From positions 27,853-91,852 of the forward strand of contig WPIF01000010.1 in the NCBI GenBank assembly GCA_009773185.1: a stretch of 64,000 nt of DNA. The letters are read 5' to 3'. The position numbers and the translations under genes were made by a program. Below the pieces are notes generated by a model. That model did no database searches, was not told the DNA's origin, and saw only the letters and a program-made list of their open reading frames with translations. Below are positions 1 through 64,000 of the stretch, piece by piece; position 1 is the first letter of the stretch; each line of letters begins with the position of its first letter. The DNA is from Nitrospirota bacterium. Lineage in GTDB: Bacteria; Nitrospirota; Thermodesulfovibrionia; Thermodesulfovibrionales; UBA1546.

Positions 1-2
1 TA

Positions 3-140
3 CCTATAATAATTATAACAACAGAGGGCGCTGAAGAAGACAAAAAGAAGGCCATCGCCATAGGCGCTAACGCATATCTTCCAAAACCCATCCAGACGCA
101 GGAACTCATAAAACTGGTCAATAGTATTATAGGCGGTTAA
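3..140 (+). CDS. C-terminal fragment of a response regulator receiver (CheY-like) domain, truncated by the window start
   Basis: Frame 3 reads PIIIITTEGAEEDKKKAIAIGANAYLPKPIQTQELIKLVNSIIGG*; the K-P near the end is typical of receiver domains. Confidence 0.8.
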   Translation, partial: PIIIITTEGAEEDKKKAIAIGANAYLPKPIQTQELIKLVNSIIGG

Positions 141-177
141 TGAGTCACAGGCGCATTAATGTCAGCGGCACATTATA

Positions 178-264
178 TGGTGCCGGAGGCCGGACTCGAA
201 CCGGCACGACCTCGCGGACGAGGGATTTTAAGTCCCTTGCGTCTACCAATTCCGCCACTCCGGC
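178..264 (-). tRNA. tRNA-Leu (anticodon TAA) with encoded CCA
   Basis: Reverse complement reads GCCGGAGTGGCGGAATTGGTAGACGCAAGGGACTTAAAATCCCTCGTCC...GGTTCGAGTCCGGCCTCCGGCACCA; acceptor stem pairs, long variable arm, TAA anticodon. Confidence 0.95.
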
Positions 265-360
265 TAACTTTGAATTTTAAATGATTTCCCTGTATTTGGT
301 CAAACACTTTCAGGTTATCCTGATTTGACAAATACCGGCAGTGACCATAAAATCTAATCT

Positions 361-1041
361 ATGAAGAAGATAATTATAGCAAGCGCGCTCAAGCCGTTCA
401 TCGAGAAAGAAAGAAGTATTCTGCAAAGAGCAGACTTCAGGATATTCACCGCAACTTCAGGAGAAGAAGCATTTAAGGTCCACAGGGCTGAAAAAGCAGA
501 TATTATAATAGCAGACCTTGATATGCCCGGAATCAGCGGCGACAAGTTGTGCTCTGTTATCAGAGGAGATAAAGCGCTTAAAAAAGTTTCTATAATTATC
601 GTATGCACTAACAGTCAGGCAGACATCGAGAGGTGTTCAAACTCAGGGGCCAACTCATATATAACAAAGCCGATAGCCCCTGCGCAGCTTATCGAGACAG
701 TAAGCCGGCTTCTGAATATCCCTGAAAGAAAATCTTACCGTGTTCTTATAAAGGTAGAGGTTAAGGGCAAGTTCATGAATGTGCCTTTTTTCTGTTCTTC
801 CGGGGATTTAAGCGCCTCCGGCATGCTCGTGGAAACGGATAAACCCCTGGCCAAAGGCGATACTGTATCCTGCTCATTTTTTCTCCCGAACTCTGAACGC
901 GTAGTTGCAGACGGAGAGATTGTCAGGGTAGTGAGAAAGGCTCTCAGGACGTTCCAGTACGGCGTCAGGTTTGTTGCGCTTCTTCCTGAATACAGGGCAG
1001 CGATAGAGACATTTATCAATAACTGGACACGGAATGCATAA
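361..1041 (+). CDS. Response regulator receiver domain fused to a C-terminal PilZ-like domain
   Basis: N-terminal receiver (IIIADLDMPGISGDKL, ITKPIAP); C-terminal YRVLIKVEVKG...SGDLSASGMLVETDKPL...GVRFV PilZ-like. Confidence 0.8.
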   Translation: MKKIIIASALKPFIEKERSILQRADFRIFTATSGEEAFKVHRAEKADIIIADLDMPGISGDKLCSVIRGDKALKKVSIIIVCTNSQADIERCSNSGANSYITKPIAPAQLIETVSRLLNIPERKSYRVLIKVEVKGKFMNVPFFCSSGDLSASGMLVETDKPLAKGDTVSCSFFLPNSERVVADGEIVRVVRKALRTFQYGVRFVALLPEYRAAIETFINNWTRNA

Positions 1042-1134
1042 CTGCGGCACTGTGAAAACAGTGTTTATGTTATGAAGCCGAAGGGTTGACTTAGACGTAA
1101 ATTCTCAGATAAGATACGTATCCGGGGTAAAAAA

Positions 1135-1593
1135 ATGAAAGTAGCAATTGGCAGTGACCATGCCGGCATAGATCTAAAAAAAGAACTTGTCTCTCTTCTG
1201 AATGAGATGAAGATAGAGTGTATTGACTTTGGCACAGATAGCCCGCAAAGTGTTGATTACCCTGATTTCGGGGAGAAGGTTTCTAAAGCGGTTTCTGCAG
1301 GCAATGTGGAGAGGGGCATACTCATATGCGGGACAGGCATAGGCATGTCAATTGTTGCAAACAAGGTTCCCGATATAAGGGCTTCTCTTTGCAATGACCT
1401 GTTTACGGCAAAGATGAGCAGGCTGCACAATGATGCAAATGTGCTTGTGATAGGCGGGAGGATAGTTGGAAGGGATCTCGCAAAAGAGATTGTGAGGACA
1501 TGGTTCAGCACAGAATTTGAAGGCGGCAGGCATGCCAACCGTCTTAATAAGATTAAACTGATAGAGGAACGATTTATAAAACATGGACTTTGA
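1135..1593 (+). CDS. rpiB: Ribose-5-phosphate isomerase B
   Basis: [18 protein letters not shown]...[45 protein letters not shown]. Confidence 0.95.
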
Positions 1594-2821
1594 AAGGCTT
1601 AAGCTCTCCGACCCTGACATTTATTCAGCGATTCAGAAAGAGATAGAAAGAGAAAGAGGAAAGATCCTCCTTATTGCATCGGAAAACTATGCAAGTCAGG
1701 CTGTTCTTGAGGCCCAGGGTTCTATATTCACCAATAAATATGCAGAAGGGTATCCGAATAAAAGATATTACGGCGGATGCGAATATGCTGATATTGTTGA
1801 GAGCCTTGCAATAGAGCGGGCAAAAGAACTCTTCGGAGCAGAACATATAAATGTCCAGCCCCATTCAGGAAGCCAGGCCAATATGGCAGTTTATTTTGCA
1901 TTCCTCAAGCCCGGAGATACTATTTTAGGGATGAACCTGAGCCATGGCGGACACCTTTCCCACGGAGCAAAGGTAAACTTCTCGGGAATGCTTTATAGGA
2001 ATATTCCGTACGGGGTTAATAGGGAGACAGGCTATATTGATTATGAAGAGGTTAGAAGACTTGCCAGAGAAAATAAACCTAAGATGATACTTGTCGGTGC
2101 AAGCGCTTATTCAAGGACACTGGACTTCAAAACATTTTCTGAGATTGCAAAAGAGGTCGGGGCATATCTGATGGCAGATATAGCGCATATCGCAGGACTT
2201 ATTGCTGTGGGCCTTCATCCTTCGCCTGTGCCTTATGCAGATTTTGTGACAACAACAACCCACAAGACTTTGCGCGGCCCAAGGGGTGGAATGATAATGT
2301 GCAGGGCAGAATATGCAAAGGCAATAGACAAAATGATATTCCCCGGAATTCAGGGAGGGCCTCTGGTTCATGTGATTGCTGCAAAGGCAGTTGCTTTTAA
2401 AGAGGCATTGAGCAGGGAGTTCAGGGATTATCAGCAGAGGGTGATAAATAATGCAAAAAGGCTTGCTGAAGAACTTATAAAAAGGGGATTCAGGATAATA
2501 TCAGGCGGGACAGACAATCACCTCATGCTGGTTGACCTTACAACCAAGGGCATAACAGGCAAAGAGGCTGAGGAGGCGCTTGATAAGGCAGGAATAACAG
2601 TTAATAAAAATGCCATCCCCTATGATGAAAGGCCGCCTGCAGTAACCAGTGGTATGAGGCTCGGCACGCCGTCTGTTACAACACGTGGGATGGGTGAGGC
2701 TGAGATGGCGGAGATAGCAGATATTATAGATGAGGTATTGAAAAATCATGCGAGTGATGAAAAGCTTAGAGGGTTTAGGCAGAGGGCAGAGAATATCTGC
2801 AAGAGATTTCCGGTATATTAA
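1583..2821 (+). CDS. glyA: Serine hydroxymethyltransferase
   Basis: IASENYAS...[37 protein letters not shown]...[14 protein letters not shown]. Confidence 0.97.
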
Positions 2822-2828
2822 TTAGATT

Positions 2829-3296
2829 ATGAAATGTCCTTTTTGCGGGAACATAGAAGATAAAGTCATTGACTCGCGTACGAGCAAGGAAGGCGATGCA
2901 ATTCGCAGGAGGCGCGAGTGCCTCAAATGCGGAAAGCGTTTCACTTCCTATGAACGCGTTGAGGATCTGGTTCCGATGGTTGTGAAAAAAGATGGAAGGC
3001 GGGAGCCCTTTGACAGGCCCAAGGTACTTAAAGGCCTTGAAAAGGCATGTGAGAAAAGGCCTGTAAGCGTTGAAGCGCTTGAAGGCATTGTTGATACTAT
3101 AGAGAAAAAACTGATAAACCTTGGCGTAAAGGAAATACCGAGCACATGGGTTGGCGAAGAGGTCATGTCTTCGCTAAGGGACCTTGATAAGGTTGCGTAT
3201 GTGAGGTTTGCATCTGTTTACAGGCAATTCAAGGACATCAATGAACTGATGAATGAAGTAAAGACATTGTTTGAACATAAAGGCAGTAAACAGTGA
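2829..3296 (+). CDS. nrdR: Transcriptional repressor NrdR
   Basis: [45 protein letters not shown] zinc ribbon plus ATP-cone. Confidence 0.97.
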
Positions 3297-3392
3297 TTAG
3301 TGACAGTAAATGCTGCTGACACTGTCTCCTTCGGCGACCCGCCTGGGCGGGAAAACTGGAACTGACACATTTTCAAGACAAAGGAGGATTTT

Positions 3393-4247
3393 ATGTCTAC
3401 GCTGGATTGGGGATTGAAAAACCGTCTTTCAAGGATAATTAAAACTGACGGAAGGACTGTGATGCTTGCAGTTGACCATGGATATTTTCTCGGGCCTACA
3501 TCAGGGCTTGAAGATGCAGAAAAGACAATCAAACCGCTTTTACCCTATGCCGACGCCTTAATGCCGACGAGGGGAATCATACGGACCTCAGTTAGTTCTT
3601 CAACTGAAACCCCTATGGTACTGAGGGTATCAGGAGGAAACAGTATTCTTGATGAAGACCTCTCCAATGAAGGCCTGACAGTTTCGATGGAGGATGCGGT
3701 AAGATTGAATGTAGCTGCAGTGGCCATCTCAATTTATGTCGGCTCCCCGAACCAGAAAGAGACACTTCTTAATCTTACAAAACTTGTTGATGAAGGCCAC
3801 CGTTACGGTGTTCCGGTTTTGGCTGTTACTGCTGTTGGAAAGAGCATGGGGCGTGATGCGCGTTATCTTGCGCTTTGTTGCCGTATAGCTGCTGAACTCG
3901 GCGCGCATTTTGTTAAGACATATTATTGCGATGGCTTTGAAAAAGTCGTTAAGACCTGTCCTGTTCCGATTGTTATGGCAGGCGGAAAGAAACTTCCGGA
4001 GATGGAGGCGCTTGAGCTTACTTATAATGCAATATCCCGTGGAGCTGCAGGGGTTGATATGGGAAGAAACATATTTCAGTCGGATTCGCCTGTTGCAATG
4101 ATACAGGCTGTGAAGGCGATAGTCCATGACAACGCCACGCCCAAAAAGGCCTATGAGATTTACAAAGGCCTTAAAGCCCGCCTGAAGAGCAAAAAGTCAA
4201 GAGTTAAAGGTGTTACTGCAAGCAAGACAGACCTGAGCAGGCATTAA
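3393..4247 (+). CDS. LsrF/class I fructose-bisphosphate aldolase-type (DeoC/FbaB family) protein
   Basis: [33 protein letters not shown]...[31 protein letters not shown]....[19 protein letters not shown]; close to LsrF by eye. Confidence 0.8.
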
Positions 4248-4258
4248 TCCAAATATGA

Positions 4259-4282
4259 GAGGGGCGTTTCATCGCCCCTCTA
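4259..4282 (+). terminator. Stem-loop downstream of the aldolase gene, possible terminator
   Basis: AGAGGGGCG-TTTCAT-CGCCCCTCT perfect 9-bp stem; no strong U-tract. Confidence 0.5.
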
Positions 4283-4373
4283 TGTAGAAGTCTTTTGCAG
4301 CGTGTTAGCAAGCCGTTGCGGGGAAGCTCTTTTTGAAATGAATTTTGAAGGTTTGAGCCTAAAAGTTTCCTAT

Positions 4374-4670
4374 TCAATAGGGTTTTCCCGATTTAAACTT
4401 AATAAAAAGCCCCAAAACGATAATAGATAAAATAAAGACAACTTCGTATAGAATGACTGTTTTCAAAGCGGCAAGAAATGAACTGAACTTCCAGACCCAT
4501 TTTGCATAATAAATTATTCCAAATAATGCCAATAAATTGGAGCCTAACACTAAAACGATAAGCGAAGTTGAAAATGGTTCCTTGAAAATTAAAATACTTG
4601 CCAGTTGCAGGATGAAGACAATAAAAAATATGATGCTGAAAACAATTTTTTCCTGAACTGGCCAATACAT
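4374..4670 (-). CDS. Small hypothetical membrane protein
   Basis: 98-aa ORF with about three hydrophobic segments. Confidence 0.5.
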   Translation of the reverse strand: MYWPVQEKIVFSIIFFIVFILQLASILIFKEPFSTSLIVLVLGSNLLALFGIIYYAKWVWKFSSFLAALKTVILYEVVFILSIIVLGLFIKFKSGKPY

Positions 4671-4865
4671 TGTCTATATTTCCATCCTTATACTGACTGC
4701 GGGAATGACAAAGTACGTTATGAACTCCAAAGTGTCATTCCTAATCTGTCCCAATACTATCAAACAGCTTTCGATTGTGTCAACCTAACAGGGTCAAAAC
4801 AAATCTATTGCTGTTCTGTATCCCAAATGTGCTACAATAGTTCATAAATGCAGAGGAGGTTTGGT

Positions 4866-5126
4866 ATGACAAAGACTGCGATGATAAGGACAAGGATAAC
4901 GCCTGATTTAAAAACAGAGGGCGAAAAGATACTTAAGAAGCTGGGATTAACCACAACTGAGGCTGTAATTCTCTTTTTTGCCCAGATAAAACTACAGAAG
5001 GGCCTGCCTTTTGATGTGAAGATACCTAACAGAACTACTCTTAAGGCAATGAAGGAGGCCGAAGAAGGCAAAGGGCTTAAGAGCTATAAGAGTATTGATG
5101 ATTTCTTTAAGAAAATGGGTGTGTAG
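4866..5126 (+). CDS. RelB/DinJ-family antitoxin
   Basis: MTKTAMIRTRITPDLKTEGEKILKKLGLTTTEAVILFFAQI...LPFDVKIPN; AGGAGG 5' of ATG; overlaps toxin gene start. Confidence 0.9.
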   Translation: MTKTAMIRTRITPDLKTEGEKILKKLGLTTTEAVILFFAQIKLQKGLPFDVKIPNRTTLKAMKEAEEGKGLKSYKSIDDFFKKMGV

Positions 5127-5401
5127 TGCTCAAAGCAAAAACCACAAAACAGTTTGAAAAAGACTTTAAACTGATAATAAAACAAGGCAGAGACTTAGAG
5201 AAACTAAAAACGATAATGAAAAAGCTTACCAATCAGGAACCCCTTGATATGAGATATAAAGACCATAAATTGATAGGCAATCTTGAAGGGCACAGGGAAT
5301 GTCATATAGAACCTAACTGGCTGCTTGTTTACAGGATACAACAAAGTGAAGAGACTATTGTTTTTGTAAGGACAGGGAGCCACAGCGATATATTTGGATA
5401 G
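5126..5401 (+). CDS. YafQ/RelE-family mRNA interferase toxin
   Basis: TKQFEKDFKLIIKQGRDLEKLKTIMKKL...YKDHKLIGNLEGHRECHIEPNWLLVYRI. Confidence 0.93.
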   Translation: MLKAKTTKQFEKDFKLIIKQGRDLEKLKTIMKKLTNQEPLDMRYKDHKLIGNLEGHRECHIEPNWLLVYRIQQSEETIVFVRTGSHSDIFG

Positions 5402-5423
5402 ATTATTTGCAAAAGGAGATTTT

Positions 5424-6449
5424 ATGAAGGTAGCGATGTATTACAGGAATAATGACGTGAGAGTTGAGGAGATGCCTGTTCCGAAGATAGGGAAGGCTGA
5501 GCTTCTTGTCAAGGTCATGGCAAGCGGAATCTGCGGAAGCGATGTTATGGAATGGTATCGGATTAAAAAGGCGCCGAGAGTATTGGGGCATGAGATAACA
5601 GGGGAAATAGTTGAAATAGGTGGAGAGGTCAGGAACTATAAAAAAGGCGACCGGGTCTTTGTCTCACATCATGTGCCATGCAATACCTGCCATTATTGCC
5701 TGAGCGGTTATCACACTGCATGTGAGACACTTCACAGGACAAATTTTGACCCCGGGGGTTTTGCCGAATATCTCAGAGTGCCGGAGATAAATGTAGACAG
5801 GGGTGTATATGTCCTTCCTGATAGCATGTCATACGAGGAAGGGACATTTATTGAGCCTCTGGCATGTGTTTTAAGAGGGCAGAAGGTTGCTAATCTCAAG
5901 CCGGGACAAAGCGTGCTGGTTATTGGAAGCGGGATGTCAGGGCTTTTGCATATAAATCTTGCGCGTGGATTAGGAGCCGGAAAGATAATCGCCACTGATA
6001 TAAATGAATACCGCCTTAAAGCAGCATTAAAGTTTGGAGCAGATGCAGTTATAGATGCAAGGGAAGATGTTCCTAAGCGTATGAAGGAATTAAATGAAGG
6101 AAGATTGGCTGATATAGTTATAGTCTGTACAGGTGTAATGCCTGCGGTTAATCAGGCCTTGCAGTCTGTTGACAGCGGTGGAACAATCCTTTTCTTTGCA
6201 GTCCCGGAGCCTGGAATCAATATCTCTGTGCCAATTAATGATTTCTGGCGTAATGAGATAAAGATGATGACATCTTACGGCGCAAGTCCGGCTGACCTTT
6301 CGCTTGCAATTGAGCTTATCAAGGCTCATAGGGTGGATGTGAAGGATATGATTACCCATAAGCTCGCCATGTCTGAGGCAGGGCTTGGTTTTAAGCTTGT
6401 TGCCGGAGCTCAGGATTCAATAAAGGTTATTATTGAGCCGTGGAGGTAG
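5424..6449 (+). CDS. Zinc-dependent alcohol/sorbitol dehydrogenase family protein
   Basis: GICGSDVMEWY...RVLGHEITGEIVEIG...HHVPCNTCHYCLSGYHTAC; Rossmann VLVIGSGMSG. Confidence 0.88.
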   Translation: MKVAMYYRNNDVRVEEMPVPKIGKAELLVKVMASGICGSDVMEWYRIKKAPRVLGHEITGEIVEIGGEVRNYKKGDRVFVSHHVPCNTCHYCLSGYHTACETLHRTNFDPGGFAEYLRVPEINVDRGVYVLPDSMSYEEGTFIEPLACVLRGQKVANLKPGQSVLVIGSGMSGLLHINLARGLGAGKIIATDINEYRLKAALKFGADAVIDAREDVPKRMKELNEGRLADIVIVCTGVMPAVNQALQSVDSGGTILFFAVPEPGINISVPINDFWRNEIKMMTSYGASPADLSLAIELIKAHRVDVKDMITHKLAMSEAGLGFKLVAGAQDSIKVIIEPWR

Positions 6450-6488
6450 GAAATAAATAAGCAGTATTGCCCTTCGCTCTGTATCTAA

Positions 6489-8051
6489 CTAGAAGCCGAT
6501 TTCTGTCCCTTTGTCAATGCTGTATATGAGATATGTCTGATAGTTCTTCACCCATGGCTGCCTTACCGTATAATCAGTCTTATGCCAGAAAAATACCCAC
6601 GCTGCATCATCAACAATCATATTTTCTGCTTTTTCGTAATACATGTCTCTTTCTTTCATTGTATATGCATGCTGGCCGGCTTCAATCAGATAATCAACTT
6701 TAGGATTCTTATATCTTGCCCTGTTTCCGGCAGGCCCTAAATTTGCCGAATGGAATAACGGGAATAAAAAGTTCTCAGGGTCAGGATAATCGGCAAACCA
6801 TCCGAGCCAGAACATATCAGTCTCGCCCTTATTAATTGCCTCTTTGTATGCGCTCCACTCAAGCTGCTTTATATTAGCCTTAATCCCGACATCTTTCAGG
6901 TATGATTGTATTACCTCTGCTATATCTACAACCTCATTATCCGCTGTTATATAAAAATTGACCTCAAGGCCATCCGGATACCCCGCTGCCTTGAGCAATT
7001 CCTTTGCTTTCGAGGGATTGTATTCATAGGGAGCTGGAGCTTTCCATTTTCTGAGCATGTTCGGCACCGGGCCTGATGCAAGACTCCCCCTTTCTTCAAA
7101 AAGAGTTCTTAAAATCTTTTCCCTGTCAATCGCGTAATTCATTGCCTTTCTCAGTATCTTATTGTCAAAAGGTTTTTTGGAACAGTTCAGGCCGAGATAA
7201 TAAGTATTTATGCCCTCTATTGCCGATATATACTTCTCCCACTTTTTATCCTTCCTGTATCTGGAGAATGCGGATGCAGGAACCCCTATTACATCGAGAT
7301 TCCCGATCTCAAACTCTGTGAGCGTCGTAAGGTCTTCCGGGATAATTTTATAAATTATGCCTTTAATTTTTGGTTTATTGTCAAAATAATCTTTCCGGGC
7401 ATCAAGCTGAAGTTCTCTGTTCGAAAGCCAGTGTGTGAGAACAAATGGGCCTGTGCCAACAGGATGGGATGAGAAATCAACCCCCCACTTTTTTACCTCA
7501 TCTTCAGGCACTACATATGCTGCAGTCATTGTAAGAAGGTTAAGGAATGGGGCAAATGGTTTATCAAGGGTTATTTCAAGGGCATAATTGTTTATTACCT
7601 TTATCCCAGATACCTCCTTTGCCTTTCCATCCATGAACTCCCTTGCGCCTTTTATTCTGTCAAATACCCATGTGTTCGGGGACCTTGTTGATGGATTCAA
7701 TATCCTCTCAAATGAATATTTGAAATCCCCGGCTTTTACCTCAATCCCATTGGAGAATCTTACGCCGTTTTTTAATTCAAACCTGTAAATAAGGCCGTTC
7801 TTTGAGATTTCATATTCCGAAGCTATGTCAGGCGCAATGCCCAGGTCTCTGTCCATCTTAACGAGCCCGTTAAATAACTTGGCAGAGATAGAGCCGCCCG
7901 TGACATCAACAATGAGCGCAGGGTCAAGTGTTGTCGGGTTTGTATTCAGGCGGTAGTAGACGTATTCAGGAAGGCGGTTCCGGGAAGAGCAGGAAAAAAT
8001 GAGCGCCAGCAAGCAGATTGCAGATAACAGTTTTTCCCCGGAATGCCTCAC
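6489..8051 (-). CDS. Peptide/oligopeptide ABC transporter substrate-binding lipoprotein (OppA/DppA family)
   Basis: Lipobox-like LALIFSC; YYRLNTNPTTLDPALIVDVTGGSISAKLFNGLV; full SBP_bac_5-like length. Confidence 0.88.
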   Translation of the reverse strand: MRHSGEKLLSAICLLALIFSCSSRNRLPEYVYYRLNTNPTTLDPALIVDVTGGSISAKLFNGLVKMDRDLGIAPDIASEYEISKNGLIYRFELKNGVRFSNGIEVKAGDFKYSFERILNPSTRSPNTWVFDRIKGAREFMDGKAKEVSGIKVINNYALEITLDKPFAPFLNLLTMTAAYVVPEDEVKKWGVDFSSHPVGTGPFVLTHWLSNRELQLDARKDYFDNKPKIKGIIYKIIPEDLTTLTEFEIGNLDVIGVPASAFSRYRKDKKWEKYISAIEGINTYYLGLNCSKKPFDNKILRKAMNYAIDREKILRTLFEERGSLASGPVPNMLRKWKAPAPYEYNPSKAKELLKAAGYPDGLEVNFYITADNEVVDIAEVIQSYLKDVGIKANIKQLEWSAYKEAINKGETDMFWLGWFADYPDPENFLFPLFHSANLGPAGNRARYKNPKVDYLIEAGQHAYTMKERDMYYEKAENMIVDDAAWVFFWHKTDYTVRQPWVKNYQTYLIYSIDKGTEIGF

Positions 8052-8054
8052 ACT

Positions 8055-9494
8055 TTATTTTGACCTTAATCTTTCCTTGGCTGATGATGCTGCATTACTG
8101 CCCGGCGAGATTGCTACGGCCTTTTGCCAGTTTTCTCGTGCATTTTCTTTGTCGCCGGCAAGGTCAGCATAAACATTCCCAATCCTGTAATACATCAGCG
8201 CCTGCAAGTCCTTATCCTGTGTTGCACTTAATACTTTCTGATAAGAATCTCTTGCGCTTATGTCATATCCGCTGTCACGCCTTCTGTCCGGCTCTAATTT
8301 CTTTGCGAGGTCATAGTACATATCACCCCTGAATATGTGCGCTTCTAAATACATAGGCCGCAGTTGAAAGGTCTTTTTCAGGAATTTTTCTGCAGCTGAG
8401 AGTTCGTCTGCTGCATAATAAGCCCTTGCATAAGAAAGGTACACCTCCGGAGCGCGTTTGTTCCTTCTCATAACTGATTTAAGATTCCCGAGTATATTTT
8501 TATATGCGCTTTTCCATGCGCGATTGTTGCTCTCTCTCAGTTGTTTCATTTCCTGGCTGGCCTGGTTTATTGATTGCAGCTGTGCAAGAATTCCTGCGTC
8601 AACCGGCATTGCACGTTCACGTTCACGTTCACGGCCCGCCTTCCTGCTGGGTTTTTCAAATTCACTTATATCAGGAGAAGGCTCCTCCGGAACCAGTTCT
8701 ACCATGCTTTTTACCATCTGGCCTACTTCTATTGCAGCAGGAGAGGTTTCTTTCAGTATCAGGGCATCTGCAGTTTTATCCTTGACGTCTTTAATTTCAA
8801 TAGAGCCTGTTTCTATTCTTTCGACATCAAGCACTTCTCCTGTCTTGGGATGTTTTATGACCTTGCCTTCCTTAAATACAATAAATTGCATGCCGGTTCT
8901 TACGCCTGCGCGCTTGCCGAGATCTATAAGTACTTTATTTTCCGTTCTTTGGGCAACATAACCCTCCAGCGGGAAATCCTTGATGATCTTATCGGCCATC
9001 TTAACAACAAGGTCTTCAAGCTTGACCGCGCTTGTGCTCTTTACATTTTCAGCCGCTATTATGGAGCTGCTTTCCACCTCTATAATCCTTGCATTGACTT
9101 CCATAACATTCTGGAATTTCATTATGGAGCCTGTGATTACTATCTTTGCGCCGAGCACTCTGCCGAGTTTTGATGCGCTGCTTTCATCAATAATGCCTGA
9201 GACCCCGAGCTTCTGTTCCTCTAATACTTTCTTCAACAGCATCCTCTCTATAACGTCAAAACGCCCTTCTTTAACTAATGCCGTGATGAGCCATTCTGCA
9301 ACAATCTTTCCCATATCAGAGGTCTCATATCCTTCGCCCTGAAGCTGGAAATCCAAAACAGCAATCTTTGTTTTTTTAAATTCCGCCGAAGCAGCATTTA
9401 AAAAAATAAAATTGACAAGAAATATTGCTATTGCAAAACTAAATATAAGCTTTTTCATAAAACTCGTTTTCCCCCTTATAAATCTTCTGTTCAT
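8055..9494 (-). CDS. CsgG-like/TPR-repeat secreted protein
   Basis: Signal peptide; KIAVLDFQLQGEGYETSDMGKIVAEWLITALVKEGRFDVIER...VLGAKIVITGSI; C-terminal TPR-like repeats. Confidence 0.7.
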   Translation of the reverse strand: MNRRFIRGKTSFMKKLIFSFAIAIFLVNFIFLNAASAEFKKTKIAVLDFQLQGEGYETSDMGKIVAEWLITALVKEGRFDVIERMLLKKVLEEQKLGVSGIIDESSASKLGRVLGAKIVITGSIMKFQNVMEVNARIIEVESSSIIAAENVKSTSAVKLEDLVVKMADKIIKDFPLEGYVAQRTENKVLIDLGKRAGVRTGMQFIVFKEGKVIKHPKTGEVLDVERIETGSIEIKDVKDKTADALILKETSPAAIEVGQMVKSMVELVPEEPSPDISEFEKPSRKAGRERERERAMPVDAGILAQLQSINQASQEMKQLRESNNRAWKSAYKNILGNLKSVMRRNKRAPEVYLSYARAYYAADELSAAEKFLKKTFQLRPMYLEAHIFRGDMYYDLAKKLEPDRRRDSGYDISARDSYQKVLSATQDKDLQALMYYRIGNVYADLAGDKENARENWQKAVAISPGSNAASSAKERLRSK

Positions 9495-10480
9495 TGGGTC
9501 AACCGCTTTTTTGCCAATTCGCCTGTCTTGCTGTCAGGAGAAAGGGACACGGCCTTTTCCCAGTTTGCCCTCGCCCTTGTGCTGTTGTTTAGAATCTGAT
9601 ATTCAAGTTCTCCCATCTTATAATATACGTAGGCCTTTTTCCTGTCGTTGAGGTCAGGGCTCGCGAGTGCTTTTGTATAAGAAGCCAGGGCTGTGTCAGC
9701 AAGCGAACTTTTCGTAGAGACAGGGCTTCCGGTCAGGGCAGCTGAATCCATTTGCTGTTCAACAGGGTTGAAATCCCTGGCAAGCCCGGAGTAAATGTCT
9801 CCTTTAACTATATAGGCGTAAGGATAATCAGGTTTGTAATATAATGCCTTATCAATGGTCTTGTAGATATTTGATTCCTTTCTTGTCTCTGCAATCCACA
9901 GATATTTTGCATAGGCAAGATAATAGTCTGGATTCCCGGACATTTTACGGGACAGGGCTTTTATTTTAGAGCCCCCTTCTTTTGCCTTTAACTTCCATAA
10001 AGAATTATTAGCCATTTTCATGCCTACGCACTGGTCTAAGACAGTGTCTGCGTAGCTCAACTGATATTTATTATTATCAGGGTTTTCGGTTATAAGTTTT
10101 TTCAGGATGTCATATGCTGCATCATAGTCGCTGCCTTCTATAAGTATTATAGCCTTTTTATACAATTCTTCTGATTCAGGGGACTGGACAGCAGCTTTTT
10201 GCTTTGAGGCCCCTGCTTTGCCGGAATTTCCGGCAGAGTCAATCATTGCCGTTATAATATCTTCGCTTACGCCTTCCTCTTTTAATTTAAGTATGCCGGT
10301 TATCGAGACATCGAACTGGTTCTGGGAATTTTTGATTTTACTGATGACAAGCTCTTCCCCCAGCCCTGCCTTGACCATGCTCACAACTGTCTGATTTGTA
10401 AGGATTTCAGCGGACGATGCTGTCATGACTAATAAAAACATTATTGTGGATGACAGGATTATTGCCTTAAACGATTTCAT
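9491..10480 (-). CDS. TPR-repeat secreted protein, paralogous C-terminus to the downstream CsgG-like gene
   Basis: Signal peptide; C-terminus YYKMGELEYQILNNSTRARANWEKAVSLSPDSKTGELAKKRL resembles YYRIGNVYADLAGDKENARENWQKAVAISPGSNAASSAKERL; overlaps the next gene. Confidence 0.7.
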   Translation of the reverse strand: MKSFKAIILSSTIMFLLVMTASSAEILTNQTVVSMVKAGLGEELVISKIKNSQNQFDVSITGILKLKEEGVSEDIITAMIDSAGNSGKAGASKQKAAVQSPESEELYKKAIILIEGSDYDAAYDILKKLITENPDNNKYQLSYADTVLDQCVGMKMANNSLWKLKAKEGGSKIKALSRKMSGNPDYYLAYAKYLWIAETRKESNIYKTIDKALYYKPDYPYAYIVKGDIYSGLARDFNPVEQQMDSAALTGSPVSTKSSLADTALASYTKALASPDLNDRKKAYVYYKMGELEYQILNNSTRARANWEKAVSLSPDSKTGELAKKRLTQ

Positions 10481-10586
10481 AGTCTTTTTATAATATCATT
10501 TTTTGGCCTAAAATCAAAGAGCTATGCCCGAAGCCATTAAAATGCAGGGCAAAAGCAGGATTAAAATTTAAAAAATATTGCACTTT

Positions 10587-10763
10587 TCAATCTTTAGTTG
10601 TTTCCCCTTTTTCTTTTTCCCCTGTCTTCTCGTCGGGGATCCTGTATTCCTCAAGCACCCATTTGCCGAGGTCAATGAGCTTGCATTTTTCAGAGCAGAA
10701 AGGCCTCCATGCATTTTCTTCCCATGTGGTTGTTTTTTTACATATCGGGCATATAATTTTCAT
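10587..10763 (-). CDS. yacG: YacG-like DNA gyrase inhibitor/zinc-binding protein (58 aa, below the ORF track cutoff)
   Basis: Reverse complement translates [60 protein letters not shown]-x-C...RPFCSxxCKxIDLGxW signature. Confidence 0.9.
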
Positions 10764-10937
10764 ATTGCGCTAACCCCTTCCAGGTTTTATTCTCCTTGAA
10801 AGAGGCGATATTTGCAAGAATTTTTTTATCTTCCAAAATTTTTCTCTTTTCTGCTAAAATTAACAGTTCGGGGTTTTAAATTTTCCCCTTGTTGCTGTTT
10901 ATTGTCTATTGACGAATAAGTAAAGTGGAGGTTGATG

Positions 10938-12086
10938 ATGGATTACTTTTTGAATGAAGAGCAGATAATGACAAGAGACCTTGCAAGGCAGATTGCAGAA
11001 GAAAAAGTTGTTCCTGTCAGAAGAGAACTCGATGAAAAAGAGGAGTTTCCATGGGAGATAATGAAGGCACTTGCACAGTCTGATCTTTTCAGCCTTTTTA
11101 TACCGGAGGAATACGGAGGGCTCGGCAAGGGAACCCTTGAGCTGTGTATTACTATTGAAGAACTGTCAAAGGCATGCCTTGGCGTTTCAACAACATATGC
11201 TGCAAATGCCCTTGGCACATATCCAGTCCTTCTTTTTGGGACTGATGAACAGAAAAAGAAGTACCTTCCGGATATTGCCGCAGGCAAACGATTGGTGGCC
11301 TTTGGCCTTACCGAGGCAAATGCCGGAAGCGATGCAGCTGGTATTCAGACAACTGCAAAGCTCGAAGGAAATGAATATGTCCTTAACGGCACCAAACAAT
11401 GGATAACCAACGGCGGTGAGGCTGAGGTCTATACAATAATAGCAATGACTGACAAAAATAAGGGGGCGAGAGGGGCCTCGGCCTTCATAGTTGAAAAGGG
11501 CACTCCCGGATTTACATTCGGCAAGAAGGAAGAAAAGATGGGCATTCGGGCCTCTTCAACAAGGGAACTTGTATTTGAGGGCTGCAGGATTCCGAAGGAA
11601 AATATTATCTCAAAAGAAGGCATGGGCTTTATAGTGGCCATGAAGACACTGGACAGCTCAAGGATAGGTGTTGGCGCCCAGGGCCTGGGCGTGGCGCAGG
11701 GCGCATTCGACGAGGCATTGAAATTTTCAAAACAGAGGGTTCAGTTCGGACATCCTATTATCAGTTTTCAGGCGGTACAGCATATGCTGGCAGATATGGC
11801 CATCGAGATAGAGGCTGCAAGGGCTCTGATTTATTCGGTTGCCAGATACATAGACAGCCGCGCAAAGGATATAACAAAAGAATCTGCCATAACAAAGGTC
11901 TTTGCTACTGATATGGCAATGAGGGTTACTACCAATGCTGTCCAGGTAATGGGCGGTTCAGGCTATATGAAGGAATACCCTGTTGAGAAGATGATGAGGG
12001 ATGCCAAGATACTTCAGATATACGAAGGCACAAACCAGATACAGAGGAATGTCATAGGTCAGGCGCTGACAAAGAAGCAGCGGTAG
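10938..12086 (+). CDS. Acyl-CoA dehydrogenase
   Basis: FGLTEANAGSDAAGIQTTA...NGTKQWITNGGEAE...QVMGGSGYMKEYPVEKMMRDAKILQIYEGTNQIQRNVI. Confidence 0.95.
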   Translation: MDYFLNEEQIMTRDLARQIAEEKVVPVRRELDEKEEFPWEIMKALAQSDLFSLFIPEEYGGLGKGTLELCITIEELSKACLGVSTTYAANALGTYPVLLFGTDEQKKKYLPDIAAGKRLVAFGLTEANAGSDAAGIQTTAKLEGNEYVLNGTKQWITNGGEAEVYTIIAMTDKNKGARGASAFIVEKGTPGFTFGKKEEKMGIRASSTRELVFEGCRIPKENIISKEGMGFIVAMKTLDSSRIGVGAQGLGVAQGAFDEALKFSKQRVQFGHPIISFQAVQHMLADMAIEIEAARALIYSVARYIDSRAKDITKESAITKVFATDMAMRVTTNAVQVMGGSGYMKEYPVEKMMRDAKILQIYEGTNQIQRNVIGQALTKKQR

Positions 12087-12140
12087 CTTCATAAAACCGC
12101 TCAAACATTATTATTCTGTTTTTTAAATCGGGTTTGTGAC

Positions 12141-13058
12141 TTAAAACTTGAATTCTGACCTCAGAATCTTATTGTTCTCGTCAAATACTACCTTTGCAGT
12201 AAAGTGGTCTCCGGGCATGAATGAATAGGCGAGTTCCCTCCAGACCACAACTCTTCTGTTTTTGTCTGTCTTTATCTCAGGATAGGGGAAATTGGCAAAA
12301 TAGAGGAAGTTCTTTACGATATGGGTTTCTTTTGACTGCTCGATTAAGGGGTCCTTGTCTGCAACGATGAAGGTGTCCTGAACATAGATCCTCTGAGTGA
12401 AAAGGTCGGCAAAGCCAACTTTTATTTCATTGCCTGATTTTGTAATGAACCACCATCTGAGAAAGTCGTTTGGCAGCGGGCATATCCTGTAGGTATTTGC
12501 CTCAAGCCTTGCCTTAAGAAAATCTCTTGTTTTATTGTGAAGATAGTATCTGCCTCCTGCATATGAAAGCAGCAGCACTATCGTGAGCGCAGAAATAATA
12601 ACCGCTTTTTTCCTGTTAAGGGCGGAGAATATAACGCAGAGCAATAAGCCTATGGATATATACGGGTCTATAATGAAAGTGATATCAAGGGAGTACGGGT
12701 TCCAGTCTATGGGGGAGAGTATTCTTGTGCCGTACTGATTTGTGAGGTCCATTAATATGTGAGTTTCATATCCTAAAAAAGATATGAAATAATAATAGAA
12801 AAAACCCTTTCTGAAGCCGAAGATAAGGGCTATTATTAATGGTATAACGAGCAGAGCAAGAATGCCGTGAGTTATTCCGCGGTGATACCTGAGGAACATG
12901 TCCGGTCCCCATATACGGCTTATGTAGTCAAGGTCAGGCGCAATGGATGCGATAAGCAGTACCCATAAGGATGCCTTCCTTTTGAATCCAAGCCGTGAGA
13001 TTGTTGCTCCTGCAAGGCTGTGCGTTATCGGGTCCATTATGATACCTCCATATCCCAT
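12141..13058 (-). CDS. YdjM-type membrane-bound metal-dependent hydrolase
   Basis: MDPITHSLAGATISRLGFKRKASLWVLLIASIAPDLDYISR..GPDMFLRYHRGITHGI. Confidence 0.85.
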   Translation of the reverse strand: MGYGGIIMDPITHSLAGATISRLGFKRKASLWVLLIASIAPDLDYISRIWGPDMFLRYHRGITHGILALLVIPLIIALIFGFRKGFFYYYFISFLGYETHILMDLTNQYGTRILSPIDWNPYSLDITFIIDPYISIGLLLCVIFSALNRKKAVIISALTIVLLLSYAGGRYYLHNKTRDFLKARLEANTYRICPLPNDFLRWWFITKSGNEIKVGFADLFTQRIYVQDTFIVADKDPLIEQSKETHIVKNFLYFANFPYPEIKTDKNRRVVVWRELAYSFMPGDHFTAKVVFDENNKILRSEFKF

Positions 13059-14230
13059 TTCTTAAGATTATTTTTTATGGAGGTTATGTCTTTTCTTTCG
13101 TCAATGGCTTTTTTAATTTTCTTCCAGCCCGAAATGTCTCCATAAAGTATGCAGCCGGCAATGGCATTATTTTTTATAACGAGTTTTTTGTATAAAAATT
13201 TCTCTTTGTCTTTCTGTATGATGGATTCAAGTTTGCTGTCAGCATCTATATCTCCAGCAGCAATAAGGTCTATGCCTGCGATTTTTAATACGTTAGACGG
13301 GGTTGTGCCCTCATAGCCGGCATTTCCTCCTGCCATGTTGATGCCTGCAACCTCCCCCTGTTTTTCAGCTGCAGGCCATATCCCGTAGTAAAGGTTTCTG
13401 TGCTCTATTAAATCCCCTGCCGCATAGATGTCCTGAATCTCTGTTTCCATCCTGTCATTAACAGGCAAGCCCTTGTTGCATTTGATGCCCAATTTATAAA
13501 CGAGTTCTGCATTGGGCCTGACGCCGGCTGATATTATTACCGCATTGCAGTCAATGGTAGTACCGTCTTCAAGCCGCACGCTCTTGACAGTATCATCTCC
13601 GGATATCTCTTTTGTCTGTGCGCCCAGATAGAATCTGAAGCCCATCCCGGCCAATTGCGAAGTTAGAATCTCAGAGCCTTCTTTATCCATCTGCCTTGGA
13701 AGCAGCCTTGGGAAAAACTCTATTATGCTGACTGAACATCCAGCCTTTCTCAGGCTGTTGCCAACCTCGATACCAAGAATTCCGCCGCCTATGAGGATAA
13801 CTTTTTTTGCCTGTTCAGTATAGTTTTTTATCCCGCCTGCATCTTTAATTGTTCGTAATGTAAATATGCCCTTTTTGTCAGAGCCGGGAAGTAGCGGGAT
13901 AAACGAGACACCTCCGGTAGCTATAAGAAGTTTGTCATATTTCAGTCTTTGACCGGAAGGGATGGCAATCTCTTTCATATCTTTATCTATTTCTGATACA
14001 GGTGTGTTCAGCAGTAATTTTATGTTGTTTTTCACATACCATGTATCTTTATAAATAACAAGGCCCTTCTCATCTGTTTCTCCGGCAAGGTAATCTATCA
14101 GCCTGATGCGGCTGTAAAAGGGATATGCCTCATCAGAAACGATTGTTATCTCGCCTTCAGGGTCTATCTTTCTGATGTTTGCGGCTGCTGTTGTGCCTGC
14201 AACGCCGTTGCCTATTATTATGTATTTCAT
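13037..14230 (-). CDS. FAD-dependent pyridine nucleotide-disulfide oxidoreductase (NirB/rubredoxin reductase type)
   Basis: MKYIIIGNGVAGTTAAANIRKIDPEGEITIVSDE...VILIGGGILGIEVGNSLRKAGCSVSIIE...DIYAAGDL. Confidence 0.9.
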   Translation of the reverse strand: MKYIIIGNGVAGTTAAANIRKIDPEGEITIVSDEAYPFYSRIRLIDYLAGETDEKGLVIYKDTWYVKNNIKLLLNTPVSEIDKDMKEIAIPSGQRLKYDKLLIATGGVSFIPLLPGSDKKGIFTLRTIKDAGGIKNYTEQAKKVILIGGGILGIEVGNSLRKAGCSVSIIEFFPRLLPRQMDKEGSEILTSQLAGMGFRFYLGAQTKEISGDDTVKSVRLEDGTTIDCNAVIISAGVRPNAELVYKLGIKCNKGLPVNDRMETEIQDIYAAGDLIEHRNLYYGIWPAAEKQGEVAGINMAGGNAGYEGTTPSNVLKIAGIDLIAAGDIDADSKLESIIQKDKEKFLYKKLVIKNNAIAGCILYGDISGWKKIKKAIDERKDITSIKNNLKKWDMEVS

Positions 14231-14390
14231 ATTACGTTCCTTTAAGATCTGAAAGCCGTCAGCTGTCAGCTAACGCCTGAAGAGCCATGAGAAATTTCTG
14301 TCACAAAATATGATAACAGAATTTAAATAACTATCCCATATCTAAAAAGCTATGCTATCCTGCTTTTTGTGATTAAGTAAATCAGAACGT

Positions 14391-14834
14391 TTATTTTTTC
14401 GTCTCAAGCATTATCGTAACCGGGCCATCATTAACAATATGCACCTGCATATAAGCCCCGAAATCTCCGGACTCAACTTTTAGCCCGGTCTTTTTCAGTT
14501 CTTCGATAAAAGCGATGTACATCTCTTTTGCCTTTTCCGGTTTTTCTGCATTATCAAAGGAAGGCCGGTTTCCTTTCCTGCAGTCTGCTGAGAGCGTGAA
14601 CTGGGAGACAACTAAGGCTTCTCCATTTATGTCCTGAATGGAAAGGTTCATCTTGCCTTCCGTGTCTTCAAAGATTCTCAGAGCTGAGATTTTCCTGATG
14701 AGATATCCGAGCTCATCCGGGGTGTCATCCTCTTCTACGCCGAGGAATATCAGCATCCCTTTGTTTATTGCGCCGATAGTTTTGCCATCAACCTCAACGT
14801 TTGCTTTGGAAACTCTCTGGATTAATGCTTTCAT
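14391..14834 (-). CDS. dtd: D-aminoacyl-tRNA deacylase
   Basis: [33 protein letters not shown]...[19 protein letters not shown]...[11 protein letters not shown]. Confidence 0.96.
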
Positions 14835-14873
14835 AATTAAGCTCTAAGCTGACAGCTGCCGGCTATCGGTTTT

Positions 14874-17040
14874 TTAATACCACATTATTGACTCAAAATC
14901 AGGCGTTGGAACTGTTATGCTCAGATTGCCTCTCCACGGGCAGCGCTCTATCTCTTCCCTGTCTTTAAAAGCAGAGACAAACAGGTTTAGTTCATCTTTT
15001 TCTTTTGCATTTATGTCTTTGAACGGTATGGCTATCTCCAGTATATCCTGCATTGCTACTTCGGTTATATCCTTTATCTTTACCCACGCCTCGTCTTTTT
15101 TCTCAAACAGTTCTGCATTAACAAATCTGCCCTTTGGTGTAACATTAATCCTGAAAGGAAAAGGCCGGGAGAAATTTATGGAGAAGACGGTTTCCGGCGG
15201 AAAATCCTCAAAGGATTTCTTAGGGTCTACCCTCAAAAAAAGGGTGTGCTGGTTGAAACCATAGTAAATATGCGATATAAGGCTTTCTGCCTTGTGCATA
15301 CTCCCGCCTGATTTTCCAACGGCAAGATAAGCGCCCTGATACCATTCATAGTAACTGGTGACAATACCGTCAATCCTGGGGCTTATAAATCCCCTGATAG
15401 TGATTTCAGGCGAGATGGACCTGTCTTCTCTGAGCACAGGAACAAAAAGATTTGGCGGGATCTCCTTGCCCATAGCCTTGTAAACCTTCATCAGGTTTAA
15501 CCTGAAGAGTTCGTCAAAATCTTCCTGTGTTTCTGTTGTGTGCTCATCTCCGTACCACCAGTTCCAGTCGCTGCCTTCAGCGGCATATAGCGACTTCCAT
15601 GCTTCGTCAAGCGGCTTGTCAGGGTTAAGTTTTTCGAATATTGCCAGATCCTCTCTTGTATCAGTGAGGTAGTCCCACGCCAGATTATCCTCCTCATGGC
15701 CTATCCAGATGCTGTAGTTTGCATTTATCCACGAACCTGCATGCAGCCTGTTGAGTTTTTCACCGGCGTCATGTTCTTTCAGATATTCTGATACTGTTAC
15801 TGTCTTCAGCCTTTTCTCGTTTGAGAGGCGTTCATACAGGTATTTGAAAAAATCATGGCCGTCGTTCCTGTAATGTTCCCACGCATTTTCACCATCCAGG
15901 ATTATCGAGACAAGATGGGGTTTGTTGCGGGGGAGTGAATGTTGTATGCTCAATAGTTTGTTTATCAGGTCATCCGCGGCAATTTTCGGGTTCCAGCCTG
16001 AATATACAAATCCTATGAGATCAGATAGTTTATGGTCCCTGAATATAATTGAGACGTCGGCAAAATTGTAGGGCCTGTATAAACGTGACGGGTCTGTGAG
16101 ATTACCGGAAGAATCCCTCAGCCCTGTGTCTATAGAACATGCCAGTACCTCTTCATCTGTGGCAACCCATTTTATCCCTTCTGCATGAACTGCCCTCAAA
16201 ACATCTTCACTTACAGAACCTTCGGACGGCCACATCCCGCCCGGCCTGTAGCCGAATATTTTTTCAAAATAATCGAGGGCGTCTCTTATCTGCTTTACCG
16301 CGTCTTCAGGGCGTGAGAATCTTTTTTTAGGCAGCCTGATATGAGGCATGGCAATCTTTGACGAGTCTGTGTCCCACAGCAGCGGAAGGATAGGGTGGTA
16401 GAAGGGCGATGCGGACAACTCTATCTGGCCTTTTGCATTGAGTTCCCTGTATTTGGGGATTATCCTCCTGAGGATTTCGAGCTGCTTGTCCTCTAAAATT
16501 TTTTTGTCTTCTTCTGTATAGTCTTTTCCTTTTTTTACGAGTTCACTCAGGAGCGGGTCTTTTTCTCTGAACATCGGATCTATCCAGCACAGATTAAACA
16601 GAACCTGCAGGTCAAGAAAGTCGTTTTCAGAAAAATATTTTATGGCCCTTGTTAATTCTCCCTTCACAAAACTGAGGCCTCTTTTAACCAGCAGTTCATA
16701 ATATCTCGGGAAGGGCCTTATCATATTGTCCCAGTGGGCAAGAAAAAAGTTCTCAAGTATGAACATCTTGTCTTTGTCCGTGAGTTCCGAGGCCTTTTTA
16801 GTGGTGAGTTCAAGATAGATATCCGGTGCATTATTTTCTGTGTAGTCATTAAGCTGGAGCAGCAATGAAGGTACGAGATTGAAAGTCTGTTTTATCTCGG
16901 GAAAACCATCGAGTATCTCGGCCATATCAAGATAGTCTTTCGTGCCGTGAAGCCTCACCCATGGCAGCCTGTAGATTCCTGTGAAAGGGTCTTTGTAATA
17001 AGGTTGATGCATGTGCCAGAGGAAGACGATATAGAGAGGA

Positions 17041-17051
<11 letters not shown>
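14874..17051 (-). CDS. Glycoside hydrolase family 57 (alpha-amylase/glucanotransferase-like)
   Basis: YIVFLWHMHQPYYKDPFTGIYRLPWVRLHGTKDYLDMAEIL...GMWPSEGSVSEDVLRAVHAEGIKWVATDE. Confidence 0.93.
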
Positions 17052-18650
<1,599 letters not shown>

Positions 18651-18661
18651 CTAATATATCA

Positions 18662-20050
18662 TTATCCGGATAAATACTGGTTTATCGTTTTATCAATCCT
18701 GTCCATATCTATAGGTTTATCCCGCACCTCAGTCCTGTTGGCTATGTGCCTCAGGGTTGTTTCCAGGAATATCCTGAAATTGTGTATCTTTTCCCTGAGC
18801 CTGTTAACCTCTCCTGCAACAACCTGTTCTTTTTTAAATGATAGCACTTCTTTGAAAAAAGAGACAAACTCTTCATAATCTTCATATCTCAGAAGCCTGA
18901 AGGTAAAACTCTCAAAATACATCATGAAATTTCTTAATGGCCCAAAAATACGCACGCGTTCTTCCTGTTTGTTTGATTTTTCCGTAAGAAGGGTCAGGAA
19001 CTTGTGGAGCACCAGGATGTCTTCTCTCAGTCTCAGGGATTGCTCGGTTTTTGCGATAAAGCTTATAAAAATATCTTCGCCTGTCAATCCGGGTTTATAG
19101 AACTGGGCTATCTGCACAATGCTCTGTTCTGCGAGGTTTTTAAGTATCCCGTGGCTGTTTTCTATCCTCCCGCGAAAATATCTGGGGGCCTTTTTCTTTA
19201 ATATCTCCTTTAATTCCTGGAGATATACCCTTTTGGTTTCCATCGAGAATTGATAGGAGAGCGACTGGATAAGCATCTTCAGGTCAGGCTGCGTGATTTT
19301 TGGTATAATCTTTTCCGTGTAATTCTTGAACATGCTTATCTCTGAACGGTTGAGCATGAGTATTATCAGCGATGTGTTGAGTGAGATGGTCCTCTGGGTT
19401 GTGATATCTATGTGCTTCAGGTATCTCAGTAACCTGAGGAGATATATCAGTATCAGGGATATGTATTTTTTTGTGTCTTTGTCCCTGATATTTTTGACTA
19501 TATCCGATATCTCCTGGTTTTCTATTATGTCGAATTCAGGATTTATATCTTTTTTAAAAGGGTTGAAATAATTGTTTTCTCTTATCTCTTTGCTCAGTAT
19601 CTGCCCTATATTCATGTAACTGAGATAAGTTATATCGCCTGATTTCAGGAGGTCGGTGACAAGGCCTTTCAGGTTAACAAAGGAATCATAAAGCAGGAAG
19701 ACGGCCTTTTCCGGGGTGTCCTGCTTATAAAGTTCTTCCCTGAAGATGTCCCTGTTGCGGTCCGTAAGGAACTTGGTCTCGGCAAATTTCTGAAACCAGT
19801 AAGAATTTTTTTTGCTCTCAGGGATTATGACCTCGAGTATGCTGAGTGTCCTTAAAATTAAATCCCTGACTGCCGAGAGTTCATCAAAGAAATTGCTTTC
19901 CGAAAGAGTTTCTTTTGCCGAGGGGAGGTTTTCGATAATGAAGAACCTGTCCACTGCCCGGAGCAGCACATCGAGCTCCGAGAACAGTTCCCTGTGTGTT
20001 TCTTTTGAAACCGCAATCCAGTCCTTTGGCTCTTTCTTCTGTATCACCAC
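18662..20050 (-). CDS. Hypothetical helical protein
   Basis: 462-aa ORF directly upstream of eno on the same strand; no family recognised. Confidence 0.6.
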   Translation of the reverse strand: MVIQKKEPKDWIAVSKETHRELFSELDVLLRAVDRFFIIENLPSAKETLSESNFFDELSAVRDLILRTLSILEVIIPESKKNSYWFQKFAETKFLTDRNRDIFREELYKQDTPEKAVFLLYDSFVNLKGLVTDLLKSGDITYLSYMNIGQILSKEIRENNYFNPFKKDINPEFDIIENQEISDIVKNIRDKDTKKYISLILIYLLRLLRYLKHIDITTQRTISLNTSLIILMLNRSEISMFKNYTEKIIPKITQPDLKMLIQSLSYQFSMETKRVYLQELKEILKKKAPRYFRGRIENSHGILKNLAEQSIVQIAQFYKPGLTGEDIFISFIAKTEQSLRLREDILVLHKFLTLLTEKSNKQEERVRIFGPLRNFMMYFESFTFRLLRYEDYEEFVSFFKEVLSFKKEQVVAGEVNRLREKIHNFRIFLETTLRHIANRTEVRDKPIDMDRIDKTINQYLSG

Positions 20051-20120
20051 TGAATATCATAATTGAACAGAGTTAGAGTATGCAAGGCTTGGATGCTAAA
20101 AAATATAGTTGCCTTCTTTT

Positions 20121-21602
20121 TTATCTCATTGCCAATAATTTCTCCGCCGGTATCTCCTTGCCGGATTCAGTGATGTAAACTACTTCTGAATCACCGCCTA
20201 TCTTTGCAGTAACCCTGACCTTCTCCACTTTCTCTCCTTCGGCATAGATAGGGCCGGTGTTTGACGCCGTTATTGTGAATGTCGAAGATACAATCACCTG
20301 AGAAGGATAGCCCACCGGAAGATTTATCTGGACAGAGCCGGAAGAAGAGGCATTTGTGCCGCTCAACGTTCCGGAGGCGCTGACAGCGCTGCCCACTGCC
20401 GGCAATGCCTTTACTGTTATAGCAGTATTCACAGGAATATTAGTTGCTGTTACAACCACTGCTATCGGATTATTCGTAGTAGATGGAAGATAAACATCAG
20501 GCGTATCAAACTTGCCCTGCGGCGCTGGAGGAACACTCACACCGCCTACGGATGTTATGGCAAGACCCGGCATATTCGCAGGCCGCACAAAAGTAGGATA
20601 ATAAGCTGAACTATACACAGGATTCGAACTGCCGGTAAAAGCAAAAATCCAGGCCTCAAGGCGTATAAGGCCAGAAGCGCCGCTGATGTTCTGCCGCCCG
20701 CAGGGGCCGATACCGTCGCTGCCTCCAACTGCTCTGATGGAACCATTGCCTGCAATGGTGTCAGCCATGAGTTTTATACCGCCGCCTGCGCCTCCTCCTC
20801 CTCCGCCTCCATATGCACGAGTCATTTGAAAGTTTCCGCCATTTCCGCCGGCTCCGCCATATGCAGTAATACTCCCATTTATTGTTATAGTTCCGGACGA
20901 GGCAATAAGTATAGCGCCACCGCCTCCACCGCCGGCTCCGCCGCTATAAGAATCTGTGCCTCCCCCACCTGCTCCGCCGGAACCCCCTATGAGGGATAAA
21001 AGCCTTGCATTGCCATAAGCAGAGCCCCCTGAACCGGGTGATGCAACATAGCAAAAAGAAGGATTTCCTTGGAGACCTTGGCTGCCAGCGCCGCCAAAAC
21101 CACCACCCCCTCCGTATCCGCCGCCAGAAACGTAAGATATTGGTGAACCTCCGCTTCCGCTGCCCGGGCCTTCTCCTCTGCGGCCGTCCTGATAAACAAT
21201 TCCGCCCAGCCCTCCATCAAACCCGCCGGGACCGCCTGTGCCAGGAGTGAAATAATCAGCGCCTCCGCTCTTTCCATCTACGCTGATAGCTCCGGCAATG
21301 GTCACATCCCCTGTAGCAAGGATAGTGACCGGGGTATTTTTAGTATTTTTTGTGAATGAGACAGCCACCCCTACAGGGATAGTTACGGTTCTGAAATTAA
21401 AGACTCCGCTTTCAGGTATCTGAAGAATTGTGTTTGCTGTCGGCGCAAAATCTCCGTCAGCTCCGGTGCTGCCGCTAACAAAGTTTCCTGCAACAGCATT
21501 GCCCCAAAACAGCAACAAATAAATTGATGTAAATAAAAATATCTTTCTCATCAAAGCCCTCCCTTGCCTGGTAACATTTCTGCTTTTAAATTCGTATCCC
21601 AT
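20121..21602 (-). CDS. Secreted glycine-rich repeat protein
   Basis: Signal peptide-like N-terminus, long GGxGGxGG tract, C-terminal beta-rich region. Confidence 0.75.
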   Translation of the reverse strand: MGYEFKSRNVTRQGRALMRKIFLFTSIYLLLFWGNAVAGNFVSGSTGADGDFAPTANTILQIPESGVFNFRTVTIPVGVAVSFTKNTKNTPVTILATGDVTIAGAISVDGKSGGADYFTPGTGGPGGFDGGLGGIVYQDGRRGEGPGSGSGGSPISYVSGGGYGGGGGFGGAGSQGLQGNPSFCYVASPGSGGSAYGNARLLSLIGGSGGAGGGGTDSYSGGAGGGGGGAILIASSGTITINGSITAYGGAGGNGGNFQMTRAYGGGGGGGAGGGIKLMADTIAGNGSIRAVGGSDGIGPCGRQNISGASGLIRLEAWIFAFTGSSNPVYSSAYYPTFVRPANMPGLAITSVGGVSVPPAPQGKFDTPDVYLPSTTNNPIAVVVTATNIPVNTAITVKALPAVGSAVSASGTLSGTNASSSGSVQINLPVGYPSQVIVSSTFTITASNTGPIYAEGEKVEKVRVTAKIGGDSEVVYITESGKEIPAEKLLAMR

Positions 21603-21619
21603 AAATTTCTCCTTGATTT

Positions 21620-22663
21620 TTACTGTGGACTTATTTCAGCGCTTACAGGCGCTGAAATAGTTGTTGCATCCATTGATAACGGCTCTTCTTTATAAACGCT
21701 TACCGGAGGTCCCGATTCAACGGCATCCATTGATAACGGTTCTTCTTTGTAAACGCTTACCGGAGGTCCTGATTCAACTGCATCCACTGATAATGCTAGT
21801 TCCATATATGCGCTCACAGGCGCTGAAATAGTCGCCGCATCCACTGTTGAGGATTCCATATAAACACTGACCGGCGCACCTGAGGTTGCTACATCTCCTG
21901 AAAGAGGAGGCGTAACAAAGACTGTTCCAATAACGCCGCCGACGGCAACAATTCCTGTGCCCTGGCTTAAGGCCCTGACTGTGAATGTCCCGTTTCCGCC
22001 GGAAGGTATTATGATGGATTGAGACGCCTCTATAACATCGGGGGTTTCATTGATTATGGCTAAATTTAAATCCCTCGATGCAGACGGCGTTATGCCTGCT
22101 GAAATGGTTACTGTTTCCCCTGTGAGAAGATATGCTGCGCCGGGCTCTAATATCAGCTTATAAACAATTATAGGTATGCTCGCAGAGCCGTAAAAGGTTG
22201 TTACATTTATATTCGCCTGTCCTAAAGGAGCGCCCCATGAAATTGTCAGCGATGCCGTTATTGTCGAATCAGTCGCTGAAATATTGCTTATGCTTATTCC
22301 TGCATTGTCTGATGTAATTGACTGTGTTGTAAAAAGATTTGCTCCTGTGATTGTTACATCTATAGTTGAGTTCAAAAAGACGATGTCAGGATTGATGCTG
22401 TTAAGAGCAGGAGGGTTCTGGCTGATTGTATGTGTTGTAATCGAGATCAGATTCCCCACTCCATCATAGTTATATGTCGCCACCTCGCCTGTCTCCGAGA
22501 TAGTCTTTATCAGCCTCCCGGTATCGTCATAGATGTAGTTGCCGTCGGAGGCAAAAGAAAGAGAGGGTATGAGAAGCAACAGGCAGATAACCAGCAAATA
22601 GGCGATGAGCCTACGCAGGAAGATTATTGCTTGAATTTTATTTATGTCTCTCTGGCGCATCAT
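21620..22663 (-). CDS. Secreted Rhs-module protein: leader, two YD repeats, IPT/TIG-like region and 19-aa C-terminal tandem repeats
   Basis: MMRQRDINKIQAIIFLRRLIAYLLVICLLLLIPSLSFA signal peptide; YIYDDTGRLIKTISETGEVATYNYDGVGNLISI; C-terminal PVSVYKEEPLSMDAVESGP repeats. Confidence 0.75.
   Translation of the reverse strand: MMRQRDINKIQAIIFLRRLIAYLLVICLLLLIPSLSFASDGNYIYDDTGRLIKTISETGEVATYNYDGVGNLISITTHTISQNPPALNSINPDIVFLNSTIDVTITGANLFTTQSITSDNAGISISNISATDSTITASLTISWGAPLGQANINVTTFYGSASIPIIVYKLILEPGAAYLLTGETVTISAGITPSASRDLNLAIINETPDVIEASQSIIIPSGGNGTFTVRALSQGTGIVAVGGVIGTVFVTPPLSGDVATSGAPVSVYMESSTVDAATISAPVSAYMELALSVDAVESGPPVSVYKEEPLSMDAVESGPPVSVYKEEPLSMDATTISAPVSAEISPQ
21667..21894 (-). repeat. 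57-bp (19-aa) in-frame tandem repeat, about four copies
   Basis: CATCCA(T/C)TGATAA... blocks begin at 21667, 21724, 21781 and 21838: exact 57-nt period. Confidence 0.9.
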
Positions 22664-22724
22664 TTTTCTCTTTTAAAGTAGCCTGTCCCCTTTTCTCTGA
22701 TAAATGATTTTAAATGTTTGGCCC

Positions 22725-23117
22725 TCAAGTTTGCATCTTATGATCAAGAATTATTTTAATTATGATGCCATCTATGATTAAAGAAGCAATTAAAAGCTTC
22801 GGTGAAAAATGTGGAATTTCCATATGAAAATAAAATCGCAATATCATTAATGAAGATATGCCCACTAGGCCAATAGCTATAAAAACGCGATAAAACAAAA
22901 TCTTGATATTGTCAGATGTTTTCTTCAGCAGGATGACAAGAGTTATAAACAATCCGATAGCATTGAGAAATGCGATAGAAATATCAAACAAGTACCACTT
23001 TATTCCTGATAAATAGAAATAACGAACTATCAAATAACCTGATGCAAATGTTGATATTAATCCCCCCAGTAAATAAAGCAATATTGCAAAAAAAAGGATA
23101 TTTATTTTCTTTGTCAT
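22725..23117 (-). CDS. Small multi-TM protein, candidate immunity-type ORF in the Rhs array
   Basis: 130 aa with about four hydrophobic helices; overlaps the upstream leader-ORF end. Confidence 0.5.
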   Translation of the reverse strand: MTKKINILFFAILLYLLGGLISTFASGYLIVRYFYLSGIKWYLFDISIAFLNAIGLFITLVILLKKTSDNIKILFYRVFIAIGLVGISSLMILRFYFHMEIPHFSPKLLIASLIIDGIIIKIILDHKMQT

Positions 23118-23401
23118 TACCTCCCTCCTACAGCTACGGGATATGCTGATGATGGCGGTGGTCCATACGGTGGAAGAACGACCGGATGGGGCTCATGAGG
23201 TTCTGGCAGATGCGGGTGTGTTGGTGGAATATTTGATTTATGACATATTGCTGGCTGTATTGGATGGTGAGGCTCCTCGGGATGTGCTGCGACTGTCATT
23301 TCTTTGATCCTCGTGAGATATTTCAAAACCAGTAAATAGGCAATAATCTTCCTCAGCAGTAAGATTTGCTTGAGCTGTCTTATGTCTTTATAACTCTGCA
23401 T
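23117..23401 (-). CDS. Leader-bearing short ORF with Pro/His-rich tail (degenerate Rhs module)
   Basis: MQSYKDIRQLKQILLLRKIIAYLLVLKYLTRIKEMT... matches the leader of the 24461-26392 ORF. Confidence 0.55.
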   Translation of the reverse strand: MQSYKDIRQLKQILLLRKIIAYLLVLKYLTRIKEMTVAAHPEEPHHPIQPAICHKSNIPPTHPHLPEPHEPHPVVLPPYGPPPSSAYPVAVGGR

Positions 23402-23474
23402 TTCATCAGCTCCGGTAAAGTGTATTCTTTAGGTTTGACCCCTTATCTTTCCCCTTGCTTCCTAGGTTTAAGCC

Positions 23475-23927
23475 TCATTCATCCTTCTTCTTAGGGAAAA
23501 GAGCAAACCATTTCCCAACCATATAAAAGGGAATCGAATATAGAAATAGGGCTACCAAAAGTGCATATCCATTAAGATATTTAAAGCTAAAACCAGCTCC
23601 CCACAATGTCCATATAAAAACACCGACGCATACTAACAAATAAATACCAATTAAGTGTCGAATTTTTTTTGAAAAAACTGTGACAATCAATCCCAGAGTC
23701 GCAAACAAAAGAACATTTACACTGCTCGCGAGGATTACCGCATTAACCGTACCAATATTTATTTCTGTTACCGCAAGCATCTGCGAAGGCCAAAAAGAAA
23801 ATAGTAAATCATTGATAAAATCATAAATCGAATCAGACATGCTAAAAATATATGCTATACCCAAAATTAGCGGACCCAATAGACCGGTAGCGCTGAATAC
23901 AATAACTGTTTTTAGTGCTCTCTTCAT
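23475..23927 (-). CDS. Small multi-TM protein, candidate immunity-type ORF
   Basis: 150 aa, about four hydrophobic helices; between Rhs modules. Confidence 0.5.
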   Translation of the reverse strand: MKRALKTVIVFSATGLLGPLILGIAYIFSMSDSIYDFINDLLFSFWPSQMLAVTEINIGTVNAVILASSVNVLLFATLGLIVTVFSKKIRHLIGIYLLVCVGVFIWTLWGAGFSFKYLNGYALLVALFLYSIPFYMVGKWFALFPKKKDE

Positions 23928-24102
23928 TTTATAAATTTACCCGGTAAATTGTTAAAAAACGGCTTTAGAATAGAATATAGGGACACTTCCCATATTATTT
24001 TCCTTCTGCATTGTCATCTTTCCCTTTTAATACAACCGTCCCTTTTCTGTTTTTTTGTTCCTTTTCTTTTTCGCAATGCAAGCCCCGCCATTTTTGTTCT
24101 TT

Positions 24103-24456
24103 CTATAATTTGGGCAGCAAGGCAGCAATGATCAAAAAACAAATAAACGATATTACGAAAGATATAAAAAATTGTGTGGCTTTTTTCTTATAGTATTCAA
24201 CTTTCTTATCGTTATAAGTTTCAGTGGTTTTAAAAATAGATATAATCAAGTATATTGAACCAACAGGCCATCTTACCCACTCCCCAGCGCCGTCAACTAA
24301 TGGATCTCGTTTCATTAGGCTCCACCATTCTTCCTTATGCGCAGTTTTCATATATTTGTAATACTTTCGATAGTAACCATAGAAGAATAAAAAACTGCAC
24401 AACAGTATTAACATTATCAATAACATGATAGATAATTTAATAATTTCATTTAGCAT
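24103..24456 (-). CDS. Small membrane protein immediately downstream of the orphan Rhs tip, candidate immunity protein
   Basis: Start chosen at MLNEIIKLS, just after the Rhs stop; multiple hydrophobic segments. Confidence 0.55.
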   Translation of the reverse strand: MLNEIIKLSIMLLIMLILLCSFLFFYGYYRKYYKYMKTAHKEEWWSLMKRDPLVDGAGEWVRWPVGSIYLIISIFKTTETYNDKKVEYYKKKATQFFISFVISFICFLIIAALLPKL

Positions 24457-24460
24457 TGAT

Positions 24461-26392
24461 TTACCACCAATCCCCTCCGCCAAGAGTCCATGTATTACTG
24501 CCTCCGACAATAGCACCAATATAGCCACCTGGCAATGAAGGGCCTACAGTTATGCCACCGCCAGTAACATTGCCACCCGGACTTCTATATCCTAAAACTG
24601 AAAAAGCACCTATCCCCATACGTCCCACATTCCCAAATACTCCTCCTAGTTGTTTCACATTGCAAGTATTGTGTCCACTTATATGGACTCCTCCGGTTAA
24701 ACCATAAACCGACGCAGCAGCTCCACCACCTAAAACTGCAGTTATAGAAGATGACCACCCTGAATGCCAAGGCTTGCTTGGATCATGTGAAAAGTTACCA
24801 TAAATACCAGCTGTACCACCGAACCCCAATAAAGCACCTGAACCTTCAAATCCAACAGTTATTCCTGCTAACCCAAAGGGGTCTACATAAGTTACAGGCG
24901 AATTTGCGGTGTACGAAAATTTATTAATTCCCCCCAATAACCCTGTGGGGTCTTCTGAAATAAACCTTTCGCCAAATTTTGTTCTTAACCGATAGTGATA
25001 ATACCCATTCCCATCATTCTCTCTTCCCGTGTATTGGAAAGGATTGTGTATTGAAGGATTTGATATTTGAGTGTTTCCGAAAGGATCATAAAAATATTCG
25101 TTAGCGATGTTTCTTGAAGGGTCGGTTAAGGCAATAGTAGAGCCAAGAGCATCGCGCAGATAATAATAAGCCCCGTCCTGCCTGAATATTCCAAGCGTCT
25201 CATCAATATGAAGGCCACGTAGATAATTCGTTGTAACAGTCCCATCTTCTATCTCTTGCATGATATCCCAGCCGTCGTATAAAAACTTAGTGTCAGTGTT
25301 AGTGCCAGTGTCAGTATTGGAAATCGTCTTTTGAAACCTTCTGCCTAATGCATCGTATTTGAATGATGCGTTGTATGTCGGGCTGGTGATAGCCACAAGC
25401 TGATTCCTTGCATTCCACGAGTATGTTGTATCGCCTTTCTGTATGAGATTGCCGTTCTCGTCATAAATCAAATTCTCATTATTGACCTGTATCTGTTGAT
25501 TTGCCTGATTGTAAACTGCGGTCTTCGGTTCAGGCAATAAGGTTTTGTGTCCTGTGAAAGATGTCCTGTTGCCGTTTTTATCATAGCCGTATTTCAAAGA
25601 TTTCAATATGAGAGAATCAGACGAGTAGGTTATGTCGGTTAAGCGATTGGCATTGTCGTATTCATATGTGGCTATAATCCCATTCGGTAAAGTCATCGAA
25701 GTGCGTCTGCCAATAGAATCATGATTTATAGAAACAGTCTGCGTTCCTTGATTTATCTGTATCAATCTGCTGTTGGAATCATATTGATAAATTATAGGTT
25801 CCTGGCCTGCGACTGTCATAGAAGTCCTCCGGCCTAATGCATCGTAACTATATCCAATACTGCCGAGAGATGTTATTTCTTGAATCACCTTATCGGCTAT
25901 GCTTCCCCCGCAGCCCAGATTACAACCGTTATTTGAATACACATATTGAATGGGGCTAGATGCAGAATCGTTAATGTAATTCAGTCTTCCGATTGCATCG
26001 TATGCGTAGCTTGTATAGGAACTGTCATTATAGGCAGTCTTTATTATCCTGCTCAATAAGTCATAAGTAAAATTCGTCGTCTGGCCTTTTCTGTCTTTAG
26101 CCAAAACAAGATTATCCATCTTGTCATACGCATACGTTTCCATTTTCCCCAATTGATCAATCATCTTCTTTGCTCTATCTCTTTCATCATATTCATAGCT
26201 AATCACCTGATTCTTAGCGTCTGTAACAGAAAGCAGATTCCCATTCTTGTCATAACTGAATTTTGTCTTGCCGCTTAAAGCATCTGTGATTTCGGTTATT
26301 CTGTTGAGATATTTCAAAACAAGCAGATAGGCAACAAGCCTACGCAGAAATATTATCGTTTGAATTTTATTTATGTCTCTCTGTTGCATCAT
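24461..26392 (-). CDS. Orphan Rhs/YD-repeat module with core domain and glycine-rich C-terminal tip
   Basis: Leader then YD repeats, YFYDPFGNTQ...GRENDGNGYYHYRLRTKFGERFISEDPTGLLGGINKFSYTANSPVTYVDPFGL core, then distinct tip. Confidence 0.9.
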   Translation of the reverse strand: MMQQRDINKIQTIIFLRRLVAYLLVLKYLNRITEITDALSGKTKFSYDKNGNLLSVTDAKNQVISYEYDERDRAKKMIDQLGKMETYAYDKMDNLVLAKDRKGQTTNFTYDLLSRIIKTAYNDSSYTSYAYDAIGRLNYINDSASSPIQYVYSNNGCNLGCGGSIADKVIQEITSLGSIGYSYDALGRRTSMTVAGQEPIIYQYDSNSRLIQINQGTQTVSINHDSIGRRTSMTLPNGIIATYEYDNANRLTDITYSSDSLILKSLKYGYDKNGNRTSFTGHKTLLPEPKTAVYNQANQQIQVNNENLIYDENGNLIQKGDTTYSWNARNQLVAITSPTYNASFKYDALGRRFQKTISNTDTGTNTDTKFLYDGWDIMQEIEDGTVTTNYLRGLHIDETLGIFRQDGAYYYLRDALGSTIALTDPSRNIANEYFYDPFGNTQISNPSIHNPFQYTGRENDGNGYYHYRLRTKFGERFISEDPTGLLGGINKFSYTANSPVTYVDPFGLAGITVGFEGSGALLGFGGTAGIYGNFSHDPSKPWHSGWSSSITAVLGGGAAASVYGLTGGVHISGHNTCNVKQLGGVFGNVGRMGIGAFSVLGYRSPGGNVTGGGITVGPSLPGGYIGAIVGGSNTWTLGGGDWW

Positions 26393-26810
26393 TTTTCTCT
26401 TTTAATAGAACCGTTCCCTTTTCCGTTTCCCTTTTTCTATGTTTGTCTATCATTGTTCGCAATACTTCAGCAAATGTCTTTGGATTGGCAGGCGAAATTA
26501 ATACTGTTCCAAAGAACCCTTTCTTTTTTATAAGAACCAGCCTATGAGAAAATTTACCCCAAAATATTGGCCAAGGCTTACTTTTCAAAAGGGCAGTTAA
26601 TAACTGGCTTGGATTAATCTCTTGCACTTCAATAATTGAATCAAGATTAATCTTGCTTTTTATAGGAAGTAATCCTAAAAAATACCATTTCATGATGAGA
26701 TATTTTTCTTCTGTTATGTATTCAAACCTTGTCACCCGATAACCGAGGAAAGTAATGCCTATTACTAATGCAACAAAAATTATTGTAGAAATAAAATCTT
26801 CTAAGCTCAT
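26367..26810 (-). CDS. Membrane-anchored PH-like (YdbT-type) small protein, candidate immunity ORF
   Basis: N-terminal TM plus EKYLIMKWYFLGLLPIKSKINLDSIIEVQEI; follows the main Rhs gene with 4-nt overlap. Confidence 0.6.
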   Translation of the reverse strand: MSLEDFISTIIFVALVIGITFLGYRVTRFEYITEEKYLIMKWYFLGLLPIKSKINLDSIIEVQEINPSQLLTALLKSKPWPIFWGKFSHRLVLIKKKGFFGTVLISPANPKTFAEVLRTMIDKHRKRETEKGTVLLKEKNDATERHK

Positions 26811-29800
26811 CGTTTGGTAGTCCCTGTATTAGTATTGTAGCCACTTCCACTGAGACCTATGCCTGCACCTGTAAAAGGTGGACCGACAGAGAACATTCCA
26901 ATTCCATTACTGTAACTATATTGCATCGTAAATTTATAGGCGCCTATACCTACATTTAGCGAAATTGTTTTAAAGGGGCCTTTCAGTTGCGCTGCACACT
27001 TCGCATTAGTAACAAAAATACCAGCACCGATGCCAGCATACGCACCGCCAACTACATTTCCGCTATTTCCACTTGGATAGCTTGGTCCGTAGCCAGGGCC
27101 GCCTGCAAAACCGCCCCAACTTGCAAAGCCGCCGAAGTTTAAATTCTTAAAAAGTCCTTGACCAAAAAGCCCACCGCCTACTGAACCGGTCTGGCCAGCA
27201 CCGATGCCAACAAGTCCAGCTTCTGTTGATGTTGTACCCATTATTCCGATACCCCATAACCCCATCGGATCAATTCTGTTGACGGGGTTGCCGCCGACAC
27301 GTGCATACCAGTTCACATCCCCACTAGCGAACCTGAGGGGGTCTTGAGAAATATAGCGATTCAGTTCAAGGCTGTCATATCTGGCTCTTTCAAATAAAAG
27401 ACCAGTCCCGTCATTCTCACGTCCAGCGAATTGGAATGGACTATCGCTTGGCTCTCCGATAACAGATGACTCACCGAAAGGAGAATAGACATACTGAGCC
27501 TTGATAGTTCCTGTTTCATCGGTCAATGCAATTACAGAGCCCAATGCGTCTTGCTGATAATATCGAATAGTGCCGTCAGTCTTAATTCTTGCCAACGGCT
27601 CATCAATATTTAATGTCCTAATGTAATTGACTGTTACTGTTCCGCCTTCGACCTCCTGAACTATATCGAGATTATCATAAAGGTAATTGATAGTTTTCCC
27701 GTTAACTGTCCTCTCCATTCTACGACCTAATGCATCGTATTTGAAAGCAGCAGAGAGCGAAGAACAATCAGAGTTAAAACCGTTAATGCCCACGAGTTGG
27801 TTACGCACATTCCACGTGTAGTAGGTAGTCCCGCAGGAACGAGTAAGGGTTAAGAGATTTCCGTTTTCGTCATAGGTCAAAGGATAACCGTTCAGGGTCG
27901 TCATTTGATTTGCGGTATTGTATGTTGCTGTCATAGGCTGCGACATTTTTATAGGCACGTTCAAGCGAGGCGCGCTTGTGCGATTGCCGTTCTTGTCGTA
28001 GGTGTAGCCGATTTTTTCGAGAACAGCATTCAATGGATTTAAGGATTCAATATTTAAAAGTTGGCTCGCGTTGTCGTAGGAGTAATTCGTGGTAACGCCA
28101 TTAGGACGTGTGAGGGATGTCCGTCTTCCAATCGCATCATATGCAAAGTCAAAAGAAAGAGATTGCCACGCTCCGCTCGCAATGACATCGGTAAGGATAT
28201 TTGTCAATTGTCCATTCGCATTATAGCTATAATTCACAGGCTCTTGTCCCGCTACCGTCATCTTTGTTCTTCTGCCGAGCACATCATATTCATAACCAAT
28301 ATTGCCAAGAGAGGTAAGCTCTTGAATTACCTTATCAACTGCCGAACTGCCACATGCAGAGCAGCCATCATTCGAGTATGAATATTGGATCATGCCACTG
28401 TCGGTATCATTGATAGTGGATAAACGGCCTATGGCATCGTAAAAGTATTCAATAGTCTGGATTCCCGCCTGCACGGGAATGACGGTTTTTGTGAGCCTGT
28501 TGAACATGTCATAATTGAATGATGTTATCTCTCCTTTTCTATCCTTTGCAGAAATCAAGTTATCCATCTTGTCATACGAATATGTCTCAACCTTGCCAAG
28601 CTGGTCTGTCATGGTGGAGACCTTGTCTCTGACAGTGTAAGTGTAAGTGATAGTGTGAGCATTTGCATCGGTAACGGAAAGAAGGTTTCCATTCTTGTCA
28701 TAACTGAATTTTGTCTTGCCGCTTAAAGCGTCTGTGATTTCGGTTATTCGATTAGCTAAATCATAAACATACTGCGTGCTCTTGCCTTTGGCATCTATTG
28801 CCTTTATTAACCTGCCGATAAAGTCATATTGCATCTGCGCTGAGTTTCCGAGAGGGTCTGTTGTTTTTATCAAGTTTCCATAGCTGTCATACGTGAAGCT
28901 TGTGGTATTGTTCAAAGCGTCTGTTATTGAAATCGGTTGACCATAGCTGTTGTATGAAATGCTGACTGCTGATAGCTGAGGGCTGACAGCTTTTATCAAA
29001 TTCCCCTTAGCATCATAAGTCATTGTCGTTACATTCCCCAATGCATCTGTAATCTTTATCGGCTTGTTGAGGATGAGGTCATACTCATATCTCGTAACAT
29101 TCCCTGCCGGGTCTGTGGTTGTTGCAATATTTCCATTGGAATCATAAGTATAAGAGGTCTTTCTTCCCCCTTTATCCGTAACCGAAATAAGCTCATTTGT
29201 TGAGATGCGACGCTCGTATGTTGTCTGTCCTCCCTGCCCGTCTGTTGTCGAGAGCAGATATCCCTGCGAGTTGAACCTGTGGGTTATGGAGGACTTGTTC
29301 GGATATATCGCAACTGTCTGTGCTATTGTCGTTGTTGCTGTCGAACCTTGAGGAACGGATTGGCTGGTTGGAATGTTCACATAGATTATCCCGCATGTGT
29401 TTGCGGGAGCTGAATCGCCTTCACGCACAAAAGTCGGCCTGCAGGACGATGAAAGGGGCAATGTAGAATCCTGAACCCTCACAGGCGTGGCTGGCGAGAA
29501 ATAGTAGAAAAGATATTCCCCGCTATCTGCATTTACCTGCCTAAAGACCCTGCCTTGTGAATCATATTCGATTATCTCCTCTTTTATTCCTTTTGGATTG
29601 GTTATTGACGTAAGCCTTCCGCCACTATCATATGTGTATGTTGTCTTTCCCCCATCAGGGTTTGTGGTGGAGATAAGTCTGGCGCTTGAGTCATAGGTGT
29701 AGGTTACAGCCCTGCCTGATGAATCCATTACAGATGAGGTTACTGTATAGATTGAAAGACCTATTGTAATTGTCCTGTTTGTGATGTAAAGGGTTCTTCC

Positions 29801-32800
29801 TGTGCTGTCGCTTATAGCTGTTATGTTTCCGTATGAATCTCTCGATATGCTCACATAGTTTCCGGTTGCATCAGTCTGCCTTGTGAGTCTTCCATTTGTG
29901 TCGAATGTGTATGAGCTGCTGTTTTTGAATTTAAGCGTCCTTGTGTTGTCTCCGTTAAGATATGCCTTTACATTTTTTAAGGACAGATATTGGTCGTTTG
30001 TGTAGCTTCCGTCGGCATTTTTTGAAAGTATATATCTGCCTGCTTCTGGTGTTATATATGTGAAAGCGTTACCGCTTCCTTGCAAATAGTGGTCATAGTC
30101 TGTGCTCATGCCTCTCCCGAATGCGCCTATTGCTGTGTTATCTGATTTGTAGCGCCTTGATAGGCTTATCAGAGATGGAAAGGGATAGCCCATATCGCTT
30201 TCTGAATGCACCTGCATCCCGTTATACGGGTCTACTGAGTTGCCTCCTATGTTGCATGGGCCGCCGCCTTTTGGCGAGGGCTGTGCGCCTTTAGGAGAGT
30301 CCTGAGGCCTTTTTACCGGCTGGGGCCGGGATGCTCCGCAGCAGAATTTAGGAATACCGACACCCGGGTCAGGGATTATGTTCTTCCCATCGTCTGATAC
30401 AGTTCCCATCCCAAAGGTCTTCCATTGATTTGAATTCGGGTCAGGCGTTGGGGATTCGTCATAATACCAGAGGACCACCCGGTCCCCGGGCTGACCATTG
30501 AATGTATTCGGCATTTTGACAGGAATAGGCTGAGTCGGTATTCCTCCGCCGGGTTTGCCGAAATAGTACATAAAGATTTCGCTTGCATATACGCCTTCAG
30601 GAGGAGGCTTTATCGGAAGCCTGTCCATTGGCACGAGCGTTACAGAGACTTTTTCATTTGGCAGGCCGTCCCAGCCGATTATCTGAACGCCGGCAGGTAT
30701 CTTCATCTCAAAGTTCTTTATCTCAGGGTCTGTTACAATTGTGTCTTTTGTGATGTCTATAGGCGTGAAGGTCTTTGTGTTGACTTCATGGAGATAGATA
30801 AAATATGGGAGCTTATTATCAATTCCGCCTATGATTGTCACAGGAACAGGTATGCGCGAGGGATATGTGGCCTCAGGCGTGTTTGCCGTGCCTCCGTCTA
30901 TCATCAATGTCTGCTCTCCCACAGGAATATCAATGAACAGGAAATTCCCTGCCTCGTCTGTTACTGTTGTTTTGTCTCCTACTGTTAATGTTACGCCTTT
31001 AATCGGAGCAGCGTCCCTTGACCTTACAATCCTTCCGGTTATCGTTGTTGCGCCCTGAGGGATGGGATTGAGTGTTATTGATGCTGTTCTTGTTATGTCT
31101 ATTCCTTCTATGTTTGCTGTTCCTATAATTGTTAAAGCTGAGGGCTGAGAGCTTAAAGCAGAGAGCAGTTTGATGTTTAAGATTGAGGATTGATTAAGAG
31201 AGATATTTTCAGGATTAAAGGTTGCAGTAATGGGCGAATCACCCTTCGACAAGCTCAGGGTGACAAGGCTGGTGAACTGCTCAAGCCCTGTGCTTTGAAG
31301 ACTAACTATTGCTCCTGCGTTTCCATTTAACGGAATAGAGACTTCCTGAGGGCTTAAGTTTAATGCAAAGTCATTTCTTAAAAGAACTGTGAATGGTTCT
31401 GCGCTCTGTGTGCTTCCGATTGTGGTTTCAACTTTTATAGGGCCTGTTGTAGCGCCGATGGGGACGATGACCTTAATCTCATTTTGTGAAAGGCTCTGAA
31501 TTGTTGCCTGTATATTATTGAACAATACCTTTGTAGGGGTGTAGTTGAAATTGTCCCCTGTGATTGTAACGACTGTCCCTGCCCGACCTGATTTTGGGGT
31601 AAAATCTGTTATAACAGGATATGGGTCTGTAACAGTAAAATTCAGGAAGTTTGAGTTCTGGCCATCAGGAGTCCTGGCAACAACGAGGTATATCCCCTTG
31701 GTTGCAATCAATGCTGATGGGGCTATTGCATTAAGCTCTCCTGAATTAATGTAGGTTGTTGCTAAATCCTGTCCGTTGAAATTAACCGTATAACCAGGAT
31801 AGAAGTTTGAACCATAAACCTTAAGCGTAAAATCAGGGCTTCTTGCAGCGATTGTATTCGGCGATATTGATGAAAGTATCGGTATCGGGTATTTAATCGT
31901 AAATGGATAAGGCTCTGATATGCCTCCGTCAGGAGCAGGGTTTGTAACTGTAACAGGAACCGTGCTTGGCGTTGCAATAAGGCTTGACGGCACTTGCGCT
32001 TCGAGTTCTTCGTTATCCTTAAAGCTTGTCGTGAGGTTGTTTTGATTGAATTGGACGGAAGACGTTGTTATGAATTTTTTGCCTTCAACGAGCAATGAAA
32101 ACCCGGCCTCTCCTGACCTTGCCGATCTTGGAACAAGGTTCATTATCTCAGGTCGCGGATTTGGAAGCTGTAACAGGATAATCGAATTATCAGCAGCGAT
32201 TGCCGCCTGATTGGTATAGGGATTTATTGCTATATCATAAAGGTTCTTTGTGAGTTGATCGGGCTTAAGCTTATCGCTCAGAATATTTGCGGTCATAGGA
32301 GACAGGATAACAGCTGTTCCTGTTGATTGATTCACATCCGCCGCGCCTGCATTTGAAAGCTCTATCTGCTGCTCGATTATCATTGTGTCGGGATTCATTA
32401 TGTCTATACCATTAACTGCATTTGTGAGGACTATCCTGTCGGTCTGAGAATTTATCTTAAGGTCTTTTATCTTTTGCACTGTGTTTATGTTTCTCTTTAT
32501 GTTTCCCGTAGACAGGTCAAGGAAAAGGACTGTGCCGCCCTCTGATGCGCCTGTGCCGAAGTTTGAAGCCATTGCAGCGGAGACTATTATCTCATTCCTC
32601 TTTTTATCAATCTCGACATGGTTGGGTTTCATGCCGATATTCAAAGTGTAGGAAATCTGTAACGACGCCTCATTTATGACATATACTGTGTTGTTGTTCT
32701 CGCAGCCGACTGCGATAATGCCGCCTCCAACTGCTGCCGATGCCGGAGATTTGCCGATATCTACTGTTGAGAGCAGGTTTAAGTCTTTGTCAAATACATA

Positions 32801-33112
32801 AAGAGCGGCCTTTGCGTCTTTTCCGGCAGGCACATATACCCTGTCTCCGCTTACTGCAACATCGCGGGGCTTGTCCTGAAATACATAGGATGAAATGAGA
32901 GCAAGAGATTTTAAATCAACCTTGTATAAAGTCTTGTAATTCTCCGATACTGCAAAGGCTGTATTGTCCGGGGGACTTGCGGCTATGGAAGTCGGCGTGT
33001 ATTGCAGGGGGATTTCATTTATAGATGAGGGAGAATCCGAGGAAACAGATTCAGGAGATAATAAAAAGACAAAAGTCAAAAACAAATATAACAAAATATT
33101 GTTTTTGCGCAT
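26807..33112 (-). CDS. Large Sec-type secreted Rhs/YD-repeat protein: beta-propeller-like N-terminus, IPT/TIG domains, YD repeats, Rhs core and Gly-rich tip
   Basis: 2101 aa; signal peptide; YVINEASLQISYTLNIGMKPNHVEI propeller; TPKSGRAGTVVTITGDNFNYTPTKVLFNN IPT; many YDxxGR repeats; SPFQFAGRENDGTGLLFERARYDSLELNRYISQDPLRFASGDVNWYARVGGNPVNRIDPMGL. Confidence 0.95.
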   Translation of the reverse strand: MRKNNILLYLFLTFVFLLSPESVSSDSPSSINEIPLQYTPTSIAASPPDNTAFAVSENYKTLYKVDLKSLALISSYVFQDKPRDVAVSGDRVYVPAGKDAKAALYVFDKDLNLLSTVDIGKSPASAAVGGGIIAVGCENNNTVYVINEASLQISYTLNIGMKPNHVEIDKKRNEIIVSAAMASNFGTGASEGGTVLFLDLSTGNIKRNINTVQKIKDLKINSQTDRIVLTNAVNGIDIMNPDTMIIEQQIELSNAGAADVNQSTGTAVILSPMTANILSDKLKPDQLTKNLYDIAINPYTNQAAIAADNSIILLQLPNPRPEIMNLVPRSARSGEAGFSLLVEGKKFITTSSVQFNQNNLTTSFKDNEELEAQVPSSLIATPSTVPVTVTNPAPDGGISEPYPFTIKYPIPILSSISPNTIAARSPDFTLKVYGSNFYPGYTVNFNGQDLATTYINSGELNAIAPSALIATKGIYLVVARTPDGQNSNFLNFTVTDPYPVITDFTPKSGRAGTVVTITGDNFNYTPTKVLFNNIQATIQSLSQNEIKVIVPIGATTGPIKVETTIGSTQSAEPFTVLLRNDFALNLSPQEVSIPLNGNAGAIVSLQSTGLEQFTSLVTLSLSKGDSPITATFNPENISLNQSSILNIKLLSALSSQPSALTIIGTANIEGIDITRTASITLNPIPQGATTITGRIVRSRDAAPIKGVTLTVGDKTTVTDEAGNFLFIDIPVGEQTLMIDGGTANTPEATYPSRIPVPVTIIGGIDNKLPYFIYLHEVNTKTFTPIDITKDTIVTDPEIKNFEMKIPAGVQIIGWDGLPNEKVSVTLVPMDRLPIKPPPEGVYASEIFMYYFGKPGGGIPTQPIPVKMPNTFNGQPGDRVVLWYYDESPTPDPNSNQWKTFGMGTVSDDGKNIIPDPGVGIPKFCCGASRPQPVKRPQDSPKGAQPSPKGGGPCNIGGNSVDPYNGMQVHSESDMGYPFPSLISLSRRYKSDNTAIGAFGRGMSTDYDHYLQGSGNAFTYITPEAGRYILSKNADGSYTNDQYLSLKNVKAYLNGDNTRTLKFKNSSSYTFDTNGRLTRQTDATGNYVSISRDSYGNITAISDSTGRTLYITNRTITIGLSIYTVTSSVMDSSGRAVTYTYDSSARLISTTNPDGGKTTYTYDSGGRLTSITNPKGIKEEIIEYDSQGRVFRQVNADSGEYLFYYFSPATPVRVQDSTLPLSSSCRPTFVREGDSAPANTCGIIYVNIPTSQSVPQGSTATTTIAQTVAIYPNKSSITHRFNSQGYLLSTTDGQGGQTTYERRISTNELISVTDKGGRKTSYTYDSNGNIATTTDPAGNVTRYEYDLILNKPIKITDALGNVTTMTYDAKGNLIKAVSPQLSAVSISYNSYGQPISITDALNNTTSFTYDSYGNLIKTTDPLGNSAQMQYDFIGRLIKAIDAKGKSTQYVYDLANRITEITDALSGKTKFSYDKNGNLLSVTDANAHTITYTYTVRDKVSTMTDQLGKVETYSYDKMDNLISAKDRKGEITSFNYDMFNRLTKTVIPVQAGIQTIEYFYDAIGRLSTINDTDSGMIQYSYSNDGCSACGSSAVDKVIQELTSLGNIGYEYDVLGRRTKMTVAGQEPVNYSYNANGQLTNILTDVIASGAWQSLSFDFAYDAIGRRTSLTRPNGVTTNYSYDNASQLLNIESLNPLNAVLEKIGYTYDKNGNRTSAPRLNVPIKMSQPMTATYNTANQMTTLNGYPLTYDENGNLLTLTRSCGTTYYTWNVRNQLVGINGFNSDCSSLSAAFKYDALGRRMERTVNGKTINYLYDNLDIVQEVEGGTVTVNYIRTLNIDEPLARIKTDGTIRYYQQDALGSVIALTDETGTIKAQYVYSPFGESSVIGEPSDSPFQFAGRENDGTGLLFERARYDSLELNRYISQDPLRFASGDVNWYARVGGNPVNRIDPMGLWGIGIMGTTSTEAGLVGIGAGQTGSVGGGLFGQGLFKNLNFGGFASWGGFAGGPGYGPSYPSGNSGNVVGGAYAGIGAGIFVTNAKCAAQLKGPFKTISLNVGIGAYKFTMQYSYSNGIGMFSVGPPFTGAGIGLSGSGYNTNTGTTKR
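28158..28187 (-). repeat. Dispersed palindromic repeat inserted in frame in the Rhs gene (TGTCATTGCGAGCGGAGCGTGGCAATCTCT type)
   Basis: Translated VIASGAWQSL; absent from the aligned paralogous module. Confidence 0.8.
28457..28485 (-). repeat. Dispersed palindromic repeat inserted in frame (CCGTCATTCCCGTGCAGGCGGGAATCCAG type)
   Basis: ATTCCCG-CCTGCA-CGGGAAT inverted repeat; translated VIPVQAGIQ. Confidence 0.9.
31239..31264 (-). repeat. Dispersed repeat inserted in frame (GTCACCCTGAGCTTGTCGAAGGGTGA type)
   Basis: Translated VTLSLSKGD; CACCCT...AGGGTG inverted arms. Confidence 0.9.
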
Positions 33113-33229
33113 CTACCTCCCCCCTAAAAGAGGCTGATTGCTGCCTTAAGCGTATATCTTTTTTATATTACTGCTAAAAGTTTGTCAAGAAAAATTTTTA
33201 CAGATTTTTTGGAATTGTGGTAGAAAATA

Positions 33230-34615
33230 TTATTTTTTAGGCGCATGGATTGCCATGTTGTGCACATCTTCTGCGGCTTCCATCAAACCTTCTGACAGCG
33301 TAGGATGAGCGTGGATTGTTTCAGCAATATCTTTTACTGTCAGCCCGCCATGCATTGCAACTGCAAATTCATGAATCAGGTCAGAAGCGTGGGGCCCTAT
33401 AATATGCGCACCGAGTATTTTATCGGATTTTTTTTCAGCTATTATCTTTATAAAGCCGGATATCTCACCCATTGCATGGGCCTTGCCGAGCGCCCTGAAC
33501 TGAAATTCACCCGTGGTGTAATCAAGCCCTTTTTCCTTTGCCTGATGCTCTCTGAGGCCTACCGAGCCAATCTCAGGTGATGTGAAGATTGCGGCCGGCA
33601 CTACGCTGTAATCAAATTTCTTGTCTGCGCCCATAATGTTTTCCGCCGCTATAAGCCCCTGCTTTGAGGCCACATGGGCCAGGAGGATGCCTCCTGTTAC
33701 ATCACCGATGGCGTAGATATGAGGCACATTCGTCTGAAGCTTTTCATTGACAGGAATTTCTTTTCTTGGCCCTGTGGAAACCCCTGCATTTTCAAGCCCG
33801 ATGCCGTTTGTATTGAACGCCCTTCCGATGGATACCAGCACCTTTTCAGCAATCAACTCTTTCCCGTTGGAAAGGAATACATGCACTCCGTCGTCTTTAA
33901 CTTCAACCTTTTCAACCTTTATCTCGGTTATCAGTTTTATCTTTTTCTTCTTGAGTTCTTTTTCCAGAAGTTTTGACACTGCTTCGTCTTCTGTGGATAC
34001 AGCCCTCGGCAACAGTTCGACGATTGTGATTTCTGAACCGAGCTCGCTGTAAATACATGCAAACTCGCACCCGATAACACCTGCCCCTACAATTAAAAGG
34101 CTTTTGGGAATCTCCCTGAGTTCAAGCGCCTCAGTAGATGAAATTATATTTTTGCCGTCAAACGGGAAAGTCGGTATCTGCGCAGGCCTTGAACCGGTGG
34201 CTATGATAAATACATCTGCTGTTATGGTCTCCTCCGTGGAGTCTTTTAAGGTGACCTTTATTTCCTTTGAAGAGATGAAGGCGCCTTTGCCTTCCTTGAG
34301 GGTTACACCCCAGCTCTTGAATAAACCCCTTATCCCTTTAACCTGTGTGGATACAACCTTGCTTTTCCTCTCAATGATCTTCTGCATATTCGGGGATATA
34401 GCGCCTGTTGCGTCAATGCCGAAGGATTCGAGTTCTTTTGTCTTTGCATATATTTCAGATGATGCCAGCAGTGTTTTTGTGGGTATGCAGCCCCAGTTCA
34501 GGCATGTCCCGCCAACCTCGGTGCTCTCAATAACAGTTACCTCTGCCCCCAGTTGAGCAAGTTTGAGCGCTGCAACATATCCTCCGGGTCCTGCGCCAAG
34601 TATTGCAACTCTCAT
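33230..34615 (-). CDS. lpdA: Dihydrolipoyl dehydrogenase
   Basis: GGTCLNWGCIPTKTLLASSE redox motif; GGLTVKDIAETIHAHPTLSEGLMEAAED. Confidence 0.96.
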   Translation of the reverse strand: MRVAILGAGPGGYVAALKLAQLGAEVTVIESTEVGGTCLNWGCIPTKTLLASSEIYAKTKELESFGIDATGAISPNMQKIIERKSKVVSTQVKGIRGLFKSWGVTLKEGKGAFISSKEIKVTLKDSTEETITADVFIIATGSRPAQIPTFPFDGKNIISSTEALELREIPKSLLIVGAGVIGCEFACIYSELGSEITIVELLPRAVSTEDEAVSKLLEKELKKKKIKLITEIKVEKVEVKDDGVHVFLSNGKELIAEKVLVSIGRAFNTNGIGLENAGVSTGPRKEIPVNEKLQTNVPHIYAIGDVTGGILLAHVASKQGLIAAENIMGADKKFDYSVVPAAIFTSPEIGSVGLREHQAKEKGLDYTTGEFQFRALGKAHAMGEISGFIKIIAEKKSDKILGAHIIGPHASDLIHEFAVAMHGGLTVKDIAETIHAHPTLSEGLMEAAEDVHNMAIHAPKK

Positions 34616-34998
34616 TTTGCTTCCTCTTCTATATATTTTTCGTAGTCTGAGGAATCCATGAGGTTGTCGAGTTCAGACACATCTTCTATCTCAAGGACAG
34701 CTATCCAGCCCTTACCGTAAGGCTCTTCATTTATTATCTCTGGTGATTCCGAAAGGTCGTCATTAACCTCTATGATTGTGCCGCTCACGGGGCTGATGAC
34801 TGATGAGGTCGCCTTTGTGGACTCGATTTCCGACAGTTCGCTGTTTGCCTCGACTGTAGTGTCAGGTTCGGGAAGGTCGATATATACAATATCTCCCAGC
34901 GCATCCTGCGCATAGTCTGTTATGCCCACAGTTGCTTTTTTGCCTGATACCTTGACCCATGTGTGCTCTTTGTGATATTTGACGTCTTCCGGATTCAT
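34612..34998 (-). CDS. gcvH: Glycine cleavage system H protein
   Basis: YHKEHTWVKVSGKKATVGITDYAQDALGDIVYIDLPE...SELSEIESTKATSSVISPVSGTIIEVN lipoyl motif. Confidence 0.96.
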   Translation of the reverse strand: MNPEDVKYHKEHTWVKVSGKKATVGITDYAQDALGDIVYIDLPEPDTTVEANSELSEIESTKATSSVISPVSGTIIEVNDDLSESPEIINEEPYGKGWIAVLEIEDVSELDNLMDSSDYEKYIEEEAK

Positions 34999-35340
34999 TT
35001 TCCCCTCCTGTTTTTTCAAAGTTTAATCTTTTTTAAAGTTAATGGTGGTTGAATTTATTATCACATGGTTTTACTGTTTGTCAAGAAAGTATTTTACATT
35101 AATCCGTAATTTTTTCCCCAAACAAAAAACACTGATATAGATTATCTGTATTGGCTGTAATTTTCAACTTATTTTTTGGTATATTTTAAGGTTTTGAAAG
35201 TGTCAAAATCCCCCACTGAAAACTGCTATCCCTCAGATTCAGATTACACCTGCAAATCCAGCTGCAGGGATTCAAAAAATGTTGCATTAACCATTTTTAT
35301 GTGAGACAATGTTAGTGAAATTTACACCGAGGAGGAAATT

Positions 35341-35541
35341 ATGGAACTGGAAACTCTTTTTAACACTTTTAAGATAGCGATAGATAAAGAGCATGAGGCC
35401 TATGAATTTTATCAAAATGCAGCGGCAAACACTTCTAATCTAGATGCAAAAAAACTATTTGAGGAATTCGCCCAGGTAGAATTGCACCATGAGAAAAGGC
35501 TTAAAGAAAAATATGCGGAACTGAGAAAGGCCTTTTCTTAA
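35341..35541 (+). CDS. Rubrerythrin/ferritin-like domain short protein
   Basis: KIAIDKEHEAYEFYQNAAANTSNLDAKKLFEEFAQVELHHEKRLKEKY. Confidence 0.75.
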   Translation: MELETLFNTFKIAIDKEHEAYEFYQNAAANTSNLDAKKLFEEFAQVELHHEKRLKEKYAELRKAFS

Positions 35542-35631
35542 TTCAAAAATATGTTCTTTGGTGGTTGTAGTTTATACCATACAGGCTGCGTTTTCACTTG
35601 CGCATTCAGGAAGTATTACTCAGGCAGGCTT

Positions 35632-36744
35632 TTACAATTTTTTCTCATAGACCCTGTACTGTTTGTAAAGCCTTCCTCCGATCATTTCTACCAGGCGCTG
35701 GATGGGGATGTTGTCTTCAAGTATCCATGAGAATTCAACTCTTCTGTACCCGCCTTTTTTTACTCCCTTGAATCCTTCTCTGAATAGAATGGCATCCACT
35801 CCCTTGTTCCTGTATTCCTTTTTTATCCCGAGCAACAGCATCCTGAGGTCTTTTATTTTTCCTGAATAATACAGGGCCTTTATTATCGTCAGCGGATTAA
35901 TTTTTCCGTTCATGTGTTTCAGGACATAATTGAAGTCAGGAATGAGCCCCATAAAACCAACGGGCCGGCCTTTGTCTTCTGCTATCAGTGTCATCTCAGG
36001 CACCACAACCTGCCTGAGCCTTTTGCCAAGATGATTAATTTCTTCATCTGTTAAGGGAATGAATCCCCAGTTATGTTCCCACGCTGAATTATAGACCTCC
36101 CTGAATACCTTCATCTCAGAATCAAAAATTTTTTTGTTTACCGGTCTGAATGTAATTCCTCTTTTTTCTGCTATCGCAGCAACCCTCAGGATTTTTTCAG
36201 GAAGCCGGTCCTTTACTTCATAGATGTATGCATACAGGTCTTTTGATTTATACATTCCGCAGGCTGTCATTAGTTCATTGTAATAGGGCATATTATACGG
36301 AGTCATGAGCATAGGGCTTTCATTAAACCCCTCGATAAGAAACCCGCATTCCTCGTTTGTCGAGAAATTCATGGGCCCTCTGATTATCTCCATGCCTTCT
36401 TTTTTCAGTTCTATGCAGGCCTTATCAAGTAATCCTGACGAAACCTCCGGATCATTGATGCACTCAAAAAAACCAAAGAACCCGGTTTTTTCATTATGGA
36501 ATTCGATGTGCCTTTGATTGACTATTGATGCTATCCTGCCGGCGCATTTCCCGTGTTTTTCTGCAATAAAGTATTTTACCTTTGCGTGATTGAAAAAAGG
36601 GTTTTTATCAGAAAACTGCTCTTTTGTTTCTTTTATCAGTTGCGGGACATAGCAAGTATCTTTTGAGTATAAAGGGAATGAAAATCTTATGAACTCATCG
36701 AGGCCTTTTGCTGTCTTAACCTCTATGGTTTTTACAGGGCACAA
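35632..36744 (-). CDS. GNAT-fold acyltransferase, candidate bacterial ceramide synthase (bCerS-like)
   Basis: LIKETKEQFSDKNPFFNHAKVKYFIAEKHGKCAGRIASIVNQRHIEFHNEKTGFFGFFECINDPEVSSGLLDKACIELKKEGMEIIRGPMNFSTNEECGFLIEGF; operon context. Confidence 0.65.
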   Translation of the reverse strand: MCPVKTIEVKTAKGLDEFIRFSFPLYSKDTCYVPQLIKETKEQFSDKNPFFNHAKVKYFIAEKHGKCAGRIASIVNQRHIEFHNEKTGFFGFFECINDPEVSSGLLDKACIELKKEGMEIIRGPMNFSTNEECGFLIEGFNESPMLMTPYNMPYYNELMTACGMYKSKDLYAYIYEVKDRLPEKILRVAAIAEKRGITFRPVNKKIFDSEMKVFREVYNSAWEHNWGFIPLTDEEINHLGKRLRQVVVPEMTLIAEDKGRPVGFMGLIPDFNYVLKHMNGKINPLTIIKALYYSGKIKDLRMLLLGIKKEYRNKGVDAILFREGFKGVKKGGYRRVEFSWILEDNIPIQRLVEMIGGRLYKQYRVYEKKL

Positions 36745-36756
36745 GATAAATTGAGG

Positions 36757-37986
36757 CTACTTAATGATCCCTAATGCCCTGCCTGTTTTAGCAAAGGCAT
36801 TAAGGACTGTGTCAAGATGTTCATCTGTATGTGTCGCCATATAGCTTGTCCTTATCAGCGCCTTGCCGTTAGGCACTGCAGGGCTTACGGCAACATTGGC
36901 AAAGACCCCTTCTTCCTGCAGCAGCATTGCAAACCTGAATGCTACCTCGTTTTCTTCGACTATTACCGGTATTATAGGCGTCTTGCTCGGGCCTGTCTCA
37001 AACCCCAGGTCTTTAAATCCTTTCAGCATCTTTTTTGTGTTTTCCCATAGCCTTTCTCTTCTCTCAGGCTCATTCTCGATAATATCAACGGCAGCGCTTA
37101 CCGCAGCTATTGAGGCAGGGGGAGGGCTTGCGCTGAATATCAGAGACCGCGCAAAATGTTTTATGTAGTGGATTAAGCTTTCTGAACCTGCTATGAAGCC
37201 TCCGATTGATGCAAGGGACTTGCTGTATGTTCCCATGAGGATGTCAACTTCCTTCTCGAGTCCAAAATGTTCTGCTGTCCCTCTGCCTGTCCTGCCGAGA
37301 ACCCCGATGCCGTGCGCATCATCCACCATAACCCTTGCCCTGTATTTTTTTGCAAGCTCTACGATCTCCGGCAGGTTTGCAATATCTCCTTCCATACTGA
37401 ATACGCCGTCAACAATAATGAGCTTGCCCCTGTCTTTGTTTTCCTCCAGGACCCTCTTCAGGTCTGTCATATCATTATGTTTGAATTTTTTTATATCGCC
37501 GTATGAGAGCCTGCACCCGTCAATAATACTTGCATGGTCCATCTTGTCTATAATTACTGCATCGTCTTTTCCGATTAGTGCCGATATAACGCCCAGATTA
37601 ACCTGAAACCCTGTAGAGAATACAAGCGCAGCCTCCTGTCTCATAAACTTTGCCAGCTTGTCTTCGAGATTAACATGGATATCGAGAGTGCCGTTTAATA
37701 ACCGGGAGCCTGCACAACCGGAACCATATTTTCTCACAGCCTCTATTGCAGCCTCTTTTACCTTTGGATGGTTCGTAAGCCCGAGATAGTTGTTGGAGCC
37801 GACCATTATCATCCTTTTGCCGTTTATTATGACCTCAGGGTCCTGTGCGCTTTCGATTACCCTGAAATATGGATAAAGCCCGTAAGACATTAGTTCCTTT
37901 GCCTTTGTGAACTTAAGGCACTTTTCGAATATGTCCGGCGATTCTTTTACAGCCATTGATGAATCCTGTACCAGTCCGCTGTCCAT
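36757..37986 (-). CDS. Serine palmitoyltransferase-like alpha-oxoamine synthase (PLP)
   Basis: [10 protein letters not shown]...[46 protein letters not shown]...[75 protein letters not shown]; resembles Bacteroides-type SPT by eye. Confidence 0.8.
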
Positions 37987-38921
37987 TTTACACCTTCCTT
38001 TATTCCGACCTTAGGAACAAACCCAAGTTCTTCTCTTGCCTTCGATGAGTCGCATACCCAGTAAGGGTGCTGCAGCTCTTTTATCTTGTCTTTGTTTATA
38101 ATGTTACTCTTCCCGCCAAGCCTTTGTCCAATGCCTGCAAACAGAGGCATTATAACCCTGGGTATTCTAAGGCGTACCGGCTTTGTTCCGACTGCAGAGG
38201 ATATCTCTTCTGCGATTTCGTCGTTTGAATATATCCTGCCGTCAGACAGATAATATATCTTCCCTTCGGCTGCATTATTTTCCGAAGATATAATGGTCCC
38301 CCTGACAAGGTCATCAACATATAATAAAGAATAATAGCACTTTCCCCAGCACAGGAAAATACCTTTTCTTAGCATTTTGAAAAAAGTGTACATATCTTTA
38401 TCCCTTGGGCCGTATACCGCAGGCGGCCTGATGATGGTGAGCGGGATGATGTTTTTATGCCTTAAGACTATACGCTCAGCTTCAAGTTTGCTTTTTCCGT
38501 ATGCAGATACAGGCCTTGGTTCGACAGTTTCACTGACGGGTGTCCTGTCATGGCATGGCCCTGCAGCAGCAAGGCTGCTCAGATAGACAAATCTTTTGAT
38601 GCCGGGATTTTTCTCTGCTACTGCCTGAATGAGGTTTTCTGTGCCGCTTGTATTAGCAAGGAAAAAATCTTTATCATTTTTTGCCTTGGTGAGTCCTGCC
38701 AGATGAAATATATAATCAAAACCAGAGACTGCGTTAAGCAGGGATTCTTTTTCCGTGCAGTCGCCGTATGCAAGGCTGATATCGAGACTCTCCAGCCATC
38801 TCCGATCAGAGGTTTTTCTTACAAGGCAGGTGACACTATGGCCTTTTCTCAGAAGTTCTTCAACGAGATGACTTCCTATGAAACCTGTAGCTCCTGTTAC
38901 AAGGGTTTTCATGCTTAGCAA
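37947..38921 (-). CDS. NAD-dependent epimerase/dehydratase (SDR), candidate ceramide reductase (CerR-like)
   Basis: [36 protein letters not shown]...[15 protein letters not shown]. Confidence 0.75.
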
Positions 38922-39005
38922 TAGTTTTAGCAGTTATGGGATTAAGAGTCAAGTGGATTTGGAAGTATAGGGAGGGAAGGGGCTGATAAGGACGGAAGGA
39001 TTTAA

Positions 39006-39105
39006 ACCGTTACTGCGGTTGCTACAGATAAGGCTGGCAATCAGTCAACAGCTACGAATCCGGCTGTAGTTCCTCATAAAAATAAGGGAAGTGTAGGGAA
39101 ATCCG
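39006..39105 (+). pseudogene. Remnant of a bacterial Ig-like repeat protein
   Basis: Frame reads TVTAVATDKAGNQSTATNPAVVPHKNKGS, no start and an in-frame stop just upstream. Confidence 0.5.
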
Positions 39106-39123
39106 GTTTGGGGTTAACCCTGT

Positions 39124-41079
39124 CTACTTTTCCTTTATGCGAAGAAGTTTATTTAGATTATCGCTTGCCATCTTTAATTCCGGATTAATCAACAGTGCTG
39201 TCTGATATTCATTTATTGCTTCTTCCAACAATCCTTTTTTTTCATATGCTACCCCAAGATTATTGTGCGCTTCCATGAAATCCGGCTTTAGCCTTAAAGC
39301 AAGCCGGTAGTGTTCAATAGCTTTATCAAGCCATCCTTTAGCGATATAGGCGTTTCCCATGTTATTATGTGCTGTTGAAAAATCCGGCCCTAACCATATG
39401 GCAATCTGATAATGTTCAATAGCTTTATCGACCCATCCTTTTTCTTTGTATTCTACCCCAAGATTATTGTGCGCTTCTATGAAATCCGGGTTAATTTTTA
39501 GAGCTGTTTGGTAGTTTTCTATTGCTTTATCGCCCCATCCCTTAGCGCTGTAAATTTTGCCAAGGTTATAATAGACCCTTGCTTTTTCAGGGCTCTTCGT
39601 TGCTGCATCTTCCCATAGTGACACCTCATCCTTCCATACAATATTTCTCTGATAAGTAGAAATTGCGAAAACAATAACTACAGCGGACAGTAGTAAATAG
39701 GCAGTGATAAGGGAAATCCGTGAAAGATAGTCCCGAGTTTTGAGTTCTGTCCGCTCCGATTCGCGGAGGGGGGGCAGGCAATTTGCAGAATATAAACGGC
39801 GAATTATGAAATGCAAACCATAAAAACCGGCAGATGTGAAGGCAATAATGATTCCAATGCCCGGCAAATAAACCCTGTGTTCAAAAATTACATCCTTTAT
39901 AGGAATTATTGATGATTCAACAGATAAAGTTATGAAAAACCAGAAGATGCCGAAAGCTAAAAAGCGTGAAGCGTATAGCGTGTAGCGGTTAGCGTAAAGG
40001 AGATAAATACCGAAAGCAAAAATCAATAAAAGGAAAAGAAGGGATAAAAACACCTCTGGATTAAAGAATGAATGGTATATTGTATAATCGTAATCGAGGT
40101 TCTGATTTATCGGAAGAACCAATAGCCTTATGTATGTAACTATTACTCTGAATTGTGTCGGTAGATAATCCCATCTTGATATCTGCTCTGTTTCCTGAGA
40201 TGCTTCTCTTAGTTCTCCAATTGCATCTCCGATTGGGCTATCTGTACCTGTCAGGCCTAAAGGGATGATGAGCATAGTAAGAATAATTGGTATTAAAAAT
40301 AGAAGTCTTTTCTTAATATTTCCTTCAAAAAACATGAATTCGTAAACAATAGTAATGAGTGGCAGGGTAAAAGAAATTTCCTTTGTCTTCATCGCAAGTA
40401 TAGCAGAAATTATAGAGGCAGTGTATAGCGTATAGCGTGTAGCGTACAGTCTGCTCTCTGCTTTTTGCTCTTCTCTCCATTTTATATACAGGACAAGCGA
40501 TAGAAGATACAACATGGTTGCCAGGGAAGTAAACCTCTGAACAATATACGTTACTGCCTGTGTCTGGATTGGATGGGAGACAAAGAGCAAGGCAATAAAC
40601 AGGGGTGAATAGGTGAATAGGTGAATGAGTGAATCAAAGTTTGTTCCTTCTGACTGCTGATTGCTGAAAAACGGTGTCTTAAATGTAATAACCACAAGCC
40701 AGTAAACAAGGATTGCATTAAAGATGTGGATGACGAGATTAACTATGTGATAGCCAATGGTATTCAAACCTCCGAAATGATAGTTCAGAGCAAATGTTAA
40801 AAAACCAAACCATCTTGAACCGGACGGAGGCCAAAAATTATTTAAATCCCTTAATCTATAGTTTTCAATAACATTATCTATATCATCAAACTGAAATGGG
40901 ACAGTGAAGGTGTTGGAGTAGGTGAGAAGGCCAAAAACGGCTATAAGAAAAAAATGAACAATCGGCTTATTGAATAAACTCCATTTAGAAGATATATCAC
41001 TTGATATTAAAGGCTTGCTATTTAATATAGAGCCAGCCTGCGATTCGTGTTGCTTTTTTTTGCCTGATGCTTTCCCCAT
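39124..41079 (-). CDS. Polytopic membrane protein with C-terminal TPR repeats (TMTC/PMT-like)
   Basis: About ten TM helices; KSPEKARVYYNLGKIYSAKGWGDKAIENYQTALKINPDFIEAHNNLG TPRs. Confidence 0.85.
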   Translation of the reverse strand: MGKASGKKKQHESQAGSILNSKPLISSDISSKWSLFNKPIVHFFLIAVFGLLTYSNTFTVPFQFDDIDNVIENYRLRDLNNFWPPSGSRWFGFLTFALNYHFGGLNTIGYHIVNLVIHIFNAILVYWLVVITFKTPFFSNQQSEGTNFDSLIHLFTYSPLFIALLFVSHPIQTQAVTYIVQRFTSLATMLYLLSLVLYIKWREEQKAESRLYATRYTLYTASIISAILAMKTKEISFTLPLITIVYEFMFFEGNIKKRLLFLIPIILTMLIIPLGLTGTDSPIGDAIGELREASQETEQISRWDYLPTQFRVIVTYIRLLVLPINQNLDYDYTIYHSFFNPEVFLSLLFLLLIFAFGIYLLYANRYTLYASRFLAFGIFWFFITLSVESSIIPIKDVIFEHRVYLPGIGIIIAFTSAGFYGLHFIIRRLYSANCLPPLRESERTELKTRDYLSRISLITAYLLLSAVVIVFAISTYQRNIVWKDEVSLWEDAATKSPEKARVYYNLGKIYSAKGWGDKAIENYQTALKINPDFIEAHNNLGVEYKEKGWVDKAIEHYQIAIWLGPDFSTAHNNMGNAYIAKGWLDKAIEHYRLALRLKPDFMEAHNNLGVAYEKKGLLEEAINEYQTALLINPELKMASDNLNKLLRIKEK

Positions 41080-41189
41080 GGATGAGAATATAACAGTTCT
41101 TGCTTCAGTTGTTCAATGGAGAATGATTCAGCATTTGAGGCAAAATATACGGAACTGCAATATCGCTGTTTATTTTGATTCCTACAATT

Positions 41190-42029
41190 TTAAAGGCGCA
41201 TTGATTCAAGCCTTGCCACTCTTTCTTCCATTGGAGGATGAGTGCTGAAGAGCTTTAACAGCCCTCCGCCGCTGAGCGGGTTGACGATAAACATATGGGA
41301 TGTTGCGGGGTTTGCCTGCATGGGTATCTGTTTTGACGCCATATCAAGCTTTCTGAGCGCGTTTGCAAGAAATCTCGGATTGCCTGCAAGACGCGCGCCG
41401 CCTTCATCAGCAGCGTATTCCCTTGAGCGGGATATTGCCATCTGAACCAGTAACGCTGCTATAGGGCCCACTATCATCATGACCAATGCTGCAGCAGGGC
41501 TTCCGCTTTCGTCATCATCTCTCCTGCCGCCGAAAATGGCTGCCCATTGCGCCATCTGTGCCAGGTAGCTTATGGCAGCGGCAAGGGTAGCCGCTATGGT
41601 GCTTATCAATATATCTCTGTGCCTGATGTGAGCAAGCTCGTGCGCTATTACCCCTGTGAGTTCATCAGCGCTCAGTATGCGCATAATGCCTGTTGTTACG
41701 GCAACAGCAGCATGTTTTGGATTTCTCCCTGTTGCAAAGGCATTCGGCTGGTCTGCGTCTATAATGTAAACTTTTGGCATTGGTATCTCTGCTTTTTGTG
41801 CAAGCCTTCTGACTATCCCGTAAAGTTCAGGCACTTCCGTTTCTGCAACCTCTCTTGCGCCATACATCTTAAGGACAATCTTGTCGCTGAACCAGTAGGC
41901 GAACAGGTTCATTCCTCCTGCGAAGATAAATGCCATGGTCATCCCCTGCTTTCCTCCAAAGGCACCTCCTGCCCACACGAGAATAAGGCTCAGGGTAACA
42001 AGCAAAATCATTGTTTTTAAGCTGTTCAT
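41190..42029 (-). CDS. htpX: HtpX-type M48 membrane protease
   Basis: [49 protein letters not shown]. Confidence 0.95.
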
Positions 42030-42125
42030 TTATTAGTCCCTCCGTTGACATGCGAAGCGCATAAGTTTTAACAACTGCAATATTATAAAACAGAAAATGA
42101 GGCAGTAGCAAGAGCAGGGCAAGAC

Positions 42126-42479
42126 TTACTGATCAAGGCAGAGCTTCAGGGTATTTTCAAGTTCTTCCAGTTTAAAGGGTTTTTTGAGGCTGTATATGCC
42201 TCTCTGCCTGAACTCTTTATCCATCTCAGGCGTAATAAAGGCTGAACATACAACAACTTTAAGGGAATCTGTCAAATCACTCACCTTTTCCAGCAGCACT
42301 GTGCCATTTTCCTCAGGCATTTTAAGGTCTGTAAAAAGGATATCAACATTATTATCCTTAAGATTTTTTATGGCTTCTTTTACATTGGCGGCTGTAATAA
42401 CGTCGTAACCCCACCTTCTGAGCGCCCGCTCAAGAAACCACCTTACAAGCTGTTCGTCATCTACTATAAGGACCTTCAT
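42126..42479 (-). CDS. Single-domain response regulator
   Basis: VLIVDDEQLVRWFLERALRRWGYDV...ILFTDLKMPEENG. Confidence 0.92.
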   Translation of the reverse strand: MKVLIVDDEQLVRWFLERALRRWGYDVITAANVKEAIKNLKDNNVDILFTDLKMPEENGTVLLEKVSDLTDSLKVVVCSAFITPEMDKEFRQRGIYSLKKPFKLEELENTLKLCLDQ

Positions 42480-42508
42480 GTTATTAACATAAGCAAAAAG
42501 TGTGCTAA

Positions 42509-43897
42509 TTAAGGTTTTTCAGGCAAGAATCCGAATTTCTGCATCCTGTATCTTAATGCGTCCCGTGTGATATTCAGCAATCTTGAGGACTTTGTCTGGT
42601 TACCCCTTGTTATGTCCAATGCCTGCCTTATCAGCTCTTTCTCGACTTCTTCTATATCAAGACCGCCAGGGGGAATTTTTATGTCAATGCTCCTGACATT
42701 TGCCAGGGCAACCTCTTTTGAAGTGAATTCTATAGGGAGATGTTCAGGCAGTATAAAGTCCTCTTCGCTCTCGAGTATCATGGCTCTTTCTATAATATTT
42801 TTGAGTTCTCTCACATTTCCGGGCCATTGGTATTCTTTAAAATATTTTTCTGCTTCTTTTGAAATGCCCTTGAGGTTTTTCTTGAATTCCCTGTTAAATT
42901 CGTTTATGAAGTATTTTGCAAGGGTAGCTATGTCGCTCGGCCTGTCCCTGAGAGGCGGGATAAGGACAGGGATGACCTTAAGCCTGTAATAGAGGTCTTC
43001 CCTGAAATTGCCGCTTTTTACTTCTTCAGCAAGGTTTTTATTTGTTGCAGCAATTATCCTGACGTCAACTGTTATGTCTTTCACGCCGCCGATTCGCTTG
43101 AACATCTTGCCTTCTATGATCTTCAGGAGTTTTGCCTGGGTGCTGGGTTTCATATCCCCTATTTCATCGAGATAGATGGACCCGCCGTCTGCAAGCTCGA
43201 ACAGCCCCTTTTTCATGGCCTTTGCATCCGTAAAGGCCCCTTTCTCATGGCCGAACAATTCACTTTCTATAAGGGTCTCCGGCAGCGCTGTGCAGTTAAT
43301 CTCCATGAACGGTTTGTCGCTCCTCCTGCTCTGGTAATGTATCACCTTTGCTACAAGGTCTTTTCCTGTGCCGCTCTCGCCCTGAAGCATGATGGTTGTG
43401 GCATCGCTTTTTGCAATTTTCTTTATTAGCTCAAAAATCTTCTGCATTGCTTCTGACTGGCCGATTATGCTGTCAAACCCGTATTTTAAAGAAAGCTGCG
43501 ACCTGAACTGTGAAACCTCTTTTCTGAGGGAGACGGTCTCCAGCGCCTTTGCAACCAGTATCTTGAGCTTGTCTACGTTAAACGGCTTTTCAACAAAATC
43601 ATAGGCCCCGAGTTTTATGGTCTTTACCGCAGTCTGTATATCGCCAAAGGCAGTAATCATTATAGCGAGGGCATCTTTATTTATTTCTTTAATGCCCTGA
43701 AGGACTGTTATGCCCGAGACATCAGGAAGATGGATATCCAGAAGGGTGACATCAGGGGTCTCTTCTTTAAAGAGATTAAGCCCTTCCATCCCCTTTTCAG
43801 CAGTTATTACTGTGTAGCCCTCTTTTGAAAGGTTTTGCTGTAATGACCATCTCAGGAGTTTCTCATCATCAATGACAAGTATCTTTGCTTCCGGCAA
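42509..43897 (-). CDS. NtrC-family sigma-54-dependent response regulator
   Basis: Receiver + GESGTGKDLVAKVIH Walker A + ELFGHEKGAFTDAK GAFTGA variant + C-terminal Fis HTH. Confidence 0.96.
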   Translation of the reverse strand: MPEAKILVIDDEKLLRWSLQQNLSKEGYTVITAEKGMEGLNLFKEETPDVTLLDIHLPDVSGITVLQGIKEINKDALAIMITAFGDIQTAVKTIKLGAYDFVEKPFNVDKLKILVAKALETVSLRKEVSQFRSQLSLKYGFDSIIGQSEAMQKIFELIKKIAKSDATTIMLQGESGTGKDLVAKVIHYQSRRSDKPFMEINCTALPETLIESELFGHEKGAFTDAKAMKKGLFELADGGSIYLDEIGDMKPSTQAKLLKIIEGKMFKRIGGVKDITVDVRIIAATNKNLAEEVKSGNFREDLYYRLKVIPVLIPPLRDRPSDIATLAKYFINEFNREFKKNLKGISKEAEKYFKEYQWPGNVRELKNIIERAMILESEEDFILPEHLPIEFTSKEVALANVRSIDIKIPPGGLDIEEVEKELIRQALDITRGNQTKSSRLLNITRDALRYRMQKFGFLPEKP

Positions 43898-43966
43898 CTT
43901 TTATCCTCCGTCAAAGATAGTTTCAAAAGTTACAACAGTTTCAAAAGGTGCAACTATTGCAACTTC

Positions 43967-45463
43967 TTACCCTTCTGAAACTTTTTCCCCTATTTCCCCT
44001 ATTGAACCTGTTTCCCCTTTATCAGTTTTAAGGATAACATGAAATGTGCTGCCAATACCAATCCGGCTTTCTACAACTATTTTCCCGTTGTGTTTTTCGA
44101 CTATGTTTCTGCTTATTGCAAGGCCGAGCCCTGTGCCTGCGTGCCTTGTGGTGAAAAACGGCTTGAATATATTTTTAAGGGCGTACTCTTCTATGCCCTG
44201 TCCGGTATCGGAAAAGGCCACCTCGGCCTCATCACTGTTGGACGTAAAATAAGTGGCTATTGTGAGTGTTCCTCCGGCAGGCATTGATTGAAGGGCATTC
44301 AGCATTAAGTTTAAAAATACCTGTTGCATCTGTTCCGGGTCAACATTTATTTCACCTATATCGTCTCCGGGAATCAATCTAATGATAACTCCCTGTCTTT
44401 GTGCCTGCAAGTCTACCAATCTTATGGCCCGTTCAATAATCGGCTGAAGGGATGTCAGTACCGGATGAAGGTCAGGCGGCCTTGCAAAGACAAGAAGTTC
44501 TTTTACTGACCTGTCAAGCCGGTCTATTTCATTCAGGACTTCAGTTATGACCTCTTTACGCGGATCGGTTGCAGAGAAGTCTTCTGCAAGGACCTGTATG
44601 GCCCCGCTTATCCCCGCTAGCGGATTTTTGATTTCATGAGCTATGGCGGATGCCAGTTCTCCGATTGTTGCCAGTTTCTCAATGTTCTGGATATCTTCAA
44701 AGTGGCACTTTTCTATCTCCCGCCTTGCCTTATCAAGTTCAAAAAGCATGGAATTCAGGGAGGACGCAAGTTTCCCTATCTCATCTTTTCTCCGCGTAAG
44801 AAATTTTACTGCCAGATCTCCTGCTTCTGCCTTTTTCATTGTATCTATGATCGAGATGATAGGCCTGTTGACGAGGTAAGTGGTAAGTATGCTCAAAAAT
44901 ATTGAGATAACAATAAGGGTTATTATCGAGAACAACACCATCCTTTTTCTGGAATCGTTAATCCTCTGAATGGTTTTAGTCATTGATACCTCGATATCAA
45001 GAACGCCTATTATTTCTCCCTTTGTTCCGTGACATCTCTGGCAGGGGCGCTCGTTATATATAGGAGCTATCATTGAATAGACTGCCTTTCCTTCTTTTTC
45101 ATGGGAAAAGACCTCCGGCAGCTTTTGGGTTTTGAATCTTGCCATGTGTTCAGGAGGGACAGGAGTGTTTATCTGAGAGGGGAGAGAAGAACTTATTATT
45201 GTTCCGTCAGGTGTGAATATCCATGCCTTCTCAACATCCTCGGTGATAACAGTTTCGATGAATTTCTGGAATTCCCGTCCTCTTCCTTCAAGCATGATTG
45301 TTATGAGGGTGTTTCTTATTATTTCAGTGATAAGAGAGATTCTTTCTTTTTCGTCTTCCTGAATCTCTTTTTCCTGCAGGCGCAGGTTTTTATAGGAAAA
45401 AGCCCCTATTATCACGAACAGTATGCATGTTGTAAAAAGGATGTATTTACTTTTAAGATTCAT
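43967..45463 (-). CDS. Membrane sensor histidine kinase with periplasmic CxxCH motif
   Basis: Two TMs, NERPCQRCHGTKGEIIGVLDIEVSM, HAMP, HisKA (IAHEIKNPLAGI), HATPase. Confidence 0.95.
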   Translation of the reverse strand: MNLKSKYILFTTCILFVIIGAFSYKNLRLQEKEIQEDEKERISLITEIIRNTLITIMLEGRGREFQKFIETVITEDVEKAWIFTPDGTIISSSLPSQINTPVPPEHMARFKTQKLPEVFSHEKEGKAVYSMIAPIYNERPCQRCHGTKGEIIGVLDIEVSMTKTIQRINDSRKRMVLFSIITLIVISIFLSILTTYLVNRPIISIIDTMKKAEAGDLAVKFLTRRKDEIGKLASSLNSMLFELDKARREIEKCHFEDIQNIEKLATIGELASAIAHEIKNPLAGISGAIQVLAEDFSATDPRKEVITEVLNEIDRLDRSVKELLVFARPPDLHPVLTSLQPIIERAIRLVDLQAQRQGVIIRLIPGDDIGEINVDPEQMQQVFLNLMLNALQSMPAGGTLTIATYFTSNSDEAEVAFSDTGQGIEEYALKNIFKPFFTTRHAGTGLGLAISRNIVEKHNGKIVVESRIGIGSTFHVILKTDKGETGSIGEIGEKVSEG

Positions 45464-45542
45464 TCCAAAAAATTCAGGTTGAGTCTGAGGCCAAGGTTGA
45501 GAAAATTTTTAACCTTAACCCTGGCCCGGACCTCTTTCTTTA

Positions 45543-46658
45543 TTATTCAAGGCTCCCGTAAGCATGAAGCCCTGAGAGAAGCAAATTAACTCCAAGGTAG
45601 GTAAATATCACGGCTATAAAGCCCATTACTGCAACGATTGCGACTTTTTTGCCTCTCCATCCCCTGAGCAGGCGGCTGTGCAGAAAAAAGGCATATACAA
45701 ACCATGTAATGAGCGACCATGTCTCTTTCGGGTCCCAGCTCCAGTAAACACCCCATGCCTGGTCTGCCCATATTGCCCCGAATATAAGCCCGCCAAGGGT
45801 GAAGATGGGAAAACCTATTGCAATGCTTTTATAAGTAATTTCATCCAGCATCTCTGCAGATATCGAGAATGAGCCTACAATTTTTTTGAGTATGTGCCCG
45901 TATTTCCAGACCATGAATATGAAAGCCACCGCTATGAGCAGGCTGAAGATTGAAACCGCCACGGATTTATTCAGGAATGATGCCTTAAAGAGGTAGCTTT
46001 TTATCAAAGTCTCCGGGGTTTTAATAGCGAGCCCGAAGCTGAGATAATCAAGTCCCATTGCAAAAAGAACTACAATGAAGATGCCTGACGTGACTGTCCA
46101 GAAGATATATGAGGATTCGGTGCGCTTGTCTGTTTTCAGTATCAGGTACATCAGTCCGGTGCTGAATGAGAGTGCAAATGTCGAATATGATATGAAGCTC
46201 ATCATGACATGCGCCAGTAACCAGTTGCTCTGCAGCGCAGGCACCAGAGGTTCTATTTCCTTTGACATGCCGGAGATATCTATAAATGCCAGTGCAAGGC
46301 CTGCTATGGGGGTCACAAAAGCGCCGAAAGAACGGGTCTTATATTTAAGCTCTATTATAAGATACCCCAAGATCAGGCACCAGACAAAGAATATAAGCGA
46401 CTCGAAGAGATTTCTCAAGGGAGCGCTTCTCAGAACAGACACTATAAAAGTGCTTTCAGGCGACATCATTGTCCACTGCGCATAATGTTCGGTCCATCTT
46501 ATTACGATTGCTATGGTCTGGGAAACAAATCCAGCTATTGTGACTGTTGTTGCCGCTATGCCTACCTGTGAATTCCTGAAGGCAAGATATGTTATATAGA
46601 TTATCATTGCCAGGATATAAGCCATTGTAGATATGCCAAATAATGTGGAACTGTTCAT
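45543..46658 (-). CDS. ccsB: Cytochrome c biogenesis protein CcsB/CcsA
   Basis: GGLIFGAIWADQAWGVYWSWDPKETWSLITWFVYAFFLHSRL WWD-type signature. Confidence 0.95.
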   Translation of the reverse strand: MNSSTLFGISTMAYILAMIIYITYLAFRNSQVGIAATTVTIAGFVSQTIAIVIRWTEHYAQWTMMSPESTFIVSVLRSAPLRNLFESLIFFVWCLILGYLIIELKYKTRSFGAFVTPIAGLALAFIDISGMSKEIEPLVPALQSNWLLAHVMMSFISYSTFALSFSTGLMYLILKTDKRTESSYIFWTVTSGIFIVVLFAMGLDYLSFGLAIKTPETLIKSYLFKASFLNKSVAVSIFSLLIAVAFIFMVWKYGHILKKIVGSFSISAEMLDEITYKSIAIGFPIFTLGGLIFGAIWADQAWGVYWSWDPKETWSLITWFVYAFFLHSRLLRGWRGKKVAIVAVMGFIAVIFTYLGVNLLLSGLHAYGSLE

Positions 46659-48220
46659 TGCTTTCCTCCTCCATCTGATTTGCTCAGAAGGGCCATCATT
46701 TTATCAGTCTTTGCTTCGAGTGCCGTCCTGTTTTTATTTGCTGTAAGGGCAACAATAATACGTGTGCTGTTTTTTTCTTCGAGAAGCCTGACCCATATTT
46801 TTTTATGACTCATAAAAAAGGTAATATAAAGGCCGACAGCCATGACCATACAGCCGAGATAAACAACCCATACTCCCGGGTCTTTTCTTACCTGCAGGCC
46901 TGTATATTCAACGCCCCAGTAGTCTACGAACTCTACTGTGTGCCCATCGGGAAGGCCCCATGTCTGGGGATATCTTTTCATTATCCAGCCTGAATATTTT
47001 GTTTTTCCTTTTTCTGAAAACTCCAGGAATACGGCAGGATTATTCATCTGTTCTGCGAAGGTAAACGGCCTGTTATTAGCGTCAAATGAAAGGGCAGGGC
47101 TGAAATCTTTTAATGTCCCTTGTAAGTCAGTGCCGGGGATAATAAATTTATCATCACGGTGCATCTGCCTGGTTTCCGGGGCGCCGGATTTCGGCGTTAT
47201 TTTCATGATAAATTCACCGTGTGCGTTTGGGACCATGCCAAAACTCGACTGATAGAAAGTAACATCATTGTAGGTAAGAGGGTCGTTGACCACTATGCTT
47301 TTTTTAAACACCTCTTTGTTGCCTTTTATTATTGTCAGCCAGCTCCTGTATTCTTTCGGCATATTGGAGCCTTTATAGAAGTCTACCAGAAAGTTATCGC
47401 ACCTTATGCTGAAGCCGAGAGGCCAGATTCCGTATCTCTTCATCTTTGTTCTTAATGTTTTTTCGTCCACTCCAAACTGCCTGGCTGCCTCCTTAGCATT
47501 TCCCTCTGTTGCCTGTAATCTCTCTATTATGGCTTCCATCTCTGATTCTTCTTCCCTGCTTAAAAAACCGCCAGGCGCGAATGCCACAGAGTAAGTTTTT
47601 CCCTCGGGCAGGTTGAGATATCCCTTAAAACCAAAAATTATGCCGATGATTGCGCCTCCCAGTATCAGAAGAATGCTCAGGTGTGTTATATAAACGCCAA
47701 GGCGCGTGTAATTGCCCTTTTCCGAATAAAACTGATAACCGGTTGCTTCTTTTGCCTCTAGGAATTTAAAGCCTGCATGTTTTATGGCAGTTCCAACTGT
47801 CTCTTTTACTTTATCGGGTTTCCCTTTAAGAACGAGTTCTTTTTTCCCGAGATTTTTAAACTGTTCATCTGTCAGAGGCTTGATAGCCTCTTTTGCGAGT
47901 TTCCATATCCTCGGCAGCCTGTCAAGTGAGCAGATTATCAGATTTGCCGCAAAAAGGAGCAGTAGCCCGATGAACCACCATGAATGGTACATATCCATGA
48001 AGCCGAGGCTGTCAAGGATTTTATAAAATGCCGGAGCATTGGAGTCGCCGAAGAATTTAGCCAGCAGCTTAAGATTTTTTTCAGGCGCGACATTCTGCTC
48101 TACGATTGTACCTACGATTGACGTGAGCCCGATGAGCGCAAAAAGCACAACGGCAAGTGTTATGGATGCAAAAAAATTCCAAATTTTATCTATGATTGAT
48201 TTGTTTTTATTTTCTTCCAC
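46655..48220 (-). CDS. resB: ResB-family cytochrome c biogenesis protein with inserted HTH-like segment
   Basis: N-terminal TMs; KEYRSWLTIIKGNKEVFKKSIVVNDPLTYNDVTFYQSSFG; overlaps ccsB start. Confidence 0.92.
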   Translation of the reverse strand: MEENKNKSIIDKIWNFFASITLAVVLFALIGLTSIVGTIVEQNVAPEKNLKLLAKFFGDSNAPAFYKILDSLGFMDMYHSWWFIGLLLLFAANLIICSLDRLPRIWKLAKEAIKPLTDEQFKNLGKKELVLKGKPDKVKETVGTAIKHAGFKFLEAKEATGYQFYSEKGNYTRLGVYITHLSILLILGGAIIGIIFGFKGYLNLPEGKTYSVAFAPGGFLSREEESEMEAIIERLQATEGNAKEAARQFGVDEKTLRTKMKRYGIWPLGFSIRCDNFLVDFYKGSNMPKEYRSWLTIIKGNKEVFKKSIVVNDPLTYNDVTFYQSSFGMVPNAHGEFIMKITPKSGAPETRQMHRDDKFIIPGTDLQGTLKDFSPALSFDANNRPFTFAEQMNNPAVFLEFSEKGKTKYSGWIMKRYPQTWGLPDGHTVEFVDYWGVEYTGLQVRKDPGVWVVYLGCMVMAVGLYITFFMSHKKIWVRLLEEKNSTRIIVALTANKNRTALEAKTDKMMALLSKSDGGGKQ

Positions 48221-48328
48221 TATACTATTCTCCTCTGTGAGCCGGATAAATTACTATCTTTTATCATAAAGTTTTTAGCTGAAACAAGCAAGGATTTTTT
48301 GGATTTATTGCAGGTATGGCATTTTCAG

Positions 48329-48832
48329 TCAGTCATTGAGGATTTTGGGCTTATCCCTTTTTGCATTAACAATGCAGAAAAATCCAAAGGGTGATTTAAA
48401 CGGATTCCTTAATTGATGAGGAGTGCTTGGAGAGATGTAGAGCGTATCCATAAAGTTCATCACATGAGATTTTGTTCCGACCGCAACTTTGCCTTTTCCC
48501 CTCACGCATATTACGACATGCTCGTGTTTATGCCTCTCAAAACTGCTGCAACCGCCGGAAGCAATCTCAAAATATCTGAGATGGAACTTGCACGTTTCAC
48601 CCTTATTACCGATTAAGGTCTGTCGTACAATATCAGCCCAGCTCCCTTTGATTGGTTTGTATCTTTCTGTTTTTATTCCATGCCATTTAAAGTTTTTGTG
48701 TTTATAGAGCCTGCTTTTATTTACGGCAGCCGTACTCTTTGTTTTTTTAATTTCTTTCCCTGCTCTTTCGCCTCGGCGAATCCGACCGGGTGCGGACCAA
48801 TCGCAGGTTATAGGAGTTTTATTAATAGGCAT
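48329..48832 (-). CDS. Cupin-domain protein
   Basis: YFEIASGGCSSFERHKHEHVVICVRGKGKVAVG...FMDTLYISPSTPHQLRN. Confidence 0.8.
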   Translation of the reverse strand: MPINKTPITCDWSAPGRIRRGERAGKEIKKTKSTAAVNKSRLYKHKNFKWHGIKTERYKPIKGSWADIVRQTLIGNKGETCKFHLRYFEIASGGCSSFERHKHEHVVICVRGKGKVAVGTKSHVMNFMDTLYISPSTPHQLRNPFKSPFGFFCIVNAKRDKPKILND

Positions 48833-48856
48833 ACGCTATCCCCAGGTGCTATATAT

Positions 48857-49258
48857 CTATAGGATTTTAATGAACCCATACTGTATGAAGTGAGAGTCAA
48901 AAGTAAAAGCGGTCCTAATCTTTAATCTTTCCATCAATGCAAAGCTTGTGCAGTCTGTAAATGAGAAGTCTTTATCGTTATATTTTTCAAGAATCTTCCA
49001 TGCTCTTTCCCAATCACTAAGGGTTATGGACAGAACTTTAAGAAAAGGTATTGCCTTTAATTTAGCCGAGAAGTTAACTGTAGCCTTGTTGCCGATGGTC
49101 TTCAGTAGAAGATTATATGTTTCTACAAGGACTAAATCAGAAGTTACAATTTGGGTTCTTTTGAGTATAAGAGCCGTATATAGCTGGCTGGCCTCGTTTG
49201 AATACTGGTCATTACTGTCTGCAATTGCAATCCATGCACCAGTATCAATGAACACCAT
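48857..49258 (-). CDS. PIN-domain toxin (VapC-like)
   Basis: MVFIDTGAWIAIADSNDQYSNEA...DKDFSFTDCTSFALMERLKIRTAFTFDSHFIQYGF. Confidence 0.9.
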   Translation of the reverse strand: MVFIDTGAWIAIADSNDQYSNEASQLYTALILKRTQIVTSDLVLVETYNLLLKTIGNKATVNFSAKLKAIPFLKVLSITLSDWERAWKILEKYNDKDFSFTDCTSFALMERLKIRTAFTFDSHFIQYGFIKIL

Positions 49259-49500
49259 TATCGAGATCTCTTGAGAATATGACGTTTTTTGCCATAAAGG
49301 TACTCATCATGTTTCTGAGCTGTATCTTTAAACTGACTTTTACCGATGCCAATGATGCTCAGAGATTCTTTAGTCATATCATCTATTTCGCCTTCTGTGA
49401 ATACATTTAGTGAAACTCTTTGATGTTCGCCAAGCCTAATTTTTTTAACTGGCTTAAATACTCCATCCTCATAAATAGCCTCTACTGTTTTGGGCATAAG
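49258..49500 (-). CDS. AF2212/DUF104-family antitoxin
   Basis: MPKTVEAIYEDGVFKPVKKIRLGEHQRVSLNVF; overlaps the PIN gene start. Confidence 0.82.
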   Translation of the reverse strand, partial: LMPKTVEAIYEDGVFKPVKKIRLGEHQRVSLNVFTEGEIDDMTKESLSIIGIGKSQFKDTAQKHDEYLYGKKRHILKRSR

Positions 49501-49567
49501 AACCTCCTTTTGCAAGCAAGTTTATTTTATCACAGATGGAAAGATAGGGGGGAAGAAAATATATAGA

Positions 49568-49777
49568 GCCTGTCAGCGAGGCTATTGTTCATGTCATTAA
49601 GCACAACGTCAAAATTACAGGCATTTGCAGGGGTGCAGATGACGACAATGTTCTCGCTGCGCCCTTGCGGCAAAGGCAGCTTATCTTGTAACAGGAGATG
49701 CTGATCTGCTTGCGCTGAAAAACTTCAGAGGAGTCAAAATTATCAGTCCAAGGGACTTTGAAGCGTTGTTTGATTGA
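49568..49777 (+). pseudogene. Frameshifted C-terminal remnant of a second PIN-domain toxin
   Basis: Two frames joined by a shift read ...ITGICRGADDDNVLAA / AKAAYLVTGDADLLALKNFRGVKIISPRDFEALFD*. Confidence 0.7.
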
Positions 49778-49895
49778 GTCATGATTTTCGCGCTGACGCA
49801 CTCTTGCACTTTTGTACTTCCACGCTATCTAAAAAACCTGAAGGTGTCCCTGGGTTTTCCATGTCTTCAAATTAGACATTTATTGATGAGTTTCG

Positions 49896-50654
49896 CTATC
49901 TCCCCGATGTTGAACTCATTATAATGCCCAGTGAAAGCCATACTAAACCCACCGCAGAGATTCTCAGTCCGCCAGTCTGAGCTGCCTCAAGCTTCTTCCT
50001 TGTTTCATGATCCTCATTTTCTCGGAGAATCCGCTCTTCATCCAGTTGAGAACGAGTCTTTCGAATTTCATGATCTTGTCGCTGCTGTGATTGGTCAAAC
50101 CGAGCATTTAAGTCGGAAAGATTTGCCTCAATCGCCTCCAATCGTTTTTCTATAGGTGCGTTGGGGTCAGCTGGACGCCAAGTATATCCGCTCATACTCA
50201 TCTCGATTGCAGGAAGGGTTAAATTGACCTCAGCAGTTATCGGTCTCAGATAGTATTTAGGGAATCGCTTAGCCCATGTCAGCGTAAGCTGAAAGAAGTG
50301 TGGATATCCGAACAATTTTCTTGTTTCACGGAGTCCCAAGGCAACTGTGGCAACTCCAAAAAGTTGCAGAAACATTCCAGCTATCCTAATCTTCAGTTCA
50401 CTGACACCTCCCCAAAATATGCAGTATACAGATATACTAATGACGAGGATACATAGCCAAAAGAGGCGTGGCTCTGAAATCCACAGAACAATCGCTTTAA
50501 TCCATCGAATAAAATTACCTAATATCATTTGTAATTTTATAATGAGGGACTTACCAGATTTTCTCAATGAAAAGTTCCTTCTCCCCAAACCTGCCCGCAT
50601 TATAACATATAGAAAGTGCCATAGAACAGAAGTACCATAGTGCCATAGCCTCAA
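49896..50654 (-). CDS. Hypothetical membrane protein
   Basis: 252 aa; hydrophobic segments and coiled coil; N-terminus derived from a short repeat (see findings), so true start is probably downstream. Confidence 0.45.
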   Translation of the reverse strand: MRLWHYGTSVLWHFLYVIMRAGLGRRNFSLRKSGKSLIIKLQMILGNFIRWIKAIVLWISEPRLFWLCILVISISVYCIFWGGVSELKIRIAGMFLQLFGVATVALGLRETRKLFGYPHFFQLTLTWAKRFPKYYLRPITAEVNLTLPAIEMSMSGYTWRPADPNAPIEKRLEAIEANLSDLNARFDQSQQRQDHEIRKTRSQLDEERILRENEDHETRKKLEAAQTGGLRISAVGLVWLSLGIIMSSTSGR

Positions 50655-50688
50655 AACAAAAATGGGGCCAGCGAGCGTTTAAATCTTT

Positions 50689-51714
50689 TTACTCAAACAC
50701 AATAACACTCTTCAATGAATCCCTTGCCTCTGCTGTCAGCCTGAACGCCTCGGCGGTTTTTTCTATCGTAAACCTGTGAGTAACAAGCTTTTCAGCGCTT
50801 ATAATTCCGCTCTCTATTATTTTAAGCGCATCTGCCGTATCAGTCGGGCCGCATGAATAACTGGTGATTATATTTATGTCTTTAAAGTAAAGCTCGTTCG
50901 GGTTGATTGTTAACTGCTCATCAGGCTTTGCAGGCGTGAAAAATAAAACCTTTCCTCCGCGTCCTGCTGATTCAATCCCCTGCTTCATTGCATCAATACT
51001 GTTTGGCCCGACTATAACGATATCAGCCATTTCTCCTGAAGTTAAATCTTTAAGGGTTTCAATGAGATTGCTCTTTGAAATATCAATAACCTCATCAGCG
51101 CCTGATTCTTTGGCCTTTTTAAGCCTGAATGGAACCATGTCAGCAGCAATGATTTTTCCTGCTCCGTATTTTCTCGCAAGAAGTATATTCAACTGTCCCA
51201 TAATGCCAAGCCCGATGACAAGGACAGTGTCTCCGCGCCTTATAGAAACCCTTTTCAGGGCTTTAACAACGCACGCAGTTGGCTCTATCAAAGTGCCGTC
51301 TTCATAAGTCAGGGAACCGGGAAGCGTTAATGTATCGTTTTTAAGATTTATATGCGGTATGAGGATATATTCTGAAATGCCTCCAGGGATTATATTTGTC
51401 TTTCTCCATATCTCGCACTGGACATAATCTCCGCGCCTGCAGAACCTGCATGTAAAACACGGTGCGTGGTGATGCGTGAAAACCCTCTCGCCTGATTTAA
51501 CTGTTGTAACTTCTTTGCCTATTGCAACTATTTCTCCCGCAGGTTCATGGCCTATTACAACCGGAGCTTTTTTCTCTATGTACCACGGCATTACATCGCC
51601 TGAGCATATGCCGCAGGCCTTTGTCTTAAGGAGGGCATCCCTTGGCCCGATTTCAGGGACAGGGATGTCCTCTATTCTTATGTCAGTGAAGCTGTAAAGT
51701 TTTGCGGCTTTCAT
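50689..51714 (-). CDS. Zinc-dependent dehydrogenase family protein
   Basis: GICSGDVMPWYIEKKAPVVIGHEPAGEIVAIG...HHHAPCFTCRFCRRGDYVQC. Confidence 0.9.
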   Translation of the reverse strand: MKAAKLYSFTDIRIEDIPVPEIGPRDALLKTKACGICSGDVMPWYIEKKAPVVIGHEPAGEIVAIGKEVTTVKSGERVFTHHHAPCFTCRFCRRGDYVQCEIWRKTNIIPGGISEYILIPHINLKNDTLTLPGSLTYEDGTLIEPTACVVKALKRVSIRRGDTVLVIGLGIMGQLNILLARKYGAGKIIAADMVPFRLKKAKESGADEVIDISKSNLIETLKDLTSGEMADIVIVGPNSIDAMKQGIESAGRGGKVLFFTPAKPDEQLTINPNELYFKDINIITSYSCGPTDTADALKIIESGIISAEKLVTHRFTIEKTAEAFRLTAEARDSLKSVIVFE

Positions 51715-51741
51715 TTTAGCTGATAGCTGATAGCTTTCTGT

Positions 51742-52758
51742 TTACGGAATAATCGCATATTTTATCCCTTCGCCTTTTTTTAATTTTAGAAATGCTTTTG
51801 CGGTGTTTTTTAATGGATATTTACCTGAGATGAGCTTTGAAACATTTATCTTTCCTGCCTTCAAGAGGCCATATGCCTCTTTTACGTCATCCGGCGTGAA
51901 ATGAAAAACACCCTTGAGTGTCAATTCATCATAATGAAGCCTTGCCGTGTTATACGTTACAGTAGTTCCTGACTTGCACCCGCCAAACATGATAACTGTT
52001 CCTCCTCTTCTCAGATAACCAACAGACTGCTCCCAAACAGAAGGCTGGCCTGTGCATTCAAATACGTAATCCACGCCTAATCCGGTTGTGAATTTGTTTA
52101 TTGCATTTGCGATTTTGCCGGGCGCGACTGCAACTGATGCGCCGAGTTTTCTTGCGAGCGCTAATCTCTTTTTTTCAAGGCCGGTGATTATCACATCAGC
52201 CCCTTTATCTTTTAATAAGAGGAGGTGCAGCAAGCCGATAGGCCCGGCTCCGATTATCAATGCCTTGTCGCCTTTTTTGATTTTAAGGCCATGCATTCCG
52301 TGGACAACGCATGACAAAGGCTCAAGGAATGCCGCTTCTTTAAAACTGAGATTTTTTGGCTTATGGAAAATATTCTGCTTCACAATATGCGGGGGAAGCA
52401 GAATATATTCAGCAAACGCTCCGAGAACTTTTTTGTCCATTATGCTTTCGCAGAGGTTATAAAGCCCTTTTTGGCAATATCCGCATTTAAGACACGGAGC
52501 GCTGTGAACTGCCATTATCTCATCGCCTCTTTTAAACTTTCTGACACCTTTGCCGGCATCAGCAACTATGCCTGAAAATTCATGGCCGAATACCCCCGGC
52601 ATTGGAATAACAATATGCCCGCGAATGAATGCCTTTAAATCAGTGCCGCATGTGAGCGCTGCTTTTATTTTTACAAGTATTTCTCCGCGCGACGGTTTTG
52701 GGATTTTTGTTTTGAGGAGTTCTATTTTCCCCGGTCTGATAAGAAAACTGGCTTTCAA
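51742..52758 (-). CDS. Zinc-dependent dehydrogenase family protein
   Basis: ALTCGTDLKAFIRGHIVIPMPGVFGHEFSGIVADAG...HSAPCLKCGYCQKGLYNLC. Confidence 0.9.
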   Translation of the reverse strand: MKASFLIRPGKIELLKTKIPKPSRGEILVKIKAALTCGTDLKAFIRGHIVIPMPGVFGHEFSGIVADAGKGVRKFKRGDEIMAVHSAPCLKCGYCQKGLYNLCESIMDKKVLGAFAEYILLPPHIVKQNIFHKPKNLSFKEAAFLEPLSCVVHGMHGLKIKKGDKALIIGAGPIGLLHLLLLKDKGADVIITGLEKKRLALARKLGASVAVAPGKIANAINKFTTGLGVDYVFECTGQPSVWEQSVGYLRRGGTVIMFGGCKSGTTVTYNTARLHYDELTLKGVFHFTPDDVKEAYGLLKAGKINVSKLISGKYPLKNTAKAFLKLKKGEGIKYAIIP

Positions 52759-52760
52759 GC

Positions 52761-53009
52761 CTAAATCTCCAGTTTGCCGCCCCAGACCTGGCCGATTATC
52801 GCAGCAAATACAAAGAGAGGTATGTATCTGATGTCAAGATGGGACATGCTTCTTGCAAAAAATATAAAAGGTATTGGGATGTGTATGTACAGAAACCACT
52901 TGAATGAATATCTTTTGGTTTTACCCCTGAAATAACCGAAGGGCATATTGAGCATAAATGTCAGTGATAACAGACCTGCAATGAGGGCAAGTTTTGCATT
53001 AAAATCCAT
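52761..53009 (-). CDS. Small hypothetical membrane protein
   Basis: 82 aa, two hydrophobic helices, abuts the dehydrogenase gene. Confidence 0.6.
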   Translation of the reverse strand: MDFNAKLALIAGLLSLTFMLNMPFGYFRGKTKRYSFKWFLYIHIPIPFIFFARSMSHLDIRYIPLFVFAAIIGQVWGGKLEI

Positions 53010-53133
53010 TTGGAAGAATAACCAAAATATTAGGGCAAAGTCAAATAGTAACCTCTTGTTATGAAAGAGGGTTTTTTAAGCAGGATTAAAACACTTGATA
53101 AAGAAGTATCTTTTTGGTATAAAGGTAATCACT

Positions 53134-54375
53134 ATGCCGGCTGAAGAACAAGATCTTTCATTCCACAGGAAGCTTAATCAGGAAATAGAGTTCTGGCTCA
53201 AAGAGAGCATAATCACTCCTGAGCAGAAGGATAAGATATTAGCCAGGTATAAAGTGCTTAGGGAGGCTGACGAAAAGGCAGGCCCCGGGAAACTTATTAC
53301 TGTAATATCTGTAATGGGTTCCATCCTTGTCGGAGTCGGCATTATTCTTTTTATTGCGTCAAACTGGTCTGAAATTCCCAGATGGGGCAAGCTTTCAATT
53401 ATATTTGCCTCGATGCTTTTAAGTTACGGCCTTGGTTTTTATCTCAGGAATGAAAAAGAAAACTATCCGAAGATAGGCTCTTCCCTGATTCTGCTTGGTT
53501 CCCTGATATTCGGCTCAGGCATATTTTTAATCGCACAGATTTATCATATAACTGTTCACTATCCGAATGGCCCGCTTATGTGGGGCTTGGGAGTATTGCC
53601 TCTGGCATATCTCCTTAGGCTTAAAACACTTCTTTCTCTTGCGATTATAGACCTTTTGATATGGCTCGGAATGGAAGCAAGTTTCAGGATACCGGTCAAT
53701 GTGTTTTATGTCGGGCCCCTGATTTTTGTGTCCCTGTTTTTTATGGCCGGTATTGCCCTCTGGGGTACGGGGCTTATGCACAGGGGTTTTGAATCCCTTA
53801 AAAAGATTTCCGGGCCTTACATCCTTTATGGCGCATTTATTACATTTACTGCGGGATATATTTTTACCTTTGATGTCTTCAGGGGTTCATTCGGCACAGG
53901 TGATTTTTTAGGTTTTTATCTCGGCATGCTTAGTTTATTTTTGATTTCAATAATCCTCTACATATTTTCAAGAGACAAGGAAAAAGGCTGGCTTCCTGAG
54001 GCGCTTTCCCTTTTTATCCTGATGGCGTTGATGATTTCTCTGGCCTTGTCTTACAGGCCGACTGAAAGAATGCCTTACGGTTTCCATCCCGAGACAATCA
54101 ATATCATGACCCTGACTTCCAACATAATCTATATTACCGGGATAGTCGGCATCATAGTTCTCGGATATATAAGGAGATATAACACATACATAAACATAGG
54201 CCTGCTGTTTTTTGTCCTTGATGTGTTTGCAAGATATTTTGACTTTTTCTGGAGGCTCCTGCCGAGGTCAATCTTCTTTATTGCAGGCGGCGTTATTCTT
54301 CTTCTCGGAGGAGTATTCCTTGAAAAGAAACGCAGGAAGGTCCTTGCTTCATTCAGGATTGAGGAGGCTGACTGA
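53134..54375 (+). CDS. DUF2157-like polytopic membrane protein
   Basis: Soluble N-terminus LNQEIEFWLKESIITPEQKDKILARY followed by about ten TM helices (VGIILFIASNWSEIPRWGKL). Confidence 0.8.
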   Translation: MPAEEQDLSFHRKLNQEIEFWLKESIITPEQKDKILARYKVLREADEKAGPGKLITVISVMGSILVGVGIILFIASNWSEIPRWGKLSIIFASMLLSYGLGFYLRNEKENYPKIGSSLILLGSLIFGSGIFLIAQIYHITVHYPNGPLMWGLGVLPLAYLLRLKTLLSLAIIDLLIWLGMEASFRIPVNVFYVGPLIFVSLFFMAGIALWGTGLMHRGFESLKKISGPYILYGAFITFTAGYIFTFDVFRGSFGTGDFLGFYLGMLSLFLISIILYIFSRDKEKGWLPEALSLFILMALMISLALSYRPTERMPYGFHPETINIMTLTSNIIYITGIVGIIVLGYIRRYNTYINIGLLFFVLDVFARYFDFFWRLLPRSIFFIAGGVILLLGGVFLEKKRRKVLASFRIEEAD

Positions 54376-55838
54376 TGAGGATAAAATTTATCCTGCTGAT
54401 TCTGCTTCAGGTTTTGCTGCTTGCCGGTATAATCGGATACAGAGAATACTGGATAGCCACAGGCGACAGGGTATTATTAAGGACTGCGCCTGTTGACCCG
54501 CGGGATATTTTCCGCGGAGATTATGTACAGCTCAGCTATGATATTACCAATCTTGACCTTGACATCCTGTCTGCGAAAGAGGATTTCAGGCCCAATGAAA
54601 AGATTTATGTAGCGCTTGTAAAAAATGAAGACGGCACATACAGGGCCTTATCTGCGGGCAAGGCCATGCCTCAGGGCGTAAAGTTTATTCAGGGCAGGGT
54701 GAAATATGAGACGCCTGTAACTCAGAGATGGGAAATTCAGCTAAAGGACGATTCCGGGAATATCCATGCATTGGCTCCGAGGTGGTTTTCAGGTGTCAAT
54801 ACAGGAGACCGTGTTACATTCTGTCTTGGCCAGAGGAACAACGTGGTGAATTACTTTAAGGAAGATGTCCAGTATAAACCTTATTGTTCACCTGGGAACC
54901 TGACAATTACAGGCACGATTGAAGATATCAAAGAGATTAAGTTCAGGCAGGTCAATGTTGAATACGGCATTGAGAGTTATTTTGTTGAAGAGGGCAAGGG
55001 CAGGGCAATAGAGTCAGCGCGGAATGCAAAAGAGGTGAAGGTCGAGGTTGCTTTAAAGAAAGACGGCAAAGGGATAATAACGGGGCTGATGATGGACAGC
55101 AAGACCGTTTCTGCTGGTATGCATGGCGATGATTCATTCAATCTCAATATTGGTTTTAATCCGAAAGTACCTCTTCATAAAATGAAAAAGCAGGATATTT
55201 TTGCTCTTCGGAAATCAAAAGTTGATGAGTATGGCGATATTGGGATTTATTCCAAACAATATATTCCCGAAGAATCTATTTTTGGAAAGATAGACGAACA
55301 GGCTGACTGGGTGCAGGATACTCAATTTTTTATTGTTAATCCCTATTTGCTGGTTGTTGACAGTGCGGGTGAATATGTTGATGCCCTTATACCTTGCTGT
55401 CCGGCACTCTCGATTTTGTATTCTAAAAACAAGATTTCGGTCAAATATGAAAATGAACCGGCAAAAAAATGGTTGTATTACATTAATGACTATTACAAAG
55501 ATTCAAAAGGGGTTGTGCGGCTCTGGTTTGTGAATGCCCTCGATGCAGGTTTTAAATATGCATATGTTGATAGTTCTCGTTCTATGAACGTAGAGCCGGC
55601 AGCAGATGCGCCAGCAGATCATGTTATGAAAGGAATTTATTCGCCGCGGGAGTTTTTTCATGTAGGGCATTATAAGAAAAATAACATCAGTCCCAACGAC
55701 CCAAAGGCAAAATTGAAGTTAAAAGATAAAAATGGAAGAACAATTATTTATGTCAAGCTCTGGAGAAATCAACCGGCAACTGTCAGCGCTCAAGAGGATT
55801 TTGCGTATGTAATCGAAGTCAACCCGGATGGCAAATAA
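54375..55838 (+). CDS. GDYXXLXY-domain protein with long C-terminal extension
   Basis: VLLRTAPVDPRDIFRGDYVQLSYDITNL signature; overlaps DUF2157-like gene. Confidence 0.8.
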   Translation: MRIKFILLILLQVLLLAGIIGYREYWIATGDRVLLRTAPVDPRDIFRGDYVQLSYDITNLDLDILSAKEDFRPNEKIYVALVKNEDGTYRALSAGKAMPQGVKFIQGRVKYETPVTQRWEIQLKDDSGNIHALAPRWFSGVNTGDRVTFCLGQRNNVVNYFKEDVQYKPYCSPGNLTITGTIEDIKEIKFRQVNVEYGIESYFVEEGKGRAIESARNAKEVKVEVALKKDGKGIITGLMMDSKTVSAGMHGDDSFNLNIGFNPKVPLHKMKKQDIFALRKSKVDEYGDIGIYSKQYIPEESIFGKIDEQADWVQDTQFFIVNPYLLVVDSAGEYVDALIPCCPALSILYSKNKISVKYENEPAKKWLYYINDYYKDSKGVVRLWFVNALDAGFKYAYVDSSRSMNVEPAADAPADHVMKGIYSPREFFHVGHYKKNNISPNDPKAKLKLKDKNGRTIIYVKLWRNQPATVSAQEDFAYVIEVNPDGK

Positions 55839-55870
55839 AAAAGCCCTCCTGTTAACCTGAGGGCTTTTTT
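55836..55870 (+). terminator. Rho-independent terminator, possibly bidirectional
   Basis: AAAAAAGCCCTC-CTGTTAACCT-GAGGGCTTTTTT. Confidence 0.92.
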
Positions 55871-55914
55871 ATTATTGAGCTTGATTTTACTTCGCAGTTT
55901 CCCTGTAGATTTCT

Positions 55915-56781
55915 TTACAGTTCCACCTTCATCCCCGCTGCCATTTTTGCCGACTGGACCGTATTGTACATAAGCATCGCAATTGTCATGGGGCCTGCGC
56001 CGCCGGGCACAGGTGTTATATAAGCTGCCCTTTCTTTTGCAGCATCGAAATCAACATCGCCTACTATTTTTCCCTCAGGAGTTACGTTTATGCCGATATC
56101 CACTACGGCAGCGCCTTCTTTTACCATATCTCCTGTTATCATCTTTGCCTTGCCTACTGCAACGCATAATATGTCAGCCTTGAGGCATGTCTCTTTGAGG
56201 TCCGGTGTCCTGCTGTGCGCTATTGTGACAGTTGCATGTTTTCTGAGTAAAAGCAATGCAAGCGGTTTTCCGACAATCACGCTTCTTCCTACAACAACTG
56301 CATGTTTGCCTTTCGGGTCTATATTGTAAGCCTCGAGCATCTTTATTGCTCCATGCGGAGTGCATGCAACAAAACCGGGCTCATCGAGCACCAGTTTCCC
56401 AAGCGCATCCGGCCCGAAGCCGTCAACGTCTTTTGCAGGGGATATCCTGTTCATTATGTTTTTTTCATCGAGCCCTTTTGGCAGAGGAAGCTGGACGAGG
56501 ATTCCGTTCACTTTCGGGTCAGCATTAAGCTGGTCAATAAGTTTTATCAAATCTGCCTGAGTTGTCGTGGCCGGTATCTTATGGGCAAAGCTTGCCACGC
56601 CTATTTCAGCGCAGGCCTTTTCTTTTGCTGCCACATATTTTTGTGATGCAGGGTTTTCTCCGACAAGCACAACAGCAAGCCCGGGGTTAATCCCTTTTGA
56701 CTTAAGCCCCTCAATATCGGTTTTTAATTTAGCCCTGATATCTGCTGCTACTTTTTTACCGTCAATTAATTCTGCCGCCAT
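55915..56781 (-). CDS. folD: Bifunctional methylene-THF dehydrogenase/methenyl-THF cyclohydrolase
   Basis: VGENPASQKYVAAKEKAC...GILVQLPLPKGL...VVGRSVIVGKPLALLLL...PVPGGAGPMTIAML. Confidence 0.97.
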   Translation of the reverse strand: MAAELIDGKKVAADIRAKLKTDIEGLKSKGINPGLAVVLVGENPASQKYVAAKEKACAEIGVASFAHKIPATTTQADLIKLIDQLNADPKVNGILVQLPLPKGLDEKNIMNRISPAKDVDGFGPDALGKLVLDEPGFVACTPHGAIKMLEAYNIDPKGKHAVVVGRSVIVGKPLALLLLRKHATVTIAHSRTPDLKETCLKADILCVAVGKAKMITGDMVKEGAAVVDIGINVTPEGKIVGDVDFDAAKERAAYITPVPGGAGPMTIAMLMYNTVQSAKMAAGMKVEL

Positions 56782-56801
56782 AGTCCCTCCTTTTTATGCA
56801 C

Positions 56802-57365
56802 CTAATCTCTTTTTTTAATCAGTTCCAGCAATTCTTCTCTTGTTGATTCCTTTGTTCTGAATATTCCCCTTACAGCTGAAGTCACGGTCCTGGCCCCGGG
56901 CTTTTTCATGCCTCTCATACTGAGGCACAGATGCTCTGCGTCTATTATAACCATTGCGCCTTTTGGTTTAAGTTTCTGCATAAGCAGGTCTGCAAGCTGT
57001 GCTGTAAGGCGTTCCTGAACCTGCGGTTTTTTGGCAAGGATTTCAAGGGCCTTTGCAAGTTCTCCAATCCCTGCTATCTTGCCGGCGCTTGGTATATATG
57101 CAACGTGCGCCTTGCCTATGAATGGCAGGAGATGGTGTTCGCATACAGAGTAAAACGGTATGTCTTTTAAAAGCACCATCTCATCATGGCTTTCGCCCTC
57201 TATATGTTTGAGTATCTCTTCGGTCGGCGTCTCAAGGCCTGAGAATATCTCCTCATACATCTTTGCAACGCGCGATGGAGTGTCTTTAAGCCCGGCCCTT
57301 TCAGGGTCTTCGCCTATGCCTTCAAGTATGAGCCTCACGCCTTTTTCTATTTTTTTAATGTCCAA
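56802..57365 (-). CDS. folE: GTP cyclohydrolase I
   Basis: [26 protein letters not shown]...[22 protein letters not shown]. Confidence 0.97.
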
Positions 57366-57434
57366 AATACCCCTCTTGTTTTTCCTGGAATGGATTAGAA
57401 GTCTAACATTTATGAATATTGAGTGTCAAAGAAG

Positions 57435-58019
57435 CTATGCGCACCTGATGACCCTTTTGTCGGTGACGATCATATCAATCTTTATATCATGCGGCTCTGC
57501 TGGTATTTTTTCTGCAATCTGCTCCTCGTATGCCGGCGCAATAATCGGAATCTTTCTCTCCATGCCGGCCAGCAGCTTGTCATAATAAGCTGCGCCGTAG
57601 CCGAGCCTGTTGCCCTGTGTGTCATATGCGGCCCCGGGGATAATAACAAGGTCAATATCAGGCAACTTTCTTAGCCTCGCCTCGTCAACCGAAGGCTCAA
57701 GTATCCACATATATCCGCGGGCCAGTTCATCCATGTTTTTTATCTCGTATAGCTTCAGGATATGTTCTTTTTTGCAGACCCTGGGTAAGACTGCCAGTTT
57801 TCCCAGATGAAGCGAGAGTTTTATCATGTCCATCGTATCTGCCTCGCTTCTGAAAGATGCGTAGAAGAGAATTGTTTTTGCAGCTGAAAACTCCGGAAGC
57901 ATAATGATTCGCTGTAATATTGCGATGTCCTTTTCAGCCTTGAGATTTCTTGCAATCGAATCTCTTTTCTGGAGCGTTTCCCGTCTTATGGTTCTTTTTA
58001 TTTCACTATTTTTCATCAA
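57435..58019 (-). CDS. 5-formyltetrahydrofolate cyclo-ligase
   Basis: LVIIPGAAYDTQGNRLGYGAAYYDKLL. Confidence 0.93.
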   Translation of the reverse strand: MMKNSEIKRTIRRETLQKRDSIARNLKAEKDIAILQRIIMLPEFSAAKTILFYASFRSEADTMDMIKLSLHLGKLAVLPRVCKKEHILKLYEIKNMDELARGYMWILEPSVDEARLRKLPDIDLVIIPGAAYDTQGNRLGYGAAYYDKLLAGMERKIPIIAPAYEEQIAEKIPAEPHDIKIDMIVTDKRVIRCA

Positions 58020-58806
58020 GTATATGCTCTATGGCGTTTTTTATTTTCCTTATCTCTTCAACAGTATCAGGAGAGCTTTTATACGGCGGTATGCCCTTAA
58101 TGTCAGCCTCCATTATCAGGTTGTTAAAGCTGATATGCCCTATGAATTTCATGCCGCCAAGGCCTCCTTTTATAAAAGTGATATCTTCATTTCCTCTTAT
58201 CTTATTTGCGACTACCAGGACATCCTTAACGCCCAGACTTTTTGCCATTTCCTTAACAGTGTTTGCTGTCTGGATGCTCCTCTGTCCAGGCTCAACAACA
58301 ACTATAAAGGCGTCAACTGCCTCTGCAGTCCCCCTCGTGAGGTGTTCAATGCCTGCTTCCATGTCAACGATTACAACTTCGTCTCTTTCAGCAATAAGGT
58401 GTTTGAGAAGCCTTCGCAAAAATACATTTTCAGGGCAGTAGCAGCCTGATGCAGCCTCTTTTGATTTTCCTGTCACAAGCAGAACGATATTATCAAACCT
58501 GTAGCCGTATTCAGCGGGTATGTCATCTACGCGCGGATTGAGTTTAAACATGCCGCCTGCACTGCCGGGTTTTGCCCCTGTCCTTTCCTCAATCAGCCAG
58601 GTCATTTCAGCTATGGGTTTAATCTTTGCGACATCAGCAGGACTTACCCCGAAGGCAGAGGCAAGGTTTGCATCAGGGTCTGCATCAACTGCAATCACCT
58701 TTTTGCCGTCAGCTGCAAACAGATGGCTGAGTACAGCAGAGAGGGTTGTCTTGCCAACGCCGCCTTTTCCTGTTATTGCTATTTTCATAGCGGTATTATA
58801 ACTCAT
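58006..58806 (-). CDS. cooC: CooC-type nickel-insertion/MinD-like ATPase
   Basis: MKIAITGKGGVGKTTLSAVLSHLFAADGKKVIAVDADPDANLASAFG...VDMEAGIEHLTRGTAEAVDAFIVVVEPG. Confidence 0.9.
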   Translation of the reverse strand: MSYNTAMKIAITGKGGVGKTTLSAVLSHLFAADGKKVIAVDADPDANLASAFGVSPADVAKIKPIAEMTWLIEERTGAKPGSAGGMFKLNPRVDDIPAEYGYRFDNIVLLVTGKSKEAASGCYCPENVFLRRLLKHLIAERDEVVIVDMEAGIEHLTRGTAEAVDAFIVVVEPGQRSIQTANTVKEMAKSLGVKDVLVVANKIRGNEDITFIKGGLGGMKFIGHISFNNLIMEADIKGIPPYKSSPDTVEEIRKIKNAIEHILDEK

Positions 58807-58858
58807 AACCTGATTACAATGGTTTGATTTTTCTCGGGATTTTCGTTATTATCACTGC

Positions 58859-60058
58859 ATGGAAATAAAAAAACTTCTTGAAGAATCAAGCCGCTACATA
58901 ATGAATACTTACAACAGGGCGCCTATTGACCTCAGAAAAGGTCGCGGCGTGAAGGTGTGGGGTTCAGACGGCAAGGAATATCTTGATTTTGTCGGTGGTG
59001 TTGCAGTAAACATACTCGGGCACTGTCATCCAAAGATAGTGGTTGCCATCCAGAAACAGGCACAGCGCCTGATCCATGTCTCAAATCTTTATCACATAGA
59101 GCCACAGATAAAACTTGCACGGCTGCTTGTGGAACATTCTTTTGCAGACAAGGTCTTTTTCTGCAATTCAGGCGCGGAGGCAAACGAGGCCGCCATAAAG
59201 CTTGCGCGGAAATATGCAAAGGAACATCAGGGCAAGGATAAGTTTGAGATAATAACTGCCCTGAATTCTTTTCATGGAAGAACACTTGCAACTCTTACAG
59301 CAACAGGGCAGGAGAAGTTTCAGAAAGGGTTTGAACCTTTAATGCCGGGGTTCAAATATGTGCCTTTCAATGATATCAGCGCTCTTAAATCCTTAATAAC
59401 GCAGAACACATGCGCTGTTATGCTTGAGCCGATACAGGGTGAAGGCGGGGTAAAGCTCCCGGACCCTGATTACTTTAAGAATGTGCGGGAACTCTGCAAT
59501 AAAAACAACCTGCTGCTTATACTCGATGAGGTTCAGACAGGAATGGGGAGGACAGGAAAGCTCTTTGCTTATGAACACTATAACGTTACCCCTGATATAA
59601 TGACCCTTGCAAAAGGGCTTGGCAGCGGTGTGCCGATAGGCGCCATGCTTGCTTCTGATAAGGTTGCATCAGCGTTTGTGCCCGGCTCTCATGCCTCGAC
59701 ATTCGGAGGCAACCCTCTGGTGTGCACGGCGTCAATAGCAACGATAGAGACGCTCCTTGAGGATGGAATTTTGCTGGACCAGTGCAAAAGGATGGGCGAA
59801 TATCTCAGGAAGGAACTGAAGAACCTTCAAAAAGAATTTCCGAGTGTGATAATTGACGTAAGAGGCAAGGGGCTTCTCGTAGGGATGGAACTTACAAGGG
59901 ACTGTTCAACTATTGTAAAGGCATGTATGGAAAAGGGGCTTCTGCTGAACTGTACAGCAGGGAATGTGCTGCGTTTCACCCCGGCAGTTATTGTGCAGGA
60001 GAAGGATATAGACCATATGCTTGATATACTGGGCAATGTGCTCAGCAGTTTATCATAG
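58859..60058 (+). CDS. argD: Acetylornithine aminotransferase
   Basis: FCNSGAEANEAAIKLARKYAKEHQG...LILDEVQTGMGRTGKLFAYEHYNVTPDIMTLAKGLGSGVPIGAML; followed by argF. Confidence 0.95.
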   Translation: MEIKKLLEESSRYIMNTYNRAPIDLRKGRGVKVWGSDGKEYLDFVGGVAVNILGHCHPKIVVAIQKQAQRLIHVSNLYHIEPQIKLARLLVEHSFADKVFFCNSGAEANEAAIKLARKYAKEHQGKDKFEIITALNSFHGRTLATLTATGQEKFQKGFEPLMPGFKYVPFNDISALKSLITQNTCAVMLEPIQGEGGVKLPDPDYFKNVRELCNKNNLLLILDEVQTGMGRTGKLFAYEHYNVTPDIMTLAKGLGSGVPIGAMLASDKVASAFVPGSHASTFGGNPLVCTASIATIETLLEDGILLDQCKRMGEYLRKELKNLQKEFPSVIIDVRGKGLLVGMELTRDCSTIVKACMEKGLLLNCTAGNVLRFTPAVIVQEKDIDHMLDILGNVLSSLS

Positions 60059-60087
60059 GACAAGGCAAGAGAGAGGAACATTTTGAA

Positions 60088-60993
60088 ATGAAGAGAGACT
60101 TCTTAACATTACTGGACCTGTCAGCAGAAGAAATATCCGCGCTTTTAAAAAGGGCGATTGATATGAAGTCAGGCAAAGACGCCAATAAATGCCCGTTGAT
60201 AGGAAAGAGCATAGGGCTTCTTTTTGAAAAGGCATCCACAAGGACAAGGGTCTCATTCGAGGTGGGGATTTATCAGCTTGGCGCCCATCCGATATATTTA
60301 AATCCCAATGAGATACAACTTGGCAGGGGAGAAACCATACCAGATACTGCAAGGGCGCTCTCCAGATATCTGGATGCCATTGTGATAAGGACCTTCGGGC
60401 ATGACCTGCTTGCTGAATTTGCAGCGCATTCTGCGGTGCCTGTCATAAACGGGCTCAGTGACCTGCATCACCCCTGTCAGGCGCTTGGTGATTTGATGAC
60501 TATCCTTGAGAAAAAAGGCCGCCTGAAGGATATCCGCGTTGCGTATGTCGGGGACGGCAACAATGTTGCAAACTCACTTATTGAGGCGGCGGCGGTTACC
60601 GGGATGAACATTACCATTGCATGCCCTGAAGGCCATGAGCCTGATGCCGACGTGCTTGAAAGGGTAAGGGCTGCTGCAAGCAGCGAGATACTCATTCTGA
60701 GAGAGCCGAAAGAGGCTGTGGGGCGGGCAGATGTGGTTTATACTGATGTCTGGGTCAGCATGGGGCAGGAAAAGGAATCAAAAAAGAGAAAGAAGAGATT
60801 TAAGGATTATCAGATAAACAGCAAAATACTTTCATGCGCTAAAAAGGATGCGGTTGTGCTTCACTGTCTCCCGGCGCACAGGGGCGAGGAGATAACTGAC
60901 GAGGTTATGGACGGGCCTCAGAGCGCTGTATTTGACCAGGCAGAAAACAGGCTCCATGCGCAAAAGGCATTACTGGAGCTGCTGGTTTCATAG
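60088..60993 (+). CDS. argF: Ornithine carbamoyltransferase
   Basis: FEKASTRTRVSFEVGIYQLG...HPCQALGDLMTI...VLHCLPAHRGEEITDEVMDG. Confidence 0.97.
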   Translation: MKRDFLTLLDLSAEEISALLKRAIDMKSGKDANKCPLIGKSIGLLFEKASTRTRVSFEVGIYQLGAHPIYLNPNEIQLGRGETIPDTARALSRYLDAIVIRTFGHDLLAEFAAHSAVPVINGLSDLHHPCQALGDLMTILEKKGRLKDIRVAYVGDGNNVANSLIEAAAVTGMNITIACPEGHEPDADVLERVRAAASSEILILREPKEAVGRADVVYTDVWVSMGQEKESKKRKKRFKDYQINSKILSCAKKDAVVLHCLPAHRGEEITDEVMDGPQSAVFDQAENRLHAQKALLELLVS

Positions 60994-61084
60994 CCTGCGG
61001 TTACCTGCTTTTTCCCTTTTGACTTCCGATTTTTACACTATTGCATTTCTCCAATAAAAATGAGTAAGATTGAGGGCGATATTT

Positions 61085-61343
61085 ATGAGCAAACTAACCA
61101 AACTTTTAAACCAGATTTTAAAGGGGGCTTCGGATGCCAATATCTCCTTTGAGGGTCTATGCAGCCTGCTAAAGAGTATTGGTTTTGATATGAGAGTTCG
61201 CGGCAGCCATCACATTTTCACAAAAGATAATGTGGAAGAAATACTGAACCTGCAACCAAGGGCGCTAAAGCCAAGCCTTATCAAGTTAAGCAGGTTCGTA
61301 GTATAATAGCAAAGTACAGATTAGGAGAAAAGACAGATGAATA
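61085..61343 (+). pseudogene. hicA: HicA-family toxin with apparent -1 nt frameshift near its 3' end
   Basis: SFEGLCSLLKSIGFDMRVRGSHHIFTKDNVEEILNLQP then, in another frame, GAKAKPYQVKQVRSIIAKYRLGEKTDE* whose stop overlaps the hicB start. Confidence 0.8.
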
Positions 61344-61546
61344 AATATGAAGTGATCATATACTGGAGCGATGAAGACCATGCATTTATAGCCGAGGTTC
61401 CTGAATTGCCCGGCTGTGCGGCAGACGGCGCAACATATCAGGAGGCTCTGGCTAATGTTCAGATTATCATTAAGGAATGGATTGAAACCGCTAAGGAACT
61501 TGGGCGTAAAATTCCGCAGCCCAAAGGGCGGCTAATGTTTGCATAA
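61337..61546 (+). CDS. hicB: HicB-family antitoxin
   Basis: MNKYEVIIYWSDEDHAFIAEVPELPGCAADGATYQEALANVQIIIKEWIETAKELGRKIPQP. Confidence 0.95.
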   Translation: MNKYEVIIYWSDEDHAFIAEVPELPGCAADGATYQEALANVQIIIKEWIETAKELGRKIPQPKGRLMFA

Positions 61547-61705
61547 AAACTTTTCGCTTTTTGCCATGTTTTTTTACCTTGAACCCTCGAACCCTTGTAG
61601 TTAACGCTTCCGCGCTTCCCGACTTTTGACTTTTGTACTTCTGACTACGGAACTTATGTTGTTCTACCTTAAATAAAAGAGACCCCTTAAAGTCACAAAT
61701 TGTTT

Positions 61706-63760
61706 TTACTGAAGAGCATCTAACAGTTTGCTTTTCACTAAAATCCATTCTTCTGTTTGATCAATCATCATCCGCTTAACAATTCTCTTTTTTAAATCAA
61801 ATTTTGGTATATTAATAGGGTATATCTGGTACAGATCGTCAATTAATCGTTTCCCGCTGCATAACTTTACCCAATCCTCACGCCATTGCTCCTCTAGTTC
61901 TTCATGTCGTTTAGAACAAGCTTTCGTGAAATTAGCAATCCAACTAGAATTGTTGAGCACTATGAGGCTCTCTTTTATTGCTGACAGTCGAGTTATAAGT
62001 ATTTCGGCGATTTCCTTATAGGATTTTCTGGCTATTTCTCTTGACCGAATGCCAGGGTTGTCAGGTTCCTGTTTGCTATAAGTCTCTTTTGCTACAAATT
62101 CATTTAATTGCAATATAGCTATTTCTGCTAATTTCTTCTCGAATTCGCCACGTGACCCCAAGCCAGATACTTTAAGCTCATCGAGTGTATCATAAAACGT
62201 CTTTTTGCCGAGCAAGTAGTTTTCTAAACAATATCTATCCCATTGAAGCACACGGATTGACTTTGTGCTGGTCAAGCCAGATGGACGGTTATCCAAATCA
62301 AAAATGAAAGCATGTAATTTATCTATTTCTCCTCGTTTTTCGGCTGCCTGAAGCGTATCAATTTCTTTTTCTATATCGCCGCGACTGCCAAGGCTTGTGA
62401 TTTTATAACCCATAATGATTTCATAAAAACCCTCTTCAAGTATTGCTGTATCGTGTTCGCCTTCGACAAAAATGTTACCACGAGAAAACAGGCTATCTGC
62501 TGCTGTTGTGCCAAGGCGACGCAGAGCGTCAAATACTTCTCTATGATCTCTTTCATATATCTTTGTGGAGTCTCTATGAGAGCGTAAATGGTGAACGCTA
62601 CAGTCAGGCCTGTCAAAAGCCGTGCCGAGGATTTCTGCTGAATGTGTACAGATTATTGCTTGTAAATCATTTTCTTTAACAATATTGTCGTTCAGAAAGG
62701 GGATGATGTGTTTACAAACAGCTGGATTCAAATGCAACTCTGGCTCATCAATTAAAGCAATCCCGCCTTTTGCTAGACCTCGACGAAGCAATAAAAAGGT
62801 AAGAATAAGACCCTTCTCTCCGCTACTCATACTGTCTATATCAAAGATTTTGCCAGTCGCATTTTCTTTGATTGCAACTTTTAGTGTTCCGACCTGTGTG
62901 ATTGATAAGCCGGCCAATTGTTTGCCTGGCAGTAACTTCTCAAATACAAGCTTAAAATCCTCTTTTAAAGTATTTTCATCAACTCCAGAAATTAATAAAT
63001 TATTAACAATTGTTTGCTTAAGCCGATGATATTTTGTGGCAGCTTGCCCTATATGTGATTGTATTTGATTGCTCGCCTCAGCACTACCAATTTGAATATT
63101 AACTTCTCCTGTAGGAAAGGCGCGATCTGCGGGGAAATAGCTTATAAGCGATTTATTGGGCGGGCATGAACGCTCAAGAATAATAATTAACGCCTGATAA
63201 AAGGGGTCCTTACCACTTATTGTGCCTCGCTTGACATCCACCGTCAACTCGATGGGAATTTGATGTGGCTCTTTGAACTCTTTAAGGCGCACATTAATTT
63301 CCTCTATGTTCTTCTCTATTCGTGTTTTCCCTTCCTCGGAAGAAAGATACTGGGTTAAAGCAAATTGACCTTGATCATCTGAGCGGCCCATCTGGCCACG
63401 CAAAAGCTCCAAGGCAATTTTGTCGCTACTAAATCGAGTTAGAGTATCGTTTTCTTCTCTTGAAAGTTCAAACCGTATGGAAATAGATAAAGAGGCTAAA
63501 GGATCTCTTGCGAGAGACAGGTAATCTATATTTGATACTAGTTGGCTGTGTGGTGATATGGCGCCTAAAGATACTAAGACCTGCTGTGTTTCTTGATAAT
63601 ATCTTGGCATTAATAAAGCTTTGACTAAACGAACTGCTTCAAGAATTGTTGTTTTACCGATTGCGTTTGGTCCTACTATGACATTTGTGGGCTGATCAAA
63701 GTCAAATTCTACATCGCTCAAACCACGGAAATTACTAATCCTGAGCTTTCTTAGTTTCAT
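61706..63760 (-). CDS. AAA (ABC-type) ATPase fused to DUF4435/TOPRIM-like domain; PARIS AriA-AriB fusion-like or OLD-related defence protein
   Basis: GPNAIGKTT Walker A, SSGEKGLILTF signature, GIALIDEPELHLNP Walker B; C-terminal IFVEGEHDTAIL...KLHAFIFDLDNRP...WDRYCLENYLLG. Confidence 0.75.
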   Translation of the reverse strand: MKLRKLRISNFRGLSDVEFDFDQPTNVIVGPNAIGKTTILEAVRLVKALLMPRYYQETQQVLVSLGAISPHSQLVSNIDYLSLARDPLASLSISIRFELSREENDTLTRFSSDKIALELLRGQMGRSDDQGQFALTQYLSSEEGKTRIEKNIEEINVRLKEFKEPHQIPIELTVDVKRGTISGKDPFYQALIIILERSCPPNKSLISYFPADRAFPTGEVNIQIGSAEASNQIQSHIGQAATKYHRLKQTIVNNLLISGVDENTLKEDFKLVFEKLLPGKQLAGLSITQVGTLKVAIKENATGKIFDIDSMSSGEKGLILTFLLLRRGLAKGGIALIDEPELHLNPAVCKHIIPFLNDNIVKENDLQAIICTHSAEILGTAFDRPDCSVHHLRSHRDSTKIYERDHREVFDALRRLGTTAADSLFSRGNIFVEGEHDTAILEEGFYEIIMGYKITSLGSRGDIEKEIDTLQAAEKRGEIDKLHAFIFDLDNRPSGLTSTKSIRVLQWDRYCLENYLLGKKTFYDTLDELKVSGLGSRGEFEKKLAEIAILQLNEFVAKETYSKQEPDNPGIRSREIARKSYKEIAEILITRLSAIKESLIVLNNSSWIANFTKACSKRHEELEEQWREDWVKLCSGKRLIDDLYQIYPINIPKFDLKKRIVKRMMIDQTEEWILVKSKLLDALQ

Positions 63761-64000
63761 TTTGCTATCCTCTTATAATCAAAATATAAAGATCACATTC
63801 CATATTTCTCAACTGCAACCGCAAAAGTGCTTTCCGTTCCCTCTCCCAAATCCTGGCAGCATTATAAGCAAAAAAGTGCAAAAGTGCAATAGCAGAAAGG
63901 CAGGCGAATTGCCTCACAATAAATGTTACCGAAGTAAAGGATAAAAAGGAATCGTTGACTCATAATGCATGTTACCGGAAAAACATGCGCGTAAAAGGAG

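Follow-up and report, generated by a model that had tools for sequence, protein, structure and literature searches.

The window, by which we mean the whole 64,000-nucleotide stretch of DNA that was analysed, carries an array of Rhs-type genes on its minus strand (Table 1). An ORF check placed all of the open reading frames (ORFs) of the initial annotation on that strand, where they had been listed. The region 20,053–33,229 is firmly identified from its sequence as a polymorphic-toxin Rhs locus. The genes are closely packed: the start of the 147-aa ORF overlaps the stop of the 2101-aa Rhs gene by 4 nt (26807/26810), the 147-aa ORF in turn shares its last 26 nt with the next leader, and the stop of the 94-aa ORF overlaps the ATG of the 130-aa ORF (TAATG, at 23117). 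The longest ORF at the position of the 117-aa ORF has 141 residues and begins at a GTG at 24528. The 347-aa ORF lacks both Rhs core and tip; at its end (21666–21779), two 57-nt tandem units that are 93% identical encode SVYKEEPLSMDAVESGPPV repeats. Scans for promoters (35 versus 30.9 ± 5.0 in shuffled sequences) and terminators (9 versus 11.9) returned numbers at shuffle level, and neither an Rfam search nor PADLOC gave a usable result.

Table 1 Features of the Rhs array in the window
Feature	Position	Strand	Basis or remark
Insertion, approximate extent	20053..33229	.	between lpd (33230-34615) and 462-aa gene (18662-20050)
Full-length Rhs, 2101 aa	26807..33112	-	ORF call, Pfam, TIGR03696
Tip 1, 152 aa, glycine-rich	26807..27265	-	residues about 1950-2101 of 2101-aa Rhs
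147-aa membrane/PH-like ORF, candidate immunity	26367..26810	-	ORF call, Pfam, position
REP-like upstream sequence and leader 1 of 643-aa module	26291..26422	-	start codon at 26392
643-aa orphan Rhs module: leader, YD repeats, Rhs core, tip	24461..26392	-	
Tip 2, 137 aa, glycine-rich	24461..24874	-	C-terminus of 643-aa module
About 117-aa membrane ORF, candidate immunity to tip 2	24103..24456	-	
Degenerate copy of REP/leader-start element	23993..24046	-	72% to 26368-26421
150-aa multi-TM ORF, immunity-like, no toxin tip before it	23475..23927	-	ORF call, position
94-aa ORF: leader 2, short YD-like join (KEMTVAA), proline-rich remnant	23117..23401	-	
130-aa multi-TM ORF, immunity-like	22725..23117	-	ORF call
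REP-like sequence AAGGGGACAGGCTACTT and leader 3	22589..22693	-	DNA repeat comparison
347-aa ORF: leader extended into Sec-like signal, one YD repeat, Ig/IPT-like region, SVYKEEPLSMDA repeats	21620..22663	-	
493-aa secreted glycine-rich protein	20121..21602	-	homologues adjoin Rhs genes in relatives (L020, L063, L024)

The 2101-aa Rhs protein is composed of a Sec-like signal, TIG repeats, a CarboxypepD_reg domain, DUF6531, 13 RHS repeats, the Rhs core and a glycine-rich tip. Its YD repeats match PF05593 far beyond chance (E = 5e-80), and the Rhs-associated core TIGR03696 is found in both the 2101-aa and the 643-aa ORFs, in each of which YD repeats and core are followed by DPxG and a variable C-terminus. 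The Rhs/YD identity and the core bear out the initial reading of the locus as a polymorphic-toxin array in which a small membrane ORF comes after each displaced module. The 2101-aa protein was matched in 25 of the 61 genomes searched. Its core is 58–63% identical to those of the relatives G007 and G005, and the tips have no homologues, which is the pattern of a variable tip on a conserved core. The identity of a type VI PAAR-Rhs effector was rejected for this protein, since the N-terminal PAAR/VgrG-linked region is missing: Pfam gives no PAAR match, and the N-terminus consists of the Sec-like signal and TIG domains.

The site of the array is empty and intact in three other genomes (G001, G003 and G007; loci L125, L127 and L129), in which lpd is followed by the 462-aa gene and enolase. 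The spacing between lpd and the 462-aa gene is about 25–35 nt at the empty sites and 13.2 kb in the window. One of the three, G001, is a same-genus sister in which the flanking 462-aa gene is 98% identical. The array is an insertion, because the empty site is intact in sister genomes, and the sequence comparison indicates that the whole of it is a recent, horizontal gain. Genome G002 probably carries the insertion too, because its contig starts with the right flank of the window. No integrase or transposase was found inside the array.

The 643-aa orphan module has YD repeats of its own (PF05593, E = 2.4e-38). It is predicted to have an Rhs-type β-shell fold: in the AlphaFold2 model a β-shell extends, mostly with confidence, over residues about 40–450, the leader is not placed confidently (pLDDT about 30), and the best match of the model in the PDB, identified using Foldseek, is an Rhs core (E = 4e-25). 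The DNA encoding the core is a mosaic. Over the 30 or so codons that follow the leader, identity to the main gene of the same array is 89%; over codons about 55–100 (about 45 codons), identity to the main gene of G007 is about 80%; the remainder is mostly 45–65% identical to all sequences compared. The mosaic provides direct evidence that recombination has taken place within the YD repeats, and recombination of this kind explains how frame and phase can be preserved in leader fusions even if the join itself is not under selection.

The 643-, 94- and 347-aa ORFs share an N-terminal leader of roughly 30 residues, MMxxRDIRQLQxILLMRRLIAYLLVLKYL. The repeat is also evident in the DNA, with 83% identity over 105 nt (22589–22693 versus 26318–26422) and 75% over 69 nt (23293–23361 versus 26284–26352); in the 643- and 347-aa ORFs the common DNA begins about 30 nt before the start codon. 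A degenerate copy of the upstream part precedes the 150-aa ORF (23993–24046); the element, whole or as a remnant, is therefore present at each of the four junctions that follow immunity-type ORFs. Further copies of the leader were found on contigs C1 and C41 by a DNA search of the same genome. A protein profile detected the leader in relatives of the same family (G004, G005, G007) and of families f12 (G079, G083), f13 (G157) and f16 (G296), and a scan of named genomes in a 'Deltaproteobacteria' groundwater metagenome-assembled genome (MAG; L108). The leader-bearing relatives that have names are Nitrospirae MAGs from groundwater and sediment. In total, 21 copies were tabulated from the genome of the window, relatives in four families of the same class and the 'Deltaproteobacteria' MAG, a count that leaves out weak profile matches in G008, G010, G112, G079:C71 and G039.

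The position of the leader is also conserved. Seventeen of the 21 copies start between 26 nt inside and 107 nt past the end of the preceding ORF, defined as a same-strand ORF of at least 80 residues, which is usually a small membrane or secreted protein of immunity type. In nearly all longer copies the reading frame stays open into YD repeats or adjacent Rhs-type sequence, and the joins lie mostly at one phase of the YD repeat, between LKY and LxRIxEITD. Intact ORFs combining leader, core and tip number six in the genome of the window and related genomes. Other copies are degenerate or stubs (24013; a 58-aa ORF on C41; leader-only copies in L108 and G005e), and the leader also occurs as stand-alone ORFs of about 30 residues. 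The initial annotation had given every module its own start and leader. This holds for the 643-, 94- and 347-aa ORFs of the window and does not extend into a general rule: truncated modules in relatives have the leader, a Sec-like signal or, in about half of the cases, neither. In L121 (3105–4190; G083:C62), the leader runs in frame into the apparent start of a full-length Rhs gene bearing a Sec signal; the leader is therefore not confined to truncated modules. In L065 (6785–7129; G000:C1), the leader and the tail of a protein related to the 493-aa glycine-rich protein form an in-frame fusion (YITESGKEIPAEKL). In the 'Deltaproteobacteria' locus (L108:1081–3000), the gene for a secreted MopE-like protein that includes a C39-type peptidase domain precedes an ORF with a FIMAH domain and a leader-only ORF of 30 residues. 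The N-terminus of PilS in G112 resembles the leader (22 bits); an origin of the leader from PilS was rejected and the resemblance judged convergent, as PilS of the leader-bearing family does not share it. A search of viral contigs for the leader gave nothing usable.

That the leader is a coding sequence, conserved across families and under purifying selection, is well supported by comparison of its copies. Among 15 aligned copies read in frame 0, the median dN is 0.29, dS 1.02 and ω 0.29, with no stops, and ω is below 1 in all 85 computable pairs. The other two frames give ω of 0.78 and 1.82, with 55 and 17 stops. The start codon is kept in 14 of the 15 copies, and a column-permutation test gives p = 0.0013; these values come from 29 codons of related copies with dS near saturation. 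Leaders from outside the genome of the window were collected by a protein profile, which favours copies conserved as protein. The profile is not the sole cause of the low ω, because the four copies returned by DNA search (w643, w347, w94 and C1) give 0.21–0.32.

The displaced modules might instead be ordinary silent orphan cassettes, reserves that are used only once recombined into the main gene, with the leader as a DNA junction element marking breakpoints, that is, a REP/RAYT-type end with a hitch-hiking ORF start. The many leaderless orphans and the mosaic cores fit this view, as does a REP-like motif that precedes many leaders (AAGGGGACAGGCTACTT before leader 3). Inverted AAGGGGACAGGCTACTT ends flank a Y1 transposase in another Rhs array of the same genome, on contig C41 (L120:6160–6890, G000:C41:79659–80389); this is a REP-associated-type, IS200-like enzyme of 222 residues (PF01797, 2.3e-18). 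A palindromic MITE-like intergenic element on contig C20 (L014:1500–1630 of G000; fold z = −4.9), the ends of which (~19 bp) match the sequence upstream of leader 1, exists without a leader. However, a junction element is disfavoured by the codon-pattern conservation of the leader (ω about 0.3, no in-frame stops), by its near-invariant start codon, and by the leader bodies of w94 and G007, which are conserved though preceded by GGGGTCAAACCT instead. Classical silent orphans lack translation initiation signals, whereas the leader provides a conserved start codon and a coding sequence. Because the leader is coding, while published orphan rhs and cdiA modules are mostly without translation starts (PMC3150448, PMC3967940), expression is the better reading here, and we regard silent cassettes as unlikely.

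The initial annotation had also proposed that the modules may be independently exported, which the analysis did not support. By inspection, the only cleavable Sec-like signal among the leaders is that of the 347-aa ORF, which has no tip, with the cleavage site between LIAYLLVICLLLLIPSLSFA and SDG. The leaders of the 643- and 94-aa ORFs have no cleavage motif, LKYL replaces the rest of their hydrophobic core, and their mean hydrophobicity over 19 residues is 0.34 and 0.31, respectively, versus 0.54 in the 347-aa ORF; inspection and hydrophobicity thus give no n-h-c signal with a cleavage site for these two modules. Export of their products is not supported, because a Sec signal is seen in the 347-aa leader only. 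The description of the 347-aa ORF as leader, YD and IPT stands for the leader and a single YD repeat (PF05593, 2.3e-6); the IPT part has no Pfam IPT/TIG match. Short Rhs-core ORFs with Sec-type signal peptides of their own occur in other genomes of the order (twice in L055 and once in L064). These ORFs, the continuation of the 347-aa leader into a Sec-like signal, and the periplasmic appearance, from their own signals, of some immunity-type ORFs adjoining leader modules (L047, L067) would fit a descent of the leader from the signal peptide of a small secreted YD protein resembling the 347-aa ORF, by which truncated modules would be secreted or membrane-anchored. Such a descent is nevertheless improbable: LKYL is conserved across families and interrupts the hydrophobic core, a cleavage motif is absent, and the mean hydrophobicity of leaders over 19 residues is just 0.1–0.5.

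The toxin reading for this type of array is supported because modules of relatives carry recognizable toxin domains. In G005, the tip of a leader module (L067) matches phospholipase PLA2 just below the curated cut-off (PF00068, 5.7e-7), and that of a leaderless neighbouring module (L069) matches Tlde1 (PF10908, 2.1e-11); the tip of a G007 leader module resembles Tlde1 by eye only and has no Pfam match. The fold of tip 1 was not recognized, and its AlphaFold2 model is uninformative (pLDDT 31). For tip 2 no real homologue was found and a search of plasmids gave nothing usable; a match in G115, a formate-dehydrogenase-like protein, was discarded as spurious. A PDB sequence search with both tips gave no usable match, no catalytic motif was found in them, and homology between the two is not supported by comparison. 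The searches yielded no informative homologue for the tips or candidate immunity proteins of the window. The tips of the window may be toxic and neutralized by the adjacent ORFs.

The small membrane ORFs fit such a role by position: a candidate immunity ORF lies 3' of its tip with a start-stop overlap, and neutralization is putative. The PH-like label of the 147-aa ORF corresponds to a bPH_5 match that is below threshold (18.7 bits versus a cut-off of 22.5). Homology of the 117-aa ORF to a 110-aa ORF of G007 was considered and is not supported by comparison. The initial annotation had held that its reading would be refuted if the small ORFs were not conserved beside Rhs tips in relatives. Taken literally, this applies to two of them, since no homologue of the 147-aa or the 130-aa ORF was found among 177 genomes of the order; different ORFs recur in the slot beside the tips in relatives, and varying ORFs in one slot are what polymorphic immunity predicts. 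A surface structural or adhesin locus, with small membrane ORFs serving assembly, would suit the glycine-rich tips and 493-aa protein and the lack of a catalytic motif, but is very improbable given that PLA2 and Tlde1 domains, accompanied by small immunity-like ORFs, are found in similar arrays of relatives and that tip/ORF pairs vary among genomes, as in polymorphic toxins.

We therefore favour, at about even odds (a probability of roughly 0.5), a horizontally gained Rhs array in which displaced modules would form an expressed toxin/immunity reserve by means of a start cassette. The product of the first gene would be an Rhs shell that is secreted by the Sec route and bears a C-terminal tip; its translation would be coupled, through the start-stop overlap, to that of a candidate membrane immunity protein. 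Behind this gene would lie older tips that have been displaced, every one of them accompanied by the 3' portion of an Rhs core and by a small membrane ORF. In this lineage, a displaced module could carry a conserved start cassette, consisting of a start codon and the cationic, partly amphipathic leader of about 30 residues; the cassette would immediately follow an immunity gene and continue into the truncated core in phase with the YD repeats. Ribosomes finishing the immunity gene might restart at the leader, and the truncated Rhs protein would be a short, non-Sec shell with a tip, restrained by the product of the immunity gene that follows; the reserve would thus be expressed and not silent. 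Tips may be swapped by homologous recombination in the YD repeats, perhaps aided by the REP/RAYT-type sequence before many leaders. In a more specific version, which is less likely than not, the leader is a dedicated, previously undescribed start cassette; several families of one bacterial class would use it to have displaced Rhs fragments expressed as short-shell toxins that dock to membranes and are regulated by way of the immunity gene upstream.

The array resembles several known systems. The RAYT systems of REP-associated Y1 transposases are comparable in the terminal AAGGGGACAGGCTACTT, which also precedes leader 3, and in the transposase of the C41 array; they differ in that the window array has no transposase, and a role in cassette movement is conjectural. 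Standalone cassettes of polymorphic toxins have a constant 5' part, exchangeable 3' tips with immunity genes and an arrangement in arrays; by contrast, a conserved start leader of Rhs cassettes is not described in the parts of that account that were consulted (PMC3482391), nor was a conserved leader on Rhs orphans found in the portion of the literature that was searched. In the rhs-CT/rhsI loci of Enterobacteriaceae, including Salmonella LT2, a full-length rhs gene is likewise followed by truncated rhs-CT fragments, every one paired with a small immunity gene, with recombination in the conserved core; the orphans there usually lack translation initiation and export signals, whereas the modules of the window start with a shared, conserved leader (PMC3967940, PMC3150448). 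Internal promoters can drive the expression of Salmonella orphans, and these can function as toxin-antitoxin pairs, in which a toxin made inside the cell is bound by its immunity protein, as may be the case here; their promoters and starts lie inside the core, whereas the modules of the window have a dedicated N-terminal peptide (PMC7043789). The published accounts leave unanswered why bacteria retain toxin fragments downstream of Rhs and CDI genes (PMC3150448, PMC3967940, PMC7043789). Synthesis of the fragments would mean that they are not just silent spare parts, and a leader shared by many of them and conserved as protein offers both a natural test of this and a handle for finding and studying them.

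What the first reader, a model, noticed from the sequence alone, without database searches (positions are those of the whole stretch)
22577..26392. Recurrent leader cassette at the start of three unrelated ORFs
Seen: ORFs starting at 22663, 23401 and 26392 begin MMRQRDINKIQAIIFLRRLIAYLLV, MQSYKDIRQLKQILLLRKIIAYLLVLKYLTRI and MMQQRDINKIQTIIFLRRLVAYLLVLKYLNRI. The DNA is also alike (TAGGC..YAAGCCTACGCAG..., TTGAATTTTATTTATGTCTCTCTG on the plus strand), while what follows differs completely: IPT/19-aa repeats, a Pro/His tail, or YD repeats plus Rhs core. In the first ORF the leader completes a plausible Sec signal peptide. Inference: a portable start/leader segment that is recombined onto different Rhs 3' fragments.
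Basis: partly seen in the sequence, partly recalled or inferred. Interest (0 to 1): 0.7.

Follow-up and report, generated by a model that had tools for sequence, protein, structure and literature searches.

The report
Portable start cassette for orphan Rhs modules
A roughly 115-base segment carrying a start codon and a conserved 30-residue peptide sits at the front of many different broken-off toxin-gene (Rhs) fragments in Nitrospirota bacteria, giving fragments that elsewhere usually lack a start signal a shared, apparently translated beginning.

Summary
Three minus-strand ORFs in the window (ATG at 26392, 23401, 22663) begin with one leader family. The genome has five copies. I found 24 in 11 genomes (10 genera) of one Nitrospirota class, none in the viral, phage or plasmid collections. 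Each lies on a rhs-type locus or a decayed remnant, except two or three weak hits. At 17 of 21 loci it directly follows a small same-strand ORF, the presumed immunity gene of the preceding module. It is fused in frame (17 of 17) to Rhs/YD sequence cut at many different points. DNA homology between copies starts about 30 nt before the ATG and ends near codon 28-30, so the unit is a discrete ~115 nt cassette. Codon statistics show the peptide is translated and under purifying selection. The 5' edge usually carries the terminal repeat (REP) of RAYT/Y1 transposase elements present in the same genomes. Leaders do not group by genome, and the three window copies fall in two clades, so they are not all deletion products of one tandem duplication. 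Best reading: a portable translation-start cassette for displaced (orphan) Rhs toxin-immunity modules, which classically lack a start. How it moves and what the peptide does are inferred.

The parts
26303..26392 (-). leader copy c (30 codons, MMQQRDINKIQTIIFLRRLVAYLLVLKYLN); fused in frame to YD repeats/Rhs core
   Evidence: family alignment
26404..26418 (-). REP-like motif GGGAACGGTTCTATT, 11 nt before the leader ATG
   Evidence: same motif class ends RAYT elements in relatives
24461..26392 (-). orphan Rhs ORF 1: leader + YD repeats + Rhs core (DPFGL motif) + 3' tip
24103..24456 (-). small membrane-type ORF 4 nt after orphan ORF 1, presumed immunity gene
   Evidence: position only, no family above cut-off
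26367..26810 (-). 147-aa ORF after the main rhs gene (weak bPH_5), presumed immunity gene; its 3' end runs through the REP and overlaps the leader start
26807..33112 (-). main rhs gene, 2101 aa with hydrophobic N-terminal signal-type stretch, no leader
23306..23401 (-). leader copy b (MQSYKDIRQLKQILLLRKIIAYLLVLKYLTRI), second clade
23431..23442 (-). REP-like motif GGGGTCAAACCT before leader b; same core as the ends of the RAYT element on contig C30
23117..23401 (-). ORF with leader b and a Pro/His-rich tail (decayed or very short module)
22725..23117 (-). 130-aa membrane ORF starting at the stop of the leader-b ORF, presumed immunity gene
23475..23927 (-). 150-aa membrane ORF directly upstream of leader b, presumed immunity gene
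22589..22663 (-). leader copy a (MMRQRDINKIQAIIFLRRLIAYLLV), fused into a signal-peptide core
22675..22689 (-). REP GGGACAGGCTACTTT; its only other exact copies in the genome are the two inverted ends of the RAYT element on contig C41
21620..22663 (-). ORF with leader a + signal-type core + one YD repeat + IPT-like/19-aa repeats; homologues elsewhere start with their own n-region

Best explanation
The segment is a discrete, portable translation-start cassette (RAYT-type REP end, short A-rich spacer, ATG, 30-codon conserved helical leader peptide). It stands at the 5' boundary of displaced (orphan) Rhs toxin-immunity modules. Shown by sequence: the cassette recurs across genera. Its homology stops sharply on both sides. 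It follows a small, presumed immunity ORF, sometimes overlapping its stop codon. It reads in frame into Rhs sequence cut at many points. Its peptide is under purifying selection. Inferred: ribosomes finishing the upstream immunity gene re-initiate at the leader ATG. This keeps the headless Rhs fragment translated, and with it the next immunity gene, which starts at or near the fragment's stop codon. The cassette is spread and re-joined by illegitimate recombination, probably helped by RAYT transposases acting at the REP. The leader helix may serve as an N-terminal cap or membrane tether for the truncated Rhs protein; that last step is the least certain.
For: 24 copies in 11 of 395 phylum genomes, all in the window's class. 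Upstream ORF of 89-368 aa ends within -107 to +26 of the leader ATG at 17 of 21 loci; the stop overlaps the start (ATGA) at G000.C41, G363, G260.C20 and, using the first ATG, G260.C62b. In-frame continuation into Rhs-derived sequence 17 of 17 (chance 8e-9, or 5e-5 counting one per genome). pS 0.69 vs pN 0.26, pS>pN in every pair; amino-acid identity 0.615 vs 0.374 after column shuffling, 0 of 500 shuffles reach it. Homology limits about -30 to +74..+112, usually ending +83..+90. REP identical to RAYT element ends in the same genome. Leader predicted as one helix, residues 4-34, pLDDT about 62-85. Classical orphans usually lack translation initiation signals (PMC3150448, PMC3967940).
Against: No expression data. 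Immunity role of the upstream ORFs rests on position; most have no family. About 7 copies are decayed or followed directly by chromosomal genes, so many cassettes are relics. REP motif classes were chosen after seeing the data; 8-9 loci have no clear REP. Leader-less orphans also exist in these genomes (168-aa orphan in G004).
Confidence: 0.6

Rival explanations
1. Deletion derivatives: one ancestral leader-bearing rhs gene was duplicated in tandem, and internal deletions of different length joined the leader to different core positions; the leader has no function of its own.
For: Copies 1 and 3 are close relatives within one locus. In G260.C62b the leader lies just upstream of a full-length-type rhs start, a possible ancestral state. 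Arrays of dead modules are common.
Against: Copy 2 is in another clade with another REP. Leaders from one genome do not group (6 changes vs shuffled mean 6.4). The left breakpoint is always at codon 25-33 while the right one varies. Purifying selection acts on the peptide. Orphan 1 is only about 72% identical in DNA to the main rhs gene of its own locus.
Confidence: 0.2
2. The leader is a passenger of RAYT (REP-associated Y1 transposase) elements: REP plus leader is a non-autonomous mini-element that inserts after immunity-gene stop codons and occasionally reads through into whatever follows.
For: REP immediately upstream, identical to RAYT termini. Y1 transposase genes lie inside all seven REP pairs spaced 0.6-0.8 kb that were seen. 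An intact RAYT sits about 30 nt after an immunity-type ORF at the same kind of junction on C41. REP class tracks leader clade (p 0.0006 liberal, 0.005 strict).
Against: No inverted right-hand REP after the leader; REPs in the arrays are in direct orientation. Nearly every copy lies at or beside a rhs locus or a decayed remnant rather than dispersed. Sister copies a and c carry different REPs. In-frame joining to Rhs would be unexplained.
Confidence: 0.15
3. A conserved RNA or DNA structure, not a peptide: the AGGC-N5-GCCT hairpin inside the leader is the functional part (recombination site or regulatory fold).
For: The hairpin is seen in several copies, with alternative stems in others such as GGCAA-CTCA-TTGCC and AGAC-TGTAT-GTCT.
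Against: Lost in several copies (for example G363, G311, C1). Single-sequence folds differ between loci. Divergence follows codon positions (1214/524/1331), and the leader frame is open in 24 of 24 while other frames rarely are.
Confidence: 0.05

Closest known systems
Orphan rhs-CT/rhsI and cdiA-CT/cdiI modules (Poole 2011 PMC3150448; Koskiniemi 2014 PMC3967940)
   Same: Arrays of truncated 3' fragments, each followed by a small gene in immunity position, downstream of a main toxin gene; fragments keep variable lengths of core ending at a DPxGL-type boundary.
   Different: Classical orphans usually lack translation initiation and export signals. Here many carry the same conserved translated start cassette, and a REP motif marks the module boundary.
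Internally expressed Rhs toxin-antitoxin modules of Salmonella (PMC7043789)
   Same: Rhs toxin fragments translated inside the cell with their immunity gene.
   Different: There, translation starts at an internal CTG within the conserved core, with no added leader. Here a separate conserved peptide is joined in front.
REP / RAYT (TnpA-REP, Y1 transposase) elements and REPINs (PMC2817692, PMC3116915)
   Same: The motif before the leader is the terminal repeat of RAYT elements in the same genomes.
   Different: Single, direct-oriented motif next to a coding leader, in place of the inverted pair around a transposase or the short REPIN pair.
Polymorphic toxin cassettes exchanged by 3' recombination (Zhang 2012 PMC3482391)
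   Same: A toxin tip plus immunity gene moves as a unit at the 3' end of a constant gene.
   Different: Here the shared part is a short 5' cassette added to already displaced fragments, not a trafficking domain.

Membership tests
orphan Rhs toxin-immunity modules | truncated Rhs core lacking the N-terminal delivery part | tested here: met
   RHS_repeat / Rhs_assc_core hits in leader ORFs of 185-643 aa versus main genes of 1393-2101 aa
orphan Rhs toxin-immunity modules | variable C-terminal tip after a DPxGL-type motif | tested here: met
   DPFGL, DPMGL, DPKGL, DPSGL or DPTGH followed by unrelated tips, one phospholipase A2-like
orphan Rhs toxin-immunity modules | small cognate immunity gene directly downstream | tested here: inconclusive
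   Small ORFs present at the stop codon in several loci, but few match any family; neutralisation cannot be tested
orphan Rhs toxin-immunity modules | usually no translation initiation signal (typical, not strictly defining) | tested here: not met
   Conserved ATG leader under purifying selection; classical description
RAYT/REP element | inverted REP pair around a Y1 transposase or a REPIN pair | tested here: not met
   Leader-associated REPs are single and direct; intact RAYTs with inverted REPs lie elsewhere in the same genomes
RAYT/REP element | terminal repeat sequence identical to RAYT ends | tested here: met
   GGGACAGGCTACTTT: three exact copies in the genome, two at RAYT ends and one before leader a; GGGTCAAACCT at the C30 RAYT and before leader b
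Sec signal peptide | n-region, hydrophobic core, cleavage site | tested here: inconclusive
   Only copy a (LLVICLLLLIPSLSFA) looks like one by eye; other leaders have mean hydrophobicity 0-0.5 in residues 13-30, basic residues mid-helix and low helical moment. No signal-peptide predictor available

The most novel reading that the evidence does not exclude
REP plus leader is a mobile 'start-codon cassette': a mini-element mobilised by RAYT transposases that repeatedly lands at rhs module junctions, its YD-repeat-like tail (KYLNRIxEITD) joining in register to Rhs repeats. It re-activates translation of orphan toxin fragments and couples it to immunity genes.
Probability: 0.15. Interest if true: 0.75.

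Novelty: new variant of a known kind. Interest (0 to 1): 0.57.

Why it matters
Orphan Rhs and CDI toxin fragments are generally held to be silent reservoirs because they lack start signals. A conserved, selected leader placed in frame on many different fragments suggests that in one bacterial class these fragments are translated as they stand. It also links their module boundaries to a known transposase family, offering a route by which such modules might be assembled.

Tried and rejected
Leader as RNA/DNA structure: hairpin not kept, codon pattern favours a peptide. Leader as general signal peptide: poor fit except copy a. Leader as amphipathic membrane helix: helical moment no higher than shuffles. 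Homologues in viral contigs, phages, plasmids and solved structures: none that count. The genome-contig scan gave only two Nitrospirota loci, but its pattern was narrow, so absence from other phyla is weakly tested. Published description of a shared leader on orphan Rhs modules: none found in the held papers.

Full report
Observation. All three ORFs are present on the minus strand with the reported N-termini. Copies 1 (22663) and 3 (26392) share 105-107 nt at 83-84% identity; copy 2 (23401) is related but more distant. The surroundings form one rhs locus: main rhs 33112-26807 (2101 aa), presumed immunity ORF 26810-26367, leader orphan 26392-24461 with a small ORF at 24456, a 150-aa membrane ORF 23927-23475, leader ORF 23401-23117 with a 130-aa ORF starting at its stop, then leader ORF 22663-21620 and a glycine-rich ORF 21602-20121.

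Distribution. A profile of the leader finds 5 copies in this genome and 24 in 11 of 395 genomes of the phylum; all 11 are in the window's class. One relative is a named Nitrospirae groundwater MAG. No copies in viral contigs, phages or plasmids.

Context. At 17 of 21 loci a same-strand ORF of 89-368 aa ends within -107 to +26 nt of the leader ATG; in several the stop and start overlap as ATGA. Full modules are clear in relatives. G004: main rhs 1393 aa, immunity-type ORF, leader-less orphan and its ORF, leader orphan of 318 aa, next ORF, then leader remnant. G007: main 1902 aa, ORF, leader orphan of 570 aa whose stop overlaps a 182-aa ORF with a signal-type N-terminus. G193: main rhs of 1454 aa, a 116-aa ORF, then a leader orphan. 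Some final leaders are remnants followed directly by ordinary chromosomal genes (by eye: nuoN, ilvH, secY, a cheY-type gene), so the rhs locus ends there.

Junctions. The leader is joined to Rhs/YD sequence at many points, in frame in 17 of 17 cases (the count includes the C1 stub and short remnants judged by eye). In about ten loci the join keeps the YD register: the leader tail KYL is followed by [NGSKT]R[IL], as in YDxxNRITEITD of the main gene. In copy 1 and in G260.C62b the leader is fused to, or stands before, a signal-peptide start; homologues of copy 1 begin with their own n-region. On contig C1 it is joined to a short Rhs stub and then, in frame, to the 3' end of a homologue of the glycine-rich ORF at 20121. 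The orphan in the window is only about 72% identical in DNA to its own main gene over the first 265 nt, with a better conserved 88-nt stretch at the junction.

The unit. Pairwise DNA comparison of all loci shows homology from about -30 to +74..+112 around the ATG, most often ending at +83..+90; flanks are unrelated. Across 17 loci divergence is 1214/524/1331 at codon positions 1/2/3, pS 0.69 against pN 0.26. With one locus per genome, amino-acid identity is 0.615 against 0.374 after shuffling columns. The peptide is basic, hydrophobic, not amphipathic, and modelled as one helix, residues 4-34, ahead of the Rhs strands; the rest of that model is poor (mean pLDDT 52.7).

REP link. GGGACAGGCTACTTT occurs exactly three times in the genome: at both inverted ends of the Y1-transposase (RAYT) gene on C41 and before copy 1. 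GGGTCAAACCT lies at the near end of the RAYT on C30, with its inverse GGTTTGACCCC at the far end, and before copy 2. In relatives, REP pairs 0.6-0.8 kb apart enclose Y1 transposase genes. REPs before leaders are single and in direct orientation. REP class follows leader clade (exploratory Fisher p 0.0006 liberal, 0.005 strict), although sister copies 1 and 3 differ in REP. A fifth motif class (GACCRTTAAAAAATAA; G005, G341) was found almost only at leaders and is not tied to a RAYT.

Tree. Leaders fall in two clades (support 85/87) that cut across genomes; copies 1 and 3 are in one, copy 2 in the other; genome labels are no more clustered than shuffled. This argues against simple deletion derivatives, with the caution that a ~90-nt alignment resolves little.

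Mechanism. Shown: recurrence, discreteness, coding selection, position after a small ORF, in-frame joins, REP adjacency. Inferred: immunity function of the small ORFs, translational coupling, RAYT involvement, function of the helix. Literature: orphan modules are described as usually lacking translation initiation; Salmonella orphan Rhs is translated from an internal CTG. I found no report of a shared leader in the held library, which lacks most subscription papers.

Verdict. A real, conserved and apparently undescribed start cassette on orphan Rhs modules; a new variant of a known kind.

Noticed in passing
L015:4640-5400 (G000:C41): Intact RAYT element with inverted GGGACAGGCTACTTT ends inserted about 30 nt after an immunity-type ORF of a second rhs locus in the same genome.
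   Followed up: partly
L015:7730-7850 (G000:C41): Two further REP-like motifs follow the leader remnant in direct orientation; the second continues into a decayed leader start, as if several modules had been lost one after another.
   Followed up: partly
L131:1472-1777 (G341:C71): Weak leader-like start (E about 3e-5) fused to a fragment that does not look like Rhs, next to RAYT/transposase remnants and a short inverted REP pair.
   Followed up: no
L022:1200-1430 (G000:C30): Short tandem repeat of about 17 nt (agaaatttgagggtcaa) directly before a RAYT element, partly masked as N.
   Followed up: no
window:20121-21602: Glycine-rich secreted-type ORF; a homologue follows the homologue of copy 1's ORF in G005.C149, and its 3' end recurs behind a leader on contig C1. 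Perhaps an accessory gene of rhs loci.
   Followed up: partly
L016:9907-10800 (G005:C24): Leader orphan with a fibronectin-III stretch, Rhs core and a phospholipase A2-like C-terminal tip.
   Followed up: no
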